From a virus, in the IMG/VR virus record IMGVR_UViG_3300037137_001341, positions 1 to 64,000 of that record: a stretch of 64,000 bases of DNA. One strand, 5' to 3'. How positions within the stretch are numbered: position 1 is the stretch's first letter; every line of letters begins with the position of its first letter. A program made the translations under genes and the position numbers. The notes below the pieces were generated by a model, which worked only from the letters and a program-made list of their open reading frames with translations, was not told the origin of the DNA and made no database searches. This document shows, in pieces, positions 1 through 64,000 of this stretch.

Positions 1-225
1 ATGAAGCAACTAGTGCTCGCAATCTTCGCGCTGCTGGGCTTCGTGCTCTTGATCACGGAGTTGTCGGTCCGGCGGAAGTTCAAGAAGATACGTGACGAGC
101 CGGCCCTTGTGTGCCGGCTGGTAGGACGTCACGACGTGGAAGTAGGCGGCCCGACTGAGGCGATCTGGGTCCAGTGTCGCAGGTGCGGGGCGACACGGAC
201 CAAGGAGGCTGGGTGGCAACCGTGA
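1..225 (+). CDS. small N-terminally anchored Cys-containing protein
   Basis: A 74-aa protein with a hydrophobic helix at about residues 4-21 followed by a basic RRKFKK cluster, so probably anchored in the inner membrane with a cytoplasmic tail. The tail ends in a CRRCG knuckle that could bind zinc with an upstream Cys. The ATG is the first base of the window, so the ribosome site is not visible and an earlier start cannot be excluded. Its end (..GWQP-stop) overlaps the GTG of the next gene. No family recognised. Confidence 0.6.
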   Translation: MKQLVLAIFALLGFVLLITELSVRRKFKKIRDEPALVCRLVGRHDVEVGGPTEAIWVQCRRCGATRTKEAGWQP

Positions 226-437
226 AGCAATTCGCCCATCGACACGTGCATGGTTGGTTCTGGCGTGCCTGGCAGCGGGGTCGGAACTGGACCCGTCTGC
301 GATGGCAGACACGGTGGTCGTATGTGCCACCAGTAGCGGACTGGCGAGACTTGAAACCGTGGCCCGTGTTGGCGTGGGCGGCGCTGGTTGTCGTCGGGCT
401 CGCGTGGTTGGTCTACCGGACTGGGAGGCAACCGTGA
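222..437 (+). CDS. small basic protein with C-terminal membrane helix
   Basis: A 71-aa product rich in Arg and Trp, with one hydrophobic helix near the C-terminus (about residues 48-66), giving a tail-anchor layout. The GTG start is chosen because it overlaps the upstream stop (GTGA) and opens with the same GTGAAGCA context as the next gene. No function assigned. Confidence 0.55.
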   Translation: MKQFAHRHVHGWFWRAWQRGRNWTRLRWQTRWSYVPPVADWRDLKPWPVLAWAALVVVGLAWLVYRTGRQP

Positions 438-616
438 AGCATCCTCGCTCCACCATCTCGGAACCCGCAGTTCTGAACTACGTGGTCTTTCACGCCGCCG
501 ATTGCCGCCGACTGCTCGACAAGTGGTGCCCGTGCGGCTGCGGAGCCGAGCAGCGAGCGCGAGACGCTCTCTATCGAGCGGTGGACGGATGCTCAGACAC
601 CAGGAGGCAACCATGA
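434..616 (+). CDS. 60-aa protein with CPCGCG cysteine cluster
   Basis: Short hydrophilic protein with a CPCGCG cluster in the middle, suggestive of a metal site. It starts at GTG overlapping the previous stop, preceded by GGAGGCAACC, and ends ..RRQP-stop, the same ending and junction as its two upstream neighbours. Family unknown. Confidence 0.55.
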   Translation: MKHPRSTISEPAVLNYVVFHAADCRRLLDKWCPCGCGAEQRARDALYRAVDGCSDTRRQP

Positions 617-1125
617 AGCAACACGGCATTCCAGACCAGGCGCAGCCCGTCACCGAGGAGCCGGTTCCTCCGCCTAGACGCTGTGCGTGCGGGCAGGTGT
701 CCCACCACACCGACGGCTGGTGCGGCTCCAACTGCACTTTCAGTTCATCGCCCCCGAAGACCGTCCCGCAGATGTTGCACAATGCTCTCGCGCTGCTCAA
801 TCGCGAGTTTCCAGCCGCCAAGCTCGTCGAGGTCCGCTTGGAGTTCCGTAGCGGTGAGCGTCACGGCGAGAGGTACGGCCTCGCATCAAACTGGACCAAC
901 GAGCCGATCTGGACGCTACAGGTCAACAACGACCGCGAGTCCCATTCTGTGCTGAGTGAAGCGCTCGCCGTGCTTCGGGCAAAGCTCGCTCGCAAGGCGC
1001 AGGTGCCTGGGCTCGCCGATCGCGTCGCGGCCCTTCTTCGCGAGATCCCGAACGAGGGGTTCGAGAGGAATGACGTGCTTATGGCTGCACAGGCGTTGCT
1101 GGAGAAGGAGCGCAGCGGTCGATGA
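613..1125 (+). CDS. unknown protein with N-terminal Cys cluster
   Basis: A 170-aa protein. Residues 24-41 hold four Cys (CACG, then a WCGSNC-like stretch), probably a small zinc knuckle. The rest is an alpha/beta region ending in a helical segment rich in Arg and Leu. Start is ATG after GGAGGCAACC, overlapping the previous stop by ATGA. It closes the run of four genes whose junctions share the same DNA word. No family recognised. Confidence 0.6.
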   Translation: MKQHGIPDQAQPVTEEPVPPPRRCACGQVSHHTDGWCGSNCTFSSSPPKTVPQMLHNALALLNREFPAAKLVEVRLEFRSGERHGERYGLASNWTNEPIWTLQVNNDRESHSVLSEALAVLRAKLARKAQVPGLADRVAALLREIPNEGFERNDVLMAAQALLEKERSGR

Positions 1126-1241
1126 CGGAACCGCAACCGATCGTTCACTGGTGCGTGTTCGAGCTTGCGTTCCGCGACAAGGAGGTCGAGCGGCTCGCCC
1201 TGGGTAGCGCGCTCGTCGAAAAGTTTGGGGTGCAGCCGTGA
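1122..1241 (+). CDS. 39-aa hypothetical protein
   Basis: A short ORF starting ATGACGGAACCG and overlapping the preceding stop by ATGA. The ORF is acidic and helical, ends ..GVQP-stop, and is followed at the overlap by GTGAAGCAC, the same QP-stop/MK-start junction seen three times upstream. That repeated junction is the main reason to believe it is translated. No function can be suggested. Confidence 0.5.
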   Translation: MTEPQPIVHWCVFELAFRDKEVERLALGSALVEKFGVQP

Positions 1242-1281
1242 AGCACGGATGTACGGCAATCTTTCGGAGGCCCGCTCACCT

Positions 1282-1533
1282 ATGACCGAACAAGAGAGAG
1301 CGGACGTGCAGATGCTCCTGGATGCGCTCCCGCGTTGCTGGCCTGGGAACGGAGGGCGCTGTAATGAGGTTGCTGTGCGGTCGCATCCTGGGCCGGTGAT
1401 CGGTGAGCGGACGCTGCGGTGTGCAGGGCATCCGGGTGAGGAGGAAAACGAGTTCGAGGAAACCGCGTCTCCAACACGCTGGGCCTCCGTGGTCGAGCGG
1501 TTTGTAACTCAAGGATTCAGGAGTTCACGATGA
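1282..1533 (+). CDS. 83-aa hypothetical protein
   Basis: Starts at ATG with a GGAGG 13 bases upstream. The N-terminus is acidic and helical (MTEQERADVQMLLDAL), followed by a short stretch with three Cys that might bind metal. It ends four bases into the next gene (ATGATGA). A longer reading from an upstream GTG is possible but lacks a ribosome site. No family recognised. Confidence 0.55.
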   Translation: MTEQERADVQMLLDALPRCWPGNGGRCNEVAVRSHPGPVIGERTLRCAGHPGEEENEFEETASPTRWASVVERFVTQGFRSSR

Positions 1534-1721
1534 TGAAGGAGCCGAAGTGCATCACCGCACGTGACGTCACCGAGGCGTTCGAGAACGGTCGGAAGGCCGC
1601 CTTCGTCGCTGCCATTGAGGAGTGCCAGGCGTACTCGAAGAGCACGCAGTCGGAGGAGGCCAAGGCCGTCGCGATGAACCTCGCGGTGAGGATCACGCAG
1701 AGGGCGAAGAAGGGAACATAG
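1530..1721 (+). CDS. 63-aa mostly helical protein
   Basis: Hydrophilic, mostly helical 63-aa protein. The start could be either of two adjacent ATGs, since the first overlaps the upstream stop. A two-base gap separates it from the DUF4259 gene, so it belongs to the same operon. Nothing in the sequence identifies a function. Confidence 0.55.
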   Translation: MMKEPKCITARDVTEAFENGRKAAFVAAIEECQAYSKSTQSEEAKAVAMNLAVRITQRAKKGT

Positions 1722-1723
1722 CC

Positions 1724-2089
1724 ATGGGGATCTGGGGAACAGGACCGTTCGACAACGACGGCGCGGCCGAGACGGTCGCGAAGTTGATGGAGCCGTGTCG
1801 CAAGATCAGTGCGGCCACGAGCAACCGGGAGGCGCAGAACTATTACGCCGAGGCGCGTGTCGGCATCCAGGTGCGCCTGCTCGCGAATGAAACCGACATC
1901 CTCGGAGGCACATCCCTGCAGCTTGGTCTCGATGCGCTGCAACACATGCGGGCCGACAAGGCATGGATCTCCTTCTGGAAGGAGCCGAAGGGGATCGCGG
2001 CGGCGCTGGACAAGGAGATCGCAGCGGTGAAGCTGGCGATGAAACCGAAGAGCGCACGTCGCGTGACGAGAAAGAAGAGGGCGAAGTGA
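1724..2089 (+). CDS. DUF4259-family protein
   Basis: A 121-aa protein beginning MGIWGTGPFDNDGA, the conserved opening of the DUF4259 family (G-[ATI]-W-G-x-G-x-F-x-N-D). The middle is a helical bundle and the end is a basic tail (RRVTRKKRAK) that could contact nucleic acid. DUF4259 is common in bacteria and in immunity-protein-like neighbourhoods, but its function is not established. The start lies three bases after the previous stop and the end overlaps the next GTG. Confidence 0.8.
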   Translation: MGIWGTGPFDNDGAAETVAKLMEPCRKISAATSNREAQNYYAEARVGIQVRLLANETDILGGTSLQLGLDALQHMRADKAWISFWKEPKGIAAALDKEIAAVKLAMKPKSARRVTRKKRAK

Positions 2090-2364
2090 CGCACAAGATC
2101 GGCAGCGTGGTCGTTATCTCGGACGAGCCGGACACGGCCTGCTCGCGCTGCGGGCACAAGAAGGAGTGCCGCGACGTGCTCGGCAACGGAACCAGGATCT
2201 GTTTCGGCTGCGCAACGTCGGCTGAGAAGGAAGCGTACGGACGTCGGATGTTCGGGTCGCCTTCCACCGGCTTGCGCGAGACATCCGACCGTCTCTTCGA
2301 TGGCCTGAATGAGAAGGAGAAGGAACTCGTCAAACGTAGGTTCGCCAAGAGGGAGGGGAAGTAA
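2086..2364 (+). CDS. 92-aa zinc-ribbon-like protein
   Basis: Two CxxC pairs (CSRCG at about residues 19-23 and CFGC at about 39-42) form a plausible zinc ribbon, followed by a charged helical C-terminal half ending in KRRFAKREGK. GTG start overlaps the DUF4259 stop. Role unknown. Its position directly before the methyltransferase suggests co-expression. Confidence 0.6.
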   Translation: MTHKIGSVVVISDEPDTACSRCGHKKECRDVLGNGTRICFGCATSAEKEAYGRRMFGSPSTGLRETSDRLFDGLNEKEKELVKRRFAKREGK

Positions 2365-3135
2365 ATGAGCAGCACTGGACGAGGCAGCGAACGCGAACCC
2401 GAGGACCAGTACTTCACGCGCTACCCGCTCGCGCTCGCGATCTGCGAACGGCTGAAGGCGGACGGCGTTATCACGAGCCCGTCGGTGATGATGGAGCCGA
2501 GCGCTGGGGCCGGCGCGTTCGTCAGCGCGATGGCGCAGACGTGGGAGCCACGCACGTTCTACGCGAATGACATGGACTGCACGCTGATGCTTCCCGAACA
2601 CTGGGAGAGAGCGCGACTGCGCATCGAGGCCGCGCATCCTGGCAGGACGCTACCGGACGGGCGACTGATCGCGCTGGAGGGGAACTTCTCGGACCTGGAG
2701 ACCTCGACCGTGCCGGGGATTCAGGCCGTGGTCGGCAACCCGCCGTACAAGCACGCCGAGGCACATATTCGCCACGCGATCTCGCTGCTAGCGCCCGGCG
2801 GCGCGGTGGCGTTCCTGCTCCCGGTGAACTTCCTCTCGGGCATCAAGCGCGTCGGTTCGCTCTACCAGCTGCACCCGCCCGAGTACGTGTACGTGCTCGA
2901 CAAGCGACCGCAGTTCATGGAGGGCTACCGGATCAACAAGCACGGCAAGCGCGTGAAGAAGGGGACCGACTCGAACGAGTACGGCATGTTCGTGTGGCGC
3001 AAAGAGCGTCCCGAGTTTGAGCCAGTGATCCGGTGGCTTCAGTGGTCGAAGTACTTGTTGCGCTTCAAGAACAAGGTCGAGAGGATCGAGATCGTCGGAA
3101 CGCAGGAAGTTGACGCAACCGACTCAGCTGGCTAG
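2365..3135 (+). CDS. N6-adenine DNA methyltransferase (orphan)
   Basis: A 256-aa class I S-adenosylmethionine-dependent enzyme. Motif I, the cofactor loop, is EPSAGAGAF at residues 44-52. Motif IV, the catalytic NPPY of amino-methyltransferases, is at 125-128. The order I then IV fits the gamma/beta-type N6-adenine enzymes. A short target-recognition segment follows and the protein ends with a basic tail. No restriction endonuclease is next to it, so it is probably a phage orphan methyltransferase protecting or marking its own DNA. The ATG follows the previous stop directly, with GAGGGGAAG upstream. Confidence 0.82.
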   Translation: MSSTGRGSEREPEDQYFTRYPLALAICERLKADGVITSPSVMMEPSAGAGAFVSAMAQTWEPRTFYANDMDCTLMLPEHWERARLRIEAAHPGRTLPDGRLIALEGNFSDLETSTVPGIQAVVGNPPYKHAEAHIRHAISLLAPGGAVAFLLPVNFLSGIKRVGSLYQLHPPEYVYVLDKRPQFMEGYRINKHGKRVKKGTDSNEYGMFVWRKERPEFEPVIRWLQWSKYLLRFKNKVERIEIVGTQEVDATDSAG

Positions 3136-3138
3136 GTT
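3110..3138 (+). promoter_or_regulatory. sigma-70-type promoter for a leaderless transcript
   Basis: TTGACG, a spacer of exactly 17 bases, then TAGGTT, inside the end of the methyltransferase gene. The -10 box ends eight bases before the next ATG, so transcription would begin about at the start codon. This is the clearest promoter in the window. Confidence 0.7.
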
Positions 3139-3146
3139 CGGTCAAC

Positions 3147-3914
3147 ATGAAGACAGTCGTCATAGCTGCGTGGCTAGCTGCCGAGCTAGCGCATCTGCCA
3201 GGCTCACGCGCCCCCGGGGAAACACGCGAGGAGTACGTCGAGCGCGCGGGTCAGATCGCCACGGCGCTGGCCGAGGAAGCGACGCCGTACGCCAACGGCA
3301 CAGGCTGGACGTCGACCGAGCTTGCCGCCGCGGGAGCCGTGATCTGGTACAGCGAGACACTGCTCGACAAGCGCATCCAGGCGGGCGAGCAGCACCCGCT
3401 CTGGAACCAGGACCACGGGCTCGCGCGCTGTGGCATGCAGCTTCACTCATCGGGGCTTGTGCCGCAGGACGTGTGGGAGAAACTCGTTGGCCACGGGTCT
3501 GACTCGACGCACCTGTGCGCGCAGTACGGGTTGCGCGTCATCGTGGCCCAGGCGAAGCAGTGCGGGGTCTTTCTCGGCGTACGTGCCGACCGCAACCGCG
3601 TTGCGAAGACCTTCGCGAGCTACGCTAGCGGCGGGAAGTGCGTGCCGTCGGATCGGGACTGGCAGCGCGCCGACCTGTGGTTGAAGATGATGGCGAAGCG
3701 CCCGGACCACGAGAAGAAGGTGCTGCCTGGGTACCGACGAGTGGGGCCAGCGGAGGTTCCGTCGAAGGTGAGACAGGAAGCGGAGATCGTGGTCGCGAAC
3801 CTGGGCCCCGGCGGCTACACGACGGGGGCGCGGTTCCCGATGGATAAGTGGATGCTCCTCGTCGAGAAGCACGCCGAGGGCAAAGTCGGCGTCAGCGTGT
3901 TCGTGAGGGAGTAG
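3147..3914 (+). CDS. lysozyme-like / transglycosylase-like protein
   Basis: A 255-aa protein with a hydrophobic N-terminal helix. Its layout matches phage and bacterial lysozyme-like domains: a helix carrying the presumed catalytic Glu (WYSE, E70), a loop ending HGLARCGMQLH (residues 90-100) in the place of the usual GxxQ.H motif, and a distal segment with SYASGGKC followed by an Arg/Trp helix. Such enzymes cleave the glycan backbone of peptidoglycan. The match is by pattern only and the Gln-rich motif is divergent, so an inactive or wall-binding role is possible. It has its own promoter and no ribosome site. Confidence 0.5.
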   Translation: MKTVVIAAWLAAELAHLPGSRAPGETREEYVERAGQIATALAEEATPYANGTGWTSTELAAAGAVIWYSETLLDKRIQAGEQHPLWNQDHGLARCGMQLHSSGLVPQDVWEKLVGHGSDSTHLCAQYGLRVIVAQAKQCGVFLGVRADRNRVAKTFASYASGGKCVPSDRDWQRADLWLKMMAKRPDHEKKVLPGYRRVGPAEVPSKVRQEAEIVVANLGPGGYTTGARFPMDKWMLLVEKHAEGKVGVSVFVRE

Positions 3915-3922
3915 GTTTCACC

Positions 3923-4171
3923 ATGGCGCTCGGAATCGACTCGTACATCGAGAAGGCCCGCGAGGAGCTTAAGATGAAGAGCCTTCGGGTGATCCAGGTC
4001 GAGACGGCGCTGGCGTGGTGCGGTCGCGCGTGCGCCGCGCAGGAGATGGGCTTCGACGTGGACGCGACCGAGTACGGGCACGAGGCCATCGAGCACGCGG
4101 CGCTGAGCGGCTTCGATGATCTTCTCACGGACGTTCGAGATGCGCTCGAAGCGCACGGGGTGGCCACATGA
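3923..4171 (+). CDS. 82-aa hypothetical protein
   Basis: Acidic, helical 82-aa protein with no recognisable motif. ATG follows GGAGTAGGTTTCACC and the stop overlaps the next ATG (ATGA). Probably co-transcribed with the lysozyme-like gene. Function unknown. Confidence 0.6.
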   Translation: MALGIDSYIEKAREELKMKSLRVIQVETALAWCGRACAAQEMGFDVDATEYGHEAIEHAALSGFDDLLTDVRDALEAHGVAT

Positions 4172-4392
4172 CGCCAGAGAAAGCCGCAAAGAGGCACCCG
4201 CACTGCGGAGTACCGGGGCACCCGCCGTCGTACCGATTCGACGCGATCGACTGCTACGCCTGCATGGAGTGCGACAAGTGGCTCGAAGAGAAGTGCGCCG
4301 ACCCCGACTGCGAGTTCTGCAAAAGACGCCCTGAGCGCCCGACGGGTGGTGAGAACCCGTACGAAGCCACGCCCGCCACGCCGTTCCAGTGA
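4168..4392 (+). CDS. Cys-rich zinc-binding-like protein
   Basis: A 74-aa protein with Cys/His pairs at HPHCG, CYACMEC and CADPDCEFC, enough for two zinc sites. It has no membrane segment. It is translationally coupled on both sides by 4-bp overlaps. No family recognised. Confidence 0.6.
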   Translation: MTPEKAAKRHPHCGVPGHPPSYRFDAIDCYACMECDKWLEEKCADPDCEFCKRRPERPTGGENPYEATPATPFQ

Positions 4393-4613
4393 TCCTCCTG
4401 TACGGGCACCTGGCCTGCGCTCTCCTCACGTGGGTCGCCCTCGTGGCCGACGGGATGCGCCGCTGGACGCCGCGGGCCTTCTGGAAGGCGCTCGCCTCCG
4501 ACGTCAGGATCTTCGGGGCCTGGCGCGTGATGCTCTGGTTCTTCCTGTGCCTCACGGCCTGGTGGCTGATCTGGCTCGCCTGGGGCGCCGAGGCTCTCTC
4601 GGCTCGCCGCTAG
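4389..4613 (+). CDS. small two-helix membrane protein
   Basis: A 74-aa protein with hydrophobic segments at about residues 2-20 and 47-68, separated by a basic amphipathic loop, so a hairpin in the cytoplasmic membrane. GTG overlaps the upstream stop. In a phage setting a holin is one possibility, but nothing specific supports it. Confidence 0.55.
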   Translation: MILLYGHLACALLTWVALVADGMRRWTPRAFWKALASDVRIFGAWRVMLWFFLCLTAWWLIWLAWGAEALSARR

Positions 4614-4633
4614 CTCGTAGGCATATGCTGGTG

Positions 4634-4639
4634 TAGCCT
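4634..4639 (+). promoter_or_regulatory. -10-like box TAGCCT before a leaderless start
   Basis: TAGCCT lies six bases before ATG 4646 and no Shine-Dalgarno sequence is present. No convincing -35 was found. It is one of ten similar TANNNT-(6-9)-start arrangements in the window. Confidence 0.4.
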
Positions 4640-4645
4640 TCGGGG

Positions 4646-4834
4646 ATGCTGGCGAACCTGCACCTGTTCCTCGAAGTACTCGGGGCTGTCTCTGGGCTTT
4701 GCCTTGCTCTTTCCCACGTGACAAGCGGGAAAGCCTCCCGGGTCCTCGGAGAGATCGGGATCGACATCGCGGGGGCCATCAAGGAGGTCCGGGCCTCCTC
4801 GGAGCCGCCCCCGGCCGTGCCTCCGGCGCTCTAG
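4646..4834 (+). CDS. 62-aa hydrophobic N-terminal protein
   Basis: The first 25 residues (LHLFLEVLGAVSGLCLALSHV) form one membrane helix. A short amphipathic helix and a Pro-rich tail (PPPAVPPAL) follow. It stands alone between two TANNNT boxes, so it seems to have its own leaderless transcript. No function assigned. Confidence 0.5.
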   Translation: MLANLHLFLEVLGAVSGLCLALSHVTSGKASRVLGEIGIDIAGAIKEVRASSEPPPAVPPAL

Positions 4835-4835
4835 C

Positions 4836-4864
4836 TTCCCATGAGCATGTCCCTGGGGTACGCT
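4836..4864 (+). promoter_or_regulatory. candidate promoter TTCCCA-17-TACGCT
   Basis: TTCCCA and TACGCT separated by 17 bases. The -10 box ends seven bases (GGGGCAC) before ATG 4872, again predicting a leaderless transcript. The same GGGGCAC spacer occurs before the gene at 62639-62800 on the other strand. Confidence 0.5.
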
Positions 4865-4871
4865 GGGGCAC

Positions 4872-5384
4872 ATGTTCGACATGCCTCCGAACCTGTTCGA
4901 CAACGTCGCGCACGCCCACAGGCCCGATGCTTCCGGTCCACCGGCACATGATCAGGTAGCTGGCATGGGTGCGAGCCCGGACGGTCTCGGCGCCTACGCT
5001 CGGCCTGTTGCCGGCACGGGGGAGTACTTCCAGCCCGCCGCGGGCATGGGCGCGTTCGCCAGACCCGTCCACGGGATGAACGGCGAGATCCAGTTCCTGG
5101 AACCGCCCGACGCTTCCCCTGCCGCCGCGATGCGCTCGGCGGGCATCACGGCGCTCGTCGCCGCGGTCGCCTTCGGGAGCGGGCTCGCGCTCGGCGGCGC
5201 GTGGGGCGGCGTCTCCGGGATCATGCTTTCGGGCTCCGCGTTCAACGTGTACCGCGCCCAGAAGTGGTGGGGTTCGCCCAACGCGAGCGAGAAGCACGAA
5301 GCCGTCGTGAGCGCGATGTTCTCGGCCATCGGCATCGCTGCAGGTGGCTACGCCGCCTACAAAGCCTACGAAGCGAAGAAGTAG
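4872..5384 (+). CDS. membrane protein with Gly-rich C-terminal hairpin
   Basis: A 170-aa protein. The N-terminal half is Pro/Gly-rich and repetitive: GAYARPV, AGTGEYFQP, AGMGAFARPV are imperfect 13-16-residue repeats. The C-terminal half has two hydrophobic, Gly-rich segments (about 90-118 and 145-165). It resembles phage-coded small membrane proteins rather than an enzyme. A virion membrane or envelope role is speculation. Confidence 0.55.
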   Translation: MFDMPPNLFDNVAHAHRPDASGPPAHDQVAGMGASPDGLGAYARPVAGTGEYFQPAAGMGAFARPVHGMNGEIQFLEPPDASPAAAMRSAGITALVAAVAFGSGLALGGAWGGVSGIMLSGSAFNVYRAQKWWGSPNASEKHEAVVSAMFSAIGIAAGGYAAYKAYEAKK

Positions 5385-5398
5385 AGGAGGAGCACGCG

Positions 5399-6265
5399 AT
5401 GGCAGGCGACGCAGCCCCGTCCGGGGCAACGATGGTCGACGCGCAGTTCACGAACGTGCGCGTCCTCAAGCCCTTCGAGGACTTCGAGCGCAGGTACCAG
5501 GGGAAGCCTGCGTTCACGCCCATCGCGTTCCCGGGCGTGCGCGACCAGCGGGCTCAAAACGAGGAGCCCGGCTACGATCCGAATCTGGAGAGGGGCATCG
5601 CGGTCCCGCAAGGTGCTCGCGTGGTCCTGCAGATCCCGATCTGCTTCTCGCGTGGGCCCGTGTTTCCGTTTCCCACGTTCACGACGTACAGCTACCGCCT
5701 AGTCTGGCGCTACCAGAACCTCGGGAGCTTCCGAAACCCGGCGGTGAAGTCTCGCCGTGCGCCGTACCACTTCCCGCGCCAGAGCCCCGGCGCCCCGGAT
5801 ACCACCCTCGGTCCGCCTGTGCCGCGCGTGACGCTTCCGGCCTCCTGGCACGTGACCGAGTACGAGCAACCGGAGCCACCGGGAGGTAACGCCGGGAACG
5901 TCATCCTGCGGGTCCAGCTGATCACGCCGAGCATCGGCGACTTCCGGCTGTTCGTGCCGCCGATCTTGCCAGACGGACAGCCCGGCGTCATTCAGCAAGG
6001 CGTCACGGATCCGTTCACTGCTTCAGGCGGCCAGATGCCGATCTATGCGACGTTCGAGACTCGCGCCGCCGGTGACGAACTGATCGTCCTGGCGAACCGC
6101 TCGGATGCGTTCCCGACGATGGGGCCGCTTGCTGCGCCGTGGGACTTCACGAGCAACTCTCCCGACGGGGACCTGCCCTTCTCGAACATCTACGGCACCG
6201 GCAACGGCGCCCACCCCGCGTTCAGGGACGTCGGCATCTACCTGCAGACCGGCACGGCTCCCTGA
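5399..6265 (+). CDS. beta-rich unknown protein, possible virion component
   Basis: A 288-aa protein dominated by predicted beta structure with many Pro, Gly and aromatic residues and few charged helices, the texture of a capsid-decoration or tail protein. No catalytic motif and no signal peptide. The ATG sits behind a strong GAGGAGG. A 60-base gap follows it, holding only the next gene's ribosome site. Structural role is inferred from texture and neighbours, not from a family match. Confidence 0.6.
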   Translation: MAGDAAPSGATMVDAQFTNVRVLKPFEDFERRYQGKPAFTPIAFPGVRDQRAQNEEPGYDPNLERGIAVPQGARVVLQIPICFSRGPVFPFPTFTTYSYRLVWRYQNLGSFRNPAVKSRRAPYHFPRQSPGAPDTTLGPPVPRVTLPASWHVTEYEQPEPPGGNAGNVILRVQLITPSIGDFRLFVPPILPDGQPGVIQQGVTDPFTASGGQMPIYATFETRAAGDELIVLANRSDAFPTMGPLAAPWDFTSNSPDGDLPFSNIYGTGNGAHPAFRDVGIYLQTGTAP

Positions 6266-6326
6266 ATCACGCACGAGCTTTCACGCGCACATGTCCGACC
6301 AGATTCACTAGAAGGAGAGCATCAGC

Positions 6327-6782
6327 ATGTTCAAGGGAGCACGAGTTCAGGGCGGCGACTACATGGACGACATCCTCGGGCGCGAGGACGCCGGCGTCTT
6401 CGGGGGCCTCGGTGTCGAGGACTACGAGAGCGTGAAGGAGACGATCAGCCCCGAGGGTCTGGTCGTCCGCATGAACTGCCGCGCGTGCGGCAAGCAACAC
6501 GACGTCACGCTGGAGTGGAAGGAGCTTTACATCGCGGGCACCAACGGCCCCGGTGTCTCGCCCGTCCTGCCCCCCGGCTGGCAGTACAGCGAGAACAACG
6601 GCTCCATCTACCCCGGGAACATCCCGTGCTCGAAGTGCACCGTGCTTCTGTGTCCGCAGGTCACGCCGGACGAGGCGCGCAAGCGCGTGCAGGACGCCGT
6701 TGCCCGGGGAATGATCCCGATGCAGGCCATCGCGGGCTGGAAGCAGCAGGTGGACATGTACCGGCACCAGATGGGCGGTTGA
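6327..6782 (+). CDS. 151-aa protein with two CxxC knuckles
   Basis: Cys pairs CRACGK (about residue 51) and CSKC (about 91) can form one zinc ribbon around a beta-rich core. A C-terminal helical segment (TPDEARKRVQDAVARG) follows. AAGGAGAG lies 10 bases before ATG. The stop overlaps a TTG that probably starts the next gene. No family recognised. Confidence 0.6.
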   Translation: MFKGARVQGGDYMDDILGREDAGVFGGLGVEDYESVKETISPEGLVVRMNCRACGKQHDVTLEWKELYIAGTNGPGVSPVLPPGWQYSENNGSIYPGNIPCSKCTVLLCPQVTPDEARKRVQDAVARGMIPMQAIAGWKQQVDMYRHQMGG

Positions 6783-7354
6783 TCTCGCTGCAGGCCAGTC
6801 CCGTGTCCGCCTGTCCCGAGATCCATACGTCGCTCACCGTCGAGGAGGCAGAGGCCGTCATCGAGCCCTACTTCCTTGCGGTGCAGGACGTGTTCGTCGG
6901 CAACGGCGCCACGCGATGCAAGAAGGTGAACCTGGAGATCGCTCCCTGGATCCACGACTCGCCGAGGCACTTCGCGGCCTGCGAGGACACGGGCAAGGTG
7001 ATGGTGGTCTCCCCGGAGTTCACGGAGCTTCCCGAGGAGACCGTCATCGCGATCCTGAGCCACGAGTTCGGGCACGCCGTCGACTTCCTGTACCCCGGCG
7101 AGTACCTGCTCGTGGACGACGGCGAGCTAGTGAAGATGCCGCCCGTGCCGGCCGGCAAGCTCATCGACAAGAAGGCCGAGCAGGCGCACATCGCCAGGTC
7201 ACGTGCCTGGGAGAAGCGCGACAAGGACACGATCGAGCGCACGGCCGACGCCATCGCGGAGCGCTTCACGGGACACATGATCGGCTACTGCGGGCCGTGC
7301 GAGCTTCAGTGCTTCGACCGAGGGCACAGGCCGCGTAGACCCGGGCTGCGGTGA
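6779..7354 (+). CDS. zincin-like metallopeptidase (HEFGH)
   Basis: Contains SHEFGHAVD, the HExxH signature in which both His bind zinc and Glu is catalytic. A downstream ERTADAIAERF helix may supply the third ligand. The C-terminus has four Cys (GYCGPCELQC). Length is 191 aa from the overlapping TTG, or 183 aa from a GTG eight codons in. No secretion signal. It could process virion or host proteins. The family within the zincins cannot be settled by eye. Confidence 0.65.
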   Translation: MISLQASPVSACPEIHTSLTVEEAEAVIEPYFLAVQDVFVGNGATRCKKVNLEIAPWIHDSPRHFAACEDTGKVMVVSPEFTELPEETVIAILSHEFGHAVDFLYPGEYLLVDDGELVKMPPVPAGKLIDKKAEQAHIARSRAWEKRDKDTIERTADAIAERFTGHMIGYCGPCELQCFDRGHRPRRPGLR

Positions 7355-7698
7355 TGTACGGCGCATCGACGAACTACCACGACCCGTGGCAGATCACGCT
7401 GCCGTGGAGCCCGTACGGCCGCCAGGGCTACGACACGTTCCCCACGTCGGTCATCGTCATCCGAAGCAGACCGGACTACACGTACGGCAACGAGCCCATC
7501 GGCGACCTGATCGATCGGTTCTCCCGTCTCGTCGAGACGGTGCTGGAGCGGAAGCGCCGGATCTCGCGCGAGCAGAAGAGGCTCGCTGCGTCCCGGCTAC
7601 GCCGCTTCGGGCTCCCGCCGCTGGTCGAAGCGATGTTCGACAAGCCGACGTTCGTGCGGCGTGCCTGCGGTGGCCGCTGGCGTGTGATGAGGCCCTAG
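7351..7698 (+). CDS. 115-aa basic hypothetical protein
   Basis: Starts at GTG overlapping the zincin stop, or at the ATG directly after it. The N-terminus is aromatic and Gly-rich, the middle is a long basic helix (LERKRRISREQKRLAASRLRR). It ends four bases into the convergent gene on the other strand. Possibly nucleic-acid binding, but unassigned. Confidence 0.55.
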   Translation: MMYGASTNYHDPWQITLPWSPYGRQGYDTFPTSVIVIRSRPDYTYGNEPIGDLIDRFSRLVETVLERKRRISREQKRLAASRLRRFGLPPLVEAMFDKPTFVRRACGGRWRVMRP

Positions 7699-8864
7699 CG
7701 TCCTGCGTCGATGTCCGAGATCAGCGGCCCCATCACTTCCCAGAGCGCGCCGTGGTTCGCTGTGGTCGCCGTGCGGCCGAGCGTCTCCCAGAGCATCCAC
7801 TGCGCCCTCGCGAACGGCATCGGCCACTTCTCGTCGAAGAACTCGGTCCCTCGGAGTTTGTCTTCGAGGCCGCGGTATGTGTCCAGTGCGAGCCGGGTCA
7901 CGCCGCGGGCTCCCTTTGCTCCCGACCTGGCAGACGCGCGTCGTTCGTATTGAAGCCTTGCCGGTGAAGCGCCGACGAGCTTCACCGGGGCCTCCTCCTC
8001 GCCGCCAGCTTCCTCTTCTTCGAGGGCGCCGAACTGGAAGGATGTGTCCCCCGTCTCCTCTTCGTACTCGCCGAAGAAGTGCCGCTGGATGCGCGTGTCG
8101 AGGCACGCTGCGTCGCGGCCAATGAGCATCATCGTGAAGGAAATCTTCGCGAGCCCGAGCCCTCGTGGCGCCCATTCGATCGCGATGTTGTTGCGGAATC
8201 CGCGCGAGTAGTCCCGCGACTGAGCCTGGGAGGCGACCCACGGCGCCCACTCGAAGATGTCGAGGTACGACGGGATGTCATCCCAGGCGTACTCGCCGCG
8301 ACGCTTGCCCTTTTTGCGCAGGCGCACGGCGCGCGTGTCCTTGATGCCCTTGAACTGGAGCAGCTGCGCTTCGCTCGGAGGCTTGTCCCGCAGGAGGGCG
8401 TCCCGGATCCTTGGGCCGAACGTGCGGAACAGGCGCTCGGCCTCCTCGATCGGACGCTGGATGCTGTTTCTCGCGAAGATGGCGCCGAGCGCGACCGTGC
8501 GCCAGTCCGCAGCGACGCCCTCGCGCCAGCGACGGATGATCTCCCAGGCGTGCGGGTACCCGCTTGGGAACATCTCGGCGTCCTTCACATGCCGGGGCCG
8601 GAGCATGATCACCTCGGCCTCGTTGGCCACGAGGCGCTCGGGCTCGCCGAGTAAGTGCGTCGAGACCGGCGAGTGGATCAGTGTAGGGCGCGTCGCCGGG
8701 AGCATCGCGCCGGTCTCGGTGCTGATGACGCCGAAGCAGTCGTCGGGGTGAACGATCATCGTGCCGAAGATCGGGTCGGCGACCGTGATGGAGTCGTCTC
8801 GGATGTCCTCCAGGTAGCCGACGCTCCCAAAGCCTTCCGGGTGCACGTAGGGCGTGGCGTACAT
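7695..8864 (-). CDS. helix-hairpin-helix DNA glycosylase-like protein
   Basis: A 389-aa protein. Its centre holds GLGLAKISFTMMLIG (about residues 233-247) followed by CLDTRIQRHF, which matches the helix-hairpin-helix plus catalytic-Asp stretch of the endonuclease III/HhH-GPD superfamily (G-x-G-x-x-x-A-[12 residues]-D-T). Similar domains occur in many phages as uncharacterised genes. An acidic linker (EEEEAGGEEEE) separates it from a C-terminal helical domain. Likely role is base excision or modified-base handling, by inference. Its start is preceded by a TANNNT box and no ribosome site. Confidence 0.5.
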   Translation of the reverse strand: MYATPYVHPEGFGSVGYLEDIRDDSITVADPIFGTMIVHPDDCFGVISTETGAMLPATRPTLIHSPVSTHLLGEPERLVANEAEVIMLRPRHVKDAEMFPSGYPHAWEIIRRWREGVAADWRTVALGAIFARNSIQRPIEEAERLFRTFGPRIRDALLRDKPPSEAQLLQFKGIKDTRAVRLRKKGKRRGEYAWDDIPSYLDIFEWAPWVASQAQSRDYSRGFRNNIAIEWAPRGLGLAKISFTMMLIGRDAACLDTRIQRHFFGEYEEETGDTSFQFGALEEEEAGGEEEAPVKLVGASPARLQYERRASARSGAKGARGVTRLALDTYRGLEDKLRGTEFFDEKWPMPFARAQWMLWETLGRTATTANHGALWEVMGPLISDIDAGR

Positions 8865-8867
8865 GCC

Positions 8868-9119
8868 CTAGTACCTACCAGGGGCACTGGGCAATCGTCC
8901 ACGGCCCGGCTGCTCGTCGAGAGCTTCGATGACGGCGACGCGCGTGGACAGTTTGCCGACGTCCTCCTTGATCCCGTCGATGCCGCCCCGCAGGCGCTGT
9001 TCCGAGGCGAGGATCTCTTTGCGCAAGACCTGCTCGCTCTTGAAGTAGAAGACGAGCATCGAGACGATCATCCCGAGGATCGTGAGCCCCATCTGCAGCC
9101 ATATGTCTGGGGACAACAT
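8868..9119 (-). CDS. membrane-anchored coiled-coil protein
   Basis: An 83-aa protein with one N-terminal membrane helix (about residues 7-26) followed by a heptad-like region (KSEQVLRKEILASEQRLRGGIDGIKED) and a flexible tail. GGAGAAG precedes ATG. Small anchored coiled coils of this kind in phage lysis regions can be holin accessories or spanin-like. No diagnostic motif decides this. Confidence 0.55.
   Translation of the reverse strand: MLSPDIWLQMGLTILGMIVSMLVFYFKSEQVLRKEILASEQRLRGGIDGIKEDVGKLSTRVAVIEALDEQPGRGRLPSAPGRY
8872..8877 (-). promoter_or_regulatory. -10-like box TAGGTA before a leaderless start
   Basis: On the minus strand TAGGTA is seven bases before ATG. TGGACG lies 18 bases further upstream as a possible -35. 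It falls inside the end of the upstream membrane-protein gene. Confidence 0.4.
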
Positions 9120-9135
9120 TATGCTTCTCCTGCTC

Positions 9136-9444
9136 TCACCGGAACCGGAGGGCGTTCATGGCGCGCCGTCTGGCCTCGCAGGGCGTGCAGTTCGGGTCGA
9201 TGCCGACCGCCCGAGCGACCGGCTTCGCGACGGCGGCGAAGGCGTCACCGAGTCGCATGGAACCTCGGGGGGCCTGGTGGACGCGGTGGGCAGCGGCAAA
9301 GCTCTGGAGGGCGGGCAGATTGCCCACATTCCGGTCGCCGCAGACATCACAGTTGAAGGCGTAGCCCCCGAACGAGCCGTCCGGGTACGTGTGGACCAGG
9401 ACCCAGGGGATTTCCGCTGAGAACTTCTGCATCCTGGGGCACAT
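9136..9444 (-). CDS. 102-aa protein with CDVCG and CTPCEARR motifs
   Basis: CDVCG near residue 32 and CTPCEARRRAMN at the C-terminus give two Cys pairs, probably one zinc site. The C-terminal word resembles one seen in unnamed phage proteins (D-x-x-C-x-P-C-x-x-R-x-x-x-[LM]-N). ATG is 13 bases after GGAGGAA on the minus strand. Function unknown. Confidence 0.6.
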   Translation of the reverse strand: MCPRMQKFSAEIPWVLVHTYPDGSFGGYAFNCDVCGDRNVGNLPALQSFAAAHRVHQAPRGSMRLGDAFAAVAKPVARAVGIDPNCTPCEARRRAMNALRFR

Positions 9445-9478
9445 GTTGCCGCAGCTTCCTCCGGGCGACAAGTCCTGG

Positions 9479-9484
9479 TAGCAT
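9479..9484 (+). promoter_or_regulatory. -10-like box TAGCAT before a leaderless start
   Basis: TAGCAT ends eight bases before ATG 9493, with TTCCTC 17 bases upstream as a weak -35. It drives the fibre/lysis block to the right and lies beside the divergent gene ending at 9444. Confidence 0.45.
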
Positions 9485-9492
9485 GTGCCCCG

Positions 9493-10071
9493 ATGAGCAC
9501 GGCACCGTACGTTCTGGGCGGCATCGCTGGTTTGGCGCTCGTGAAGGCGCTGTTTCGGCCGTACAGGGCCGTCGTGCGTGAGGGCGGCGTGGCAGCATGT
9601 CCCGGACCCAACCGGTACAAGGTCTGCGATCCGAGCCTCGCCATCGACGCCCCCGCGGGGACGGCCGTCTTCGCGACGGCGGGGGGCAGGATCGCCGTCA
9701 TCGGGGACCGGTTCCTGCACATCGCGACCCACGACGAGCCCGTGGTGCTGATGTACGACGGCGTCGTGCCCTCCGTGCAGGAGGGGCAGTACGTGGGCCG
9801 TGGTCAGCAGATCGGCCAGTCCATGGGCCGCGTGTACTTCAGCGTCACGCAGTTCACGCCCGGTAGCGGGATCTTGAGGATCGACCCATCTTCGTGGCTC
9901 GCGTCGCGTGGACAGAAGATCGCGGCGAGGTACACGGGGGCCGGGTCGGAGTGGTGCGAGCAGGGGAGGAACATCGCGGTTCCGGCGGGCGCTGGCACCC
10001 CCTGCAGCCTGTACGAGCCCGAGAAGAGCGGCTTCGCGCTCTTGCCGGTGACCGTCAGCGTGGAGCGATAG
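9493..10071 (+). CDS. degenerate M23-like (lysostaphin-fold) protein
   Basis: A 192-aa protein. N-terminal membrane helix at about 6-22. A beta domain at about 45-125 reads PAGTAVFATAGGRIAVIGD, then VVLMYDGVV, then GQYVGRGQQIGQSM, the strand order of M23/lysostaphin-type peptidases. The zinc ligands appear lost: the expected H-x-H strand reads VYFSV. It is therefore probably a wall-binding or structural relative rather than an active endopeptidase. Two Cys pairs in the C-terminal part could form disulfides. Confidence 0.6.
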   Translation: MSTAPYVLGGIAGLALVKALFRPYRAVVREGGVAACPGPNRYKVCDPSLAIDAPAGTAVFATAGGRIAVIGDRFLHIATHDEPVVLMYDGVVPSVQEGQYVGRGQQIGQSMGRVYFSVTQFTPGSGILRIDPSSWLASRGQKIAARYTGAGSEWCEQGRNIAVPAGAGTPCSLYEPEKSGFALLPVTVSVER

Positions 10072-10105
10072 GCACGTATCGCGGTACGGAACATAGGAAG
10101 AACAC

Positions 10106-11212
10106 ATGTCAAACTACGGCGCAGTAAAGATCAATTCCGCAGCCTCGCTCATCACCAAGGTCGTACAGAGCGCTGAAGCGCCGGACCTGCAGGACAAGGT
10201 CACGGCGGCCATCGCTGCGATTCCGGCGACACACGCAGTCATCGGGATCACGCTCGCCGGAGCGGGCGACGGGCACACGTTCACGGTCACGATCGAGGCC
10301 GGGAAGATCACGGACCTGATCTCGGGCGGCTTCACCGCCGCGCCTCCGACGGTCAGCTGCTACCTCGCCAGCGACGCGGAGCAGCTGGCGATTGTCGAGG
10401 CAACGGCGACGCCGACGTCAGGGATCGTGTCGGACGTGCAGGTCGCGGGCTCGTCGAAGGGCACGCGCTTCATGGGGTTGATCACGCAGGGCGCCATCTC
10501 CACTGGCGGCATCGAGGATCACAAGGTCATCGTCGACATGGCCGACGGGACACCGGACTTCCTGTTCCCGAAGCTCAAAGCTGGGCCAGGCATCACGCTC
10601 GCCGTCGTGGGCCCGGTGGCCAACGAGCAGGTCGAGATCAGCGCGCCATCAACCGAGGATCACAAGGTTCTCGTGGACGGCGCCGACACGACACCGGACT
10701 TCCTGTTCCCGAAGCTCGTCGCGGGAACGGGCATCGTGCTCGCCGTAGTGGGCGCCGGGAACGAGCAGGTCGAGATCAAGAGCACGGACAAGACCTACTA
10801 CGCCGACAACGGGTCCATGGACATCGCCATTCCTCTGGCGCCTCCGGGCACGGCCGTAACGGTCGTGTCCGTGCCGGGCGTGGTCGTAGCGGCAGGACAG
10901 AAGCTCATCATCCACGCGAGCGCGTATTTCTCCGCCATCACCGGCGGCACCGGTCCTATTTTCTTCGCGGTCTTCGCCAGTTCTGGGGGACCTGACGTGC
11001 CCATCGACGGCGTCGGGCAAACGGCTACTGCCGGCGCTCAGGAAGTAATCACGCGCGTATTCGCGGATCTCGCCCCTGCTGCCGGAACGTACACAATCAA
11101 GATCAAGGCCAACGTCGCCGCAGGGCTTACCGGCGCTACGGTCGTCGGTACGCCTCCAGGAACAGGACTGTTCCCAGGCGGCCGGTTGACCGTGCAAGTT
11201 CTCGGCGCGTGA
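10106..11212 (+). CDS. tail-fibre-like protein with GDGHTF module
   Basis: A 368-aa protein in three parts. Residues 1-130 are the module shared with four other proteins here (AGAGDGHTFTV, later SSKGTRFMG). Residues 135-235 hold two tandem copies of EDHKV[IL]VD..D.TPDFLFPKL.AG.GI, the trimeric-fibre repeat style of many tail fibres. The C-terminal 120 residues are a beta-rich head, perhaps receptor-binding. The host-recognition role is inferred from this layout. AGGAAG precedes ATG. It overlaps the amidase start by four bases, so fibre and lysin are co-translated. Confidence 0.7.
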   Translation: MSNYGAVKINSAASLITKVVQSAEAPDLQDKVTAAIAAIPATHAVIGITLAGAGDGHTFTVTIEAGKITDLISGGFTAAPPTVSCYLASDAEQLAIVEATATPTSGIVSDVQVAGSSKGTRFMGLITQGAISTGGIEDHKVIVDMADGTPDFLFPKLKAGPGITLAVVGPVANEQVEISAPSTEDHKVLVDGADTTPDFLFPKLVAGTGIVLAVVGAGNEQVEIKSTDKTYYADNGSMDIAIPLAPPGTAVTVVSVPGVVVAAGQKLIIHASAYFSAITGGTGPIFFAVFASSGGPDVPIDGVGQTATAGAQEVITRVFADLAPAAGTYTIKIKANVAAGLTGATVVGTPPGTGLFPGGRLTVQVLGA

Positions 11213-11889
11213 TGCACCCGTTCGATCCGCAGTGGAAGTTCGTGCAGTCCACGAACTTTCAGCGGGTCGACCCCGCGAAGCCCCGCGCTGTGACGCTCCT
11301 CGTGTGTCACTCGATGGAAGCGCCCGACAAGCCGAACACCGCGGAGAACGTAGCTGCCTGGTTCGCGAGCGAGAAGTCGCCAGAGGCGTCGGCACATGCC
11401 TGCGTGGATTCGGACTCGATCGTGACGTGCGTGATGCCGCAGGACATCTCGTGGTCGTGCTCGGGCGGCAACTGGCTCTCGTACGGCGTCGAGTTCGCCG
11501 GCTACGCCAAGTGGCTCGACGCCGACTGGGAGTCGGATACGAACATGGCCATGCTGAAGCTCGGCGCGGCGCACATGGCGAAGGCCGCAGCGTACTTCGG
11601 CATCCCAGCACAGATCCCCAGCGAGGCGGAGGTCGCCGAGTGCCTCCGGGACGCCTGCATCCGGCAGGGCAAGCTCAAGGGGGAGCTATCCGGGAACGTG
11701 GGCGGCGTCACGACACATGCCGTCGTGAACGCGGCCTGGAAGAACTGGGCGAAGTACGGGCTGCCGCAGCCTGGGCCGAAGGTAGACCTGTCACATACAG
11801 ATCCAGGGAAAGGCTTCCCGCTCGACGCGCTCGTCGAGATGATGCAGCCGTCCATGGTAGACACGGAACCCCCACCGGAGGCAGCATAG
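11209..11889 (+). CDS. N-acetylmuramoyl-L-alanine amidase (endolysin)
   Basis: A 226-aa amidase_2/PGRP-type domain. Expected zinc ligands are present: H34 in LVCHSME, H170 in GGVTTHAVV, and D198 in HTDPGKGFP (an Asp in the usual Cys/Asp place). E95 in SYGVEFAGYA fits the catalytic Glu/Tyr position, and SAHACVDSD is the usual second strand. It cuts the bond between N-acetylmuramate and the stem peptide. There is no signal peptide, so release needs a holin or delivery in the virion. GTG (or the ATG after it) overlaps the fibre stop. Confidence 0.88.
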   Translation: MMHPFDPQWKFVQSTNFQRVDPAKPRAVTLLVCHSMEAPDKPNTAENVAAWFASEKSPEASAHACVDSDSIVTCVMPQDISWSCSGGNWLSYGVEFAGYAKWLDADWESDTNMAMLKLGAAHMAKAAAYFGIPAQIPSEAEVAECLRDACIRQGKLKGELSGNVGGVTTHAVVNAAWKNWAKYGLPQPGPKVDLSHTDPGKGFPLDALVEMMQPSMVDTEPPPEAA

Positions 11890-11893
11890 GCAC

Positions 11894-12409
11894 ATGTCGA
11901 TCAGCACGTTCGTTCTCTCCCCACCGGGCTTCAACCAGAACACGATCACCCGCTTCGTGCAGTCCTCCGAGCCGGGTGACATCGAGGCCGGCATCGAGGC
12001 CGCGGTCGCCGAGATCGTTGCGTTGAACAACAACACTATCACGCCCGTGAACGACAAGTACGGCATCGCCGCGCTGGATCTCGCTGGCGGCGGCGACGGG
12101 CACACGTTCGTTGTGCAGATCACGTTCACGACGAACCTAGCGAACACGCTCTACTCGCTGGTCTACGGGACGCCGCCATCGACGCTGCTCGATCAGGGAG
12201 GGAACCCCCCGCAGCCGTTTCATGCCGGTGCGTACCTCGCGTCCGAGGAGGAGGCGCTCGCCATCGCGCAGCAGGCGACGTACGACCGGCTCCGGGCGCT
12301 CGATCCGGCTCCGGGCAAGCGGTTCACGGTGTTCGGCAACGCCTTCGCTGGCGCGGCGAAAGGCACCCGCTTCATGGGTGTCGTGATCGGCTTCTCGGGG
12401 AGCGTCTGA
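11894..12409 (+). CDS. single-domain GDGHTF/KGTRFM-module protein
   Basis: A 171-aa protein made of one copy of the shared module: an N-terminal helix pair (RFVQSSEPGDIEAGIEAA), AGGGDGHTFVVQI at about 63-76, YLASEEEALAIAQQ, and AGAAKGTRFMGVV near the C-terminus. GGAGGCAGC precedes ATG. Because related modules form the N-termini of both fibres in the window, this is likely a virion protein, perhaps an adaptor. No outside family recognised. Confidence 0.65.
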   Translation: MSISTFVLSPPGFNQNTITRFVQSSEPGDIEAGIEAAVAEIVALNNNTITPVNDKYGIAALDLAGGGDGHTFVVQITFTTNLANTLYSLVYGTPPSTLLDQGGNPPQPFHAGAYLASEEEALAIAQQATYDRLRALDPAPGKRFTVFGNAFAGAAKGTRFMGVVIGFSGSV

Positions 12410-12411
12410 AC

Positions 12412-12906
12412 ATGCCGACGACGAGGGGGGCCACCAAGGCGGACGCGAGGTACTACGTCTTCGAGATGTCGGTACGTGATCGGAGGCAGCCTCTCCGGCA
12501 GGTGAACAAGTCGCCGCTGCCGCTGGAGAAGGCGAAGCAGCTTGCCCGCATCGGCGCTCAGAAGGGCAAGCACGACCGGGCGGTGACGACGAGCCCGACG
12601 TCGCCACGCGGCTTCAAGATCGTGGCGCAGTACGCTGCTGGGGTCGGCAAGGACGTGGCCATCATGTACCGACGCGGCTCCGGTGGCGGCGCGAGGCGCA
12701 AGAAGGTCACGCGGAACGCGGCGGAGCCTGCGATGGAGCCGAACGCGCCGGAGCCGCGCACCGAGAGCCTGGTCGTGCAGCCGCGCGCCCGCGAGGTCGA
12801 GGTCACTGAGGCGCCGTGGCAGGCGCGGATGGAGCCGAACGAGCCGGCACATGACGAGCTTCCCTACGAAGACGAGGACGGTTCTCCGCTCGTCGATACG
12901 GATTGA
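12412..12906 (+). CDS. 164-aa basic-then-acidic protein
   Basis: Residues 1-100 form a basic alpha/beta domain ending in RRGSGGGARRKKVTRN. The remainder is Pro/Glu-rich and probably disordered, ending in DEDGSPLVDTD. It lies between a virion-like module protein and the M15 peptidase. No family recognised. Confidence 0.6.
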   Translation: MPTTRGATKADARYYVFEMSVRDRRQPLRQVNKSPLPLEKAKQLARIGAQKGKHDRAVTTSPTSPRGFKIVAQYAAGVGKDVAIMYRRGSGGGARRKKVTRNAAEPAMEPNAPEPRTESLVVQPRAREVEVTEAPWQARMEPNEPAHDELPYEDEDGSPLVDTD

Positions 12907-13418
12907 TCGTGGCAAAGGGCCTCACGCCCTGGATGGAGCAGAAGGTCGCCGACCTTCTCGCGTACGGCAGAAGCATCGGCATCAACGCTCGCGTCTCTGA
13001 AGGCTTCAGGACGTGCGCCCGGCAGAACGCCATCTACGCGGGCGGGACCAGCACCGCGACGGGCGTGAGCGGGTGCCATTCCTGGCACGTCTGGGGCCGC
13101 GCCGCGGACCTGCTCATCGACGGCGGTACCCGCGCCGACTACGCCGCCCTGGCGGCCGAGTGGAAGCGCTGGGGCGGGATCTGGGGAGGGGACTGGGTCT
13201 CCCCCGCGGACGACATCGGGCACTTCGAGTGGCACCCGGACATCCCGGACATCCACGACCTGTGCCCCCGCGGGGCGGGCGCGGAGGCATGTCCTGACCC
13301 GAGCGTGCCCTGGCCCGAGGACCGGCCGCTGCTGGAGAGGCCCGGTGTGAAGCTCGCGGGGGGCCTGATCCTGGCCGGTGGCGGCTTGGCTCTGGCATAT
13401 GTTCTGGCGAGACGGTAG
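12903..13418 (+). CDS. M15-type peptidoglycan peptidase with C-terminal membrane anchor
   Basis: A 171-aa enzyme of the VanY/L-Ala-D-Glu peptidase type (M15). Zinc-site motif SWHVWGRAADL at residues 60-70 gives H62 and D69. GHFEW gives H107. Catalysis would cleave within the peptide stem of peptidoglycan. Unusually, a C-terminal hydrophobic Gly-rich helix (about 147-168, ending ARR) follows, so the enzyme is tail-anchored. The start is TTG overlapping the previous stop (TTGA) or a GTG two codons later. Confidence 0.85.
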   Translation: MIVAKGLTPWMEQKVADLLAYGRSIGINARVSEGFRTCARQNAIYAGGTSTATGVSGCHSWHVWGRAADLLIDGGTRADYAALAAEWKRWGGIWGGDWVSPADDIGHFEWHPDIPDIHDLCPRGAGAEACPDPSVPWPEDRPLLERPGVKLAGGLILAGGGLALAYVLARR

Positions 13419-13508
13419 GCTGGGGCCTGTCCTGCCGCGCCTCTGCCGGTGGGAGTCTCGTCTCGGTTGCCCGCGCCTCTCGCCGGGCAGGAAAAGGAAG
13501 CCACAGCT

Positions 13509-14087
13509 ATGACCATCTCGCTCATCAACTACAACGTCGGCCAGACCGGCCGCGGCATCCCCGACTACCTCGTTCGCCAGATCCAGGCGGGCGATGCAGA
13601 GACGATGGAAGCGAAGGCTGCTGCGGACAGCGCTGCCGTCTTCGCACTCAACGGGCCGTTGTCCACGGACGACCAGTGGACGCCGGCCGATGCGAACCTC
13701 GCCGGTGGCGGCGACGGGCACACGTTCGTGTTCACGGTGACGTACGTCCGGCGCAAGCTGAACACCGCGGTCCCGCGGCTCGCGGCGTTCGTTGGCAACC
13801 TGCTGAGCCACGCGAACAACGCGGGGTCGCTCGACTACCCGCTGCCGCCCGCCACGAACGTGCTCATCACCCCAACCTTCGTCCCCGGCCCCGAGTACTT
13901 CGTCTCGAAGTTCTGCCTCGCGTCCGCAGAGCAAGAGATCGCGGGCGCGTTCAACGACATGGTCGTCCGCGCGATTGCCGCCACGGACAACGACAACGCA
14001 CCATCCTTCTGGCAGCAGCTGGCGGGCGCCGCGAAGGGCACTCGCTTCATGGGCGGCGTCACCGTCTTCAAGTTCCCGAACGGCTGA
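13509..14087 (+). CDS. single-domain GDGHTF/KGTRFM-module protein
   Basis: A 192-aa copy of the shared module with AGGGDGHTFVFTV at about 64-76, CLASAEQEIAGAF, and AGAAKGTRFMGGV near the end. An insertion of about 30 residues between the two motifs makes it the longest of the single-domain copies. ATG follows GGAAGCCACAGCT. The 90-base gap upstream contains TAGGCT at 13412-13417, a possible -10 box. Confidence 0.65.
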   Translation: MTISLINYNVGQTGRGIPDYLVRQIQAGDAETMEAKAAADSAAVFALNGPLSTDDQWTPADANLAGGGDGHTFVFTVTYVRRKLNTAVPRLAAFVGNLLSHANNAGSLDYPLPPATNVLITPTFVPGPEYFVSKFCLASAEQEIAGAFNDMVVRAIAATDNDNAPSFWQQLAGAAKGTRFMGGVTVFKFPNG

Positions 14088-14100
14088 AAGGCTCACGCAC

Positions 14101-14547
14101 ATGTTCCTCAATGACCCACTGGTTCCAACCGGCGGCATCCTCCTCTACGAGTACATCCAGTCGGCCGATGCCACTGGCATGGAGGCCGCGTTCACGGCAG
14201 CCATCGCTGCCATCGTCGCGGCGAACGCGAAGCCGCTGGCGCCGCAGCTGAATGTGGTCGACGTCGACATCGCCGGTGGCGGCGACGGCCACACGTTCGT
14301 GGTCCGCTTCCTGCTGAGCACGGCGCCGGCCGCACTCAGCTGGACTCCGACGGTTCTCCCGAAAGTCCGCGGTCGCTTCTGGATGGGCTCCGACGCGGAA
14401 GCGCTGGAGGCCTATCAGGAGGCGGCGATTGCGTCGCTCCGCAGCGGCACGACCCAGATCGACAAGATCGCGGTCGGCCTCGCTGGCGCGGCCAAGGGCA
14501 CCCGCTTCATGGCGTTCATCGCGGCAGAGGCCGTCCTCCCCACGTAG
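14101..14547 (+). CDS. single-domain GDGHTF/KGTRFM-module protein
   Basis: A 148-aa module copy: YIQSADATGMEAAF, AGGGDGHTFVVRF, MGSDAEALEAYQ and AGAAKGTRFMAFI in that order. It is 13 bases downstream of its sister gene and is the last plus-strand gene before a hairpin and a convergent block. Likely virion-associated like the other copies. Confidence 0.65.
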   Translation: MFLNDPLVPTGGILLYEYIQSADATGMEAAFTAAIAAIVAANAKPLAPQLNVVDVDIAGGGDGHTFVVRFLLSTAPAALSWTPTVLPKVRGRFWMGSDAEALEAYQEAAIASLRSGTTQIDKIAVGLAGAAKGTRFMAFIAAEAVLPT

Positions 14548-14554
14548 CGGTTAG

Positions 14555-14622
14555 GCACCGCCTGCCTCGCGCTACGCGCCCGAGAGGGGGTAACGGGCGG
14601 GCTGCACAGAAGCAGGCGGTGC
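14555..14622. terminator. long hairpin between convergent genes
   Basis: GCACCGCCTGC at 14555-14565 pairs perfectly with GCAGGCGGTGC at 14612-14622. Inside the loop CGCCCG (14577-14582) pairs with CGGGCG (14595-14600). No T-run follows on either strand, so it may be a bidirectional terminator or a small structured RNA. It fills the 87-base gap between 14547 and 14635. Confidence 0.5.
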
Positions 14623-14634
14623 ACCCTCACTCTA

Positions 14635-14967
14635 CTACAACAGGCGCAGCGAGAGCCATACGGTCCGCCCATGTAGGCGGGCAAGCTCCTTGACGTACCT
14701 GCCGTCCTTCGGCGCGGAGGACAGCGGCAGGATGAACTCCCGGCCGTACAGGTGCTCCTGGAGCATGAGCGCCTCGGCCTCGGGATGCAGGGCTGTCACG
14801 CGGCACCGGATCCCGACGACCTCCTGCGCCTGACGCTTCCGCCGCGCTGACCGCATCGCGCGAGGGCGTACACGGAGGAGCAGCACATGGTCGGCCGGCT
14901 TCTTCTTCGGCTTGGCCTTGCGGCGCTTCACCGTCTTCGCTGGCGCCTTCCGTCGCGTCGCCGTCAC
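14635..14967 (-). CDS. 110-aa basic protein
   Basis: The N-terminal 50 residues are strongly basic (RRKAPAKTVKRRKAKPKKK, later RRKRQAQ). The C-terminal half is a mixed domain without known motif. Its charge suggests DNA or RNA binding. ATG overlaps the preceding stop. Family unknown. Confidence 0.55.
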   Translation of the reverse strand: MTATRRKAPAKTVKRRKAKPKKKPADHVLLLRVRPRAMRSARRKRQAQEVVGIRCRVTALHPEAEALMLQEHLYGREFILPLSSAPKDGRYVKELARLHGRTVWLSLRLL

Positions 14968-15221
14968 GGACGCTTCTCTTTGGCCCGCTCGATGAGCGCG
15001 ATCACGGTGCCCTGGATCGTGCCCCGTTCCCCTGCCGAAATCTGCGTCGCGGTCATGCGCCGGAGCTTCTTGTACAAGTCGGGAGGGATCCGCAGGAACA
15101 TGCCCCTGCGGCCTCGTGACATGCCGGGGGTGGACGCGGTGGACTTCTTCTTGGTGGCGCTGGCTTGTGAAGGCACGAGCCGGAGGCTAGCATTGCTATC
15201 CGAGCTAGCCAATAGGCTCAT
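14964..15221 (-). CDS. ribbon-helix-helix-like small protein
   Basis: An 85-aa protein. After a Ser/Thr/Lys-rich leader of about 35 residues, GMFLRIPPDLYKKLRRM reads as the beta strand plus first helix of a ribbon-helix-helix fold, and TIQGTVIALIERAKE as the second helix. It may regulate the local operon. The leader is encoded by DNA rich in GCTAGC words, which may double as a site. ATG overlaps the upstream gene. Confidence 0.5.
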   Translation of the reverse strand: MSLLASSDSNASLRLVPSQASATKKKSTASTPGMSRGRRGMFLRIPPDLYKKLRRMTATQISAGERGTIQGTVIALIERAKEKRP

Positions 15222-15514
15222 GTCTTGTCGTCATCCTTGTAGAGCCGCGGCTCTACCCTGGCAATCGAGTGCGACGATTGGCTCTTGACAGGAAGCCCCT
15301 GTACAGGGGTCTTGTCCGGGTCGGAGGTGAGTCGGGCCGTGAGGCGCATCCTGGCGATACGCATGTCCAGCTGGACCTGTGGCAGCGCCTCGACGGCTTC
15401 GCGAAGCTCTTCGAGCTTCGCCAGGATGCCGCCGCGATCGAGCTTCGTCAGAAGCTCCTCGGCCTTCTGCAGAGCATCGACGGCGTCCTTGATCTCTTTG
15501 TCGGTGTCGCTCAC
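15218..15514 (-). CDS. 98-aa coiled-coil protein
   Basis: Residues 5-60 show regular heptads (IKDAVDALQKAEELLTKL, LAKLEELREAVEAL). The tail is charged and ends KDDDKT. It lies between the SGNH hydrolase and the ribbon-helix-helix-like gene in one minus-strand operon. A structural or oligomerising role is likely. No family recognised. Confidence 0.55.
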   Translation of the reverse strand: MSDTDKEIKDAVDALQKAEELLTKLDRGGILAKLEELREAVEALPQVQLDMRIARMRLTARLTSDPDKTPVQGLPVKSQSSHSIARVEPRLYKDDDKT

Positions 15515-15526
15515 GGGGCCCTCCCG

Positions 15527-16096
15527 TCATGTGAGCCACTGCCAGATCGCTCCTGCCCATCCTGCGTAGCCCGCTGCGTTCGGGTGCAGGTGGTCCGGCG
15601 AGCGAGGGATCTCCAGGTTCTCGCTCTCGAAGTAGTACGGCACGTTCGCCCGGATCATGTCCGCCACGCCCTGGCGAGGAAACGGGAGAGCCGGCGGCCC
15701 GATCCAGACGATCTCGGCGCCGGTCGCGTGCAGCTTGTCGAGGAGCCTCGCGAGGTGCGGCGCCTCCCGGTCCACGGCGCCGGGGGATGTGGCCTCGTCG
15801 TTGGTCCCGAGCGAGACCAGGATCATGTTCGGCTGGAACGCCACCAGCGTCTCGTCGAGCCAGAGGTCTGTGTCCCACTGGTTGATCCGGGTGCCGACGA
15901 TCCCCTTGCCGACATATGCCTCGACGCCGGCCTCGGCCGCTAGCTGCTTGAACTGCGGGTTCAGGCCGACCGCCAGGCTGTCCCCGAACAGCAAGAGCCG
16001 GGTCTTGCTCGTGATCTTGGGCCGCCGCGTCGCGAGGGCGGCGAGCCCGACACCGGACGCGATCAGGAGTCCCCCCAGGAGCCACCGCTTGTCCAT
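15527..16096 (-). CDS. membrane-anchored SGNH/GDSL hydrolase
   Basis: A 189-aa esterase-type enzyme. An N-terminal membrane helix (about 5-23) precedes four SGNH blocks: GDS at 38-40 (nucleophile Ser), a Gly/Arg-containing block II (GIVGTRINQW), GTND at 97-100, and DHLHPNAAGY with D168 and H171. Such enzymes deacylate cell-wall or surface polysaccharides, which would suit phage entry or exit. The start chosen is an ATG with a TANNNT box nine bases upstream. A longer reading upstream has no signals. Confidence 0.8.
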   Translation of the reverse strand: MDKRWLLGGLLIASGVGLAALATRRPKITSKTRLLLFGDSLAVGLNPQFKQLAAEAGVEAYVGKGIVGTRINQWDTDLWLDETLVAFQPNMILVSLGTNDEATSPGAVDREAPHLARLLDKLHATGAEIVWIGPPALPFPRQGVADMIRANVPYYFESENLEIPRSPDHLHPNAAGYAGWAGAIWQWLT

Positions 16097-16105
16097 CGAC
16101 CCGGG

Positions 16106-16135
16106 ATGGTAGCACGTGGGGACATGTTCTAGAAT
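16106..16135. promoter_or_regulatory. divergent promoter pair
   Basis: On the minus strand TACCAT (complement of 16106-16111) is nine bases before the SGNH start. On the plus strand TAGAAT (16130-16135) is nine bases before the transglycosylase ATG. Both predict very short or absent leaders. The 48-base gap holds nothing else. Confidence 0.4.
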
Positions 16136-16144
16136 CCGGCCAGG

Positions 16145-16804
16145 ATGGCCTTCTCGAACGCCTGCGGCGGCCTGCGGTGGGACATGCAGGCGGACGGCCT
16201 CATCGCCGTGGAGGGCCAGGGCACCCCCGCGTTCGAGCCGGGGAGCATCCACTACAGGCAGATGGAGCAGACCTGGGCGAACTGGTCCGGGCTGATCCTG
16301 GACGCCGCAAGCGCGCACAAGGTCCCCCCGTCATGGATCCTCGCGGTGATGACCGAGGAGACGGGGCTCTGGAGCCCGAACGCGGAGGAGCAGGCGTCGA
16401 AGGTGTCGGGGGCGGGCGCTCGGGGGCTCATGCAGATCATGCCGGCGACAGCGCGCGGCTTCGGCGCGGACCCGGACCAGATGTACGACCCCGCGGCGAA
16501 CATCGAGGTAGGGGCCGCGCTGCTAGCCAAGCTAGCCAAGCTCCGGGACGGCCAGCTGCCGGAGATGGCGGCGGCCTACAATTCTGGAAGCGTCTGCTCG
16601 CCCGGTCGGAATCAGTGGAACCTCGCGATGGCCGACGACTACGCGGGGAATGTGATCCGGTGGAACAACGCTGCCGTCATGTACCTGGACATGAGCCCGC
16701 GACGGGGGAAGATGCTAGCCGGGCTAGCCATCGGTGCTGCGGGGCTGTACGCTGCTGCGGTGATCGCTGGGTTCGCGATGATGCCGAGGTGGTTGAGGCG
16801 ATGA
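16145..16804 (+). CDS. lytic transglycosylase (SLT type) with C-terminal membrane helix
   Basis: A 219-aa protein with the SLT signature: MTEETGLWSP with catalytic E72, GARGLMQIMP at 91-100, and AAYNSGS near Y145. It cleaves the beta-1,4 glycan bond of peptidoglycan with 1,6-anhydro product formation. A C-terminal hydrophobic helix (about 190-213) anchors it. There is no signal peptide. Two GCTAGC pairs lie inside the gene (about 16520-16540 and 16718-16735). The stop overlaps the next ATG. Confidence 0.85.
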   Translation: MAFSNACGGLRWDMQADGLIAVEGQGTPAFEPGSIHYRQMEQTWANWSGLILDAASAHKVPPSWILAVMTEETGLWSPNAEEQASKVSGAGARGLMQIMPATARGFGADPDQMYDPAANIEVGAALLAKLAKLRDGQLPEMAAAYNSGSVCSPGRNQWNLAMADDYAGNVIRWNNAAVMYLDMSPRRGKMLAGLAIGAAGLYAAAVIAGFAMMPRWLRR

Positions 16805-17496
16805 GCCGCATCCCGGTTCTGCGCAAGCGCTGCGTGTTCCACGTGGGCGATCCGACTGCCCCGCCGAGTCGCGCTGACTCCTCGTACGAAGGCCCTGGCC
16901 TGTCCGTCTCGGAGCACCCGGAGGAGTGGTCTCAGATCGCGCGCCTTGGCGGTTACGAAACGCACGCACTACGTCGCCTTGATGGGAAGCCGGGCGTGTT
17001 CGTGGACATGCTCCGCGGGCGGTCCCGTCGTCGGGGTCAGACTGGACTCGTGCTACCTGGGAAGCGCCCCAGCTGGCGCGAGACGCTGGAGAACTACGCC
17101 GTGAATGAGGGACTCCTGGTCCCGGCCAAGAGGTACGTCGCTAGGTGGTACGACGAGGAACTGGATCAGACCGTGGACATGTTGTTCACTGACCTTGCCG
17201 AAGCACAGAAGGAGGCAGACCTGGACGGAGACAGGGAAGGGGCCGTGCTGGAGCGCGCGGTGCTGGTCGCCACGGACGAGTTACGGAAGCTGCACTGGGG
17301 GCACCGCTTCTCCGGGCAACTGGATGACTCCCTGGCGGCCGACATCGCCGTCCTGTACCTCCTGAGCCTGGACGAAGCCTACGACGGCGCGTGGTGGAAC
17401 GAGGATCTAGCGCCGGAGATTTACTCCGCGCCTCGCGGAGTGATCTTCGAGAGCAAGCTGGCAGAGTGGGACATCGAGCGCGGAGGAGAGTGCTGA
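16801..17496 (+). CDS. 231-aa hypothetical protein
   Basis: Basic N-terminal third, then an acidic helical region (FTDLAEAQKEADLDGDREG). No catalytic signature seen. ATG overlaps the transglycosylase stop. It is followed after one base by the PcfJ-like gene, so the three form one unit. Function unknown. Confidence 0.6.
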   Translation: MSRIPVLRKRCVFHVGDPTAPPSRADSSYEGPGLSVSEHPEEWSQIARLGGYETHALRRLDGKPGVFVDMLRGRSRRRGQTGLVLPGKRPSWRETLENYAVNEGLLVPAKRYVARWYDEELDQTVDMLFTDLAEAQKEADLDGDREGAVLERAVLVATDELRKLHWGHRFSGQLDDSLAADIAVLYLLSLDEAYDGAWWNEDLAPEIYSAPRGVIFESKLAEWDIERGGEC

Positions 17497-17497
17497 C

Positions 17498-18832
17498 GTG
17501 ACCTACGACTACGAGCCCAACGCTCCGATCGACCGCCTCCGCTGGGTGGCGAAGACGTACGAGCACATGCCGGTGGTCGCGTGGGAGACGATCCGGGTCG
17601 CGCTGAACACTCTCGGTGTTGAGCTTCTCCAGCAGGAGAACGCGCTCTTCGATGGCACCGATGGCACCTGGGGCGTAGCCGCATCCTCGCGGGAGATGCA
17701 CTGGCGCAACGAGTTCGGGTTCGAGCGAGGTATCCGTGGCGCTCTGACGGCGAGACGGATCTCCGAGCTACTTACGATGCTTGAGCCGGAGCTTCCGCCG
17801 GATTCCGAATACGACTTCCTCTTTCCGTGGGTCGCCGCGCAGCTAGGACCGATCGCGAAGCGGACGCAGCGCGCCTGGAAACAGGAGCAGGAGGGTCGCA
17901 TCACGCATCCTCACGCGATGCACTGGTACGACGAGGCACCGATTTTCACAGCCATCGCGGAGGCGCTCACGCGGCGCGGCACCGCCATCGCTCAGTGGGC
18001 GCTCGCGAATCACATCGATCTCGGTAGGGTGACGGCCGCCGAGGCGATCGAAGCAGCGAAGAACTTCAAGGTCGTCGTCCGTGTGCCGCAAGGCCCAGTC
18101 GTCTACGAGTACGGCGACGGCTGGACCGTGCAGGAGCTTCCGCCGGAGGCGCTCGAAGCCGAGGGTAAGGTGATGCAGCACTGCGTAGGGACGTACTGCG
18201 AGCAGGTGCGCAGAGGAGACACCGTGATCTACAGCCTTCGCGATCCACAGGGGCAGCCGCACGTGACCATGGAGTTTCTGCCCGCAAGCGGTCGGTTCGA
18301 GCAGATTTACGGCAAGCAGAACGAGAGGCCGAAGCCGGAGTACGAGGCTCGGGTACGTGCGTTCATCCGTGACAAGTTCGACGCGGCTCCCGCGGCGATG
18401 CTCATGGCGGGTGCAGATCCGAAGAGTTTGGATCTGCGCGGCGCGTACCTGCGCGATGCGAACCTGCGCGATGCGAACCTGCGCGATGCGAACCTGCGCG
18501 AAGCGGACCTCGGCCGCGCGACTTTGGCCGCCGCGAACCTGACCGGCGCGAATCTGAGCTACGCGAACCTGACCGCCGCGAACCTGACCGGCGCGAACCT
18601 GAGCTACGCGAACCTGACCGGCGCGAACCTGAGCTACGCGAACCTGACCGGCGCGAACCTGAGCCGCGCGAACCTGACCGGCGCGAACCTGACCGGCGCG
18701 AACCTGAGCTACGCGAACCTGACCGGCGCGAACCTGAGCTACGCGAACCTGACCGGCGCGAACCTGAGCTACGCGAACCTGACCGGCGCGAACCTGCGCG
18801 GCGCAAACACCGAAGGAGCCGTCGGGCTGTGA
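17498..18832 (+). CDS. PcfJ-like domain fused to pentapeptide repeats
   Basis: A 444-aa protein. Residues about 200-300 carry the PcfJ-like pattern: GKVMQHCVGTYC, then a polar loop, VIYSLRD, HVTMEF and IYGKQNERP. PcfJ-like proteins occur on conjugative plasmids and phages with unclear function. Residues about 310-440 are some 25 A(D/N)LxX pentapeptides, which fold as a right-handed beta helix and in some proteins mimic DNA (gyrase protection). I am not aware of this fusion as a standard architecture. GTG start follows GGAGAGTGCTGAC. Confidence 0.7.
   Translation: MTYDYEPNAPIDRLRWVAKTYEHMPVVAWETIRVALNTLGVELLQQENALFDGTDGTWGVAASSREMHWRNEFGFERGIRGALTARRISELLTMLEPELPPDSEYDFLFPWVAAQLGPIAKRTQRAWKQEQEGRITHPHAMHWYDEAPIFTAIAEALTRRGTAIAQWALANHIDLGRVTAAEAIEAAKNFKVVVRVPQGPVVYEYGDGWTVQELPPEALEAEGKVMQHCVGTYCEQVRRGDTVIYSLRDPQGQPHVTMEFLPASGRFEQIYGKQNERPKPEYEARVRAFIRDKFDAAPAAMLMAGADPKSLDLRGAYLRDANLRDANLRDANLREADLGRATLAAANLTGANLSYANLTAANLTGANLSYANLTGANLSYANLTGANLSRANLTGANLTGANLSYANLTGANLSYANLTGANLSYANLTGANLRGANTEGAVGL
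18533..18803 (+). repeat. 30-bp tandem repeats encoding pentapeptides
   Basis: About nine near-identical units alternating GCGAACCTGACCGGC and GCGAACCTGAGCTAC, in frame with the pentapeptide-repeat domain. The near-identity at DNA level, including third positions, points to recent expansion by slippage or recombination. Confidence 0.85.
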
Positions 18833-19011
18833 CCTACGAGTACCAGTGCACCGATCCCGCGTGCCACCACGAGTGGGAGGCCGAGCAGAAGATCACGGCG
18901 GCTCCTCTGCGCACATGCCCGAAGTGTGCGAAGGCGACGGCGAAGCGCCTGATCTCGAAGAGCGCGTTCGTGCTGAACGGCGAAGGCTGGTTCAAGAGCG
19001 GGGGGTACTGA
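18829..19011 (+). CDS. FmdB-like zinc ribbon protein
   Basis: A 60-aa protein opening MTYEYQCTDPACHHEWEAEQ and continuing CPKC..A.RLISKSAFVLNGEGWF, the typical layout of the FmdB/CxxC small regulatory family (Y-x-C-x(2)C-x-H...CPxCG...). Usually a transcription-associated zinc ribbon of uncertain role. GTG overlaps the previous stop and the end overlaps the nucleotidyltransferase ATG. Confidence 0.75.
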   Translation: MTYEYQCTDPACHHEWEAEQKITAAPLRTCPKCAKATAKRLISKSAFVLNGEGWFKSGGY

Positions 19012-20597
19012 TGTACGAGCCGAACGCCTCCGAGGTACATGCCCGGTCGGTCGCGCTGATGCGCTTCCTGTCCGCCGTCGCGCGCCACGCGCATGTGGCC
19101 GAGCACGTGTACGTCGTGGGAGGAGCCGTCAGGAACTACGTCCTGGGCGAGCCCATCAAGGACATTGACGTTGTCGTGGACAGCATCGGAGCGCGTCACG
19201 ACTCCGAGTGGTTCGCTCGTCGGATCGCGACCGAGATCCCGACGTCCACGAACCTCACGACGAACCAGTACGGCGTCGCGATCCTGACCATCAAGGGCGA
19301 CTGGTCCCTCGACGGCCACCCGATGCAGGGCGAGGTCATGGAGATCGCGAACGCCCGCGCCGAGTCCTACGGAGGCGGCGGCCAGGGGTACAAGCCCACG
19401 GACGTGCGCCCTGCGACCATTGAGGAGGACGTGTACCGGCGCGAGTTCACGTTCAACACGCTGCTCTGGCGGCTCTCCGATCTCGCCGACGGTCCAGACG
19501 GCGCTCCGATCATCGACATCACCGGGCGGGGGCTGATCGATCTGGAGAACCGGCAGATCCGCACGCCGTCGCCCGCGGACCAGACCTTCTCGGACGACCC
19601 GACGCGCATGCTCCGGGCGGTGAAGTTCGCGCTCCGGTACGGCTTCGAGATCCCCTCCGAGGTCGTCGAGTCCATCCGACGGAACGCCGGCACGCTACGG
19701 GATGTGCCCTGGGAGCCGGTGACAGCGCTCCTGGTGAACAACGTCCTGCGCATGGAGAACGCGCTCGACGGGCTCCCGATGCTCGCCCAGTTGGGCCTGC
19801 TCGACGTCCTCGTGGACATCACGCGACAGGGGCCGGCACGGGCCTACCTGAGCCGGCAGATGAAGGAGGAGCGCCGCCCCCAGCTTCTGGTGCTCATGCT
19901 CGACGCCGGCTTCGACCTGGACATCCCCGTCGCCAAGCTCACCCCGGAGCAGCGGGAGCGCCTCCTGGCGGTCACGGGGGACATGACAGACGCAGACGCG
20001 GGGGCCTTTCTGACAGCCGTCGAGAGGCCCCCGGTGGACAACATGCGGGTCATCTCGACGCTGGGCCTCAAGCCGCACGACAGGGGCCTCATCGGGCCGC
20101 TGGCGCGCGAGGCGCTGCTCGGCCACCCATCGCTCGCCGACGATCCGATGGAATTAACACGGCGCGTCATCGGGTCCTGGCCGGGTCTGCAGCGGAACGC
20201 CGCGAAGAAAGTGGTCTATGCTGCCGTATTCCTTGAGGAATCCAGCCGCGAGGAGCTTCTGGCGTGGTGGTCGGAGCACGTAGGACATGTGCTCCTGCCG
20301 AAGCTGTACGCCCACCACATGACCATCGCCTTCAAGCCGAGCCCGGAGGTTCTTGGGCTCCTGCCTCTCGGGGCTCGCGTCCAGGTACATGTCGTGGGCT
20401 GGGGCGACGACGGGCAGGCGCAGGCGGTCGTGGTGCGGGCCAACATCCCGAGCGCGAACCCGGTGCCGCATGTGACGGTGGCGACGGCCGAGGGGGTCTC
20501 TCCGGCGCACTCGAACGCGCTGCTGTCAGAGCCGCCGTCCTGGGTCGTGGTGTACGACGGGCCGGTCCTACACGGCACCGTGGGGACGTTCCCATGA
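19011..20597 (+). CDS. CCA-adding/poly(A)-polymerase-type nucleotidyltransferase fused to 2H phosphoesterase
   Basis: A 528-aa protein. N-terminal class II nucleotidyltransferase: VVGGAVRNYVLG at 35-46, metal-binding D51 and D53 in KDIDVVV, RREFTFNTL at 143-151, and DDPTRMLRAVKFA at 195-207, the neck region of CCA-adding enzymes. After a helical middle, a C-terminal domain has HHMTIAF near residue 433 and HVTVAT near 487, the paired H-x-T/S motifs of 2H phosphoesterases (2',3'-cyclic phosphodiesterase type). One chain could therefore open a cyclic phosphate and add CCA. The next two genes overlap it and encode phosphatase and kinase folds. Confidence 0.82.
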   Translation: MYEPNASEVHARSVALMRFLSAVARHAHVAEHVYVVGGAVRNYVLGEPIKDIDVVVDSIGARHDSEWFARRIATEIPTSTNLTTNQYGVAILTIKGDWSLDGHPMQGEVMEIANARAESYGGGGQGYKPTDVRPATIEEDVYRREFTFNTLLWRLSDLADGPDGAPIIDITGRGLIDLENRQIRTPSPADQTFSDDPTRMLRAVKFALRYGFEIPSEVVESIRRNAGTLRDVPWEPVTALLVNNVLRMENALDGLPMLAQLGLLDVLVDITRQGPARAYLSRQMKEERRPQLLVLMLDAGFDLDIPVAKLTPEQRERLLAVTGDMTDADAGAFLTAVERPPVDNMRVISTLGLKPHDRGLIGPLAREALLGHPSLADDPMELTRRVIGSWPGLQRNAAKKVVYAAVFLEESSREELLAWWSEHVGHVLLPKLYAHHMTIAFKPSPEVLGLLPLGARVQVHVVGWGDDGQAQAVVVRANIPSANPVPHVTVATAEGVSPAHSNALLSEPPSWVVVYDGPVLHGTVGTFP

Positions 20598-21097
20598 GGC
20601 CGACGCGCTTGGAGGTCTTCGACTTCGACAACACGCTGTTCCGGTCCCCGGACAAGCCTGCGGGGTGGCCCGAGGGCAAGGGCTGGTGGGGCCGGCCCGA
20701 GTCCCTGCAGGAGCCGTGCGTGCCGACACATCCCACAGCGGACTGGTGGATCGAGGAGACGGTCAGCCAGGCCCGCCGCGCGATCGACGACCCGGACACG
20801 CTGGCCGTCCTGATGACGGGGCGGCTCGTGAAGCGCTTCACCGAGCGCGTCCGCGACCTGCTCGGGCAGATGTCCCTGGAGTTCGACGAGGTGCACCTCA
20901 CGACGGGAGGCGGCACCCTGCCGTTCAAGCTCAATGCGATCCTACGGATCTTGGAGGAGCGCCCCGAGATCGAGTACATCAGGATCTGGGACGACCGCGA
21001 GGAGCACATGCCGGAGTTCGCGCGGGTGCTCGACGAGACGGGGATCCCGTACGACCTGCGGCTCGTGGACGCGGACATGAAGGAGGCTCTGTGCTGA
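20594..21097 (+). CDS. HAD-fold phosphatase of the Swiss Army Knife RNA-repair type
   Basis: A 167-aa HAD protein. Motif I is VFDFDNTLF with D10 and D12. Motif II is LMTGRL. Motif IV is IWDDREEHMPEF. The opening LEVFDFDNTLFRSP and the following GWW tract match the HAD_SAK family linked to RNA repair, where it is expected to remove 3' or 5' phosphates. ATG overlaps the nucleotidyltransferase stop, and the stop overlaps the kinase start. Confidence 0.78.
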   Translation: MRPTRLEVFDFDNTLFRSPDKPAGWPEGKGWWGRPESLQEPCVPTHPTADWWIEETVSQARRAIDDPDTLAVLMTGRLVKRFTERVRDLLGQMSLEFDEVHLTTGGGTLPFKLNAILRILEERPEIEYIRIWDDREEHMPEFARVLDETGIPYDLRLVDADMKEALC

Positions 21098-21525
21098 GAG
21101 CGATCATCATGCGAGGGCTCCCCGGATGCGGGAAGAGCACGCTGGCCGCCGACCTGGCGCGCGAGGAGCCGCTCGACGTCTTCTCAACCGACGACTACTT
21201 CGGCGACCCGTACACCTTCGACCCGAGCAAGATCAGCGAGGCACATGCCTGGAACCTGCGCCGCTGGATCGAAGCGGCGCAGCGAGGCGTGAGCAACATC
21301 GCGTGCGCGAACACGAACATCCACGTCTCCGAGGTCGCGCCCTACTGGGCGACGGCAGCGGCCTACGGCTACGAGCCGGTGATCATGCAGCTGGACTGTA
21401 ACCCAGAGGTGTCCATCGCGCGGAACGTCCACGACGTCCCGGAGGCAGTCATCCGGCGCATGTACGCGGCGATGCCGGAGCAGGAAGCCCTCTTCCCGCC
21501 ATGGTGGACCGTGGAGCACGTGTGA
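21091..21525 (+). CDS. P-loop polynucleotide-kinase-like protein
   Basis: A 144-aa P-loop protein. Walker A GLPGCGKST lies at residues 9-17. STDDYF at 32-37 is typical of T4 Pnkp/N4BP2-like kinases, where the Asp activates the 5'-OH. A lid Arg is likely in ARNVHDVPEAVIRRM. The protein is short, a bare kinase domain. With the two preceding genes it makes an RNA 5'-kinase, phosphatase, cyclic phosphodiesterase and CCA-adding set. GTG overlaps the HAD stop. Confidence 0.78.
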   Translation: MLRAIIMRGLPGCGKSTLAADLAREEPLDVFSTDDYFGDPYTFDPSKISEAHAWNLRRWIEAAQRGVSNIACANTNIHVSEVAPYWATAAAYGYEPVIMQLDCNPEVSIARNVHDVPEAVIRRMYAAMPEQEALFPPWWTVEHV

Positions 21526-21836
21526 TGGACTTCGAGCGCGGGGATTGCGCCGTTCTCGCTCTGAGACTCAGAGAACTCACCGGCTTCCCTCTCGTTGGAA
21601 TGTTCGAGGGAGGAGACTTGCACCACGTCGCTGTCGAGGTGGATCGCGGTCATGTGCTAGACGTCGCGGGGGTAACGGCGAAGCGCGAACGGGCAACGGA
21701 TGCCGGAAGACCGAAGGGGCGTTGGCGGCGCATCGATCTGCGCACCATACGTGCCCACGGTCTACCCGGCTTCGAGGGCTACGACGGCGAGGAGCTTGAC
21801 GAGGTGGACGCCGTGGCGGAAGGCTTGGCACAGTGA
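21525..21836 (+). CDS. small papain/NlpC-like protein (Cys-His-Asp)
   Basis: A 103-aa protein with GDCAVLALRLRELTG (C8 at the start of a helix), HHVAVEVDRGHVLDV (His then Asp), the order of a papain-like Cys-His-Asp site. Similar short proteins are frequent in actinobacterial and phage genomes without a known role. Start is ATG directly at the kinase stop, or GTG one codon earlier. Confidence 0.55.
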   Translation: MDFERGDCAVLALRLRELTGFPLVGMFEGGDLHHVAVEVDRGHVLDVAGVTAKRERATDAGRPKGRWRRIDLRTIRAHGLPGFEGYDGEELDEVDAVAEGLAQ

Positions 21837-22093
21837 CCGACGACGTGAAGGCGTGGCTCGCCGAGCAAGCCCCCGACGCGCTCCTCGCAGACGGCTTCGA
21901 GGACGCGATCATCGGCATTGTCCAGCGCGTGAGCCAGCCGACTATAGTGCTCTACGACCGGGACAAGTGCATCGCGATCTTGCAGCGCGACATGTCCTAC
22001 GAGGACGCACTGGAGTTCTTCGACTTCAACACGTCGGGCGCATGGGTTGGCAACGGAACACCGGGGTTCCTCGTGCGGCTGCCGGGGGATTGA
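21833..22093 (+). CDS. conserved phage hypothetical protein (DGFxDAIIG family)
   Basis: An 86-aa protein with DGFEDAIIGIVQR, VLYDRDKCIAIL and EFFDFNTSGAWVGNGTP. This order of motifs is shared by a very widespread unnamed family in phages and mobile elements. No enzymatic activity is known. GTG overlaps the previous stop. Confidence 0.75.
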   Translation: MTDDVKAWLAEQAPDALLADGFEDAIIGIVQRVSQPTIVLYDRDKCIAILQRDMSYEDALEFFDFNTSGAWVGNGTPGFLVRLPGD

Positions 22094-22096
22094 GCC

Positions 22097-22627
22097 ATGG
22101 GAGGCACCGTCCGCGTCCCCCTGCCGCACGGGCTCTACGCCCTGATCGATGCCTCTGACGCGAAAGAGGTGGGCCAGTTCACGTGGCACCTGAAGACGAA
22201 GGCGTCGCAGCCCGACAAGGTCTACGCGCAGACGTCGTTCCGAGTGACACCGGGCCGCGATGGCAAGAAGCAGTCGGTCATGCTGCACCGGTTCGTGATG
22301 GGCGCCCGCCCCGGCGAGTTGGTGGATCATGTGTCCGGGGACACACTCGACTGCCGCAAGAAGAACCTGCGTGTCACGTCGGCGCGCGGGAACTCCACCA
22401 ACGTCACGAGCAGCAAGAACCAGAAGAAGGGCGGCTACAAGGGCGTTTCCTGGAACTCCAACGCCGGCAAGTGGGAGGCAGGCATATGCGCTGGGGACGT
22501 CACGCCGAGCGGACGCAAGCGCCGGCTCTACCTCGGGCTCTTCGACAACCCTCGTGAAGCGGCGCGTGTGTACGACGCAGCGGCGCGTAGCTACTTCGGG
22601 AAGTACGCCTCGCTGAACTTTCCATGA
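22097..22627 (+). CDS. HNH homing endonuclease with AP2 DNA-binding domain
   Basis: A 176-aa protein. An HNH_3-type nuclease core spans about 20-100 (HRFVMGARPGELVDH, then LDCRKKNLRVTSARGNSTN). The C-terminal AP2 domain reads YKGVSWNSNAGKWEAGI, then LYLGLFDNPREAARVYDAAA, typical of phage free-standing homing nucleases. It likely inserts itself by cutting cognate DNA lacking the gene. Its presence just after the RNA-repair cassette suggests a selfish insertion. No intron boundary is visible around it. Confidence 0.88.
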   Translation: MGGTVRVPLPHGLYALIDASDAKEVGQFTWHLKTKASQPDKVYAQTSFRVTPGRDGKKQSVMLHRFVMGARPGELVDHVSGDTLDCRKKNLRVTSARGNSTNVTSSKNQKKGGYKGVSWNSNAGKWEAGICAGDVTPSGRKRRLYLGLFDNPREAARVYDAAARSYFGKYASLNFP

Positions 22628-22666
22628 TCACATTCGAGCCGGTGACGCCGGCAGGAAGTGATCGTG

Positions 22667-22828
22667 ATGGCTCACCACAAACGCGGGAAGCGCAAGGACG
22701 TTCGAGCAGGCTGCATCTTCTGCAAGCCCTGGAAGTCCAACGGCAACAAGAACAATTGGAGCCATCAGCGTCGCCAGGAGCAGCGGGCTCGGATCTCCGA
22801 CCGTGAGCGCCAAAGCGGAGCGACCTGA
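22667..22828 (+). CDS. 53-aa basic protein (AHHKRGKR..CIFCKPWK family)
   Basis: The peptide starts MAHHKRGKRKDVRAGCIFCKPWK and continues with an Arg/Gln-rich helix (RRQEQRARISDRERQ). This layout is shared by a common small bacterial and phage protein family with one CxxC, function unknown. AGGAAG sits nine bases before ATG. It ends seven bases before the convergent kinase-like gene. Confidence 0.65.
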   Translation: MAHHKRGKRKDVRAGCIFCKPWKSNGNKNNWSHQRRQEQRARISDRERQSGAT

Positions 22829-22835
22829 GCGCCTA

Positions 22836-24581
22836 TCAGAATCCGACCGTGTGCTCTACGATCGCGATCTCGCGGCGGATCTCGCTGTCCGTCAGCCCAT
22901 CCCGCCGGAGTGCCTCGATGATGCTGGCTCGCGTGCCGGCGGGGTTCTTGACCATCTCCGCGACGGCGGCGCGGCGCTCTTCTGCGGTTTCTGGGATTCT
23001 GTCCGTCATGGGTGCCCTCCTTAGCTGCAGCGTGAAGTAGTCGGGCCTGCCGAACAGGCCGTAGTTCCAGTCCCGCGGCGCGTACTCGTCGTTGAACGGG
23101 AAGCGGTCCATGACCACAAACCCGGTGCGCTCGTATATCCGACGGAGACCGTCGCCGAAACATTCGAGGTAGTTGACCCCGGCATGATTGATCGCGTGCT
23201 CCAGCACGACCGACCCCGAGCCCGGCGGGTCCCCTTCGTTGAACAGCGCCGTGCCCTCGATCCGTCCGTCTCCGTGGTCCTTCACGGCGATCCCGGAGAG
23301 GCCGGTCGCCGAAAGGTAGCGAGCCAGCATGTCCTCCAGTTCTGGGATGGAGTAGTGCGAGACGTATGCGCTGTACCGGTTGTGCGGCCCCATCGCGCTC
23401 TCGAAAGCATCGTAGAACGATCTGGCTGGCACGTCGGCGAATGTGAGCGCGTCGTTGGGCTCGAACTCGATCAGCCCGGCGTTCCGCAGGTACATGCCCA
23501 CGTTCTCCAGTAGCTCGATCTCTCGGATCTCCGGCATGAACGGCGTCGCCATCGCGCCGGGGTCGAGGATCACCATGCACTTCGGGAGCTTCTCGCCCTC
23601 GATCTTCCCGTGGATGCGCCACCCGATGTTGTACATGTGCAAGTCACGGAACGCGAGGTCAGCCTCGGTATGTGACGTCGCCAGGGTGACCCCGAGTTCA
23701 CGCGAGATGGGCAGACGCTGCATCAGCGTGCACGCCGCCATCATGTCCTGCAGGGCCGAGTCAGCAAGCTCTTCCTCGCGCTCCGTCTTATCGGTCTTCC
23801 AGCGGTACATGTGGAACGTGTCCGCGGAGCCGCGGTACGCGCGTGTGGCCTGCACGGCGAGGTGTAGCTCCGCAAACTGCTCCTGCACGCCCTTCGGGAG
23901 CCGCGTCACGACGGAGGCCATGTGCGAGTACAGCACAGGCCGTTGCAGATCGGCCCGCTCCAGGCTTCGCTCGGTGAGCCCGATGCGCTTCAGCGTCTCC
24001 TCGGACAGCGCGGCCTGGTACTGGATGTCGTACTTGTCGCGCGGGTTAGGCGCCGCCACGTTGTCGAAGACAGGGGCCGCCTCCTCGCGCACGATCGCGA
24101 ACACGGGTTGCAGCTTGTCGATGAAGATGACGTCCGGCGTCACGCGCACGACGTCATGTACCCGCAGGTAGGACGGCAGCAGGTCCGAGATGGATTCTCC
24201 GTCCACTTCCTCCTCTAGCAACCCCTTCATAGTCGACCAGACCGGGCCTTCGGACTCGTCCCGCGTCAGCTTCACCACCCACGGGGATGTAGACTCGAAG
24301 ACGCAGCCGAACCGCCCGCAGCCAAGGCGGTCGCCGATGGGCACGTCCACTGTCCGCTGGAAGCGGTCTAGGTTCTCTTCGAGGAACGCGGCCCACGCCA
24401 CGCCCTCGCCGATGTATGCCGGCACCCCGGCAGGCAGGGCGTCGATCCTGCCCATGAACCGAACCGGACGCGCCGCGCGAGGCCCGCGCTCCTCCTTCAT
24501 CCTCGCGACGTAGTCGAGCATCGCCTGGAGCGACGACGGATGCAGGCTCGTGGCGTCGTCGTCGGTCTTCTTTCGCGCCAT
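22836..24581 (-). CDS. protein-kinase-like domain fused to GNAT-like domain
   Basis: A 581-aa protein. A kinase/aminoglycoside-phosphotransferase-like fold is suggested by the Gly-rich loop GCGRFGCVFE (87-96), a Lys in WVVKLT (K104), FRDLHMYNIGW with D313 and N318, and ILDPGA with D340 as the metal Asp. The C-terminal 120 residues contain NYLECFGDGLRRIYERTGF and then FNDEYAPRDW..FGRPD, the pattern of a GNAT-like domain common in phages. Together it could modify a host target by phosphorylation and acylation. Substrate unknown. TACGCT is six bases before ATG with no ribosome site. Confidence 0.6.
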   Translation of the reverse strand: MARKKTDDDATSLHPSSLQAMLDYVARMKEERGPRAARPVRFMGRIDALPAGVPAYIGEGVAWAAFLEENLDRFQRTVDVPIGDRLGCGRFGCVFESTSPWVVKLTRDESEGPVWSTMKGLLEEEVDGESISDLLPSYLRVHDVVRVTPDVIFIDKLQPVFAIVREEAAPVFDNVAAPNPRDKYDIQYQAALSEETLKRIGLTERSLERADLQRPVLYSHMASVVTRLPKGVQEQFAELHLAVQATRAYRGSADTFHMYRWKTDKTEREEELADSALQDMMAACTLMQRLPISRELGVTLATSHTEADLAFRDLHMYNIGWRIHGKIEGEKLPKCMVILDPGAMATPFMPEIREIELLENVGMYLRNAGLIEFEPNDALTFADVPARSFYDAFESAMGPHNRYSAYVSHYSIPELEDMLARYLSATGLSGIAVKDHGDGRIEGTALFNEGDPPGSGSVVLEHAINHAGVNYLECFGDGLRRIYERTGFVVMDRFPFNDEYAPRDWNYGLFGRPDYFTLQLRRAPMTDRIPETAEERRAAVAEMVKNPAGTRASIIEALRRDGLTDSEIRREIAIVEHTVGF

Positions 24582-24587
24582 GCCGGG

Positions 24588-24593
24588 AGCGTA
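24588..24593 (-). promoter_or_regulatory. -10-like box TACGCT before a leaderless start
   Basis: On the minus strand TACGCT ends six bases before the ATG of the kinase-like gene, with no purine-rich ribosome site between them. No good -35 seen. It marks a likely transcript start within the minus block. Confidence 0.4.
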
Positions 24594-24621
24594 CCGCAGG
24601 AGCCGGGCGCTCCGCCACAGG

Positions 24622-25224
24622 CTAGCTGGCGCGGTGCTGCACCAGCAGGGACTTCGCCGTGATCAGGAAGCGCTCCGCGATCTGCTCCGTCCGGGCGTCA
24701 CGCCAGTACCGGTCGCGAAGGCGCTGCAGCAGTTCAGCGGAGGGGACATGCTGCAGGTTCCACTCGTACGCGCCGGTGTTCGGCATGAAGACCTGCCGCT
24801 CTGCCGCCAGCAGGGTGAGGTCGGCCAGCTTGATGAGCTTCTTCTGCTCGGGCGTCGGCGGCGGCAAGCTCAGGGCCGCCAGGATGGTTTCCTGCACCCG
24901 GTCTTCGATGATGTCGAAGTCCGACGGCAGCATCCAGTTTTCGTCCGCCCGCTGCCGCATCACCCACTTCATCGGTGCCGACACGTCCCCCACGTACGCT
25001 TCGCTGTCGTCGTGGTGCAGCGCGAGGCAGCGCAGGAGCGGACCGCCACCTACGAGCCACTCGACGTGGAGTGCATGTTCCGCAACGGAGTACGGGAACG
25101 TGGTGTGCCCCGTGAACCGGTTGATCCGCGCGAGCGCGTGCGCGATGTCGACGAGGTCGACCTGATCGGTCTGCGGAGCGAGCAGGTCGAAGCGCTTGCC
25201 GCTGTACGTCTCGATCCAGGTCAC
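24622..25224 (-). CDS. HD-domain phosphohydrolase (YfbR-like)
   Basis: A 200-aa protein with the HD metal site: H50 in YSVAEHALHV, then ALHHDDSEAYVGD at 69-80 supplying the adjacent His and Asp, and a later Asp in KLADLTLLAAE. This is the layout of YfbR-type 5'-deoxynucleotidases, which dephosphorylate dNMPs, so a role in nucleotide pool control is likely. GTG overlaps the preceding stop. Confidence 0.8.
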   Translation of the reverse strand: MTWIETYSGKRFDLLAPQTDQVDLVDIAHALARINRFTGHTTFPYSVAEHALHVEWLVGGGPLLRCLALHHDDSEAYVGDVSAPMKWVMRQRADENWMLPSDFDIIEDRVQETILAALSLPPPTPEQKKLIKLADLTLLAAERQVFMPNTGAYEWNLQHVPSAELLQRLRDRYWRDARTEQIAERFLITAKSLLVQHRAS

Positions 25225-25397
25225 GAATCCTCCCCCCGGTACACGAGTGCGAGCACGACTGCCCCGACAGCCGCCGCCCGCTCCTTGGCCTCCACGTCGG
25301 CCTGGTCCGCGGTGCGCGCCACGAGCGGCACGTCACATGACGTCGTTTCGCCTTGCCGGAGCAACCGCGCCGACCACTCACTGTCATCCTTCTTCAT
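25221..25397 (-). CDS. 58-aa hypothetical protein
   Basis: The ORF opens MKKDDSEWSARLLRQGE and ends LALVYRGEDS. It begins at ATG after GAGGAGAAGGACAC and overlaps its neighbours on both sides by four bases, which supports translation. A small mixed alpha/beta chain with no motif. Confidence 0.55.
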   Translation of the reverse strand: MKKDDSEWSARLLRQGETTSCDVPLVARTADQADVEAKERAAAVGAVVLALVYRGEDS

Positions 25398-25897
25398 GTG
25401 TCCTTCTCCTCCTCGACGATGTACTTGACGACCTTGCCCTGAGCGAGTCCGGTGTGGGCGATGCCGCCCACGAGCTTGCTGATTGCCCGCACGAGGCGCT
25501 CCCGGAAGAGCGGATCATTCTCGATCCCGAGCGAGTACTCGACCTCCACGTGGATGCGGATCTTCCCGCTGGTCGGGGGTGGCTGGTACGGCTCCCCACC
25601 GGCTCTCTCCAGAAGCATCTCCATCTCCTCCGCCGTCGGTCCCCGCCCGCGCAGGGCCGCCTCCACGGCGTCCCGAAGGATGGTCACGGCCACGTGATCC
25701 CCGCGGGCCCCGATGCGGGTCACCAGGAACGCTCCGTTGGGCAGCTGCCAAAGGGCATCCCCTTTCAGGCTCCGCTCCTTCAGGCGGTTCGCATAGGGCA
25801 GCTGCTCCTTCAGGAGCGAGAACGCCTGCGGCACCGTGAGCATGCGGTCGAAGCGGGTGATGTACTGCTCGACCGCGTGGTGCGTGAGGATGATCAC
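25394..25897 (-). CDS. 167-aa conserved-type hypothetical protein
   Basis: Opens IILTHHAVEQYITRFDRMLT, a pattern (T-x-H-A-x-x-R/Q-[YF]-x-x-R) seen in many short unnamed phage proteins. The middle is alpha/beta with a strand-rich segment FLVTRIGARGDHVAVTIL, and the end is acidic (VEEEKDT). Possible fold relation to small RNase-like toxins is only a guess. Confidence 0.55.
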   Translation of the reverse strand: MIILTHHAVEQYITRFDRMLTVPQAFSLLKEQLPYANRLKERSLKGDALWQLPNGAFLVTRIGARGDHVAVTILRDAVEAALRGRGPTAEEMEMLLERAGGEPYQPPPTSGKIRIHVEVEYSLGIENDPLFRERLVRAISKLVGGIAHTGLAQGKVVKYIVEEEKDT

Positions 25898-26079
25898 TTC
25901 CGTGCCCTTCTGCGTGTGTCGTCGTCCACGATGCGACCGATCTCCTCGATCGCCTGCTGCTTGGTCATGTCTCCGCGCTCGTAGGCGGCGACGACGACGG
26001 TGAGCTTGCGAATCGCGTTGCGCGTCGCTTCGTCCATCGTCGCCGCCGCCCTTGCTGGCTCCGGCGGCCTCTCAGGCAT
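25894..26079 (-). CDS. 61-aa helical protein
   Basis: Two predicted helices (RNAIRKLTVVVAAYERG and KQQAIEEIGRIV) after a Pro/Ala-rich leader, basic C-terminus. An internal ATG at residue 15 is an alternative start. Coupled to the next gene by ATGA. No family recognised. Confidence 0.5.
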   Translation of the reverse strand: MPERPPEPARAAATMDEATRNAIRKLTVVVAAYERGDMTKQQAIEEIGRIVDDDTRRRARK

Positions 26080-26085
26080 GTGCTC

Positions 26086-26625
26086 CTACGCCTCGTCGTC
26101 TTTCTGGGCCGGCGGGAGCATCCGCGCCCGGAACTCCGGCGAGGCGACCTGCTTCAGAATCCCCTTCACATCCCGCTGGTACCACTGCTTCAGCGGCCGG
26201 TTCTCCGGTGTGTCGGTGATGCTCTTGAGATCGATGATCTCGTCCAGATCCGAGAGGGCCACGATGTCCCGCTCGATCTTCTTCGTGCGTTCGACCGCCT
26301 TGTGACGGATCGCGTCGACCGAGTCGAACGTGGCCCGCGCCCCGAGCGCCCGGTGCCGCACGAGGGCCCGCTTGTACTTCTTCTGCAGGATCTTTCCCGC
26401 GCGCCCGACGAGGCCACGCATGACGGCGACCTCCTCGGTGTCCATCCTGGGCATGTGCTTGTAGCCGTTCACGGCCTTCGTGATCTCGTTGTACCCGAGG
26501 AAGTCGTACCGTTGTTTCTCCGCCCACCAGTCGAGGAGAGAGGCAACTCGCTGCGGCTTGCTCAGGCCCGTGTCGAGCGGGAAGGCGGCGAGGTTGCGGA
26601 TCCCGTTGCTGCGTTTGCTTGCCAT
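26086..26625 (-). CDS. 179-aa basic helical protein
   Basis: Mostly helical and basic, with LVGRAGKILQKKYKRALVRHRALG in the middle and an acidic end (KDDEA). It resembles DNA-associated or chaperone-like phage proteins but lacks a diagnostic motif. Its position directly downstream of the J-domain gene suggests a possible client or partner. Confidence 0.55.
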   Translation of the reverse strand: MASKRSNGIRNLAAFPLDTGLSKPQRVASLLDWWAEKQRYDFLGYNEITKAVNGYKHMPRMDTEEVAVMRGLVGRAGKILQKKYKRALVRHRALGARATFDSVDAIRHKAVERTKKIERDIVALSDLDEIIDLKSITDTPENRPLKQWYQRDVKGILKQVASPEFRARMLPPAQKDDEA

Positions 26626-26664
26626 TATGTTGTCGGTCCCTTCTTCTGTTGAAACGCTCCCTGG

Positions 26665-27573
26665 CTACAGGGAGTCACGAAACTGCTCGATGGTTCTCCA
26701 GGCCGACATCACGGTCTCGAACATCGGCCGCGTGGCGTCGGTGCCATGCGTGTCCGGGTGATACTCCTTCGCCAGCAACTTGAACTGACGCTGCGCCTTC
26801 ACAAAGAACGCGGGCTCGACGGCTGTCACGCTCTTCGGCGGATCGATGCGCAATACCTGGCACGCCTCGGAGAGTCTCCGCCGGGATATGACGGTACTGA
26901 GCGGCTCTTGGTTGGTCCTGCCCCGGAGCCTGTGAGAAAACTGCTCGAACGCGACCTTGAGTTCAATGTCCATACGCCGGACTTCGATCTCGATGTTCTC
27001 CTCGGAGAAGCCGACCATGTGGCTCTGCACGTAGCCGAGCAGCATCCCGCGGACCTGTGCCCAGAACTTGCGCTCGTCCGCGCCGTTCCCGCTACGGGCA
27101 ACCGCCCCCGGCGGCTCCGACTCATGCTCCGTGTTCCTTGTGATCGGCTTGGTGACCGGTCCAGTCTGGCGGATGATCTTGCCGCCTGGCAGATGCTTGA
27201 CGTGCGGCAGCTGCACGTACTCGGCGAGCGCACGCATCAGGGCCGCCTGCGTAGTCTCGCCCTTGAGCTTGATCTTGCGAGCCCGGCGTACAAGCGTGGT
27301 CGCTGTTGACAGCGTCATATCCGCGTCGAGCAGCGACCAGAGAGGTTCCGCGAGATCGCCTACGTTGATCAAAAAGGTGTGGCACGCGGTCACATGTGTC
27401 GAGAGACCGAGCATCTTGCCGACCACGCGCCCGGCCCCCTTCTTGTGAACGCCCTTGCCATCGGCTCGCACGATCGCGAGCCCAACCGACTGCTCGATGC
27501 AAGCCCGCTCGTACTCCGTCGTCGCCGCGGCGTACTCATCGCGAAACTTCTGTACCGTCGCTTCGGAGATCAT
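26665..27573 (-). CDS. C-terminal J-domain protein
   Basis: A 302-aa protein. The last 60 residues read RQFKLLAKEYHPDTHG then FETVMSAWRTIEQF, a J-domain with intact HPD (about 274-276), the tripeptide that stimulates DnaK ATPase. The N-terminal 150 residues are helical (LSTATTLVRRARK). With GroES at 57.7 kb and a degenerate J protein at 63.7 kb it suggests phage control of host chaperones. The ATG overlaps the upstream gene. Confidence 0.75.
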   Translation of the reverse strand: MISEATVQKFRDEYAAATTEYERACIEQSVGLAIVRADGKGVHKKGAGRVVGKMLGLSTHVTACHTFLINVGDLAEPLWSLLDADMTLSTATTLVRRARKIKLKGETTQAALMRALAEYVQLPHVKHLPGGKIIRQTGPVTKPITRNTEHESEPPGAVARSGNGADERKFWAQVRGMLLGYVQSHMVGFSEENIEIEVRRMDIELKVAFEQFSHRLRGRTNQEPLSTVISRRRLSEACQVLRIDPPKSVTAVEPAFFVKAQRQFKLLAKEYHPDTHGTDATRPMFETVMSAWRTIEQFRDSL

Positions 27574-28169
27574 TCAAAGGCCTTTCGCAGAGCGACCACT
27601 TCAGCGGTCAGAGCGTCCACACGCTCCCGCATGTAGACGATGTTCTGCATCGTCACGTCCTGGATCTGCAGGAGCGCATTGAGCTTCGCATCCAGGCTGT
27701 CGTGGACCTCTTCTTCTGGCTCGTCGTCATGTGACGGCGCGCCGCTGCTCTGCCCGACGAGACGCTGTCGGACTCGCTGGGCAATGGATTCTAATTCTGC
27801 GTTCGCCATCGTGATGTCCCGCGGTTCCTCCTCCGCCGTCTCCTTGGCGCCGAACTCCGGGATGTCGTAGCTGGGCCAGAGAATGTTGGACAACGCATTG
27901 TTGTCCTCCGCAACCTCACGCAGTTCGTTGGATGCGACGTAAACGGTAAACGGAGGACCGTGCCCGGTAGCTGCGCCGCGGGCAGCACGGCGCACGAGAT
28001 TGCGCTTGCACAGGCGACGCATCAGCTTTCCGTGCCAGAGGTGAGCCCAGCGTGGATTACCGAAGATAGCCTGTCCGGTGGCGCCTTGTTCTCCAGCACG
28101 GAGAAGGTTGCGCATTGCCGTACGAGCTTCGGCGAATATCCGCGCGTCACGTGCGACGCGGTTTGCCAT
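27570..28169 (-). CDS. 199-aa protein, possible winged helix plus coiled coil
   Basis: The N-terminal 75 residues could form a winged-helix-like DNA-binding unit (RTAMRNLLRAGEQGATGQAI, then KLMRRLCKRNLV). The C-terminal 50 residues are a coiled coil (DVTMQNIVYMRERVDALTAEV). AAGGAG precedes ATG. Upstream 28170-28239 has TAGACT on the minus strand and a small hairpin. Regulatory role inferred only. Confidence 0.5.
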   Translation of the reverse strand: MANRVARDARIFAEARTAMRNLLRAGEQGATGQAIFGNPRWAHLWHGKLMRRLCKRNLVRRAARGAATGHGPPFTVYVASNELREVAEDNNALSNILWPSYDIPEFGAKETAEEEPRDITMANAELESIAQRVRQRLVGQSSGAPSHDDEPEEEVHDSLDAKLNALLQIQDVTMQNIVYMRERVDALTAEVVALRKAFE

Positions 28170-28239
28170 TGCGGTGACTCCTTCTGCTCTCGCGCTTGTG
28201 CGAGGGCCTCATGCTCTCGTGACCAGTCAGCTAGCCAGT

Positions 28240-28431
28240 CTACTCATCAGATCCCCGACGCGCAAACTCTTTCATGGCTAGCCAGAAGTCGACGGTCCTC
28301 TCGTCGCGGCAGCTAGCCACCACCTCGTCGATGGTCGCCTCGAAGTCCTCCGGGGTATGCCGCAGGATGTCACGCAGATCGGTCACCGTCAGGTTGCCCC
28401 GCGGGCGGCTAGCCGGCGGGGTGCTAGCCAT
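28240..28431 (-). CDS. 63-aa helical protein
   Basis: Pro-rich leader then a helical body (LTVTDLRDILRHTPEDFEATIDEVVASC). The coding DNA contains three GCTAGC-type words. ATG overlaps the end of the FkbM gene by eight bases. Unassigned. Confidence 0.5.
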   Translation of the reverse strand: MASTPPASRPRGNLTVTDLRDILRHTPEDFEATIDEVVASCRDERTVDFWLAMKEFARRGSDE

Positions 28432-29209
28432 CGGCGTGGGTGAACAGGAGCATCTCGGCCGGTCCGAGATCGAACGCCCCTTCGGGGGTGAGGGCCGGGC
28501 CGGGGTGCCCCGAGTGGGCCACATGCTGGAGCATGTACCCTGACAGGCTCAGGGACTCGTACAGCGCCCTGCTGGCCTCGCTGGGGTTGTGCTCCAGGAA
28601 CATGATGGGGCGGCGCTTCAGAAGCTCCGGTGCGCCCCCGAGCACCTGTGGCTCGAAGCCCTCGACGTCGACCTTGAGAATCACGACGCCCACCGGGGGC
28701 ACCGCCGGAGGGCCCAGGATGTCATCGAGCCGGACGACCTGCACGGGGACCTGCTGGTCCGGCCGACCCCGCAAGTGCTCAGGAACCCCCTCGCTCTCGA
28801 TATGTGCTCCGCCAGCCTCTTCCGGGTTCACGACAAGCTCCATGGTCCCAGGCGCCGCTCCACATGCAGCCGGCGTGAGCGTCACTTGGCGTCGGTAGCC
28901 GTTGACCATGATGGTCTTGCGCAGAAGCTCGACCATCCTCGGGTTCGGCTCGAACGAGAACACATGCTGTGCGCCGAGCCCGCAGGCCAGAAGGGTGTAC
29001 CAGCCGACGTTCGCGCCGACGTCGATGAAGGTGCAGCCCTTGTGCTTCTGCAGGATCGCCGCCATGCAGTCGGTGATCCAGGGCTCCCAGTCGCCCTGCA
29101 GCATGATGTGCGGCGCGATCGTGATGTCGCGCGCGTCGACATATATCTTGGCACCCCACTTCGTGGTGGTCAGCGCGGTGTAGTCCCCGCAGTAGGCGAC
29201 GGTCCTCAC
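28424..29209 (-). CDS. FkbM-family methyltransferase
   Basis: A 261-aa enzyme. FIDVGANVGWYT at 61-72 is the SAM-binding motif, with the acidic FSFEPNP strand at 85-90. KVDVEGFEPQVL at 179-190 is the hallmark of the FkbM family, which O-methylates sugars and small metabolites. With two glycosyltransferases at 54-57 kb it may decorate a surface glycan, either virion or host. GTG overlaps the upstream stop. Confidence 0.85.
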   Translation of the reverse strand: MRTVAYCGDYTALTTTKWGAKIYVDARDITIAPHIMLQGDWEPWITDCMAAILQKHKGCTFIDVGANVGWYTLLACGLGAQHVFSFEPNPRMVELLRKTIMVNGYRRQVTLTPAACGAAPGTMELVVNPEEAGGAHIESEGVPEHLRGRPDQQVPVQVVRLDDILGPPAVPPVGVVILKVDVEGFEPQVLGGAPELLKRRPIMFLEHNPSEASRALYESLSLSGYMLQHVAHSGHPGPALTPEGAFDLGPAEMLLFTHADG

Positions 29210-29574
29210 TTGCGAGCCTTCCGCTTGCGCGTCGCCGGCTTCGCGACGGGCTCGTCCGCAGGGCGGACCTTCCATGGCGCCACGATGTCCTCGGTGAGAG
29301 CGAGCAGAACCCCGTTCGGAATGGCGGTAGCGAAAGTATGTGCCGCGCCGATGTCGCTGATGCTCTGCCCGTCCGGTCCTGGTCGGTTTGCCAGCACCAG
29401 TTCGATGCCTCGCGCAGCCGCCAGCAGGGCCGCGAGCGTTGTGGCCGGCGCGGTCGTGGCGCTGCCTGACGCATGCAGCACATGCGCGAGTCTGTTGATG
29501 AACGCCTCGCACTCGGCACAGCCGGGCTCCCCCATGGTTACCCGCTTCTTCGGAGCCTTCTTCTTGGTTGCCAT
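29206..29574 (-). CDS. 122-aa protein with Lys-rich ends
   Basis: Basic N-terminus (ATKKKAPKKRV), a CAEC pair near residue 19, a helical centre rich in Ala, and a basic tail (ATRKRKARK). Likely nucleic-acid associated. GGAAAGGAAGTGAGC precedes ATG. No family recognised. Confidence 0.55.
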   Translation of the reverse strand: MATKKKAPKKRVTMGEPGCAECEAFINRLAHVLHASGSATTAPATTLAALLAAARGIELVLANRPGPDGQSISDIGAAHTFATAIPNGVLLALTEDIVAPWKVRPADEPVAKPATRKRKARK

Positions 29575-29576
29575 GC

Positions 29577-29924
29577 TCACTTCCTTTCCAGCGTCTTCCG
29601 ACGCTTCAGTTCTCGATCCGCGCAGCAGCGCACGCAGAGTCCGAGCTTGTCCGCGCATGTGTCGCAGAGGCGCGGCACCGCGGTGTTCGCGTGACTGTCT
29701 TCCTTGCCGCACGACCAGCAGTTCCAGTCGGTGAACGCCTGCCCGGCGAAGCTGCTCCGGTAGAAGCACCAGCGGCACTCACGAGCCTTCAGTCGCGCCT
29801 CGCGGCAAGCGTCCGTACGGCTATCCTCAACCCGGCGCTCTGTCTCCGCGATGTAGGCGCGAGCGCGCTCGGTCGCGCTCTGCACCATGAACAGATCGAG
29901 CGGCTTCGGGGGAGAGGCTTTCAT
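29577..29924 (-). CDS. 115-aa multi-Cys zinc-binding-like protein
   Basis: After a helix, the last 65 residues carry CRWC, CWSC, CDTC and CVRCC, enough for two zinc ribbons. The start has the stereotyped GGAGGACACATG. Unknown function, possibly a nucleic-acid or protein-binding ribbon. Confidence 0.6.
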   Translation of the reverse strand: MKASPPKPLDLFMVQSATERARAYIAETERRVEDSRTDACREARLKARECRWCFYRSSFAGQAFTDWNCWSCGKEDSHANTAVPRLCDTCADKLGLCVRCCADRELKRRKTLERK

Positions 29925-30103
29925 GTGTCCTCCTCTCGGATCGAAGGGTCGTGCCCGCAGAACATGCAGATGTACCCAGGGCGCAGCCCGAGTCGCTTGC
30001 ATGAGCGGCATCGGCGGACGTCGCCTACGTCACATGCGTCCCGCACGTCCTGGCGCAGCCGTTCCATCTCGGCCGACATCTCCCTGGCAATCGCGCGCTT
30101 CAC
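29921..30103 (-). CDS. 60-aa zinc-ribbon protein
   Basis: CRSC and CMFC separated by 12 residues form a rubredoxin-like knuckle after an N-terminal helix. GTG overlaps the upstream stop. Ends REEDT. No family recognised. Confidence 0.55.
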   Translation of the reverse strand: MKRAIAREMSAEMERLRQDVRDACDVGDVRRCRSCKRLGLRPGYICMFCGHDPSIREEDT

Positions 30104-30405
30104 GGCTTCCCCGCCGCCCTTCGCTTCCGTTCATCGATCTCCCGTAAGCATAGGTGCGAGTACGCCGCGAGCAGTGTCGCCTCGCCGCTCGTCGTGGCGT
30201 TGGCGACCCCGATGCGTCGCACCACGTCGGCGACCCGGTCCAGGGAGTCGGACGCCATGATGGTCACGAGCGCGAGCGCTTCCAGCAGGGCATGTACCGC
30301 CACGGCTTCGAGGCCAGTCAGCACTGGCTGGTTCGGCCCGGCCCGTAGCTCCATGCCACGGACCATGCCCTCGGTGAACGTCGTGGTTGGCTTGTCGATG
30401 GGCAT
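30100..30405 (-). CDS. 101-aa helical protein
   Basis: The centre (EAVAVHALLEALALVTIMASDSLDRVADVVRRIG) is a long amphipathic helical stretch and the tail is basic (DERKRRAAGKP). GGAGCGTGACC lies before the chosen ATG. Unassigned. Confidence 0.5.
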   Translation of the reverse strand: MPIDKPTTTFTEGMVRGMELRAGPNQPVLTGLEAVAVHALLEALALVTIMASDSLDRVADVVRRIGVANATTSGEATLLAAYSHLCLREIDERKRRAAGKP

Positions 30406-30407
30406 GG

Positions 30408-30908
30408 TCACGCTCCTCCGCCGTACGCCGGCAGCATCGGCGGCATGTGTCCGCCTGAGTACGCTTCTGCGATCCGGGGCCCGATCGTCTCCTGCACGGT
30501 GCGCCCGTCGGGCAGGAGTATGTCCGCCATGAACTCGCGCTCCAGCGTGGACGAGCCGTCGGCGATCAATTCGAGCTTCGCCTTCACGCACAGGAGAAGC
30601 CCGCGCCACCGCTGGCGCTCGCACTGCACGACCTCTCCCCGGAGCCACTTCTCCCGCTGCGCCGGTGTCCAGCCGCGCCAGCCGCGGGGCGGCTGGACTT
30701 GCGCCTCGTGCAGCAGGGTCATGTACGTGGGGAAGCTCATGGAGAGCTTCACCTGCCGTTCCTGCAGGGAGAAGACCACGACGGCCTGCCCGCGGTCCTC
30801 GTCGTTGAGCAGCGCGCGTTGCTTCGCGCCCGCCTTGGCGAGCAGTGAGTCAAGCTCGCCCTTCGAGCGTTCGACACTGACGCCTGTGTTTGCCGCGTAC
30901 CGGGTCAT
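30408..30908 (-). CDS. 166-aa hypothetical protein
   Basis: Mixed alpha/beta protein with a Trp/Arg-rich helix in the centre (PPRGWRGWTPAQREKWLRG) and a Gly/Pro-rich end. GGAGGGACACGAGC precedes ATG. No recognised motif. Confidence 0.55.
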   Translation of the reverse strand: MTRYAANTGVSVERSKGELDSLLAKAGAKQRALLNDEDRGQAVVVFSLQERQVKLSMSFPTYMTLLHEAQVQPPRGWRGWTPAQREKWLRGEVVQCERQRWRGLLLCVKAKLELIADGSSTLEREFMADILLPDGRTVQETIGPRIAEAYSGGHMPPMLPAYGGGA

Positions 30909-30924
30909 GCTCGTGTCCCTCCTC

Positions 30925-31443
30925 TCACTCCAGACTGAAGGCATCGCCAGTCGGCGCCGGCTTCCAGTTCTTCGCCGCTTCCGCGCCTCGCTCGATGAGC
31001 GCCTTGCGCTCCCATGGATCGTCGCACAGCGCAAGGATCACCTTGTCGGATATGTCCTCGTAGCACTGGCTAGCCAGGTTGTACAGGTTCGGGACGACGT
31101 CGCTCGCGGTGATCCCCTTCTTGGCTAGCCACGCCATGTGCTCCGGGTCCTTGACCTGCTCGGCTCGGTAGAGCGCCAGGTCTTCGGGTGAGATGAACTT
31201 GCCTTCGTCGGCGTAGTCCCCGGCGATCACGATGGGGTCGCCGGCCCAGCTGCCGATGAGCGGGTTCTCGCTGCGCAAGTCGCCGCCGCCTCGGCCGTTG
31301 CCGTCGGCGAGCAGGACGGCCAGCCCCATCATGGTCCCGGAGCCGGACGCGCCGAACTCCATGAGCTTGAGTCCGTCGCCGAACTTGTGCGGGTGGAGGT
31401 ACTGCCGCTTCTTGGGGTTCACGATGTAGTAGTTCTGTCCCAT
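30925..31443 (-). CDS. 172-aa protein with C-terminal DAFSLE tail
   Basis: The N-terminal half (NYYIVNPKKRQYLHPHKFGDG, later WAGDPIVIAGDY) resembles a small conserved phage family built around a Tyr/Asn-rich start and a GD-Y turn. The C-terminal half is helical. A short Pro/Gly linker leads to the final DAFSLE, matching seven other proteins in this island. The tail, not the body, is the shared feature. Confidence 0.55.
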   Translation of the reverse strand: MGQNYYIVNPKKRQYLHPHKFGDGLKLMEFGASGSGTMMGLAVLLADGNGRGGGDLRSENPLIGSWAGDPIVIAGDYADEGKFISPEDLALYRAEQVKDPEHMAWLAKKGITASDVVPNLYNLASQCYEDISDKVILALCDDPWERKALIERGAEAAKNWKPAPTGDAFSLE

Positions 31444-31452
31444 AGGATCACC

Positions 31453-31752
31453 TCACGCTTTCCAGGTTGGAGACTCGTCGTCGCTGCCGGCGAGCACGAG
31501 GGCGGTGTACGCCTCCGCGAGCCGGTACAGAATCAGGTCGGCGATCGGGGAGTCCTTTGCGGGCTCCTCCGCTGGCTCGACCGGCACACCCTCGGCCGTG
31601 ACCTTGAGCCACAGGACGCCGGGCTGCCGCCGCCCACGCGGCGTCGCCCCGATCATGTGCTCCGGTGAGAAGGCCAGCATCGGAGTCGGCGCCCAGGCCG
31701 GACACGGCACGACCAGAACGGCCTGGTCGGTGGTGTAGTCGTGGGTGCTCAT
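31453..31752 (-). CDS. 99-aa hypothetical protein
   Basis: Beta-rich first half with VLVVPCPAWAPTP, then a Pro/Glu linker and a C-terminal helix (PIADLILYRLAEAYTALVLAG). Ribosome site GGAGGGACGCAGC. Unknown. Confidence 0.5.
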   Translation of the reverse strand: MSTHDYTTDQAVLVVPCPAWAPTPMLAFSPEHMIGATPRGRRQPGVLWLKVTAEGVPVEPAEEPAKDSPIADLILYRLAEAYTALVLAGSDDESPTWKA

Positions 31753-32039
31753 GCTGCGTCCCTCCTTGCTTCCAGGTCATGTGTTCCCGAGAGCCGGCGA
31801 AGCCCCAGGGCTAGCCGATCCATGTAGCCCCCGAGCGTCTCCTCGGCGAACTTCTGCGCTGCCTTCAGCGTGGGCTTCTCCCCCAGCACGAGATCCGCGA
31901 AGAGCACCTCGTACTGCTTGGCCCCCGCGGGCGTCTTGCCTGGCAGGATGCACAGGAAGGCGGTACCGATCTCGGCGCCCCAGATGGGGCCCGCGTAGGG
32001 GCCTGACTTCAGGCGTCCTCGGATCCAGGTCACAGGCAC
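31749..32039 (-). CDS. 96-aa hypothetical protein
   Basis: Starts PVTWIRGRLKSGPYAGPIWG, then LCILPGKTPAGAKQYEVLFADL, a strand-rich OB or SH3-like texture, and a helical end. Overlaps both neighbours. No family recognised. Confidence 0.5.
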   Translation of the reverse strand: MPVTWIRGRLKSGPYAGPIWGAEIGTAFLCILPGKTPAGAKQYEVLFADLVLGEKPTLKAAQKFAEETLGGYMDRLALGLRRLSGTHDLEARRDAA

Positions 32040-32257
32040 AGCGAGCCCCCCGAGACGGTGAACCCGTCCTCGCGGAGCCCGTCGATGATCGGTGCGACGT
32101 ACCGGGGCTCGCAGGCGAGCGCCTCGCCCAAGTACTGCCAGGGCTCGGGGGCGCAGTGCTCGGTGATCCAGTCGCCCGCCTCGGCAGTCATGGGTCGCAG
32201 GAGCGCGACGCTCCCGTGGTACTCGACCACCACGTCGGTCATGTGTGCTTGGTTCAT
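32030..32257 (-). CDS. 75-aa acidic protein
   Basis: VVVEYHGSVALLRPMTAEAGDWITEHC then helical and beta segments to GGSLCL. ATG follows AAGGACCCCGAGC. A second ATG five codons in is an alternative start. Unassigned. Confidence 0.5.
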   Translation of the reverse strand: MNQAHMTDVVVEYHGSVALLRPMTAEAGDWITEHCAPEPWQYLGEALACEPRYVAPIIDGLREDGFTVSGGSLCL

Positions 32258-32298
32258 GCTCGGGGTCCTTTCGTTCGTCGTGAAGCTCGTCGTGTCGC

Positions 32299-33174
32299 TC
32301 AGTCCAGGTCGAAGGCGTCGGTACCCGTGGCTTGCCAGGTGCCCTGCCACGTGCCGTAGGGATATGCGCGCGGGCCCGCAGAGAGCGCGGCGAGCCCCTC
32401 GGCGACCATGTCCGCGACGTGACCGATTATTCTCTCCTGTCGGTACGCATCGGCCAGCAGGCTTCCTCGGTCGTTCCGCCAGTCGTACCCCTGATCATCG
32501 CTCCGCACCCCGATGACAACCCAGGTCGTGCCGGTGGCGTCAGCGATCACCGTCCCGACAAGAAGCTCGCCCGGTGCCGGTTCACGCCATACCGGTGCCG
32601 TGGCAGCAGCAGCCTCCTCGGCGGCGGCAATCGCTGCCTTCGCGGCGAACGAGACGAGCGTCCCGGCGAACGCCTGGGCCTCTGCAGCATGTAACTCAGC
32701 GTGCGTCACGCACGAACGATCCCAGCACTCCTCCTCGACGTAGGGGCACGGATCGGGCTCGGGCGGGCAGAGCGCCCGCAGTCCGGCCTCGATCTTCTCC
32801 GCAACGTCCACCGTTTCGTGCGCCTCCAGCACCTCGGCGAGCGTGAGCTTGCCCAGCGTCACGAGGTGATCGAGCAGCGCCTGGCAATCGTACGGCGCCA
32901 CGACATGTGACGGCAGCGACGGCGCCCAGGGCTCCAGGTGCGGCTGGATCGCCGCGATGACCCGCTGCAGGTGATTCGACGTGAGCAGCTTCGCGCCGTA
33001 CCGCCGATAGCCCGCGTCACATGTCCAGATCCCACCAGCGATCGTAAAGAACGTCCCCTCGCTCCAGCTGGAGTGACGCTGCCAGCCGCTGCGGCGGCGC
33101 GAGATCGCGCTCTTCGGCAGCGGGCTCTCGACGCGACAGGTCAGCCGGTACTTGCCATCGGGTAGCTTGCTCAC
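32299..33174 (-). CDS. 291-aa protein with C-terminal DAFDLD tail
   Basis: The N-terminal third (residues 1-85) is beta-rich with several Trp. The middle has three Cys pairs and a long Ala/Glu helix. The C-terminal quarter, QERIIGHVADMVAEGLAAL, is clearly related to the small plus-strand protein at 41957-42271, and both end in the shared tail (here DAFDLD). So one arm carries a long, the other a short, version of the same domain. GTG overlaps the upstream stop. Function unknown. Confidence 0.6.
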   Translation of the reverse strand: MSKLPDGKYRLTCRVESPLPKSAISRRRSGWQRHSSWSEGTFFTIAGGIWTCDAGYRRYGAKLLTSNHLQRVIAAIQPHLEPWAPSLPSHVVAPYDCQALLDHLVTLGKLTLAEVLEAHETVDVAEKIEAGLRALCPPEPDPCPYVEEECWDRSCVTHAELHAAEAQAFAGTLVSFAAKAAIAAAEEAAAATAPVWREPAPGELLVGTVIADATGTTWVVIGVRSDDQGYDWRNDRGSLLADAYRQERIIGHVADMVAEGLAALSAGPRAYPYGTWQGTWQATGTDAFDLD

Positions 33175-33848
33175 GGGACATTCCCTTCCCACGCGGCGAG
33201 CGCCGCGTGCTGTTCGTCGGTGACCGGGTACCAGGCCCGGCTCCGGGGCTCGATGAGCGCCGGCTCGAACTCCTCGTCGTGACACAGATCATCCCACGCC
33301 GAGAGCATGTACGTCACGTCCCCGGCGAGCTTGTCCGTGATGCGCCAGACGACCATGTCGGGGAGCACCGCGTAGGCGCCCTCGCACATTTGGCCAGCGC
33401 GCCCCGGCGGGGTGCTGAAGTCGGGGGCATGTGCCGACAGGTCGGCGGGGAGCACGGGTGGTGGCGCGAGCGGCGGGGTCGCGGCGAGCAGTCGCTCTGC
33501 GAACGCCTCGGCCGCAGGTCCCCCCGCCTTCGCGATGGCCCGCAGGTCCGTCTCGAAGTCCACGGCCGCGGGCGCGGCGTCCGCGGCGGGCTCCGAAGGC
33601 TTGTCGCTGCGCGGCAAGACGGCTGCGCCGAAGAGCGCGCCGCACTCGCCTCGGCACACGTACCGGCCCTCCTCGCCGCCGATGGTGCCGTTGTGGCAAT
33701 TCGGGCACTCGTCGCCCTCGTACACAAGCTCGGGCTCCGCGACGGAAGCCCGCACCTCGGCGACCTCGGCCTGCAGCTGCGCCTCGGCAGCGTCGACCGG
33801 CTTGCGCTTGCTGACGCGCTTCGCCTTGCGCCTGATCTTCTTTGTCAC
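33171..33848 (-). CDS. 225-aa protein with zinc ribbon
   Basis: Basic start (TKKIRRKAKRVSKRK), then a zinc ribbon CPNCHNGTIG...CRGECG (about 48-69), an Ala/Pro linker and a C-terminal domain with WRITDKLAGDVTYML. Likely nucleic-acid binding. ATG overlaps the next upstream stop region. No family recognised. Confidence 0.55.
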   Translation of the reverse strand: MTKKIRRKAKRVSKRKPVDAAEAQLQAEVAEVRASVAEPELVYEGDECPNCHNGTIGGEEGRYVCRGECGALFGAAVLPRSDKPSEPAADAAPAAVDFETDLRAIAKAGGPAAEAFAERLLAATPPLAPPPVLPADLSAHAPDFSTPPGRAGQMCEGAYAVLPDMVVWRITDKLAGDVTYMLSAWDDLCHDEEFEPALIEPRSRAWYPVTDEQHAALAAWEGNVP

Positions 33849-34138
33849 TGGATCTCCTCTTCGCTTCGCGGGTGAGTGGGGATCCCGCCGGGCCCATGTT
33901 GAGCGCTCAGCTTTTGCACCGCGTCGTGCAGCCGCGCGATCTTCGCGGCATCCTCCGCGCCGAACTTCTCCGTGGCGACCTCGATCACGAGGGCGCGCAG
34001 CCTGGCGGCTTGTTCCGGTGTCATCGTGGTTTCTCCGTCGTACTTGAGCAGGAACGGGGGGTCAGTTACTGGCCCCGCGTCCAACTCGGGACGAACGAAC
34101 GCCAGCAGCCTGAGCGGCTCCGTGGCTTGAGCGTCCAT
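33845..34138 (-). CDS. 97-aa helical protein, alternative internal start
   Basis: The C-terminal 60 residues (TPEQAARLRALVIEVATEKFG onward) form a compact helical protein. The upstream part contains TDPPFLLKYDG, which is simply the translation of the repeated leader element. An internal ATG at 34022-34024 has GGAG nine bases before it and stands after the element as in the other copies, so the true start may be there (60-aa product). Confidence 0.5.
   Translation of the reverse strand: MDAQATEPLRLLAFVRPELDAGPVTDPPFLLKYDGETTMTPEQAARLRALVIEVATEKFGAEDAAKIARLHDAVQKLSAQHGPGGIPTHPRSEEEIQ
34041..34063 (-). repeat. repeated leader element, copy 1
   Basis: Minus strand CCCCCCGTTCCTGCTCAAGT. Lies 17 bases before an internal ATG at 34024, suggesting the true start of the gene ending at 33845. 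Confidence 0.6.
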
Positions 34139-34461
34139 CAGTCCACCTTCCACATGGCCCGGTACTCGGCGACCGTGCCGGTCCAGGTACATGCCGGCGA
34201 TACCGGCGACGAGTGCCCACGTACGAGCACGTAGTCGTTGCGGGCGTCGTAGCGCACAAGGATCCCGTGGTGCTTCGGGAAGTACCCGGACTGCGGGTCG
34301 CACTCGACGCTCTTCAGGCATGTGCCGGGGCAGTCGAGCAGCACGTCGGGGTCGTTGCGCTTGTGCGCCTCGGCGACGCGCTTCGGGTCGGGGCCGCCGA
34401 TGGGCGTGTTCATGCACGCCTCGGTGAACGCTTTGGGGTCGTCGTTGCGCTGCATGATCAT
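34138..34461 (-). CDS. 107-aa hypothetical protein
   Basis: Four Cys in two close groups (CPGTCLKSVEC, later C in SPACTW) and a beta-rich second half with YFPKHHGILVRYDARNDYVLV. Start has GGAGGACACATGATC, with a second ATG two codons in. Unassigned. Confidence 0.55.
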   Translation of the reverse strand: MIMQRNDDPKAFTEACMNTPIGGPDPKRVAEAHKRNDPDVLLDCPGTCLKSVECDPQSGYFPKHHGILVRYDARNDYVLVRGHSSPVSPACTWTGTVAEYRAMWKVD

Positions 34462-34724
34462 GTGTCCTCCGTTGGTGGCCTCGGCATCGGTCGCCAGTAC
34501 AGGCGAGCGTTCTCGGGGATGTCGCCGTCCACGGCGGGGCCGCGGTACGTGAGCGCCGCGTACTGGCCACGGCGCGGCATGTACGCGAGCACCTCTTCGC
34601 CGATGGGCGGCTTGCGCTTCGGTGCGAGGTGCCAGCCGTCGTTCGTGAACACGCGCACAAGCCACGGGATGACGATGGAGCCGAACAGGGAGCCCATCAG
34701 GAAGTCGAAGCCGTGCGCGTTCAT
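34458..34724 (-). CDS. 88-aa N-terminally anchored protein
   Basis: Residues 7-24 (FLMGSLFGSIVIPWLVRV) form one membrane helix, followed by a beta-rich soluble domain (GEEVLAYMPRRGQYAALTY). Ends TEDT, as do several neighbours because of the GAGGACACATG junction. Unknown. Confidence 0.5.
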   Translation of the reverse strand: MNAHGFDFLMGSLFGSIVIPWLVRVFTNDGWHLAPKRKPPIGEEVLAYMPRRGQYAALTYRGPAVDGDIPENARLYWRPMPRPPTEDT

Positions 34725-34924
34725 GGCTGCCCCCTGCTGAGAGCCGCCTTGCGAAGCTCCGCGTCCTCGTCGGCACATTCCTCCGTGTCGAACGCGAACG
34801 CGCCGTGCTCCGCGTCGAAGGCGTCGGCCTCGGCATGTGCCCGGTCGAGCGCCTCGCACTCTCGGAGGATGCGCTCCTTCTGCTCGGCTCGGCGGATCTC
34901 GGCGATGATGGATGCTGCGATCAT
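34721..34924 (-). CDS. 67-aa acidic helical protein
   Basis: Mostly helix, with IIAEIRRAEQKERILRECEAL and then a Glu/Asp/Ala-rich half. Start GAGAACACATG. No motif. Confidence 0.5.
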   Translation of the reverse strand: MIAASIIAEIRRAEQKERILRECEALDRAHAEADAFDAEHGAFAFDTEECADEDAELRKAALSRGQP

Positions 34925-35106
34925 GTGTTCTCCTCGACGGGCTCGACCCACTCGATCGGAACCCAGAGCTTCGCTACCACCCAGAATCCGTGGTCGACCT
35001 TCTCGACGGGCTGGTCGTCCATGACGCGCACGTCCTCGTGCCGGCTCGCCTCGCCGTAAGCCTCCTGCGCGATGTAGCGCACCGTCTCAGACTCCTTCTC
35101 GGTCAT
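34921..35106 (-). CDS. 61-aa acidic protein
   Basis: Helical first half (TEKESETVRYIAQEAYGEAS) and beta second half (HGFWVVAKLWVPIEWVE). Start GGAGGACACATG; the end forms the next such junction. Unknown. Confidence 0.5.
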   Translation of the reverse strand: MTEKESETVRYIAQEAYGEASRHEDVRVMDDQPVEKVDHGFWVVAKLWVPIEWVEPVEENT

Positions 35107-35321
35107 GTGTCCTCCGCATCTTCGTCCGGCGTCGCGAGTAGCTCGTCGTGCTCCTGGTACATCGTGTCCCAGACCTCGCCATCGCGAACCAGATCCTCGA
35201 TGATCCCTTCGGCCGACACGGTGACATGACGCTCGAAACCGTTGCGGGATGCGACGATCACCTTCACGTCGTTGAGCGCGGCTCCGCCCTCGACGCCATC
35301 GATCAGTACTTTCAGCGTCAT
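35103..35321 (-). CDS. 72-aa acidic beta-rich protein
   Basis: TLKVLIDGVEGGAALNDVKV and HVTVSAEGIIEDLV suggest a small beta-grasp or sandwich, ending in an acidic tail DEDAEDT. Start GGAGGACACATG. Unknown. Confidence 0.5.
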   Translation of the reverse strand: MTLKVLIDGVEGGAALNDVKVIVASRNGFERHVTVSAEGIIEDLVRDGEVWDTMYQEHDELLATPDEDAEDT

Positions 35322-35506
35322 GTGTCCTCCGTGGTGTCGTCGCTGTAGAGCGTGTCTTCGTGCTCCAGACTGCTGCGAAGGCAGTCCGAGTGATCGAGCG
35401 GAAGCAGGGCGCGCTCGTCGAGCTTGACCTCGACCGCCTCCTCGGCGGCGTCCTCGTCGGGAGCTTCCACCGTGACGTACAGGCTGTACTTGAACGTGAA
35501 CTTCAT
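35318..35506 (-). CDS. 62-aa acidic protein
   Basis: KFTFKYSLYVTVEAPDEDAAEEAVEVKL has the strand-loop-helix texture of small ferredoxin-like or DUF-type phage proteins, with an acidic C-terminus. GGAGGAAGCCTGTCC precedes ATG. Unknown. Confidence 0.5.
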   Translation of the reverse strand: MKFTFKYSLYVTVEAPDEDAAEEAVEVKLDERALLPLDHSDCLRSSLEHEDTLYSDDTTEDT

Positions 35507-35781
35507 GGACAGGCTTCCTCCGTGGTGAACGTGTACTCACAGGCCGTAGCGCCGGGGTCGCCCGGCCACGAGACGTTGAAGCCGCGCTCGGTCTGACTGA
35601 CCGTCGCGCCCTTCAGGTTCAGGAACGTGTCGCGCCCCTCGGGCGTCGCGAACACGGCGGACGTGCCCTGCTTCCGCAGGAACGTGCGCTCGGCAACCTT
35701 GCCGTTGAACGGCCAGCGTACCGTGAGGCGCGTGCCCGGCGGGATGCGGAAGACGTCGGCTTGAGACTTGACGGTGGTCAT
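35503..35781 (-). CDS. 92-aa basic beta-rich protein
   Basis: Predicted short beta barrel (GTRLTVRWPFNGKVAERTFL, then GRDTFLNLKGATVSQ). GAGG eight bases before ATG lies in the end of the upstream gene. Unknown. Confidence 0.5.
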   Translation of the reverse strand: MTTVKSQADVFRIPPGTRLTVRWPFNGKVAERTFLRKQGTSAVFATPEGRDTFLNLKGATVSQTERGFNVSWPGDPGATACEYTFTTEEACP

Positions 35782-35785
35782 GTGC

Positions 35786-36040
35786 TCACGCCTCTTTGTT
35801 CAGAAACAGCGGGGCCACGCGCCTGGCGTCGCGCACGGCTTCCGTCACGAGGGCGGCGAGCGCCCCCTCTGCCGTTTCCTCTGCCGTGCAGAAGGCTTCG
35901 AGCGCCTCGCGGGCGATGCGGTAGTCGCGGGACGTGCCGCAGCACCCCGCGTCGATCTCGCGGGCGACCTTGCGATCGTGCGCCGCGAGCAGCGGCGACA
36001 GGATGCTTTGGATGCGTTCGGTAAGGTGGGTCATGCTCAT
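35786..36040 (-). CDS. 84-aa helical protein
   Basis: Helical protein with Cys-Cys pair (GCCGTSRDYRIAREALEAFC), ending PLFLNKEA. Two ATGs lie six bases apart. GGAGG is only two bases from the first and eight from the second, so ATG 36034 (82 aa) is the better start. A copy of the repeated leader element precedes it. Confidence 0.55.
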   Translation of the reverse strand: MSMTHLTERIQSILSPLLAAHDRKVAREIDAGCCGTSRDYRIAREALEAFCTAEETAEGALAALVTEAVRDARRVAPLFLNKEA

Positions 36041-36050
36041 GTCCTCCGGT

Positions 36051-36074
36051 GTACGTGGTCAGGAATGGGGGGTC
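36051..36074 (-). repeat. repeated leader element, copy 2
   Basis: Minus strand CCCCCCATTCCTGACCACGT, immediately before GGAGGACATG of the gene 35786-36040 and right after the stop of the upstream gene. Confidence 0.6.
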
Positions 36075-36306
36075 AGGGTGCGTCGCTCGCGCGGCACGCG
36101 GCGTACGCGGCGCGCAGGTCGGCGACCAGGCCCCGCGCCTCGACCAGCGGAATGTGTCCGCGGCGCGCGTCGAGGTAGAGATCCCGCGCGACGTTCCCGA
36201 GCCGCTCCGCGGTCGCGGTCGGATCGAACGTCGGGAGGTTCCGGTCGCGGTTGAACGCGGCGAGCGCGTCGCGTGCGGCGTCGATGGTCGGGTCGTTCGT
36301 GGTCAT
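36073..36306 (-). CDS. 77-aa helical protein
   Basis: Helical, Arg/Asp-rich protein (TIDAARDALAAFNRDRNLP, LVEARGLVADLRAAYAACRA). Start GGAGAACACATG. Unknown. Confidence 0.5.
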   Translation of the reverse strand: MTTNDPTIDAARDALAAFNRDRNLPTFDPTATAERLGNVARDLYLDARRGHIPLVEARGLVADLRAAYAACRASDAP

Positions 36307-36322
36307 GTGTTCTCCGTTGCGG

Positions 36323-36718
36323 TCAGTGGACAACGATCACGTCATCGAAGCTATCGAGCACGTCCCGCGCAGTGGCGGCGATCTCGGGGTACTCTCTCGC
36401 GTAGAATCCGTCCGCATAGTCGGGGTGATCGGTGTCCGTCACGAGCACCCACTCCGTCCGCGTGGCGACCGCGTCGACCTCTTCGATCAGACGGCGCAGC
36501 GCGGCGAAGTTTTCGCCACCGCAGAAGCCCGATTCGAGCGCGGCCTTTGTCAGACGCGCCAGCTGTTCGTCGGGTCGCGCGAGCACGCGCGCTACGTTGG
36601 AGTAGACGATCAGCCCGTCGCCGGGCTGGAAGGCCCGGCGGATCTTGCGGACCGCGCGCTCGATTCGATCGCCATGGAACATGCTGCCGGATGCGTCGAG
36701 AACGTAGAACGTGGACAT
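36323..36718 (-). CDS. VWA-like domain protein
   Basis: A 131-aa protein opening TFYVLDASGSMFHGDRI, a MIDAS-type D-x-S-x-S metal motif, followed by a helix with basic residues (RAVRKIRRAFQPGDG), LIVYSN and VLVTDTDHPDY. This fits a short von Willebrand A fold, usually a metal-dependent protein-binding unit. Its partner may be the MoxR ATPase 2.5 kb away. No clear ribosome site. Confidence 0.6.
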   Translation of the reverse strand: MSTFYVLDASGSMFHGDRIERAVRKIRRAFQPGDGLIVYSNVARVLARPDEQLARLTKAALESGFCGGENFAALRRLIEEVDAVATRTEWVLVTDTDHPDYADGFYAREYPEIAATARDVLDSFDDVIVVH

Positions 36719-36812
36719 ATGCTGTGCTCCGTGTGTGACAGGTAGGGTCAGGTGGCCCGCCGCGCCGGGGTCGAACCGGCCGCGCCCCCGGACGGGGCGG
36801 CGGGGCATGTGC

Positions 36813-36962
36813 TCAGCGGCTCAGGGCCCGCAGCGCGTCGAGCCCGCGGGCGATGCCCCGCGCGACCCGCTGCGCATCGCGCAGGCCAAACTCGTGAATC
36901 AGGGCCCGCAGCGTGTCGAAGTGCGCGCCGTCGTCGCTCGCGTCGATCTGGGTCGTGGTCAT
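36813..36962 (-). CDS. 49-aa helical protein
   Basis: Reads MTTTQIDASDDGAHFDTLRA, then a basic amphipathic helix (LRDAQRVARGIARGLDALRA). The ATG follows GGGAGATCACGAAC. Candidate DNA-binding peptide, weakly supported. Confidence 0.4.
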   Translation of the reverse strand: MTTTQIDASDDGAHFDTLRALIHEFGLRDAQRVARGIARGLDALRALSR

Positions 36963-37039
36963 GTTCGTGATCTCCCGTCATATGCTGCAGGCGCTCGCCG
37001 ACCCGGACCATCCAGGCCGGCGGGCTCCCGCGTTCCGTC

Positions 37040-38116
37040 TCAGAGGGTGAAGGCGCTCAGGTCGATGGCCGGCGTCGCGGCGTCCGCGGCGGGCTCCGAA
37101 GCTGGCGCCTCGGGGTCGCGCTCCGCAGCGCCCAGCGTGGCGCCCTCGGCTTCGAGCCAGTCCGGGATCTCCAGATCCGCGGCCGACTGCGCCGCGGCAT
37201 AGGCCGCCGCAATCCCGCTGCAGATCCGCTCCAGGCGTGCCGCGTGGCCCGCCAACATGTCCCGCACGGGGCCCAGGCTGTTGAGCAGCGCGACCGATTC
37301 GGACCGGCGCCGCGCCAGCGTCGCGTACTTCGCCTTGCCGGCGATCTTCTCGCCCTTCAGCTTGGCGAGCAATTCCGCCGCCTGCTTCTCGGCGTCGTCG
37401 ATCACGGCGTCGGACATCGCCGTGGCATTGTCGCCGTGCTGCGTGACGTCCACCACGGACGCCCGGAGCCCGGTGCGCGTGGTCGGATCGTAGTACATGG
37501 CCCGGAGTTCCCGGAGACAGGCGACGACGCGCTCCGCGGTCGGGTCCCCGGCGCGCAGGACATATGACCCGCGGGCAATGAACCGGTAGGCGTGAGCCTC
37601 TTCGAGCACGACGGACAGGATCCGCGAGACGACGGCCGCGTCAGCGTGCGGGACAAGGCGCAAGGCCTGGCGGCGCAGCTGGTCAGCGAACGCCATGCAG
37701 GCGGGGTCCGCGGCGCCGCCAATCGGCGGGGCGACAAAGATCCCGGCGGGACACGAGAAGACCCGCGCGCCGGGCACCTTGGCCGCCTGCTCCGTGCCAG
37801 TCTGCACGCTGCGCTCTACCTGATAGGACGTGACGTGATCCCCGTCCTTGTGATCCAGTTCCGTGACCGAGAGCCCGTCGCGCCGGTTGGCGCCGACCCG
37901 GCCGACGACGAGCGAGAGCGCCCGCACCTCGTCCACGTCGCGCATGCGCTTCGCGGCCTTGCTCAGTCCGTGCCGCTCGAAGAGCGCCGCGAGATCCTCG
38001 CGGGGGGCGTCCGTGAACCCGGGGTACAAGACCCCGGTCTGGTAGGCGACGGTCGCGCCGCCCTTGGCAGCGTCGGCGACGAGCGCCTCGGCGGATTCGA
38101 TGGAACGTAGGGACAT
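37040..38116 (-). CDS. 358-aa protein with C-terminal SAFTL tail
   Basis: No catalytic motif seen. The N-terminal half is alpha/beta with GDHVTSYQVERSV and FSCPAGIFVAPPIGG, the middle helical with a long charged helix (KQAAELLAKLKGEKIAGKAKY), the end low-complexity leading to DLSAFTL. The size and placement by a MoxR-VWA pair resemble substrate-like partners in such loci, but this is inference. A copy of the leader element and AAAGG lie upstream of ATG. Confidence 0.6.
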   Translation of the reverse strand: MSLRSIESAEALVADAAKGGATVAYQTGVLYPGFTDAPREDLAALFERHGLSKAAKRMRDVDEVRALSLVVGRVGANRRDGLSVTELDHKDGDHVTSYQVERSVQTGTEQAAKVPGARVFSCPAGIFVAPPIGGAADPACMAFADQLRRQALRLVPHADAAVVSRILSVVLEEAHAYRFIARGSYVLRAGDPTAERVVACLRELRAMYYDPTTRTGLRASVVDVTQHGDNATAMSDAVIDDAEKQAAELLAKLKGEKIAGKAKYATLARRRSESVALLNSLGPVRDMLAGHAARLERICSGIAAAYAAAQSAADLEIPDWLEAEGATLGAAERDPEAPASEPAADAATPAIDLSAFTL

Positions 38117-38152
38117 GCTCGGGGGACCTTTCAGCGTGGGGATGGTTTCGTG

Positions 38153-38176
38153 GTACTTGACCGGGAACGGGGGGGG
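38153..38176 (-). repeat. repeated leader element, copy 3
   Basis: Minus strand CCCCCCGTTCCCGGTCAAGT in the gap before the 358-aa gene that starts at 38116. It is preceded by extra C residues. Confidence 0.65.
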
Positions 38177-38182
38177 CGGGGC

Positions 38183-38770
38183 TCAGAGCCCGACCGGGGC
38201 GGCGGCGTTACGCGGGGCGACGTAGGGGCCCGCGGCGCGGTACTCGTGCGCCAGCTTGGCGGGGCTCGCCGTGCGGCCGAGGCTGTAGTCTCCGGCGACC
38301 GGGGCGCCGTGGCCGGGGCGATTGCGCGCCGTGATCTGGGGACCGTTGCCGCTGCAGTCGGGGGCCGCCTTGACGGCGGGGGCCGTGATAGCCGGGCGCT
38401 CGCCCTCGCCGGTCAGGACCCACTCGCGCCAGGTGGCGCGCCGCACGACGGGGGAGGGAAGGACGGGCGCCCGCGAGGGGGCCGGGCTCGCGCTGCGCGC
38501 CGGGGGGGCCGCGGAGAGCGCCGCCGCGATGCGTGCTTCGAGATCCCGGAGGAGAGCCGGGCGCGCCGTGCGGGCGTCAAGGCCAGCGTCGCGAGCCAGG
38601 GCCACCGCGGCGCGGTCCGTGGGGGCGAGCACAATCAGGGTGCTCATTCCGCCGTCGCGGTCGGTTGCGACCTGGACGGTGTAGCCGTTGACGGCCTTGC
38701 CATCCTTCAGCGCACGGCGGACCGTGCTGCCCTGGCGGGCGGTGAGCTTGGGGGAGTGCGTGGGGTTCAT
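38183..38770 (-). CDS. 195-aa Ala/Pro-rich basic protein
   Basis: The first 65 residues form a small alpha/beta domain (KAVNGYTVQVATDRDGGMSTLIVLAP). The rest is Ala/Pro/Arg-rich and likely disordered. Its start region, TTCCTGGGCATGTGAGGT then ATGAACCCC, mirrors that of the divergent plus-strand gene at 38939. First gene leftward from the AT-rich control region. Confidence 0.55.
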   Translation of the reverse strand: MNPTHSPKLTARQGSTVRRALKDGKAVNGYTVQVATDRDGGMSTLIVLAPTDRAAVALARDAGLDARTARPALLRDLEARIAAALSAAPPARSASPAPSRAPVLPSPVVRRATWREWVLTGEGERPAITAPAVKAAPDCSGNGPQITARNRPGHGAPVAGDYSLGRTASPAKLAHEYRAAGPYVAPRNAAAPVGL

Positions 38771-38773
38771 ACC

Positions 38774-38796
38774 TCACATGCCCAGGAATGGGGGTC
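38774..38796 (-). repeat. repeated leader element, copy 4
   Basis: Minus strand CCCCCATTCCTGGGCATGTG, five bases before ATGAACCCC of gene 38183-38770. Confidence 0.65.
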
Positions 38797-38816
38797 GGAC
38801 CCCGTGCGGAATCGAC

Positions 38817-38845
38817 CGTTATGATAAACTCAGAGAAGTATAACG
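38817..38845. promoter_or_regulatory. AT-rich divergent control region with inverted repeat
   Basis: CGTTAT (38817-38822) and ATAACG (38840-38845) flank an A/T-rich core, and a second AT-rich tract (about 38868-38887) follows. This is the only markedly AT-rich intergenic DNA in the window, between two divergent operons. It probably holds both promoters and an operator. An origin of replication is an alternative. Confidence 0.55.
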
Positions 38846-38914
38846 ATGGGGGGGTGCAGCCTTGTGATAAAAAACTTTATGTTAACGTACGGGGTCTGGA
38901 GCCCCCGAGCCCAG

Positions 38915-38938
38915 CCCCCATTCCTGGTCATGTACGGC
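38915..38938 (+). repeat. repeated leader element, copy 5
   Basis: CCCCCATTCCTGGTCATGTA, seven bases from ATGAACCCC of gene 38939-39157. A mirror of copy 4. Confidence 0.65.
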
Positions 38939-39157
38939 ATGAACCCCCGACCCTCCCCCGCCCCCCGCCGCAAGGTGCCGGCCCCCGTCGCGCAAGCGAC
39001 GCGGCCGAACCGACCCGAGACGCGCGCCTACGCCGTCGCCTTGGCAGCTGCCGACGCTGTAGATGACGCCCGCAAGGCGCTCGCCGCGGCTGAGCGCGCG
39101 TCAGCCCTCGCGTGGGCCGCGTACCACGCTACTGCCCCCCTATTCCTGGCCAAGTAG
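38939..39157 (+). CDS. 72-aa Ala-rich basic protein
   Basis: Pro/Arg-rich start (PRPSPAPRRKVPAPVAQAT) and an Ala-rich helix (DARKALAAAERASALAWAA), ending PLFLAK. The final codons coincide with another copy of the leader element. An upstream ATG at 38846 exists in frame but sits in the control region. Unknown function. Confidence 0.5.
   Translation: MNPRPSPAPRRKVPAPVAQATRPNRPETRAYAVALAAADAVDDARKALAAAERASALAWAAYHATAPLFLAK
39134..39157 (+). repeat. repeated leader element, copy 6
   Basis: CCCCCCTATTCCTGGCCAAG at the end of gene 38939-39157 and 43 bases before the MoxR ATG. Confidence 0.6.
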
Positions 39158-39199
39158 CCCGAACCACCCCGAACCGAACCACCGAAAGGATCACGCATC

Positions 39200-40396
39200 A
39201 TGGGAAGCCTCGCCACAATTCACGCCGCAACGGACGCGGCACCGGTCATTGACCTGGCCGACGTCCGGCGCCGCCTCACGGCGAACCGCACGGCGCTCGC
39301 CGGCCGGTTCTGGGAGCGCGCGGACATTCTGCAGGGCTTGGACGTCGCTGCAGTCGCCGCGGAACATGTGCTCATGGTTTCGCCGCCTGGCACGGCGAAG
39401 TCTGACCTTGCCCGCACGTGGGCCGCGCAATTCGCGGGCGTCTACCGGGAGGATCTGTTCACCCGGCAGAGCACGGAGGCGGACCACCTCGCGTACCTGG
39501 ACGTCGGCAAGTTCAGCACCCCACCGCACGTGTACGTCTACAAGACGGAGGGCAAGATCACGGAAGCACACTTCGCGTTCGCGGACGAGTGCTTCAAGGC
39601 CACGGGCGGCTTCCTGAACGCCCTCCTCGGGTGGCTCAATGAGCGCAGCGTGCGCGGCGGGCATGTGTCCCCCTTGATCACGTGCGTCGCCGCCAGCAAT
39701 GAGTTTGGCGAAGACGAAAGCGTGGCCGCGCTCGAAGATCGGTTGCTGATCCGGTACGAGGTGACGCCGATCGGGAAGCGAGCAAACCGGCTGGCCTTCC
39801 TCGCGGCCAGCGCCCAGCCCGCCGCGCCGCTCACATTGGAGCCGATCACGGTGGACGAGATCCGGGCGGCACATGTCGCGGCCCGGTCGCTGCCGGTCGA
39901 CGCCCTCGTCGTCGAGGCGGTAGCCGACGTCCAGGATGCGCTGAGGGGCGCCGGGGTCTATGTCTCGGACCGCCGGGCCCGCAAGTGTATCCGAATCCTG
40001 CAGGCCTATGCCTGGGTCACGGGGAGCGCGACGGTCGAGATCGACCACGTTGACTTCCTCCGGGATGTGCTCTGGCGCCGGCCGGAGGACAAGCCCGCGG
40101 TGCAGACTGCGCTCGGTGCCGTGAACCGGGGCATGATCGGCGAGATCAAGGTGATCGTCACCCGGCTCCTGGACATGTACCACGAGGCCAAGGGGCAGGC
40201 CGACTTTCCGAGCCGCGCCGCTCGCATCGCGGAGCAGCTGGATCTCGGCGGGCGCGAGATCAAGGCCAAGTACGGTGGCCGGATCCCGGACGCGGTGAAA
40301 GAGCGCGCCAAGGGCTACCTCGGCGAGCTTCGCAGTGCCTACGAGCACTGCAAGCAGGTGGACGCAAAGCTCCCCTACGCGGGGGGCGGCGTCTAA
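39200..40396 (+). CDS. MoxR/RavA-type AAA+ ATPase
   Basis: A 398-aa AAA+ protein. Walker A PPGTAKSD at 62-69, Walker B AFADECF at 126-132 with the MoxR-like DExF, sensor 1 AASNEF at 165-170, and a second-region Arg tract (SVAALEDRLLIRYEV). The C-terminal third is a helical lid. MoxR ATPases act as chaperone-like remodelers that work with VWA proteins, and a VWA gene follows. GAAAGGA precedes ATG. It is the core of the proposed MoxR-VWA-SWIM system. Confidence 0.88.
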   Translation: MGSLATIHAATDAAPVIDLADVRRRLTANRTALAGRFWERADILQGLDVAAVAAEHVLMVSPPGTAKSDLARTWAAQFAGVYREDLFTRQSTEADHLAYLDVGKFSTPPHVYVYKTEGKITEAHFAFADECFKATGGFLNALLGWLNERSVRGGHVSPLITCVAASNEFGEDESVAALEDRLLIRYEVTPIGKRANRLAFLAASAQPAAPLTLEPITVDEIRAAHVAARSLPVDALVVEAVADVQDALRGAGVYVSDRRARKCIRILQAYAWVTGSATVEIDHVDFLRDVLWRRPEDKPAVQTALGAVNRGMIGEIKVIVTRLLDMYHEAKGQADFPSRAARIAEQLDLGGREIKAKYGGRIPDAVKERAKGYLGELRSAYEHCKQVDAKLPYAGGGV

Positions 40397-40404
40397 GAAT
40401 CTCC

Positions 40405-40439
40405 CCCGGCCACGGCGGCACCCAGCGGCCGTGGCCGGG
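40405..40439 (+). terminator. perfect 12-bp hairpin between MoxR and VWA genes
   Basis: CCCGGCCACGGC (40405-40416) pairs with GCCGTGGCCGGG (40428-40439) around an 11-base loop. No T-run follows, so it may attenuate or process the transcript rather than end it. Confidence 0.5.
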
Positions 40440-40506
40440 CTACTCGGGTGACCGTGCCAACGGTACGATCTCCCGACTAGCCCGCTGCAACCCAAACGGA
40501 GGACAC

Positions 40507-41673
40507 ATGCTCACGTTCGCACAAGCTCGACGACGTCACAGCTTCTTCGGAAGCGTCGTGGACGCCAATAACGAGGGCCTCGCAGCCGACGCTTACGCCG
40601 GGGTCACAGGCCTGGGCGGCGAAGCCGGCGGCCTGGTCACGCTCGCGGTCGCCGATACGATGCCCACGGAATATGCCGTGCTGCTGGCGACCGATGACAT
40701 CGCCGCCGCGTTCGCGGCCAGCTGCGCTCTCGAAGCGTTCGCCGAACAAGTCCCGCCGCGGACACCGTACGAGGCACGCAAGATCGCGGACGAGGGCTGG
40801 CGCCGGTTCCGCGTGCTGGCCGACCAGGCCGGTCACCAGGATCACGGGCTCGGCGGGGACATGTCCGCCGCATGGGTCGTGTTCAAGACCGTGCAGGATC
40901 TCCAGCCGGACCCCGAGAAGATCAAGCGCATCGCGCTGCTCGCCGGGCGCATGTACCAGGCGCTCCGCGGCCAGAAGGATCGCCGCGTCAAGGGGATCCC
41001 GGAGGAAGTGATCGGGACGGAAACGGGCGGCGACGTCGCTGCTCTGCTCCCGTCAGAGTGGGCCCTGCTCGCAACGGACCCGACGCGCCGGCACCTGTTC
41101 GGCCAGATCGCGGAACGCCGCGCGCTGCAGTACGAGCGGGCCGGCAAAGAGAAGAAAGCTCGCGGTCCCCTGGTCATAGCCCTGGACGAATCGGGGTCGA
41201 TGGCGGAAGGGCGCGACGAATGGGCCAAGGCCGCGATGACGGCTCTCACGCGGATCGCGTGGGAGGAGAAGCGGCCCGTCGTGATCGTACACTTCAGCAC
41301 GGCAACCCGCGTGCAGGTACTCAAGCCCGGCGACAAGGCGGGTGTGGTCAAGGCGCAGCACACGTTCTTGGACGGCGGAACCGACATCGGCGCCGCTCTC
41401 CGGGTCGGCGTGGACGAGGTTGCAGCCCTCGCGACGCAAGGGCACCGCGGGGCCGACGTCGTGCTCGTGTCGGACGGCGGCGACGCCGGCCAGCGTGTGG
41501 GCGACGCCCTGAAGGATATGTCCAAGGCGGGGACGCGGCTCTGGAGCATCGCGATCGACACGCCGTTCCACGGTCCCCTGAAGGACCAGGCGTCGGAGTA
41601 CATCCACCTGACCGACGCGGACATGACCAGCGCAACGGGCGCGAAGAAGCTCGCCGGGGCGGTGACGCCGTGA
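40507..41673 (+). CDS. VWA-domain protein partner of MoxR
   Basis: A 388-aa protein. N-terminal helical half as in CoxE/ViaA-type partners. The C-terminal VWA domain has a complete [20 protein letters not shown], later FLDGGTDIG (Thr) and LVSDGGDAG (Asp). It likely binds substrates or a metal and hands them to the AAA+ ring. GGAGGACACATG start. The stop overlaps the SWIM gene. Confidence 0.85.
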
Positions 41674-41948
41674 TCACCGTGCTGCAGACCAACCTCGGCT
41701 CCAAGGGGCACGAGTATCACATCACGCGGGCACATGACGGGACGGTCTACTGCGACTGCCCTGGCTGGAAGTTCTCGAAGGCGAGCCCGAAGTCGTGCAA
41801 GCACCTGGATCGCTGGAACGCGACCGCCCTCTACCGCACCGCAACGGTCACGGTGCAGGCGCCGCGGCCGGCGGCCCCGGTGCAGCATGTCCCCGCGGCC
41901 ATGCAACAACCAGCGGGCGAGGTTTTCCAGTCGTTCGACTGGCTCTAG
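41670..41948 (+). CDS. SWIM zinc-finger protein with tail EVFQSFDWL
   Basis: A 92-aa protein. YCDCPGW followed after ten residues by SCKHLDRW is the SWIM pattern C-x-C-x(n)-C-x-H, here with a short spacer. SWIM domains often accompany MoxR-VWA genes in bacteria and bind DNA or proteins. The C-terminal FQSFDWL is the shared island tail. GTG overlaps the VWA stop. Confidence 0.75.
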
Positions 41949-41956
41949 GAGGACAC

Positions 41957-42271
41957 ATGACCACCGAGATCAGACTCGGAGACGTCGTGCAGAACGTCGT
42001 CGTGCAGAACGTGGGGCTCGCGTACCCGCGCTGGGTGCTCACCGATGTTCACCCGACTACGCTCCATATGTACGTGTGGATGGATGAGCGCGGCAACAAG
42101 GTGGACGACTACTTCCGCTGGGACAACGGCGAGCGTGTCATCGGCCACGTGGGGGACATGCTGGCGGAAGGGCTGGTGGCGCTCTTGCTTGGCGGCCCAG
42201 CCGTCGAGCCCCGCCGCGGACACCCGGAGGTCGCCACTGGCGAGGTCTTCGCCTCGCTCGACTGGATCTGA
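41957..42271 (+). CDS. 104-aa protein with tail ASLDWI, paralogous to 32299-33174
   Basis: The segment NGERVIGHVGDMLAEGLVALL matches QERIIGHVADMVAEGLAAL in the minus-strand protein at 32299-33174. Both place it just before the shared C-terminal tail (here EVFASLDWI). Start AGGAGGACACATG. Function unknown. Confidence 0.6.
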   Translation: MTTEIRLGDVVQNVVVQNVGLAYPRWVLTDVHPTTLHMYVWMDERGNKVDDYFRWDNGERVIGHVGDMLAEGLVALLLGGPAVEPRRGHPEVATGEVFASLDWI

Positions 42272-42277
42272 GGACAC

Positions 42278-42679
42278 ATGCCGAACTTCGAGACGGACGA
42301 CAACAGCACGGACGATCGCTCGTTCCTGGACAACGGCGTCGTGCACCGCACGATCGACAAGTGCGACCACTGCTTCCGCGAGATCGACACGACGGGCGAC
42401 CCGAGCCCGACGTGTCCGTGCTGCGGGAACACGTCATGGGTGCGCGTGACCCTGACCGACCACTGCCCGTGGAGCTTCGCTGGCTGTCGCGGCCCGAGGG
42501 CGTCCGTCATGGAACATATCTGCGCGCAGTGCTTGAACACCCTGGCGGTCTGGGACCGGGTGGCACGCGCCGAACTCGTCTGCATGTGCCCCGCGTGCAT
42601 CGGTTCGGTCCCTCCCGAGGACCCCGTCTGTCCGGCAAGCCCCGGCTCCAAAGACGGCGACCCGTTCGATTGGCTCTGA
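42278..42679 (+). CDS. 133-aa Cys-rich protein with tail DPFDWL
   Basis: Cys pairs CDHCF, CPCCG, CAQC and CMCPAC give two to three potential zinc ribbons over the whole chain. It ends DGDPFDWL, part of the shared tail set. Start TGAGGACACATG. A ribbon protein of unknown partner. Confidence 0.6.
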   Translation: MPNFETDDNSTDDRSFLDNGVVHRTIDKCDHCFREIDTTGDPSPTCPCCGNTSWVRVTLTDHCPWSFAGCRGPRASVMEHICAQCLNTLAVWDRVARAELVCMCPACIGSVPPEDPVCPASPGSKDGDPFDWL

Positions 42680-42692
42680 CCCCCCGCGTCAC

Positions 42693-42716
42693 GACCCCCC
42701 GTTCCCGGTCAAGTAG
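42693..42716 (+). repeat. repeated leader element, copy 7
   Basis: CCCCCCGTTCCCGGTCAAGT, in the 60-base gap before the gene at 42740. Identical in this stretch to copy 3 before the gene at 37040, another tail-bearing gene. Confidence 0.65.
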
Positions 42717-42739
42717 ACCAGAAGAAAGAAGGTAACCCG

Positions 42740-43144
42740 ATGCCCCCCTATGGACGAGACGAGCAGGTTCAAGCCCTGCACATGCTGAACGTGCTGGAGC
42801 GCGCCAAGGCGCTGATTGCGGCCATCGCGTCATCCGGCGGGATCGCCAAGGCGGATCTGTCTCAGGAGGGGATCCGCGACGCGCTCCGCAGCCTGTTCGA
42901 TGAGACGAGCAAACTGCAGGTGTACGAGTCACGAGCCGCGGCACGCGGCACCCTCTCGAAGCTGGACGACGAGGGGCTCGCTCTCGCAATCAAAGGCGTG
43001 CGGGATGGTCGCATCCTGACGGCTGGCGAGCAGGACGTGCGAAACGCGACGCCCGAGCAGATCGCGGAGGCCTTCTCGCTGGACGACGTCGAGCCCGTCA
43101 AGGCTCCCGAGCCCGGCAAGCCCGAGGACGCTTTCTCTCTCTAG
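42740..43144 (+). CDS. 134-aa helical protein with tail DAFSL
   Basis: Helical chain with MLNVLERAKALIAAIASSG and a compact DERGL-type end. It contains an internal AEAFSLDDVEPV and ends PEDAFSL, so the tail motif may occur twice. AGAAAGAAGG precedes ATG. Unknown function. Confidence 0.6.
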   Translation: MPPYGRDEQVQALHMLNVLERAKALIAAIASSGGIAKADLSQEGIRDALRSLFDETSKLQVYESRAAARGTLSKLDDEGLALAIKGVRDGRILTAGEQDVRNATPEQIAEAFSLDDVEPVKAPEPGKPEDAFSL

Positions 43145-43152
43145 GAGAACAC

Positions 43153-43401
43153 ATGACCATGATCGCAACGCGCTTCCGGTGTGCCAGCCCCGACCCGCTC
43201 CGGTGTCGGTACACTGACTGCATCGAGCAGCACCCGGCGGCGCCGGATTCGCTGGACGATGGCATCGAAGAGGCCGAGGAGGAGCGGATCACCTGTCCGA
43301 GCTGCCGGCGGGACATGGGCCTCCCGGATCTCAGTGACGAGGAGCGGGCAGCGGCGCGGAAGGGCCAGTACCTCACGGTGCCGCGACTGGAGAACACATG
43401 A
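43153..43401 (+). CDS. 82-aa zinc-ribbon protein
   Basis: CASPDPLRCRYTDC and CPSCRRD supply the Cys pairs, with an acidic stretch between (EEAEEER). Start GAGAACACATG. Unassigned. Confidence 0.55.
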   Translation: MTMIATRFRCASPDPLRCRYTDCIEQHPAAPDSLDDGIEEAEEERITCPSCRRDMGLPDLSDEERAAARKGQYLTVPRLENT

Positions 43402-43688
43402 CCACGACGAACGATGACAAGGGGCCGCTGTTCCAGACTGGCGAGATCGTCGCCACCCCCGGCGTGATGGAGGCGGTGACGCCCGAGCAGCTGGGCACGG
43501 CTCTCCACCGACACATGTCCGGGGACTGGGGCGACGCGGATCTCGAAGACGCCCACGCCAACAACATGTCGCTGCTGGATGGCTCGCGTCTGCTGTCCGT
43601 CTACAAGGCTGGCGAGACGAAGTTCTGGATCATCACGGAGGCAGAGCCCCGAGAGGTCACGACGTTTTTGCTGCCCGAGGAGTACTGA
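43398..43688 (+). CDS. widespread plasmid/phage small conserved protein
   Basis: A 96-aa protein with FQTGEIVATPGVMEA, HMSGDWGD, SLLDGSRLLSVYKAG and FWIITEAE..VTTFLLPEEY. This motif order is that of an abundant unnamed family on plasmids, integrative elements and phages. Function unknown. GGAGAACACATG start. Confidence 0.8.
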   Translation: MTTTNDDKGPLFQTGEIVATPGVMEAVTPEQLGTALHRHMSGDWGDADLEDAHANNMSLLDGSRLLSVYKAGETKFWIITEAEPREVTTFLLPEEY

Positions 43689-43690
43689 AC

Positions 43691-44257
43691 ATGTCCGTGG
43701 TCAAGCCGTACCTGGAGGGCATGGTCGCGCTGCGAGCGCGCATGCCGCAGCCCACGCGGAAGCTCGCCTATTCGTGCTTCGAGGAGTTCGTGCTCAAGCA
43801 CGGCCGCGAGTACGACAAGGCGCCCCTCTCCGCGGAGCAGCGCAAGTATGTGCTGGCGACCGCGAAACGCTACGGAAGGCCCTTCGAGGTCCGACAGTGC
43901 TTCTACAACGCGCAGCTTCACATGCTGTTCGGTGGGGACCACGAGGAGCGGCTGACCTACTGCGAGGGCTACGGCGTCCGGTACATCCCGTGCTTGCACG
44001 GGTGGCTCGTGCTCGACGGCACGCACGTCATCGACACGACCTGGCGCATGGACAAGCCGATGGGCCGCGGCGCGCTGGCGAACCGCGCGCTCGGAACCTG
44101 GAACGATGAGCGGGCCTACTTCGGCGTGACGTTCTCCCGTGAGTACGTGAGCCGGTACGTGGTCGAGCGGGCGCACGGCGGCTCGCTGCTCGAAGATTTC
44201 AAAGGGGACTATCCCCTGCTCACCGGCGCGGTTGAGCGCGAGACGTGGGCTGCCTGA
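43691..44257 (+). CDS. 188-aa papain/transglutaminase-like hypothetical protein
   Basis: CFYNAQLHM (Cys at helix start), CEGYGVRYIPCLHGWLVLDG (His) and VIDTTW (Asp) give a Cys-His-Asp order like NlpC/transglutaminase-type folds. A large unnamed phage family has the same words (N-A, Y-x-EG, HxW, ViDxTW). Activity unproven. Start is close to the previous stop (GAACATG). Confidence 0.6.
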   Translation: MSVVKPYLEGMVALRARMPQPTRKLAYSCFEEFVLKHGREYDKAPLSAEQRKYVLATAKRYGRPFEVRQCFYNAQLHMLFGGDHEERLTYCEGYGVRYIPCLHGWLVLDGTHVIDTTWRMDKPMGRGALANRALGTWNDERAYFGVTFSREYVSRYVVERAHGGSLLEDFKGDYPLLTGAVERETWAA

Positions 44258-44277
44258 TCTGAACCGAGGAGGAACAC

Positions 44278-44544
44278 ATGTCCGAGAAGAGCCCGAGAGA
44301 TTACGGCATGGGGATGCCCGACGTGCGCGGCGCGCCTCGCGTCGCCGAGATCCTGAAGAGCGGCGCGGACGGCTATGCGTGCCCGAACTGCGGGTGCGAG
44401 ACGATCGCGAAGATCGAGATCGACGTCGTTGACGCACGGCTGCACGGCGGCCACGGCACCGGGCGCTACGTCGGCTGCCCGGCATGTCCCTGGGCGAGCC
44501 CGATGGTCACCATGGCGGCGGGACCAGCGAAGGGGGATGCGTGA
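44278..44544 (+). CDS. 88-aa zinc-ribbon protein
   Basis: CPNCGCETIAKIEIDV and a CPAC pair about 40 residues on form a zinc ribbon. GAGGAGGAACACATG start. GTG of the next gene overlaps the stop region. Unknown. Confidence 0.55.
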   Translation: MSEKSPRDYGMGMPDVRGAPRVAEILKSGADGYACPNCGCETIAKIEIDVVDARLHGGHGTGRYVGCPACPWASPMVTMAAGPAKGDA

Positions 44545-44819
44545 AGAAGAAGGCGACGGCGAAGAAGCGGCGTACGAAGATGCCCTGCGTCGACTGCGGC
44601 GGGCTGGGTGTTATCTTATTTCGCTTCTGGCTCAGCGACATCCTTCCGCTGATGGATGCGAACCTCGACGAGCAGCGCGCTACCATCTACCGCTGCGACA
44701 CATGCCGCAAGTACGCCGACAACCACGAGGCGAGCCAGGCTATCGAGGGCAAGGCGCGCCTGTACGACGAGATCATGGCGGTGCGCCCGGAGCACTTGCG
44801 CAAGAGAGGAGCCGCGTGA
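44541..44819 (+). CDS. 92-aa basic zinc-ribbon protein
   Basis: Basic start (KKKATAKKRRTKM), then CVDCGG and CDTCRKYADNH. Helical end. GTG overlaps the upstream TGA. Likely nucleic-acid associated, unassigned. Confidence 0.5.
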   Translation: MKKKATAKKRRTKMPCVDCGGLGVILFRFWLSDILPLMDANLDEQRATIYRCDTCRKYADNHEASQAIEGKARLYDEIMAVRPEHLRKRGAA

Positions 44820-45172
44820 TGCCGGCGCTCGGCCGGAAGTGGAGCGCGACGTACGGGCTCGAAGAGCACGCCGACCACGTCGAGTGCCTGCTCAGGAATA
44901 TCCTCGCCGTGATTCACGAGGACGGCGGGGAGCACACCAACAGTCTCGGGCTCGTCCCGTCATGTGCCGACGCGCTCGACAAGATCGCTGCGTGGCGCTC
45001 TCACGTCTGCCCCGACCCGGAGGATGTGGTGGACGAAACCATCGACAGCCTGGAGGAGAATCTCTCCGAGTGCGAGGACGAGTGCGAGGATCTGCGTGGA
45101 CAACTGTTCGACGCGAACGAGAAGCTCGGTGCAATCCGCATCGCGCTCAAGGACGCGCTGCGTGAGGAGTAG
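44819..45172 (+). CDS. 117-aa acidic coiled-coil protein
   Basis: The C-terminal 60 residues (VDETIDSLEENLSECEDECEDLRGQ) are a strong coiled coil. The N-terminal half is mixed. GTG one codon upstream is an alternative start. Unknown. Confidence 0.5.
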   Translation: MPALGRKWSATYGLEEHADHVECLLRNILAVIHEDGGEHTNSLGLVPSCADALDKIAAWRSHVCPDPEDVVDETIDSLEENLSECEDECEDLRGQLFDANEKLGAIRIALKDALREE

Positions 45173-45176
45173 ACAC

Positions 45177-45773
45177 ATGTCCGACGAAAAGAACGACAAG
45201 AGCCAGCCCATCTTCTTCAGCGCGAAGGAATCCGAGGCACATGCGGAGGAGATCGCGTCGGTGATGGTCAAGGCTCTGGAGGCGGCCGTCAGCGAGTCCA
45301 AGCACCCCGTGTGGGCGCTAGCCGCGCTGCGCATGGCGACATGTGCCATGCGTCGAGCCTTGATCAAGGAGGACTACATGGACGAAGAGGCCGCGAAAAC
45401 CATGGAGGAATGGGTGGACGGCTGCATCACGGCCGAGCCCGATTTCGGTGCCGCTCTGGCCGAGCGGGAGATGTTCCGGCGATCGGTCAAGATGCCGGAC
45501 ACGGAGGGCGGGCATAACATGCAGGCGGCTATCAACGCCGGCACGCAGTGCCTCAACACCGCGTCGGAGTACGCGACGGACCCGATGGGGATCCTGGTTG
45601 TGCTCACCGCTGCCAGGTACATGGCCATGGCGGTGTTCAAGCACGAGCACCCAGACGACTACGAGGAGGCGTACACGTTGCTGCGCGCCTTCGAGAACAC
45701 CATCAGGCCGAAGGCCGTCGGCGTCGTGGAGGTTGCGCGGGATACGACCATGTCGAAGGGAGGAAGCGCGTGA
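45177..45773 (+). CDS. 198-aa helical protein
   Basis: Mostly helical (two related halves, WALAALRMATCAMRRAL and LVVLTAARYMAMAVF). Start GAGGAGTAGACACATG. The end overlaps the next gene. No motif found. Confidence 0.55.
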   Translation: MSDEKNDKSQPIFFSAKESEAHAEEIASVMVKALEAAVSESKHPVWALAALRMATCAMRRALIKEDYMDEEAAKTMEEWVDGCITAEPDFGAALAEREMFRRSVKMPDTEGGHNMQAAINAGTQCLNTASEYATDPMGILVVLTAARYMAMAVFKHEHPDDYEEAYTLLRAFENTIRPKAVGVVEVARDTTMSKGGSA

Positions 45774-46426
45774 CCATCCCCGCCAGTGAAGCCGAGCCCG
45801 GCAAGATTTACCGGCTCACCCGAGATCCCGGCACGACGTACTACAAGCTCTGCGAGCCCGCGACCGTGAAGCGGCTGGAGAAGCGCCTGTACGCCCTGAA
45901 CGTGCAGACCATGTCCCCGGACGACCGGTACACGCTGCAGGCCCTTGCTCGTGTGCGCAACGCAGAACATGTGCTCGGGGTTCGATACATGCGGTACCTG
46001 AACACCGCGGGCGACCGCTGCGAGTCCAAGGCCTACGTGGCCTTCCCGCCTGACTACCCCTTGCGCGAAGTCGAGAAGCCCCCAGGTTACGGAGGGGCCA
46101 AGCGCAAGGGGGTGACGTCCGCGTCACAGGAGGAAGGATCCGCAGATGCCACGCAAGAAGAAGACGACGACCGAGAAGCTGGAGGAGCAGGAGAAGAAGA
46201 CCCAGGCCGACGAGATCACCAGGATCATTTCGGAGACATGTGCCCTCCTGGACGACATGCTGACCAAGGCGAACCCGGATCTGCCCAAGGCGCCGACGGC
46301 CCCTGTGCTTGCGAGGATGCAGGCGTACCTGGACAGGAGGGGCGTGAAGCCGGAAGATCCGGCCTGGATAGCCAGGATGCGGAAGACCACGAAAAACTAC
46401 AGGCTGCAGAAGGCGCACTCGCGTAG
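45770..46426 (+). CDS. beta-rich protein overlapping the next gene by about 280 bases
   Basis: The first 110 residues (YRLTRDPGTTYYKLCEPATVKRL, then RYMRYLN) are compact and plausible. Beyond about 46150 the ORF is low-complexity, Gly/Asp/Glu/Arg-rich, and shares DNA with the gene 46146-46451 in another frame. Either the tail is a real overlapping product or the true gene ends or frameshifts near 46150. Confidence 0.45.
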   Translation: MTIPASEAEPGKIYRLTRDPGTTYYKLCEPATVKRLEKRLYALNVQTMSPDDRYTLQALARVRNAEHVLGVRYMRYLNTAGDRCESKAYVAFPPDYPLREVEKPPGYGGAKRKGVTSASQEEGSADATQEEDDDREAGGAGEEDPGRRDHQDHFGDMCPPGRHADQGEPGSAQGADGPCACEDAGVPGQEGREAGRSGLDSQDAEDHEKLQAAEGALA

Positions 46427-46451
46427 CGAGGACGCTTTCGACTTGGATTGA
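46146..46451 (+). CDS. 101-aa helical protein with tail DAFDLD
   Basis: Basic start (PRKKKTTTEKLEEQEKK), helical body with CALLDDMLTKANPD, ending RSEDAFDLD, identical in its last six residues to the tail of 32299-33174. GGAGGAAGGATCCGCAG precedes ATG. The tail match favours this frame over the overlapping one. Confidence 0.65.
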   Translation: MPRKKKTTTEKLEEQEKKTQADEITRIISETCALLDDMLTKANPDLPKAPTAPVLARMQAYLDRRGVKPEDPAWIARMRKTTKNYRLQKAHSRSEDAFDLD

Positions 46452-46462
46452 GAGGGAGACGC

Positions 46463-46867
46463 ATGACACATCCGAACCAGCTTCCCTTCGACTGGTCCCG
46501 CGAGGACCGGCGCGAAAGCGCCCAGGCACGTGACCGCGGCATCGACCGCGCTGCGCGAGCCTCGGGCGAGTGGCAGGTGGACGCCATCGCGGCGATCCGC
46601 CTGGTCGCCGCGTCGAGGTCCGTGCTCACCACGGACGACGTGTGGCGGGCGCTCGGGCGCGACCCCGGCGTCGAGGGCCGCGCCATGGGGGCGGCGATGC
46701 GCGCGGCTGCCAAGCTCGGGCTGGTCGAGCGAACCGACCGGACGCGCAAGAGCGAACGGGTCGCCTGCCACCGTCGGGATCTGCGCCTGTGGCACTCGCG
46801 CATCTACAGCGGCGGCAAGACGCTGGTCGAGGTCTTCAGGGACTACGACGGGGAGCCCAAGCTATGA
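46463..46867 (+). CDS. 134-aa winged-helix-like protein
   Basis: IAAIRLVAASRSVLTTDDVWRAL then AMGAAMRAAAKLGLVERTDR read as helix-turn-helix and wing. A phage-type family with similar words exists near nucleases. Start ATG after GAGAGGGAGACGC, with an alternative TTG at 46448. Confidence 0.55.
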   Translation: MTHPNQLPFDWSREDRRESAQARDRGIDRAARASGEWQVDAIAAIRLVAASRSVLTTDDVWRALGRDPGVEGRAMGAAMRAAAKLGLVERTDRTRKSERVACHRRDLRLWHSRIYSGGKTLVEVFRDYDGEPKL

Positions 46868-47469
46868 CCCGCAAGGTCACGGCGTTGGTGCTCGCCGCTG
46901 GGGCATGTGTCCTGGCGTGCAGCGGGGGCGAGTTCGCTGGGGCTCCAGGGCACGAGTCGACTTCAGGGGGCGCAACCGGGACCCCTCCCGACGGCGGCGC
47001 CGTGGTCATATCCCCCGGGACCGGTGGAGTCGCTCCCCGCCCTGGGACCGGGGGCTCCCCGTCGACTGGGGGATATGCTGGTGCCGGCGGCGCTGGTGGC
47101 TCCCCGGTGTCCGCAGGCGGCTCCGAAACTGGGGGCAGGCCCGTGGGCACGGCCGGCGGGTCTGGCGGGGTTACCCAGGCCCCTGACGCTGGCGCCGGGG
47201 GACATGTCCAGGGCACCGGAGGGGCGGCCCCCAGCGCGGGCGGCGTCCCAGGCACCGGAGGCGTTGGGGCCACTGGGGGATATGCTGGCGGGACGGGCAC
47301 GGGCGGGAGCGCCGTGGTGCGAGACAGCGTCTGTCCCGCCTTCATCTGTCCTGCGACCTGTCCGCCGCCACTGGCCCAGACGTGCTGCCTTGGCCCCACC
47401 ACTGGGCCGACCGGCTGCGGCTGCACCTACCCCACCGGGATGTCGAGCCAACCGTTCGCCTGCCACTAG
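46864..47469 (+). CDS. Gly/Thr-rich lipoprotein, myxobacterial style
   Basis: A 201-aa protein with a signal peptide and lipobox ALVLAAGACVLAC (lipidated Cys about 19), then tandem TGGxxGTGG-type repeats (GTGGSPSTGGYAGAGG and similar) and six Cys at the C-terminus. This layout is frequent in Polyangia-type myxobacteria and rare elsewhere, so it may be host-derived cargo affecting the surface of the lysogen. ATG overlaps the winged-helix gene stop. Confidence 0.7.
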   Translation: MTRKVTALVLAAGACVLACSGGEFAGAPGHESTSGGATGTPPDGGAVVISPGTGGVAPRPGTGGSPSTGGYAGAGGAGGSPVSAGGSETGGRPVGTAGGSGGVTQAPDAGAGGHVQGTGGAAPSAGGVPGTGGVGATGGYAGGTGTGGSAVVRDSVCPAFICPATCPPPLAQTCCLGPTTGPTGCGCTYPTGMSSQPFACH

Positions 47470-47900
47470 GGCAGCGCCCGAAGGTACTGCCGGAAGGCCC
47501 GGTTCGAGAGGGCCGGGATGCCCAAGGCGTCGCTGCGCCGGCTCCGCACGAGCATTAGCATGTCCGCACCGGGCTCCCCCGTGACCATGTGCAGCGCGAG
47601 CGCGGCGATGAACGCCGAGCGGTTCCGTCCCATCTGGCAGGTCACGAGGACCCTCCGTCCTCTGCGCATGTCCCTCGCGACGGCCTCCGCGGCTGTCCAG
47701 GCGGTCATCAGGTCGTCTGCCGTCGGCTCCGACGAGTCATCGAACGGGCAGTGCCGCACCCGCACGCCCGGGAAGGCCGCTGCCGGCGGCTGGTACTCCT
47801 CGGCCGCGAAGACGATGACGTCGAAGCGCCCCACGTAGTCCCCCGGCGGGGGCGCGGCGCCCACGTAGAGCCCTTCCACGATGCGGCTGGCGTCTGCCAC
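47466..47900 (-). CDS. dual-specificity protein phosphatase
   Basis: A 144-aa DSP-type enzyme. VLVTCQMGRNRSAF at 84-97 gives the catalytic C88 and R94 of CX5R, with S95 following. D54 or D55 in CPFDDSSEP is the likely general acid. It removes phosphate from Tyr or Ser/Thr of a target, perhaps connected with the kinase-like protein at 22.8-24.6 kb. GTG start with TACTCT seven bases before it, no ribosome site. Convergent with the lipoprotein gene, divergent to the recombinase. Confidence 0.82.
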   Translation of the reverse strand: MADASRIVEGLYVGAAPPPGDYVGRFDVIVFAAEEYQPPAAAFPGVRVRHCPFDDSSEPTADDLMTAWTAAEAVARDMRRGRRVLVTCQMGRNRSAFIAALALHMVTGEPGADMLMLVRSRRSDALGIPALSNRAFRQYLRALP

Positions 47901-47907
47901 GGGCGGC

Positions 47908-47955
47908 AGAGTACCCGAAAGCCGCTGGGACCGAAATAGGCTGGTCTGTTATCGT
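47908..47955. promoter_or_regulatory. divergent promoters of phosphatase and recombinase
   Basis: Minus-strand TACTCT (47908-47913) is seven bases before the phosphatase GTG. Plus-strand TATCGT (47950-47955) is six before the recombinase ATG. GTTATCGTAAC (about 47949-47959) is a near palindrome over the recombinase start and may be an operator. Confidence 0.45.
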
Positions 47956-47961
47956 AACGGG

Positions 47962-50900
47962 ATGCCTAGACCGAACAGGCCTGAGCTAGCTCTGCTCCGG
48001 GGGAAGAGTACGGCCGAGGCGCTGGCGAGGTGGACGGAGAGCTTCGCCGGGGGCGACCGGGAGACGGCCGAGAAGTACGCGGCGATCCTCTCTCGCTTCA
48101 CCGGCAAGCAGGCCAGCGGGGCAGAGTACGAAGCGTACATGGGGGCGTACTCCCCGGCGACTCGGCGGGCGTACTCCTTTGCTCTGACGGAGTTCTTCGA
48201 GTGGCTAGCCACGAAGCACAAGCGCGTCGTTCCGCCGCCGCAGGTCACGCGGAAAGATGCGGAGGACTACGTCGAGTGGCTCATCACAAGGCCGTACTCG
48301 CTGGAGGGAGAGAAGCTCCGCGATGGTGATCAGCGGGAGCGCCTCACGCTGTACGAGATCGTCGGCGAGCTTGGCTCCGCCGACATTCTGAGCATCGCGG
48401 CAAAGACGCCTGGATGGCTGCGCACAGCACATCCCGCCCCGGGCGTCGAGATCGACAGGGGATGGCTCAATCGCGAGCTTGGCCGCATGGTCCTGCACGA
48501 TCTCCTGGTGCGCTCGCCGACGATGGAGGATCTTCGCCGTGAGGACGCGCGCATCGGCATCGGGGTGTTCACTCTGCTCGTCCCTGACGGCGACACGATG
48601 CGGGAGATGCCGCTCGAAGAGATATTCTCGTACACGCTGCCGCGAGCACGCGCTGTCTCTCGAACAACGGTCGTGGTGCGCGTCGCCGCGCTCACATCCT
48701 TCTGGCAAGCGCTGATGGAGGCGGACAATTCCAGCGGGGCAGGCGCCCTCGTGCGACACAACGTGTTCTCGGACGTAGGAAACCGCGTGCGCGTCGGACT
48801 CGCCGCAGATCGCCGCGCGAGCAGAGCACGCAAGGGACGGCTGACGCCGGAGCTAGTGGAGCGCCTGCTCCGGGTGGCCGATGGTCCGTCTCTTGCTGAG
48901 AAGCGTGATGCTGCACTCCTCTGGTTCCTGGTTCTCACGGGAGCCAGGGTTACCGAGATCACGCGCATCCGCAGAGGACGTCCCCCGGCGGCAGAGGCGG
49001 CCCGCTGGCCCGGCTGGTACGACGAGCGGGCAGTGCCACCTGCGGTCGAGCTTGTGCGCAAGCGCGGCTTCCGGCAGAGGCTCCCGTTTCCACCGTACGC
49101 GCTCAAGGCGCTCGCCGCGTTTCAAGCGGAGCTTGCTCGCCACGCGCCGCTGACCGGCACGCAAAGTGACAACCAGAACGAGCCTCACTACCTCGCTCCA
49201 ACAGCGCCAGGCTGGCGCTACAAGGCACTAGCTGAAGAGCCTGACGCGCCGCTCTTCCCACCGGTCAAGTTCTGGGGGGCCAACTCATCGCGCAACTATC
49301 AGGAGTTCAAGCCGAACGCGAACGTACGACCCGACTACCGTCGCTCGATGACACGCAACGGCATCGACGCCATCCTCAAGAAGATCGCCAAGAAGGCCGG
49401 GTTCACCGAGGAGGAGCAGGCGCTCGCCCACACGCACGCATTTCGTCACTTCGCGGCGACGGCCATGGCGCGCAGAGGCAAACCGATCCGGGAGATCCAG
49501 TACATGCTCGGGCACGAGTCGCTCGTCACGACCGAGCGCTACGTGGAACCAGAGACCAGCACGGAGGCTCTATCCGGCCAGAACGAGATCCTAGACTTCA
49601 TCGCTGGCGCTGCGCATGAGCCGCCGGCACCAGCAGAGCCGGAAGCTCCGCGACAGCCACCGACCAGGCCTGCGCGCGTCGTGGAGACATATGCCGTGCC
49701 TCCAGGGCGACCTGGGCGTCCGCAGGCTGGCCCGCGTCCCGAGAAGAAGCGCCGGCCGCCTCCCGAGGTACAGGCCCCGGAGGCAGGCGGGATGCCGGCA
49801 CAGTCCCCCCGTGTCGTGCCGGAGGCACAGGTCGAGCCTGGTCAGGGGCTCGTCGCCATCGCACCAAAGGGAGGGGTCGAGCCGCCCCATGTGTCGCAGG
49901 TGCGCGGGAACATATCCCCGCCGCCTACCCCGCTCGAAGCCTACGGGGCTCTTGCGCCGCACCCGCCGGGAGTTCCGCCGACGCACCCGAGCCAGATCGC
50001 GTTCACGCGCGTGAACCTGCGAACCGCGAAGCCCAAGGAGCGGGCGCTGGTGAACCTGGCCCCGCCGGGGGACAAGCGCGACCTTGTGCAGCAGGTCACA
50101 TGGCTGCGGGCGAACTACGACCCGTGGCCCATGAACTACGGCATCGACGAGCAGTGGCTTCTGCCCTGGTTCGCCCGCGGCTCCGCTTCCAGCGGCGGCG
50201 AGGTCACCGTGGACATCATATCGAGGACCGGGGAGAGAAAGATCGTCGTTGTCCCGCCCATCCCCGTGCTCTCGCACTACCAGATGGATCCAGGGCTCGC
50301 ACCGAAGCACGCGCCGAAGCTCTGGCAGAGCATCGATCAGATGCGGACCCGCTGGCTACGCACGGTGCCTACGAAGGCGTTCGGGCTCGATCGTTGGTGG
50401 GGCATGTTCCTGCAGGCTCGGTTGACTCTCGGACAAGTCACCAAGGGCAAGTTCACGTGGGTGCCGTTCAACACACCGGCAGAAGTCGGGACACAGATCC
50501 GTTCCCACGACGACGAGTACCTGAGCAAGTGGCTGGAGATCAACGCGGAGCGATACGGCACGACGATCAACGCCTTCGAGGACATCAGGCGCATCGAGCG
50601 CGCCAGCGAGGACGACTCTGATGAGGCCCAGAAGGAGTGGGAGGAGTTCCAGAGCACATGGCGGGACGCCTCCCTCATGGGCGTGTCCCCAGCCGCAGAG
50701 CTACCGGACTGGTTCATCGCGGACGATCCTGTGCGTGACATCTACGACCGCGACCCGGAGGAGTGGCGGTGGTTCTCGACGTGGTTCGGCGCCATCACCG
50801 GACAGAACCTGACGCCGGTGCGCGACGAGACGCTCAAGGCCGAGGAGGCGTTCGCTCTCGAAGAGCGGAGTAACAGGATCCTGCAGGCGCGCAAGCTCCT

Positions 50901-52236
50901 GGAGGGGTACTACGAAGCGGTCACGGATCTGCGCACCTCGAAGGGTGATGAGCGTGAGGGTGGGCACGCCTCCCTCAAAGCCTACGTGGCGCAGCTGGCC
51001 GAGTACGGGATACCGGACCCGGCGCAGATGCTCAAGGAAGGCAAGCTACGGAAGAAGCAGCGCCGCGAAGCCAGCATCGAGCAGCTGCTGAACATGGCCT
51101 TCCCGGACGTCGGCGTGGAGGTCGTGGACCCGAACGTGCTCAGGAGCCAGCTGTTCGACGCGGACACGCTCCGCCTGGACATGTCCCGCAAGACCATCTC
51201 GCACACGGACGAGTTCCGCAAGCGCTTCGCCGCGCGCTACGACGGGCGGGACTCCGAGTGCGTCGTGCGGCGCGCCGCCCGCGGCATGTGGGAGCATGTG
51301 AAGCGCAACGGCATCCCGGTCGCCCGAGGAGAACAGCGCGCTTCCCAGTACAGCCTGCTCTACTCCGTCATGCTCTCGTACATGGCCTGGATCTTCCCGT
51401 GCCCTGCGGAGATCGAGGAGCGCATGGCCAAGGAGGGACGCCTGGGCGCCGAAGCGCGGCTGGTCTGGTTGAACGGTGTGCGCAGCGCGACGCAGCACAT
51501 GGCCCGCATCGAGCGCGACGCCGACGAGCCAGCGCTGCTCGCTGTTGCCGCCGAGGATGGCCTGGACTCAAAGAGCGCCGAGGAAGTGCTGGAAGCCGGG
51601 CTCGTCGTCGATTCTGTGCGGGCACAGGTGGCGGTGCCGCCCCCCGAGGTGGCAGAGGCCGTGGCCAAGAGCGCCGTGGAGTCAGGGCAGGTCGCCGTGG
51701 AATCCGGCGGCGTCGTCGTGGTGCGGCCGACGGTGTTGCGCCGCCGAAAGTCGCCGAGCGCGCTCCGGGAAGAGGCCCGTGAGGAGAGGTCGCCCGTACC
51801 TGCGCCCCCCGCTCCCCGCGCACCAGAACCCACGGCGCGCGAGCGCATTGCCGAGATGAGAGGCCGGAGAGGCGCCGTGGTCGAGCTTGTCCAGGAACGC
51901 GCGCAGACCACGGGGACATACCTGAGCGGCGTGGAGGAGCCCGAGGTTGAGGAGCAAGAGACCCCGCTGGAGCGGGAAGCGGAGTACATGGAGCCAGAGG
52001 TCGAGCAGTACGAGGGGCCGCAGCTGCCCAGCATGTTCTCCGTGGGTGGCGAACAGCACGAATCGGCCGAGACGACCACCCACGGGCTCGCCTACGAAGA
52101 ACTGGAGCGGAACGCTGCGCCGCCCAGGTACATGACCCTGGGGGCCTACGCTGCGGGGGCCGACTATGTCGCGAACGCCGAGGAGGTGCTCCCGAGCGCC
52201 ATCAGGATGATGGCCGCGATGACGCTGCCGTTCTAG
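47962..52236 (+). CDS. giant tyrosine recombinase fused to a long unknown C-terminal region
   Basis: A 1,424-aa protein. The N-terminal 560 residues are a full tyrosine recombinase: core-binding SAM-like part (about 60-110), then R329 in TGARVTE, H492 and R495 in HAFRH, H518 in LGHESL, and nucleophile Y527 in TERYVEP. The usual size is 300-450 aa. The following roughly 860 residues contain Pro-rich linkers, a Trp-rich region (DPEEWRWFSTWFG) and an acidic end, without known motif. Promoter box TATCGT is six bases before ATG. It may integrate or resolve the element. The tail could be a recombination-directionality or virion-linked module. Confidence 0.85.
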   Translation: MPRPNRPELALLRGKSTAEALARWTESFAGGDRETAEKYAAILSRFTGKQASGAEYEAYMGAYSPATRRAYSFALTEFFEWLATKHKRVVPPPQVTRKDAEDYVEWLITRPYSLEGEKLRDGDQRERLTLYEIVGELGSADILSIAAKTPGWLRTAHPAPGVEIDRGWLNRELGRMVLHDLLVRSPTMEDLRREDARIGIGVFTLLVPDGDTMREMPLEEIFSYTLPRARAVSRTTVVVRVAALTSFWQALMEADNSSGAGALVRHNVFSDVGNRVRVGLAADRRASRARKGRLTPELVERLLRVADGPSLAEKRDAALLWFLVLTGARVTEITRIRRGRPPAAEAARWPGWYDERAVPPAVELVRKRGFRQRLPFPPYALKALAAFQAELARHAPLTGTQSDNQNEPHYLAPTAPGWRYKALAEEPDAPLFPPVKFWGANSSRNYQEFKPNANVRPDYRRSMTRNGIDAILKKIAKKAGFTEEEQALAHTHAFRHFAATAMARRGKPIREIQYMLGHESLVTTERYVEPETSTEALSGQNEILDFIAGAAHEPPAPAEPEAPRQPPTRPARVVETYAVPPGRPGRPQAGPRPEKKRRPPPEVQAPEAGGMPAQSPRVVPEAQVEPGQGLVAIAPKGGVEPPHVSQVRGNISPPPTPLEAYGALAPHPPGVPPTHPSQIAFTRVNLRTAKPKERALVNLAPPGDKRDLVQQVTWLRANYDPWPMNYGIDEQWLLPWFARGSASSGGEVTVDIISRTGERKIVVVPPIPVLSHYQMDPGLAPKHAPKLWQSIDQMRTRWLRTVPTKAFGLDRWWGMFLQARLTLGQVTKGKFTWVPFNTPAEVGTQIRSHDDEYLSKWLEINAERYGTTINAFEDIRRIERASEDDSDEAQKEWEEFQSTWRDASLMGVSPAAELPDWFIADDPVRDIYDRDPEEWRWFSTWFGAITGQNLTPVRDETLKAEEAFALEERSNRILQARKLLEGYYEAVTDLRTSKGDEREGGHASLKAYVAQLAEYGIPDPAQMLKEGKLRKKQRREASIEQLLNMAFPDVGVEVVDPNVLRSQLFDADTLRLDMSRKTISHTDEFRKRFAARYDGRDSECVVRRAARGMWEHVKRNGIPVARGEQRASQYSLLYSVMLSYMAWIFPCPAEIEERMAKEGRLGAEARLVWLNGVRSATQHMARIERDADEPALLAVAAEDGLDSKSAEEVLEAGLVVDSVRAQVAVPPPEVAEAVAKSAVESGQVAVESGGVVVVRPTVLRRRKSPSALREEAREERSPVPAPPAPRAPEPTARERIAEMRGRRGAVVELVQERAQTTGTYLSGVEEPEVEEQETPLEREAEYMEPEVEQYEGPQLPSMFSVGGEQHESAETTTHGLAYEELERNAAPPRYMTLGAYAAGADYVANAEEVLPSAIRMMAAMTLPF

Positions 52237-52667
52237 CGGTCGCCGATGACGGCGAACTGCGTCCCGAGATCCTCGAAGAACACATCCCCGGACTTCACGA
52301 GCAGGAAGTCCTTGCCGGTCCCAGGGAAGCCCCTGGGCGTGCGCCTGTAGATGGCCACGACGGTGCCCACGAACTCCCGGGATGTGCCGCCAGCTGGGTC
52401 CCCCGGCTCGGGGCCGCTCGGCGCGATCCGCAGGACGGTCTTGCCGGTGAACTTCTCGGTGATCGAGCCGGGGCCAGTGGGGGCGTTCTCGATGATGTCG
52501 AGGGTCGACGGAGCGGTGTCTGTCAGCGTGGTAGCTACGGCCGTGTCCCACAGAACCTTCGGGGTTGCACCATCGAGGGTGATGATGGCGAAGTGTGGCG
52601 GCTGCAGCTGGATCGCAGATGGCCCGGCCGGAGCGACGTGGAGAGCGACGATGTCACCGTTTGCCAT
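52233..52667 (-). CDS. 144-aa beta-rich protein
   Basis: Short beta strands throughout (HFAIITLDGATPKVLWDT, KDFLLVKSGDVFFED). The C-terminal GTGKDFLLV word recurs in the protein at 53763-54101, so the two are probably related by duplication. ATG lies just after the upstream gene. It overlaps the recombinase end by four bases. Possibly virion or tail-associated. Confidence 0.55.
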   Translation of the reverse strand: MANGDIVALHVAPAGPSAIQLQPPHFAIITLDGATPKVLWDTAVATTLTDTAPSTLDIIENAPTGPGSITEKFTGKTVLRIAPSGPEPGDPAGGTSREFVGTVVAIYRRTPRGFPGTGKDFLLVKSGDVFFEDLGTQFAVIGDR

Positions 52668-52670
52668 GGC

Positions 52671-53099
52671 TCAGCGATCCTCCAAGGGATGGACGCTTGG
52701 GAACGGTAGTTCGTAGTACATCCCGTTCGAGAGCGAACGAATCAGCACCTTGGTGCTGCCTGGGGCGTTCACGTCGTACACGTCCACGACGCGACCGATG
52801 TACGCATCCGAGTAGGGAACGAGCGGCTTCGTCGCCGTCGCAGGTACTGCGATCCCAACGACCACCTTGTCGAGAAAGACGGCCAGCTGGATCGGCGACG
52901 CCGTGTCCGTGATCTTGTCCAGGGCAGCGTCCGGGACGCCCGTCAACGCTTCCTGGCCAGAGAACGTCACGTCGTTCACTCCGGGCGCAGCCGCCGTGAC
53001 GACGCCGACCAGCGGGGGCTGCGGCTGCAGCGTGCCTGGCGCGAGCGAGCCGACGGTCGACAGCTTCACACGGACTCGATCTCCGGCCACGAACGCCAT
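52671..53099 (-). CDS. 142-aa beta-rich protein
   Basis: AFVAGDRVRVKLSTVGSLAPG and PYSDAYIGRVVDVYDVN have the look of a KOW/SH3-like or stalk domain. The start chosen is the ATG of MAFVAGD. A longer reading from 53135 has no ribosome site. Co-directional with two similar beta-rich genes. Confidence 0.5.
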   Translation of the reverse strand: MAFVAGDRVRVKLSTVGSLAPGTLQPQPPLVGVVTAAAPGVNDVTFSGQEALTGVPDAALDKITDTASPIQLAVFLDKVVVGIAVPATATKPLVPYSDAYIGRVVDVYDVNAPGSTKVLIRSLSNGMYYELPFPSVHPLEDR

Positions 53100-53109
53100 G
53101 ACCCCGAGG

Positions 53110-53763
53110 CTACCGGCTGCCACCACCCGGGTCAAGTGAGAGCGGATCGCCTGTGTAGTAGCGGGTTTCGTCGTCGTACATCATGGCCGCCGTCAGCTGG
53201 GGGATGTCCCGGTGCTCCCCCGCCATCGCCTCCAGGACCAGAGCCCGCACGACGTTCGCCGCCTGCGCGCCGCGAGCACGTGACCGGCGCATCAGCGCCC
53301 GCCTGGCCCCGAGCGTGATGACCGTGTGCTCGTTCACGGAGGAGCCCTTCACGTACGTCGGCAGAGGCTTCCCTTTCCAGAACCAGCGACGCGCCGATGC
53401 CGGCTCGTGCGACCCCATCAGGTAGTCGTGGATCAAGCTCCGCAGGAACGTCGGCGGGTGCGCGCTGCGAAGCTCGCACTCCGCCATCCACGCCGCATGG
53501 ATCTGCGGCGGCATCCACATCTGGTACTGGTAGAGTCTCTCGATCCCCTCCTGGGTGCCGCCCGCGTTCGAGCGCGCTGGTGAGAGCCCGCGGTCGTGCA
53601 GCGCAAGGCGCGCCTGTGCCCGGACCTCCAGAAGCAGATCCGTGTCGACGCCCAATCGCTTCGCGATGGCGTCAACACGGTCATCGGAGATGCGGACCGT
53701 CGCGTACTTCGTGCCCAGCAGCCGGGCCGCCAGCCACTCGCGGAAGCTCTGCGGAGGCCCCAC
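53110..53763 (-). CDS. 217-aa protein with ribbon-helix-helix-like segment
   Basis: The segment MWMPPQIHAAWMAECELRSAHP followed by FLRSLIHDYL has the strand-helix-helix rhythm of ribbon-helix-helix DNA-binding proteins. A second Arg-rich helical part (RRALMRRSRARGAQAANVVRAL) follows. GTG start overlaps the neighbouring stop. May be a regulator of the adjacent virion/fibre genes, unproven. Confidence 0.5.
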   Translation of the reverse strand: MGPPQSFREWLAARLLGTKYATVRISDDRVDAIAKRLGVDTDLLLEVRAQARLALHDRGLSPARSNAGGTQEGIERLYQYQMWMPPQIHAAWMAECELRSAHPPTFLRSLIHDYLMGSHEPASARRWFWKGKPLPTYVKGSSVNEHTVITLGARRALMRRSRARGAQAANVVRALVLEAMAGEHRDIPQLTAAMMYDDETRYYTGDPLSLDPGGGSR

Positions 53764-54101
53764 TACTGAGTGACGATGCGCGACTGGTGGATGTGCGTGC
53801 AGTAGAGAACGTCACGTGGGCTCACCGCCACGAGCGCGAAGTCCTTTCCGCTGCCCGTCAGCATCTCCACCACGAGCATGATCCCGCCTGCGCCATCTGG
53901 CTCGACGTGAAGCACGCCGCTCAGGACAGGCACGGCAATCGCGCCGCCCTCCTTGTTCATCGCCGGGATATGAGCATACGTGCAGCCGATGTAGGGCTCC
54001 CGCAGCTGCAGCATCGCCGGCTTCTCGTTGAAGGCGAAGTAGCCACTCGGGCGCTCGCCGGTGACCTGTGTCTCTTGTTCCTGCGCGTTTTCTTCAGCCA
54101 T
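53763..54101 (-). CDS. 112-aa protein related to 52233-52667
   Basis: GSGKDFALVAVSPRDVLYC parallels GTGKDFLLVKSGDVFFE in the gene at 52233. The N-terminus is polar (EENAQEQETQVTGERPSG). ATG lies inside the end of the glycosyltransferase gene. Unknown function, possibly a small virion component. Confidence 0.55.
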   Translation of the reverse strand: MAEENAQEQETQVTGERPSGYFAFNEKPAMLQLREPYIGCTYAHIPAMNKEGGAIAVPVLSGVLHVEPDGAGGIMLVVEMLTGSGKDFALVAVSPRDVLYCTHIHQSRIVTQ

Positions 54102-55209
54102 GATGCTTCTCCGCCTCCTGTAGCATGCGCCGGATAGCCGGCACGTTCTTGTTCTCCCACGACCACTCGGTGCGCAGGGCTTCAGCGTTCTGCTCGGCAT
54201 GTGCCGCCACGGACGCCCAGTGCGAGTACATGACCCCGAGCGCCTCCGTGATGGCCTCCACGCTCACCGCCGGCGCCATCGAGCCCGGGAAGTCGTTCAT
54301 CGAGGCGAGCGGCCCGTGCTCCACGATGACGGCCCCCGGCGGGTGGTTGCCCAGGAACTCCGCGTGACCGGTGCAGGCTGTCGCGATGACTGGGACGCCG
54401 CAGGCGAGCGCCTCCAGGGGAACCATGCCGAAGCCCTCGCCACGGGACGGCTGGCAGACCGCGTGCATCGCGCTGTACATGCCTGCGACGCCGTACTGCC
54501 CGTTCCCCAGTCCCGGCTGCGACTCCACGTCGCCGGTACCGAGTCCCAGGTCGGCGCACCACCACCGCACCTTGGACATATGCAGCGGGTTCATCACCAC
54601 GACGAGCTTCGCCAGCGGCGGCAGGGCCCCAGACCGCTTGGCGATCTGCCAGGCACGCAGGAGCATCTGCGTGCTCTTCCGCTCCGTCTCGCTGCTGGTC
54701 ATGTGCAGCACCAGGAACCGCTCCAGCCGGAACTCATGCTTCACGGCGTCGCGGAACTTGGGCATCAGCATGTGCACGGCAGGAGTGACTCCGTGCGGCG
54801 CAACAACCACGGGCATCGCGTCCGGCACATGCCGCCGGAGCACCGAGGCAGCCCAGGCGCTCGGAGCCAGGAGGCCGCCCGTGAGCATCCCCCGCGGCAG
54901 CACGCCTGACGGCTTCAGGAACGACTCCATCATCCCCTTCGGGAGTCCCTCGCTGTTCGGGGCGAGCAGGAGCCAGTGCGACTTATGCTCGCCCATGCGG
55001 TGCGCGTGCATGAGCCCCATCGGGGGGCCGAGGTTCAGCGACACCGGCGCGTTCGCCCCGGCTATCGCGTCTTCGCTCTCGAAGTCCATGGGCCATGTCC
55101 CTGCGTGCTCGCCAGCAGCCACGAGGGCACGCTCCATGCCGCGTGTCACCTGCACGAACGAGTGCTCACCGACGGTGTGGCCGTAGAGGCGGACGCGCGA
55201 CTCAGCCAA
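54094..55209 (-). CDS. GT4-type glycosyltransferase
   Basis: A 371-aa protein. FLVLHMTSSETERKSTQMLL..W is the nucleotide-sugar side of a GT-B fold. CQPSRGEGFGMVPLEALACG (around residues 253-272) is the C-terminal E-x7-E hallmark of family 4. No membrane helix. Transfers a sugar, probably onto a surface or virion glycan. Start is TTG overlapping the upstream stop by eight bases (TTGGCTGA), preferred because no GTG or ATG fits. Confidence 0.8.
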   Translation of the reverse strand: MAESRVRLYGHTVGEHSFVQVTRGMERALVAAGEHAGTWPMDFESEDAIAGANAPVSLNLGPPMGLMHAHRMGEHKSHWLLLAPNSEGLPKGMMESFLKPSGVLPRGMLTGGLLAPSAWAASVLRRHVPDAMPVVVAPHGVTPAVHMLMPKFRDAVKHEFRLERFLVLHMTSSETERKSTQMLLRAWQIAKRSGALPPLAKLVVVMNPLHMSKVRWWCADLGLGTGDVESQPGLGNGQYGVAGMYSAMHAVCQPSRGEGFGMVPLEALACGVPVIATACTGHAEFLGNHPPGAVIVEHGPLASMNDFPGSMAPAVSVEAITEALGVMYSHWASVAAHAEQNAEALRTEWSWENKNVPAIRRMLQEAEKHHG

Positions 55210-55411
55210 CGGAGAACCCCGTGGCCTTCGTGTGCAGCCAGCCGATGAAGCTCCATAGGGACATGCTCGTCTGGTCGAGGCCGGGAGCATGCAGCGCACT
55301 CCACCGGATCAGCTTCTTCTTGACCGGCTCCGGCATGAGTCGCTTGGCCTCGACGCGCTTCATCGCATCGACGAAGGCGTCGCTGAACACAGGTCCGGTC
55401 GGGTCAGCCAT
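55202..55411 (-). CDS. 69-aa hypothetical protein
   Basis: Helical 69-aa chain (DAFVDAMKRVEAKRLMPEPVKKKLIRW). ATG after GGAGACAGAGGACG. The end overlaps the glycosyltransferase TTG. Unassigned. Confidence 0.5.
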   Translation of the reverse strand: MADPTGPVFSDAFVDAMKRVEAKRLMPEPVKKKLIRWSALHAPGLDQTSMSLWSFIGWLHTKATGFSVG

Positions 55412-55601
55412 GTCGTCCTCTGTCTCCGGCGATGTGCTTCGCCAGTTCCGCCACCGCATCGATCAGGTAGTTCAACGCTTCCTCTGGGCCATCACCGTCG
55501 ATGTCCATGCAGGACCTAGCGCGGTTGAGCGACTTGAAGATATCCACCATGTCCTCCGGCGGGATCCAGTCGCGGCTGTCGGGTTGCTTGTCGCGGCTCA
55601 C
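55404..55601 (-). CDS. 65-aa acidic helical protein
   Basis: DGPEEALNYLIDAVAELAKHIAG helical with acidic first half. GTG start near the end of the Lys-rich gene. Unassigned. Confidence 0.5.
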   Translation of the reverse strand: MSRDKQPDSRDWIPPEDMVDIFKSLNRARSCMDIDGDGPEEALNYLIDAVAELAKHIAGDRGRHG

Positions 55602-55864
55602 TTGAGCATCGTTCCCTTCGCAATGGTCGCCGAGCGGCGCTGGTACTGCGTCGTCTCCTCGAAGCGTCGCAGTATCGCGAATTGGATGCCGTGCTGCGCG
55701 ATCTGCGTTGGGGTGATTACTCGCGCCCGAACAAGCGCGGCCCCGATCGCATCCAGCTGCTGACGGTAGCTGTCGGCTAGAGCGCGCCAGTTGTATTGGG
55801 TCTCACCGTTCGGCCCCCTGGTGATCTTCTGTGCCTTCTTCTTCTTTTTCTTCTTCGTGGCCAT
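55598..55864 (-). CDS. 88-aa Lys-rich protein
   Basis: Starts ATKKKKKKKAQKI, then helical with Gln/Arg (YRQQLDAIGAALVRARVITP). ATG overlaps the glycosyltransferase stop. Probable nucleic-acid contact by charge only. Confidence 0.5.
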   Translation of the reverse strand: MATKKKKKKKAQKITRGPNGETQYNWRALADSYRQQLDAIGAALVRARVITPTQIAQHGIQFAILRRFEETTQYQRRSATIAKGTMLK

Positions 55865-57231
55865 CACCCGAACCCTCCTGCCTCGACCAGCTTCTTGTAC
55901 GCATCCGGGAACCGCGTCGCGATCCGCGCCGCCATCATGTTCCCCACGGGCCCGAGCCCGTACTTGGCGTAGAAGTCCGCAGGATGCACGCGCCGCTTCG
56001 GCGGCTGCGCCCTGCGGAGCGCGGCCCGTATCAAGAGCAGCGGGCTCTCCGCCCAGAGCGCGTCCTTCTCCCAGCCGTAGCCTGGATGCACAGGCTCGAA
56101 GGACACGTTTGGCGTGTCGGTCTGGCAGATCGAAACGTCGTCCGCTCCGGCGAACCCCGCCGGGCCGCTCCAGCCCGTGTAGACCATACGGTTGCCGGCG
56201 CAGCGAGCATCGAACGCCGGGAGATCCCAGCCCTCGGCATGTGAGCACGAGACGTAGATGTTGTTGTCCCGATGCAGATGCGCGATCTTCTCCTCCGGGA
56301 GCTTCTTCGAGAGCACACGTACGCGCTTGCTGAAGTTCCCCGGCGTCCAGCCCTTCGCCCGCACCGCCCCCTTGGCAAGCAGCTGCCTGATCGACTCCTC
56401 CACCGTGGGGTAGCCCTCCCACTCGCCCCACTCGTACGTCTTGATGAACAGCGAGGCTCGCTCCTGCGGGGAGAACTCCAGGAGGAACGCCGTCAGAAGT
56501 CGGTGGTAGTTCTTCCGCGGCTCCCACTTGCCGATGGCGTAGAAGCGCCTGCCCTCCGGCACCGTCTCGGGCCCGCGAGGGGCCGACACGCGGCAGGCGA
56601 GGTTCGTGTCCGGGTCGTAGGGCGCCGGGATCGCGTAGACCTTCCTGACGCCGGCCCGACGGAATATGTCCACGGCCCACTCGCCGTGCACCCACACCTC
56701 GGCGCACCGGTTCAGCACGTTCGCGATCTCGGGGGACACCGTCGTGCGCTCCCACGGCGTGTAGACGATGGTGGACTCGTAGACCTTGATCTCGTCGGCG
56801 AAGCCGGACCAGCGGGCGCCGGCCGGCACGATCACCTGCTCCAAGTAGCTCGCGTTGTGGACGACCAGCTGCCGGATCGCGATGGGCACCGCTCCGAGGG
56901 ATGTGTCCCGGAGGTAGCCGACAGTGGCCCGGATCTGCGGGTCTACGTCGTCCTCCATCATGTACTTCGGGCGCTGCAGCCGTCGTAGCGTCACCGGGAG
57001 CCCCGTACGCGCGAGCGCCTTCACCTGGGCACGAGCGTGTCGCGCGAGCCCATCCTCCAGGATGTCCCACCCGGCCTGGTACTCGATGCCGCAGGGCAGA
57101 AGCGCGTCGCTGCCGGGCGCTACGACGTGGCGCTCAAGCTCCGCGTCGGTGGGAGCCTGCCCCGTTCCGTCGCCGTCGAGCACGCCCGTCGGAGCGCGGA
57201 AGCCGGCCAGCTGCTCAATCAGTTCCGGCAT
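55864..57231 (-). CDS. GT-B glycosyltransferase (GT4-like)
   Basis: A 455-aa protein. RFYAIGKWEPRKNYHRLLTAF and later IYVSCSHAEGWDLPAFDARC carry the nucleotide-binding and E-x-x-x-x-x-P-like C-terminal region of GT-B enzymes. HNASYLEQVIVP and WTYTPW-like stretches lie in the acceptor half. A second glycosyltransferase in the same operon suggests assembly of a two-step glycan. Start GTG or ATG at the end of the upstream gene. Confidence 0.8.
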   Translation of the reverse strand: MPELIEQLAGFRAPTGVLDGDGTGQAPTDAELERHVVAPGSDALLPCGIEYQAGWDILEDGLARHARAQVKALARTGLPVTLRRLQRPKYMMEDDVDPQIRATVGYLRDTSLGAVPIAIRQLVVHNASYLEQVIVPAGARWSGFADEIKVYESTIVYTPWERTTVSPEIANVLNRCAEVWVHGEWAVDIFRRAGVRKVYAIPAPYDPDTNLACRVSAPRGPETVPEGRRFYAIGKWEPRKNYHRLLTAFLLEFSPQERASLFIKTYEWGEWEGYPTVEESIRQLLAKGAVRAKGWTPGNFSKRVRVLSKKLPEEKIAHLHRDNNIYVSCSHAEGWDLPAFDARCAGNRMVYTGWSGPAGFAGADDVSICQTDTPNVSFEPVHPGYGWEKDALWAESPLLLIRAALRRAQPPKRRVHPADFYAKYGLGPVGNMMAARIATRFPDAYKKLVEAGGFG

Positions 57232-57461
57232 CAGTTCGCACCCTCGGGCTTCTTCTCCAGAAGAGCCGTTACCTCATCACGCAGCATCCTCAAGTCCTCC
57301 TCCGACAGCCCGATACCGACGATCAAGCCACCGGCCACCTTCACAGCAGTCGGGGCACCCACGAGGAGCGCAGGTCGCCCCTTCAGAATCCCCAGCGTCC
57401 ACGTTCCCTTGCCACGCTTGAGCGCGGCAGATGCGCGCTTAAGGAGTTCCTCGTCGTCCAT
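57231..57461 (-). CDS. 76-aa hypothetical protein
   Basis: Helix then a Gly-rich strand (LVGAPTAVKVAGGLIVGIGL) and a helical end. Overlaps the glycosyltransferase start by one base. Unassigned. Confidence 0.5.
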   Translation of the reverse strand: MDDEELLKRASAALKRGKGTWTLGILKGRPALLVGAPTAVKVAGGLIVGIGLSEEDLRMLRDEVTALLEKKPEGAN

Positions 57462-57467
57462 GTGCGA

Positions 57468-57749
57468 TCAGTTCAGGTTCGGGTCGCGCGCCGGCTTCTT
57501 CTTCTTGAAGCGCTGGTCCTTCGCTTCCTCGGCTATCGCCTGAGCGAATATCTCGCGCAGCATCGCTTTGGCCTTGGGGTCTTTCAGGCGCTTCCCTATC
57601 GCCGCCAGCGACGCGAACACGTGCTCCAGCGAGATCGTGACCGTGACCGTCCCCTGGGCCATCTTGCTTTTCACCCACGGAGCACGCTTGCCGATGCGGT
57701 GCGCCGTGCGCTTGCTCTTCTTCGAGACCTTCTTCCATGTTGCCATCAC
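57468..57749 (-). CDS. 93-aa basic protein
   Basis: Basic start (ATWKKVSKKSKRTAHRIGKR), mixed middle (VTVTISLEHVFASLAAIGKR), basic end (FKKKKPARD). GTG 57749 or the next ATG is the start. Histone-like charge but no family match. It lies directly downstream of groES. Confidence 0.5.
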   Translation of the reverse strand: MMATWKKVSKKSKRTAHRIGKRAPWVKSKMAQGTVTVTISLEHVFASLAAIGKRLKDPKAKAMLREIFAQAIAEEAKDQRFKKKKPARDPNLN

Positions 57750-58042
57750 TCCTCCTCGATCACACCGAGCACGTCGTCCTCGGACATGAAGATTGAGTCC
57801 TCCGCGCCGCGGTTCTCGATCTCCGAGCCAGAGTACTTGCCGAAGATCACGCGGTCGCCCACCTTCAGCTTCGTCTCGATGAAGTGCCCCTGGTCCGAGA
57901 GCCGCCCGCGGCCCGCGGCGGTCACCGTGCCCTTCGTGAGCTTCTGCTTGGCGTTCTCGGGGATGATGATGCCCCCTTTGGTCACGTCCGTTGCCGGATC
58001 ACGACGGACCACGATGCGGTTGCCGATGGGTCGAATCTTCAT
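57746..58042 (-). CDS. groES: GroES (Cpn10) co-chaperonin
   Basis: A 98-aa complete Cpn10. KIRPIGNRIVVRR opens the beta barrel, TKGGIIIPENAKQK is the mobile loop that binds GroEL, and VGDRVIFGKYSGSEIE is the roof hairpin. Size is typical. Phages carry GroES to help fold capsid proteins with host GroEL. No GroEL is seen here. Confidence 0.9.
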   Translation of the reverse strand: MKIRPIGNRIVVRRDPATDVTKGGIIIPENAKQKLTKGTVTAAGRGRLSDQGHFIETKLKVGDRVIFGKYSGSEIENRGAEDSIFMSEDDVLGVIEEE

Positions 58043-58242
58043 AGCGAACCTCCCTTCCTTGATGTCTGCCCTTGCAAGCTCTGCTGCCACATGTCCGACA
58101 CCCCGGTGAGCCACGACGTGGCGTCACTCTCCGTCTGGTTGTACAGCGGCGCGTAGCCGATGATCTCCCGCACCGCGTCCACCGTCTCCCGCACCGCCCG
58201 CGTCTCTTCTCGGGACCGCTTCCTGTACCGGTTGTGCCCCAT
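58039..58242 (-). CDS. 67-aa basic helical protein
   Basis: GHNRYRKRSREETRAVRETVD then helices to RKGGSL. ATG 58242 is chosen because the longer ORF upstream lacks composition typical of real genes. Overlaps groES by four bases. Unassigned. Confidence 0.45.
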   Translation of the reverse strand: MGHNRYRKRSREETRAVRETVDAVREIIGYAPLYNQTESDATSWLTGVSDMWQQSLQGQTSRKGGSL

Positions 58243-58247
58243 CTCGC

Positions 58248-58844
58248 TCAGGCTTCCTCGACCTTCGAGTCCGCGATCCTGACGGCCCACGTGCAGCCGA
58301 AGTTGCTGCACCGGATGAGATCGTCCACGAAGATCGTGCCGCATATCCGCACGTAGAACGGCACCCCGTACGGGTCGACCAGCTGCACCATCTTCCCCTC
58401 CTGCTTCGTGTCCAGGAAAAACTTCCGGTGGCTCTTCCTGACCATCACCTGCGAAGACCCGTGCGGCTCACCACGCTCCAGGCACTTCGGGCACACGAGC
58501 GTGAAAAGCTCGTCTCCGTCCGGCGTCAGCACGATCTCGCCCACGCACTCCTGCCGGATGCTCTTGTCCCGGTTCAGGTAGTAGAAGACCACGCGCGGCG
58601 AGCCCGTGTCGTGCATCCGCATCGACGTGAGCTTCGCGTGCACGAACCCGTCCTTGGTCATCCCGGCGCCGTGGGCCGCAGCCGCCTGCTGCCTATCCTG
58701 GTGCGCCCTGCCAACCTCGGACATGTGCGCCTGCTTGGCGCGCTGCTTGTCGTAGGCGCCGCTGGTCGTCCCGCCTTTGACGATGATCTGCAGCGGGCTG
58801 GCGCCGATGGACGAGGCGCCACCCTTCTCATCAGGGTCGGACAT
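58248..58844 (-). CDS. 198-aa zinc-ribbon protein
   Basis: CPKCLERGEPHG and RCSNFGCTWAVR supply the Cys pairs around a beta-rich middle. The start context is unusual: three GCTAGC words and CACATG directly precede ATG, with no ribosome site. Likely DNA or RNA binding. Unassigned. Confidence 0.55.
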   Translation of the reverse strand: MSDPDEKGGASSIGASPLQIIVKGGTTSGAYDKQRAKQAHMSEVGRAHQDRQQAAAAHGAGMTKDGFVHAKLTSMRMHDTGSPRVVFYYLNRDKSIRQECVGEIVLTPDGDELFTLVCPKCLERGEPHGSSQVMVRKSHRKFFLDTKQEGKMVQLVDPYGVPFYVRICGTIFVDDLIRCSNFGCTWAVRIADSKVEEA

Positions 58845-58870
58845 GTGGCTAGCATTGCTAGCTTAGCTAG
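58845..58870. repeat. GCTAGC cluster before a start codon
   Basis: Three GCTAGC words in 24 bases (GCTAGCATTGCTAGC, then TAGCTAGC) immediately upstream of the minus-strand gene ending at 58248. Same words recur elsewhere in the window. Confidence 0.5.
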
Positions 58871-58879
58871 CCGAACATG

Positions 58880-59188
58880 TCAACGGCGTGCAGCGGCCAT
58901 CAGGGCAGAAAGTCCGAAGATAGCCACCGAGCCGAGGACCAGGGGCTTCCACCCGACGTCCTTGACAGCGTCCCGGACCATGAACCCGAAGAGCCCGAGC
59001 CCGCCGAGGAGGGCGAACGTGCCAGCCTCCTGGTTCTTCGGCAAGGCGTCCGTCTTGAAGAGGTCCCCATCACGGATCGCGCGGCCCGCCTCGTAGGCGA
59101 TGAGCCCCCCACCGACGATGCCGGCGAACGCGAGGACAGCCGTCTGGGTCTGTACCGTCGTCTCCGGGAGAAGCTCGTAGTCGCTCAT
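58880..59188 (-). CDS. small multi-helix membrane protein
   Basis: A 102-aa protein with three hydrophobic Gly-rich segments (about 16-33, 55-71 and 82-99). No signal peptide or motif. Coupled to the YadA-like fibre gene (ATGG near its stop). Possible virion membrane or holin. Confidence 0.55.
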   Translation of the reverse strand: MSDYELLPETTVQTQTAVLAFAGIVGGGLIAYEAGRAIRDGDLFKTDALPKNQEAGTFALLGGLGLFGFMVRDAVKDVGWKPLVLGSVAIFGLSALMAAARR

Positions 59189-61383
59189 GGGGAGCAGCGC
59201 ACTTCGGCCCACTGGATCTCTCCCACGCACCTGAGCGCGGGGGCTCCGCCTGGGAGCACGACACTGAACGTGATCTCGTGGGCCGCCGTCGCTACCGCCG
59301 TCATCGTGACTCCGAGCGCCCCAGGATCTAGCCCACCGGACGCTACGGATGCGTCCACCACGGCGCCTCCCTCGTCATGTGCCAGGACGTCGAACCAGAT
59401 CGACTGCCGTTGCGTGGATGGCGCCGCACTCTCCGCGACGATCAGCATGACGCGGAAGGTGTACGCGAAGTGGTCCCGCGTCAGGAACGGCTTCACCGTG
59501 AAGTTGGTGAGGATCCCGACTACGCTCGGGCCGGCGGGAGTGAGCCGTCCCATAACCACGGTGCCCGACTGACAGCCGCCGTCCGCGCCGAAGCGCGGAC
59601 CGCCACCGAGTACATGCCCGGACTCTTGCATCGAGTAGCCGTCCTCTCCGCCCGCATGGGAAGCGAACGCGGTCGACGTGCTGTTCTGGCCCTGCGCGTG
59701 GGAGTCGTTACCGCTTGCCGTGCACGAGATACCCTCGGCGTGCGAGTTACTGCCGCTTGCCAGTGCGCTCGCGCCCTCGGCGTGGCTCGCGATGCCCTGC
59801 GCAACGCTGTGGAATCCCTCGGCATGTGACGTAGGACCGGACGCGACGCTCGTGTCTCCTTCGGCATGAGAGTTCAGACCACTGGCGATCGTTGTGATGC
59901 CTTCCGCGTGGGCATTATCCCCACTTGCAAGAGCGCTGTTCCCTTCGGCGTGCGAACGATCCCCCTGAGCGTTGCATGCGTCGCCTTCGGCGTGAGAAGC
60001 GAAACCGCTAGCAGATCCGCTGCTGCCCTCTACGTGCGAGTTCACGCCAAGGCTCTGTCCGGCCGATCCCTCGGCATGTGAGTTCGCTCCCTGCGCCAGT
60101 GTTCCTACACCCTCGGAGTGAGAGTTCCCTCCCGTCGCCTGCGTCGCGTTGCCCTCGGCGTGAGACACCTGACCGAGCGCTTGCGTCGAGCTTCCTTCGG
60201 AGTGCGAGAAGTCTCCTACGGCATGCGTCGAGAGCCCTTCGGCATGTGCCGAGTCACCGTTCGCCAGAGTCGCACTGCCCTCGGCGTGGGATGATGGCCC
60301 GTTCGCATGCGCCTGGAGGCCCTCGGAGTGAGACTGCAGGCCGTTGGCCTGCGTCTGCCTTCCTTCGGCATGAGCGAAGTTCGCCGTCGCCTGCGACTGG
60401 ACGCCTTCAGCGTGCGATGCCTCACCGCTCGCGACCGTCGAGTGCCCCTCAGAATGTGACGAGAGCCCGGATGCCAGTGATGCCGTTCCCTCGGCATGTG
60501 ACGCGACCCCAGATGCTGTCGTGAAGTTCGGGCCTTCGCCCTGCCCCTCGGCGTGGCTGTTCGTCCCGGTCGCTCTCGTAAGGTGGTTCTCCGCGTGAGA
60601 TCGGGTGCCGCTCGCGAGGGTCTGCTCGCCCTCCGCGTGAGAGTGGTCCCCGCTCGCCGTACAGGACGCTCCCTCGGCGTGTGACACGTCTCCGCTGGCC
60701 GTGCTGTCGGCCCCCTCGGCGTGCGAGTGCCTGCCGGTGGCATCACAGGACACGCCCTCGGCGTGCGAGTTCTCGCCGCTGGCGATCGATAGTTGCCCTT
60801 CGGCATGTGACCGCAGACCGCTCGCCTGGGTCTGAGTTCCCTCGCAGTGGGACGCCTCGCCGCTCGCCGTCGAGTTGAGGCCCGTGGCGAAACTCGCGTG
60901 CCCGCTGGCCGTCGTCCCGTCGTTCTCGGCACATGCGTACAGACCGGTAATCGTGACGTTGTTCTTGACGCAGCCCTCCACGATCGGGCCGGCTATAAGC
61001 GTCCCGAAGATCACCAGCCCCATCACTCGTTGGCCCTTCGCCGCTCCGGCGATCTGGACATCGAGGATTGGGTCCGTGATTGTGAGCGCCTCGATCTGCT
61101 TCTGCAGATCCTCGGCAGTCGCTGCGAGCAGGATCCGCAGGTTGTCGATGTTCGCCCCGCCGACCATATTGGACCGGTCAGCGCCCTCGACCTCCAGGAA
61201 GAACATGTGCCCGTCGCCCGCGCCCGTGAGCGTGATGGATGCGACGGTCGAGTTCGGGAGAGCCTCAAACAGAGGAACTATTTTTGCGAGTATCTGCGCC
61301 CCCATGTCTTCCGCTGTTGCAGACTGAATTACCGCGCTTATCGCATTGGCGGTACCACCGAGGATTGTTCCGTATCTCGACAT
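59185..61383 (-). CDS. YadA-like collagen-type fibre with GDGHTF module
   Basis: A 732-aa protein. N-terminal 130 residues are the shared module (TGAGDGHMFFLEV, later AGAAKGQRVMG). Then about 28 near-perfect 14-residue repeats of SHAEGxxTxASGxx, the YadA/trimeric adhesin head repeat, and a C-terminal beta domain of about 150 residues. No signal peptide, so it is a phage fibre, not an adhesin. It probably touches the host surface. GGAGAACATG start. Confidence 0.8.
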   Translation of the reverse strand: MSRYGTILGGTANAISAVIQSATAEDMGAQILAKIVPLFEALPNSTVASITLTGAGDGHMFFLEVEGADRSNMVGGANIDNLRILLAATAEDLQKQIEALTITDPILDVQIAGAAKGQRVMGLVIFGTLIAGPIVEGCVKNNVTITGLYACAENDGTTASGHASFATGLNSTASGEASHCEGTQTQASGLRSHAEGQLSIASGENSHAEGVSCDATGRHSHAEGADSTASGDVSHAEGASCTASGDHSHAEGEQTLASGTRSHAENHLTRATGTNSHAEGQGEGPNFTTASGVASHAEGTASLASGLSSHSEGHSTVASGEASHAEGVQSQATANFAHAEGRQTQANGLQSHSEGLQAHANGPSSHAEGSATLANGDSAHAEGLSTHAVGDFSHSEGSSTQALGQVSHAEGNATQATGGNSHSEGVGTLAQGANSHAEGSAGQSLGVNSHVEGSSGSASGFASHAEGDACNAQGDRSHAEGNSALASGDNAHAEGITTIASGLNSHAEGDTSVASGPTSHAEGFHSVAQGIASHAEGASALASGSNSHAEGISCTASGNDSHAQGQNSTSTAFASHAGGEDGYSMQESGHVLGGGPRFGADGGCQSGTVVMGRLTPAGPSVVGILTNFTVKPFLTRDHFAYTFRVMLIVAESAAPSTQRQSIWFDVLAHDEGGAVVDASVASGGLDPGALGVTMTAVATAAHEITFSVVLPGGAPALRCVGEIQWAEVRCSP
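59655..60860 (-). repeat. 42-bp repeat array of the YadA-like fibre
   Basis: About 28 units of 14 codons each. DNA conservation is moderate at third positions, so selection acts on the protein motif rather than recent duplication. Confidence 0.8.
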
Positions 61384-61395
61384 GTTCGTTCTCCT

Positions 61396-61671
61396 TCAGT
61401 CCGCAAATAGCTTCGTTCGCTTCTGGATCTGCTTCACGGCGATGCCCGCGATGAGCGAGACCACCACAGCCGTCGTGACCGAGATGAACAGTGGGCGACG
61501 GTACCAGACAACCTTGCCGTCGCGACACCCGTCACATGACGGATGATCGTCTGGGCCTACGCAGACGACGCAATCGCCGTCCTTCAGATACGTGCACTCG
61601 GGGCACGTGACCAGGGCCATGCGCGTTTGCACCTGGCCGGTCGCAGTCGGGTAACCCACGTAGCCGATCAT
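61396..61671 (-). CDS. zinc-ribbon protein with C-terminal membrane helix
   Basis: A 91-aa protein with four Cys pairs (CPEC, CVVC, CDGC around residues 23-52) and a C-terminal hydrophobic helix (about 62-82, LFISVTTAVVVSLIAGIAV). Layout suits a virion-membrane or lysis accessory protein. Unassigned. Confidence 0.55.
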   Translation of the reverse strand: MIGYVGYPTATGQVQTRMALVTCPECTYLKDGDCVVCVGPDDHPSCDGCRDGKVVWYRRPLFISVTTAVVVSLIAGIAVKQIQKRTKLFAD

Positions 61672-61674
61672 GGG

Positions 61675-61998
61675 TCAGTCCTCGTCGTCGTCGTCCTCGT
61701 GACGCTCGCACCACTCGATGAAGCCGGCGATGGCGTCGAGGATGGTCTCGTAGCCGTCGTCGATCCGCAGGTGCTTCCTGAACTCTTCGCCTGACTTCAG
61801 GTCGACCTCTCGGATCTCGTAGCCACACGTCCTCGACTCGTCGTTCGCTCCAGCGCCCTTCTCCCAGAAGAACGTGACGGCGACGTCCTCGCGACCGAGA
61901 CAATCCTCGGCGCGCTCCGTCATGGCCTCCAGAAGCTCCGTGCCGACCTCGGCGTCTTCGAGGTAGTCCTCTTGGGGCAGGTGGTTGTTCGCGCGCAT
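61675..61998 (-). CDS. 107-aa acidic protein
   Basis: Helical, acidic chain ending in DDDDED-type tail; middle DVAVTFFWEKGAG. ATG after CAAGAGG. Unknown. Confidence 0.5.
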   Translation of the reverse strand: MRANNHLPQEDYLEDAEVGTELLEAMTERAEDCLGREDVAVTFFWEKGAGANDESRTCGYEIREVDLKSGEEFRKHLRIDDGYETILDAIAGFIEWCERHEDDDDED

Positions 61999-62004
61999 GG
62001 ACGC

Positions 62005-62661
62005 CTACCGGCCTCTCGCTCGCGATTCGTGCTGCGCCTTCAGCTTCAGCCTGTACCGCTCTCCGGCTGCGAGCCTACTCTGATGCTTCTCGTAGGCACT
62101 CGTGTAGTCCGACGGTGAACGGGGGCGGTGCTTGTGCTGATGCGACTCCCACGCCATGTACTCGGCCGGTGAGCGGTGCATGTTCTCCTCGTACCCCTCC
62201 CCAGGCACGTAGTACTCGTACTCGGCGATGCCGCGCTTCCCGAGCCTTCGCTCTCCCTTGCGCGACTTGCGCCTCCCTCGCCGTTGCCGATGCCAGTCGT
62301 CGCCTGGCTTCCGCGGCGCTTCCCTGCCACGCTGGTGCCGCTTGTTCGGCGTGAGCTTCTTCTGCCCCCACCAGGCGTACCCGAACAGGAGCCCGAGCCC
62401 GATGCCGAGCGCAACACCGCCAGCGACCACGCCCCACGACGTCTCCTTGTACGTCGCCTCCGGGTCGGCCCCGAGCGCTGCCCAGTGCGGCAGGAAGTCA
62501 TCCTCCCCCGGGATGCTCTGCCCGAGCCCGCCGATGCCAACGCGCATGGGGCCCGCACGCAGCGGGTTGATGCCCCAGCCCGGCACCGGCGCGTTCTGCC
62601 AGCCAGGCGTCGCGACGGCAAGCTCGTGGTAGTCGGCGTCAGGCACGTTCCAGTACGACAT
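62005..62661 (-). CDS. 218-aa membrane protein with basic tail
   Basis: A central hydrophobic Gly-rich segment (about 75-98, VVAGGVALGIGLGLLFGYAWW) and a long basic C-terminal half rich in Arg, Lys and Tyr. GAAGGAGAAGACG precedes ATG. No motif. A virion membrane protein is possible. Confidence 0.55.
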   Translation of the reverse strand: MSYWNVPDADYHELAVATPGWQNAPVPGWGINPLRAGPMRVGIGGLGQSIPGEDDFLPHWAALGADPEATYKETSWGVVAGGVALGIGLGLLFGYAWWGQKKLTPNKRHQRGREAPRKPGDDWHRQRRGRRKSRKGERRLGKRGIAEYEYYVPGEGYEENMHRSPAEYMAWESHQHKHRPRSPSDYTSAYEKHQSRLAAGERYRLKLKAQHESRARGR

Positions 62662-62800
62662 CGTCTTCTCCTTCGTCCGACGCCATCGCGGGCACCGGGA
62701 TCGTGTCCCGTTCGTTGTCGACGACCACGCCCCACTCCCAGGGGGAGGAGGCAAAGTCTTCCTGCGGCTCCTGGTTCTCCTGGTCGGGGTCCGGCGGCAT
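62639..62800 (-). CDS. 53-aa acidic protein
   Basis: PPDPDQENQEPQEDFASSPWEWG then acidic end. TAGACT is seven bases before ATG and the spacer GGGGCAC equals that at 4865-4871, supporting a leaderless start. Overlaps the membrane gene by 23 bases. Unassigned. Confidence 0.5.
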   Translation of the reverse strand: MPPDPDQENQEPQEDFASSPWEWGVVVDNERDTIPVPAMASDEGEDDVVLERA

Positions 62801-62807
62801 GTGCCCC

Positions 62808-62813
62808 AGTCTA
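62808..62813 (-). promoter_or_regulatory. -10-like box TAGACT before a leaderless start
   Basis: TAGACT with GTGACT 17 bases upstream as a possible -35 (four of six match). It ends seven bases before ATG 62800. Confidence 0.45.
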
Positions 62814-62832
62814 CATGCCCCCTGGGCGCGAG

Positions 62833-63069
62833 TCACCTGCGGCCCCGCATCCACCAGGCTCCCAGGCCCACGGCCATGACCACCGCGGCGGAGATGACCA
62901 CGGCGCCCCGCATGACGGCCATGTTGATGGCCGGCTGGGCCTGGTCCGAGGCGTCGTTGACCAGGGCCTCCATGGGCAGCGTGATCTCCGTGTCCTTCCC
63001 CCAGGGGAGGGGCAGGTCCACGAGGTACGTGATCGTCTTGCCGGGGCCGGCACCCATCGCTCGGTACAT
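62833..63069 (-). CDS. membrane protein, paralog of 63311-63697
   Basis: A 78-aa protein. GAGPGKTITYLVDLPLPWGKD matches the other copy. A C-terminal hydrophobic helix (about 53-72) anchors it. Ends MRGRR. Unknown function. Confidence 0.6.
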   Translation of the reverse strand: MYRAMGAGPGKTITYLVDLPLPWGKDTEITLPMEALVNDASDQAQPAINMAVMRGAVVISAAVVMAVGLGAWWMRGRR

Positions 63070-63072
63070 GAG

Positions 63073-63306
63073 TCATTCCTCCGGTGGCGCGCCCGGAGGC
63101 ACCCACCACGCTTCGACATCACAGTCGACGTCGCGCCATCGCTGCTTGGTCACGCAGCCTCTGAGGAAGGCGTCCGTCTTCATGTGGGAGTCGAAGTACC
63201 CCTCCGCCTCCTCGCGCGTGTCACCCGCGAACACGTGTCTCACGATCGGATAGTCGTGCCCGCCGCCAGGCTCGTAGATGTCGACGACGAGACGCCACGC
63301 ATGCAC
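63073..63306 (-). CDS. 77-aa hypothetical protein
   Basis: WRLVVDIYEPGGGHDYPIV and a Trp/Pro end. Between the two paralogous membrane proteins. Unassigned. Confidence 0.5.
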   Translation of the reverse strand: MHAWRLVVDIYEPGGGHDYPIVRHVFAGDTREEAEGYFDSHMKTDAFLRGCVTKQRWRDVDCDVEAWWVPPGAPPEE

Positions 63307-63310
63307 CGCG

Positions 63311-63697
63311 CTACACGCCCTTCTTGATCCACCAGGCAGCGAGGCCGACCGAGAGGACCACCATGCCGGCGATGCCGAGCGCGGCCTTGATCGCGTCGTC
63401 CTTGACCATGTCGACCTTGGCGAACGTGATCTCCATCTGCTTCGCGATCTCGGGACGGATCACCTCGTCCATCACCTTCTTCACGAGCTTCGGCCCGTAG
63501 AGGTTCGCCTCGTCCTCCATGTCGTTGATGAGCTTCGTCTCCAGCGCGTTGATGTCCGGCGTGAGCGAAGCCCACGTGTCGGCGACCATCGCGTCGACCG
63601 GCACGACGATCTCCGTGTCCTTGCCCCACGGAAACGGCGCGTCGACCTTGTAGGTCTTCGTGGGACCGGGGCCTGCGCCGACGCCGTGGTAGCTCAC
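63311..63697 (-). CDS. C-terminally anchored protein, paralog of 62833-63069
   Basis: A 128-aa protein. Shares VGAGPGPTKTYKVDAPFPWGKD..I..P..A with the 78-aa protein, but has an extra helical insert of about 50 residues and a C-terminal membrane helix (about 103-122). GTG overlaps the J-like gene. A gene pair of short and long versions is likely a recent duplication. Confidence 0.6.
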   Translation of the reverse strand: MSYHGVGAGPGPTKTYKVDAPFPWGKDTEIVVPVDAMVADTWASLTPDINALETKLINDMEDEANLYGPKLVKKVMDEVIRPEIAKQMEITFAKVDMVKDDAIKAALGIAGMVVLSVGLAAWWIKKGV

Positions 63698-64000
63698 GCT
63701 GCCGCCTTCTGCTCGTACTCCCGCCGCAAGACCTCGTAGGCCACGTTGAACTTCTTCAGTCGCTCGACGTTCAATGCGCGCTGCCGATCGCTCTGCGGCC
63801 GGTCGGCGTTGTACTTCAACACGAGCTTCCGGTACTGCCGCTTGATCTGCTCCCAGTTCGAGCGCGGCGGCATCTTCAGCGCCTTGAGCGCCATCGCCAC
63901 GGACATGCCGCCGGGAGCCTGCTGCGCCGGAGGCGGCGGGGATTCCTGACGGCCGTTGGTCCATCCCTCGGCGCGCTTCCTGGCCTTCGTCTCCCCGATG
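63694..64000 (-). CDS. degenerate J-domain protein, 5' end outside the window
   Basis: From ATG 63906 the product (70 aa) reads WEQIKRQYRKLVLKYNADRP then FNVAYEVLRREY, the helix II/III layout of a J-domain, but the HPD tripeptide is replaced by NAD, which should prevent DnaK stimulation. The frame remains open to the window edge with a Pro/Gln-rich stretch, so a longer N-terminus is possible. Confidence 0.55.
   Translation of the reverse strand, partial: IGETKARKRAEGWTNGRQESPPPPAQQAPGGMSVAMALKALKMPPRSNWEQIKRQYRKLVLKYNADRPQSDRQRALNVERLKKFNVAYEVLRREYEQKAAA

Follow-up and report, generated by a model that had tools for sequence, protein, structure and literature searches.

A phage cassette of a fused CCA-2H protein, a HAD phosphatase and a P-loop kinase as a candidate module for RNA end healing and tailing

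Introduction

The repair of tRNA 3' ends by a single protein is known from bacterial CCA enzymes, whose HD domains remove 2',3'-cyclic phosphates at these ends, with the tail restored by the same protein (PMC10673834). In jumbo phages, 2H, HAD Swiss-army-knife, kinase and CCA enzymes and RNA ligases have all been listed as parts of RNA repair; HAD_SAK proteins are described there as mostly standalone, and healing enzymes as going with ATP-grasp ligases (PMC7824862). Damage to tRNA tails is also a means of immunity. Cas12a3 cuts the CCA tails of tRNAs, and viral resistance to it is said to need means that are as yet unknown (PMC12851939).

Here we analyze a gene cassette in which four of these domain families occur together. 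It lies in a stretch of 64,000 nucleotides (the window) that is part of the virus record IMGVR_UViG_3300037137_001341, a linear and possibly partial contig of 116,237 bases. A first-pass annotation, based on the letters and open reading frames of the window, had read the cassette as an RNA end-healing system without a ligase, whose output might be re-tailed rather than re-joined tRNA.

Results

Organization of the cassette

The cassette comprises three genes on the + strand, at 19011-20597, 20594-21097 and 21091-21525, each overlapping the next end to start. They encode a CCA-2H protein of 528 aa, a HAD protein of 167 aa and a kinase of 144 aa. The junction between the CCA-2H and HAD genes is an ATGA overlap and that between the HAD and kinase genes a GTGCTGA overlap; coordinates and overlaps were read from the sequence and confirm the three overlapping genes that the first-pass annotation had placed in 19011-21525. 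The cassette sits within a longer run of tightly spaced genes, immediately 3' of a gene for a FmdB-type zinc-ribbon protein (60 aa; 18829..19011, + strand; NCBIfam TIGR02605, E 7.9e-14), which overlaps the CCA-2H gene by 1 base and is possibly a member of the same operon.

Also upstream of the cassette, at 17498-18832, is a gene for a 444-aa protein with a PcfJ-like region and long pentapeptide repeats (Pfam). Elsewhere in the window Pfam detects MoxR-type AAA+ and vWA proteins, with the vWA motif at 40507-41673 and the MoxR gene probably at 39200-40396; a MoxR-type AAA+/vWA pair has been noted in jumbo phages (PMC7824862). The G+C content of the window is 66.6%. A DNA similarity search retrieved no nearby phage record, and comparison with a defence-system library gave no informative match.

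Domains of the three proteins

Residues 1-399 of the first protein (19011..20207, + strand) correspond to a CCA-adding-type class II nucleotidyltransferase. PF01743 (PolyA_pol) matches residues 33-184 (Pfam, E 1.4e-15), the PHROGs match is to a tRNA nucleotidyltransferase (3.7e-33), and a sequence profile match connects the CCA part to the T. maritima enzyme (1.7e-24). Curated NCBIfam CCA models match the protein far under their cut-off. The active-site motifs GG (37-38), DxD (51-53), RRxFTxN (143-149) and DDxxR (195-199) are present and kept across the clade of related proteins, the first residue of the clade's (E/D)DxxR motif being D. The CCA and 2H parts were modelled separately. The model of the CCA part has a pLDDT of about 95, and its top PDB fold matches are CCA-adding enzymes, with a TM to the target of about 0.5.

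E. coli PcnB carries the signature that marks bacterial poly(A) polymerases, whereas the window protein, 68 clade proteins and E. coli Cca do not. Its absence disfavours a poly(A) polymerase and favours CCA addition, short of proof; by sequence, CCA-adding, A-adding and other 3'-tailing enzymes are hard to separate for certain. No HD phosphohydrolase is evident, because the first protein has no match to an HD profile in Pfam and the clade alignment contains no invariant histidine.

The C-terminal part of the same protein (residues 400-528; 20208..20597, + strand) is a 2H phosphoesterase domain. PF08302, the tRNA ligase CPD family of 2H fold, matches residues 455-506 (E 3e-5, above its cut-off), and two His-x-Thr motifs are found, H436-x-T438 and H487-x-T489, in which both His and both Thr are invariant across an alignment of 13 sequences. 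The best structural matches of the model (pLDDT 86) are CNPase catalytic domains, with E about 5e-4, and a fungal RNA kinase is matched as well. We infer that the domain is a putative opener of 2',3'-cyclic phosphates. In the alignment, unfused CCA relatives end at about residue 399 of the window protein, and thus the first gene encodes a whole CCA-type enzyme to which a 2H domain has been appended. This boundary shows that the fusion is real. The first-pass annotation had also regarded such a fusion as notable in itself; the fusion stands, and it is not unique: many phages join 2H domains to CCA domains of this clade.

The second gene (20594..21097, + strand) encodes a HAD_SAK_1 phosphatase of 167 aa (PF10307, E 8.9e-23; 81.6 bits against a curated cut-off of 25.6). 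All four HAD motifs, DxDxT, TGR, K and DDR, are present, and the alignment places D10/D12/T75/K112/D134 (own numbering) at the motif positions. The HAD gene is separate in the window and not in one polypeptide with other repair domains; 2H, CCA and HAD are carried on one polypeptide in the relatives L027 and L049. Searches for the HAD family in one-per-species bacterial and archaeal genomes and in plasmids were negative.

The third gene (21091..21525, + strand) encodes a small P-loop kinase of the AAA_33 family (143-144 aa; Pfam PF13671, E 2e-13). Its GLPGCGKST P-loop and an STDD motif are present, with G8, K14 and D33 invariant in the alignment. The better PHROGs match is to an ATPase (4e-24), followed by a polynucleotide kinase (6e-10), and there are weak matches to PSTK. 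The closest relatives of the kinase and of the 2H domain are kinase-2H fusions that adjoin Rnl1-type ligases (L093, L096, L097, L098 and L100). The proposal of a P-loop 5'-kinase thus holds for the P-loop kinase, on the AAA_33 match and the intact motifs, whereas the specificity for 5' ends of polynucleotides is predicted from relatives and context and not from a specific profile.

Taken together, profile searches bear out the CCA, 2H and HAD_SAK identities (Pfam, with PHROGs in agreement for the first and third genes), and the catalytic residues are intact in alignments of the CCA, 2H, HAD and kinase domains.

Ligase and tRNA genes

No RNA ligase gene adjoins the cassette, as had been noted, and the search of the whole 116,237-base record was negative as well. 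PF09414, PF01139 and PF09511 gave 0 matches each; no ligase family match was found among genes of at least 150 aa (Pfam, PHROGs), and no ligase-like motif set among genes of at least 200 aa. A ligase outside this linear, possibly partial contig is possible; about half of the large relatives carry one. Across clade records, PF09414 is over the cut-off in 7 of 44, PF09511 in 0 of 45, and RtcB is found in 4 of 34, one of them a fragment. Six of the 13 clade records of at least 200 kb have an intact ligase family match over the cut-off and seven have none. Many, but not all, members of the CCA-clade group thus lack a ligase, with partial records weakening each absence. All three families are missing from the large relatives G004, G013, G023, G047 and G072. 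In the L027 protein, the last 700 residues were searched for a hidden ligase, and none was seen.

The 116,237-base record also contains no tRNA gene, and thus the CCA enzyme would serve host tRNA; maturation of phage tRNAs is disfavoured for the same reason.

Relatives, fusions and gene neighborhoods

When the CCA-2H protein or the HAD protein was used as a single-sequence query against viral contigs, no matches were obtained, and alignment queries were needed. The HAD alignment retrieved 346 relatives from viral contigs, 80 of which were read; the 2H alignment retrieved nine relatives and the CCA alignment 58 loci. In one-per-species bacterial and archaeal genomes, the CCA clade has only two close matches, both on contigs, probably of phage origin, from metagenome-assembled genomes. 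In the tree, the window protein falls in a clade of 40 rows (support 100/99), the members of which are environmental, often huge, phages. CPD-type 2H domains occur on three separate branches of the clade (the window, L027 and L187) and LigT-type 2H domains on other branches; the same CCA clade was joined by two different 2H subfamilies.

The domains of the cassette recur in many arrangements. Single proteins have the order 2H-CCA-HAD (L027) or CCA-HAD-2H (L049), and CCA is also fused to HAD alone (L186). CCA genes adjoin HAD-2H fusions (L094, L095) or HAD genes (L009, L056); these four loci lie outside the window clade in the tree, so the link between CCA and HAD exists in other lineages too. 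HAD-kinase fusions are found in L028, L032 and L037. A further partner is topoisomerase IB (TopIB), which follows CCA-2H in L187 and L145 and 2H-CCA in L138, L146 and L152. It is also fused to HAD (L005:5974-7500, L013:5935-9051), fused to 2H beside a HAD gene (L012:4745-9261, L016:6001-10013), joined with both in the order TopIB-2H-HAD (L022:3376-6504), or fused or adjacent to HAD_SAK (L163:7754-11521). The recurrent fusions in shuffled orders are the main evidence that the domains serve one shared pathway, and their independent recurrence supports the earlier proposal that the domains act together.

Distances between genes lend further support to a shared pathway, as a guide and not a strict test since the records are related. 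Among records of at least 60 kb, 9 of 16 have a 2H domain no more than 10 kb from CCA (2.4 expected), and 17 of 24 have topoisomerase IB at such a distance (3.4 expected). Only 9 of 45 clade records gave a HAD_SAK match, and several clade members stand alone, with no 2H or HAD detected nearby. One 595 kb phage has a kinase beside Rnl1 and, elsewhere in its genome, the CCA gene beside HAD.

Several other features were observed among these loci. The small HAD-TopIB fusion of L005 keeps the catalytic His and Tyr, as read from the sequence. An insertion of about 450 residues interrupts the CCA head of L174:4621-8502, where it matches intein splicing and LAGLIDADG profiles, and the heads of L176, L177, L178 and L180 are split at a similar place. 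A 948-aa protein with two tandem CCA-type heads, the second with a degenerate RRxFTxN motif, occurs in L168:5827-8673, L169, L170 and L122:1402-4248. In L185:4199-12703 (record G058) a 2834-aa protein with topoisomerase IB and, by position, a PF09414 RNA ligase match lies near a CCA-clade gene. A short VASRY-like motif is found near N-termini and between domains in CCA-clade loci (25 of 943 ORFs, compared with 2.7 when N-termini are shuffled), for example in L122:5118-6151 and upstream of CCA heads. Many proteins of a 595 kb phage (LR756511; L009-L011), including CCA, HAD and 2H, start with a similar M..F.(E/Q)(F/W/Y) stretch, which recalls the capsid-targeting peptides of T4.

Discussion

Proposed mechanism and alternative explanations

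A predicted RNA end-healing and tailing module is well supported for this cassette, and the mechanism outlined below is likely; of its possible roles, the healing of RNA ends combined with the restoring of tRNA tails is the one to which we lean. The 2H domain would open the 2',3'-cyclic phosphate that results from cleavage by a metal-independent RNase, and its CNPase/CPD-like fold predicts a 2'-phosphate as the product. The HAD_SAK enzyme would take off the residual 2'- or 3'-phosphate, and the CCA domain, to which the 2H domain is fused, would restore the nucleotides C, C and A on the exposed 3'-OH of a host tRNA, judging from its fold and motifs. In the least certain step, the kinase may phosphorylate 5'-OH ends, making halves joinable by a host ligase or one not seen here.

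Tail repair needs no ligase, because only a few nucleotides are missing from a tail-cut tRNA. The view that tRNAs are re-tailed rather than re-joined fits the chemistry of HD-type CCA enzymes (PMC10673834) and the tRNA-less record, but is weakened by the possible ligase outside the contig. Several observations count against tail repair. It requires no 5'-kinase, and the presence of one is a pointer to end joining; the link of many relatives to topoisomerase IB, which acts on DNA, is not predicted by it; and some clade members stand alone, with HAD_SAK in only a minority of the clade records. As the kinase does not fit tail repair alone, its presence suggests healing of 5'-OH ends in addition.

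The strongest alternative, which we consider rather unlikely, is that the cassette is the healing half of an ordinary sealing pathway. The 2H, HAD and kinase enzymes would make 3'-OH and 5'-P ends at breaks in anticodon loops, a host or off-contig ligase would join them, and the CCA domain would be an accessory mender of tails. Such parts have been described as working with ATP-grasp ligases (PMC7824862), and the kinase-2H fusions adjoining Rnl1-type ligases, the kinase next to Rnl1 in the 595 kb phage, where CCA is next to HAD elsewhere, and the intact ligases in six of the 13 large clade records all agree with it. Against this, the three ligase families are absent from the 116 kb record and from five large relatives, and the CCA of this clade is fused to 2H and not to a ligase.

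The link to topoisomerase IB raises a different explanation, in which the cassette repairs nicks at ribonucleotides in DNA made by topoisomerase IB or similar enzymes. Topoisomerase IB nicks at ribonucleotides leave 2',3'-cyclic phosphate and 5'-OH ends; 2H, HAD and kinase could heal these ends, and the nucleotidyltransferase could fill or tail them. The proximity of topoisomerase IB to CCA genes and its fusions and adjacency with HAD and 2H agree with such a role. However, no topoisomerase IB was found in the window's record, and we reject it as part of the window cassette; the fold and motifs of the nucleotidyltransferase are those of CCA enzymes and give no reason for it to act on DNA, and giant multi-domain proteins may join functions that work separately. 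We regard DNA repair by this cassette as improbable. The relatives do reveal that, in huge phages, domains for the healing of RNA ends are associated with topoisomerase IB. Similarly improbable is that 2H, perhaps with HAD, destroys host signalling nucleotides or is an RNase, with CCA a separate translation helper fused by chance: such roles have been proposed for 2H domains of phage polyvalent proteins unlinked to ligases (PMC5512222), but they do not predict the repeated union of 2H with CCA, HAD_SAK and kinase in many orders, and in relatives the subfamily to which the window's 2H domain belongs is linked with ligases of Rnl1 type.

For the preferred reading, RNA end healing with tail restoration, the biological setting is a further question. 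Counter-defence against tRNA-cutting immunity is plausible from the predicted activities. The more specific proposal, that the phage re-tails tRNAs and does not re-join them, using a self-contained 2H-HAD-CCA module, its domains shuffled in many phages, to undo immunity that relies on cutting of the tRNA tail or acceptor end, is one we hold tentatively. HEPN-type toxins are expected to leave cyclic phosphates, and the RuvC site of Cas12a3 is expected to leave a plain 3'-OH. Against cuts by Cas12a3, the CCA domain alone might be sufficient. The cassette is thus a candidate, and not a demonstrated, answer to tail-cutting immunity.

Comparison with known systems

Our literature search, which did not extend to the RNA-repair survey of Burroughs and Aravind (2016), found no description of CCA-2H fusions or of their link to topoisomerase IB. 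The parts themselves are already known in jumbo phages, and what is new is their fused, ligase-free arrangement. The jumbo-phage repair parts (PMC7824862) belong to the same four domain families as those of the cassette; here, in contrast, CCA is fused to 2H, each gene of the cassette overlaps the next, and the search for a ligase was negative. T4 Pnkp-Rnl1 likewise heals RNA ends with enzymes of the kinase and HAD phosphatase families, but in the cassette kinase and phosphatase are separate genes, 2H and CCA are added, and the ligase is missing. With the fungal and plant tRNA ligases (kinase-CPD) and CNPase the cassette shares a 2H domain of CPD type, as seen in the structural matches to CNPase and fungal RNA kinase, although this domain is joined to a CCA-type nucleotidyltransferase and not to a ligase.

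The HD-domain CCA enzymes, such as E. coli Cca and M. tuberculosis Rv3907c, resemble the cassette in that a class II nucleotidyltransferase is joined to an activity, predicted in the cassette, for removing 2',3'-cyclic phosphate and phosphate from tRNA 3' ends (PMC10673834). In place of the HD domain, which is not evident here, the cassette would use a fused 2H domain and a separate HAD enzyme, and the adjoining gene encodes a kinase. This comparison suggests that the way in which cellular HD-type CCA enzymes heal and re-tail tRNA has been rebuilt by phages several times, from unrelated domains.
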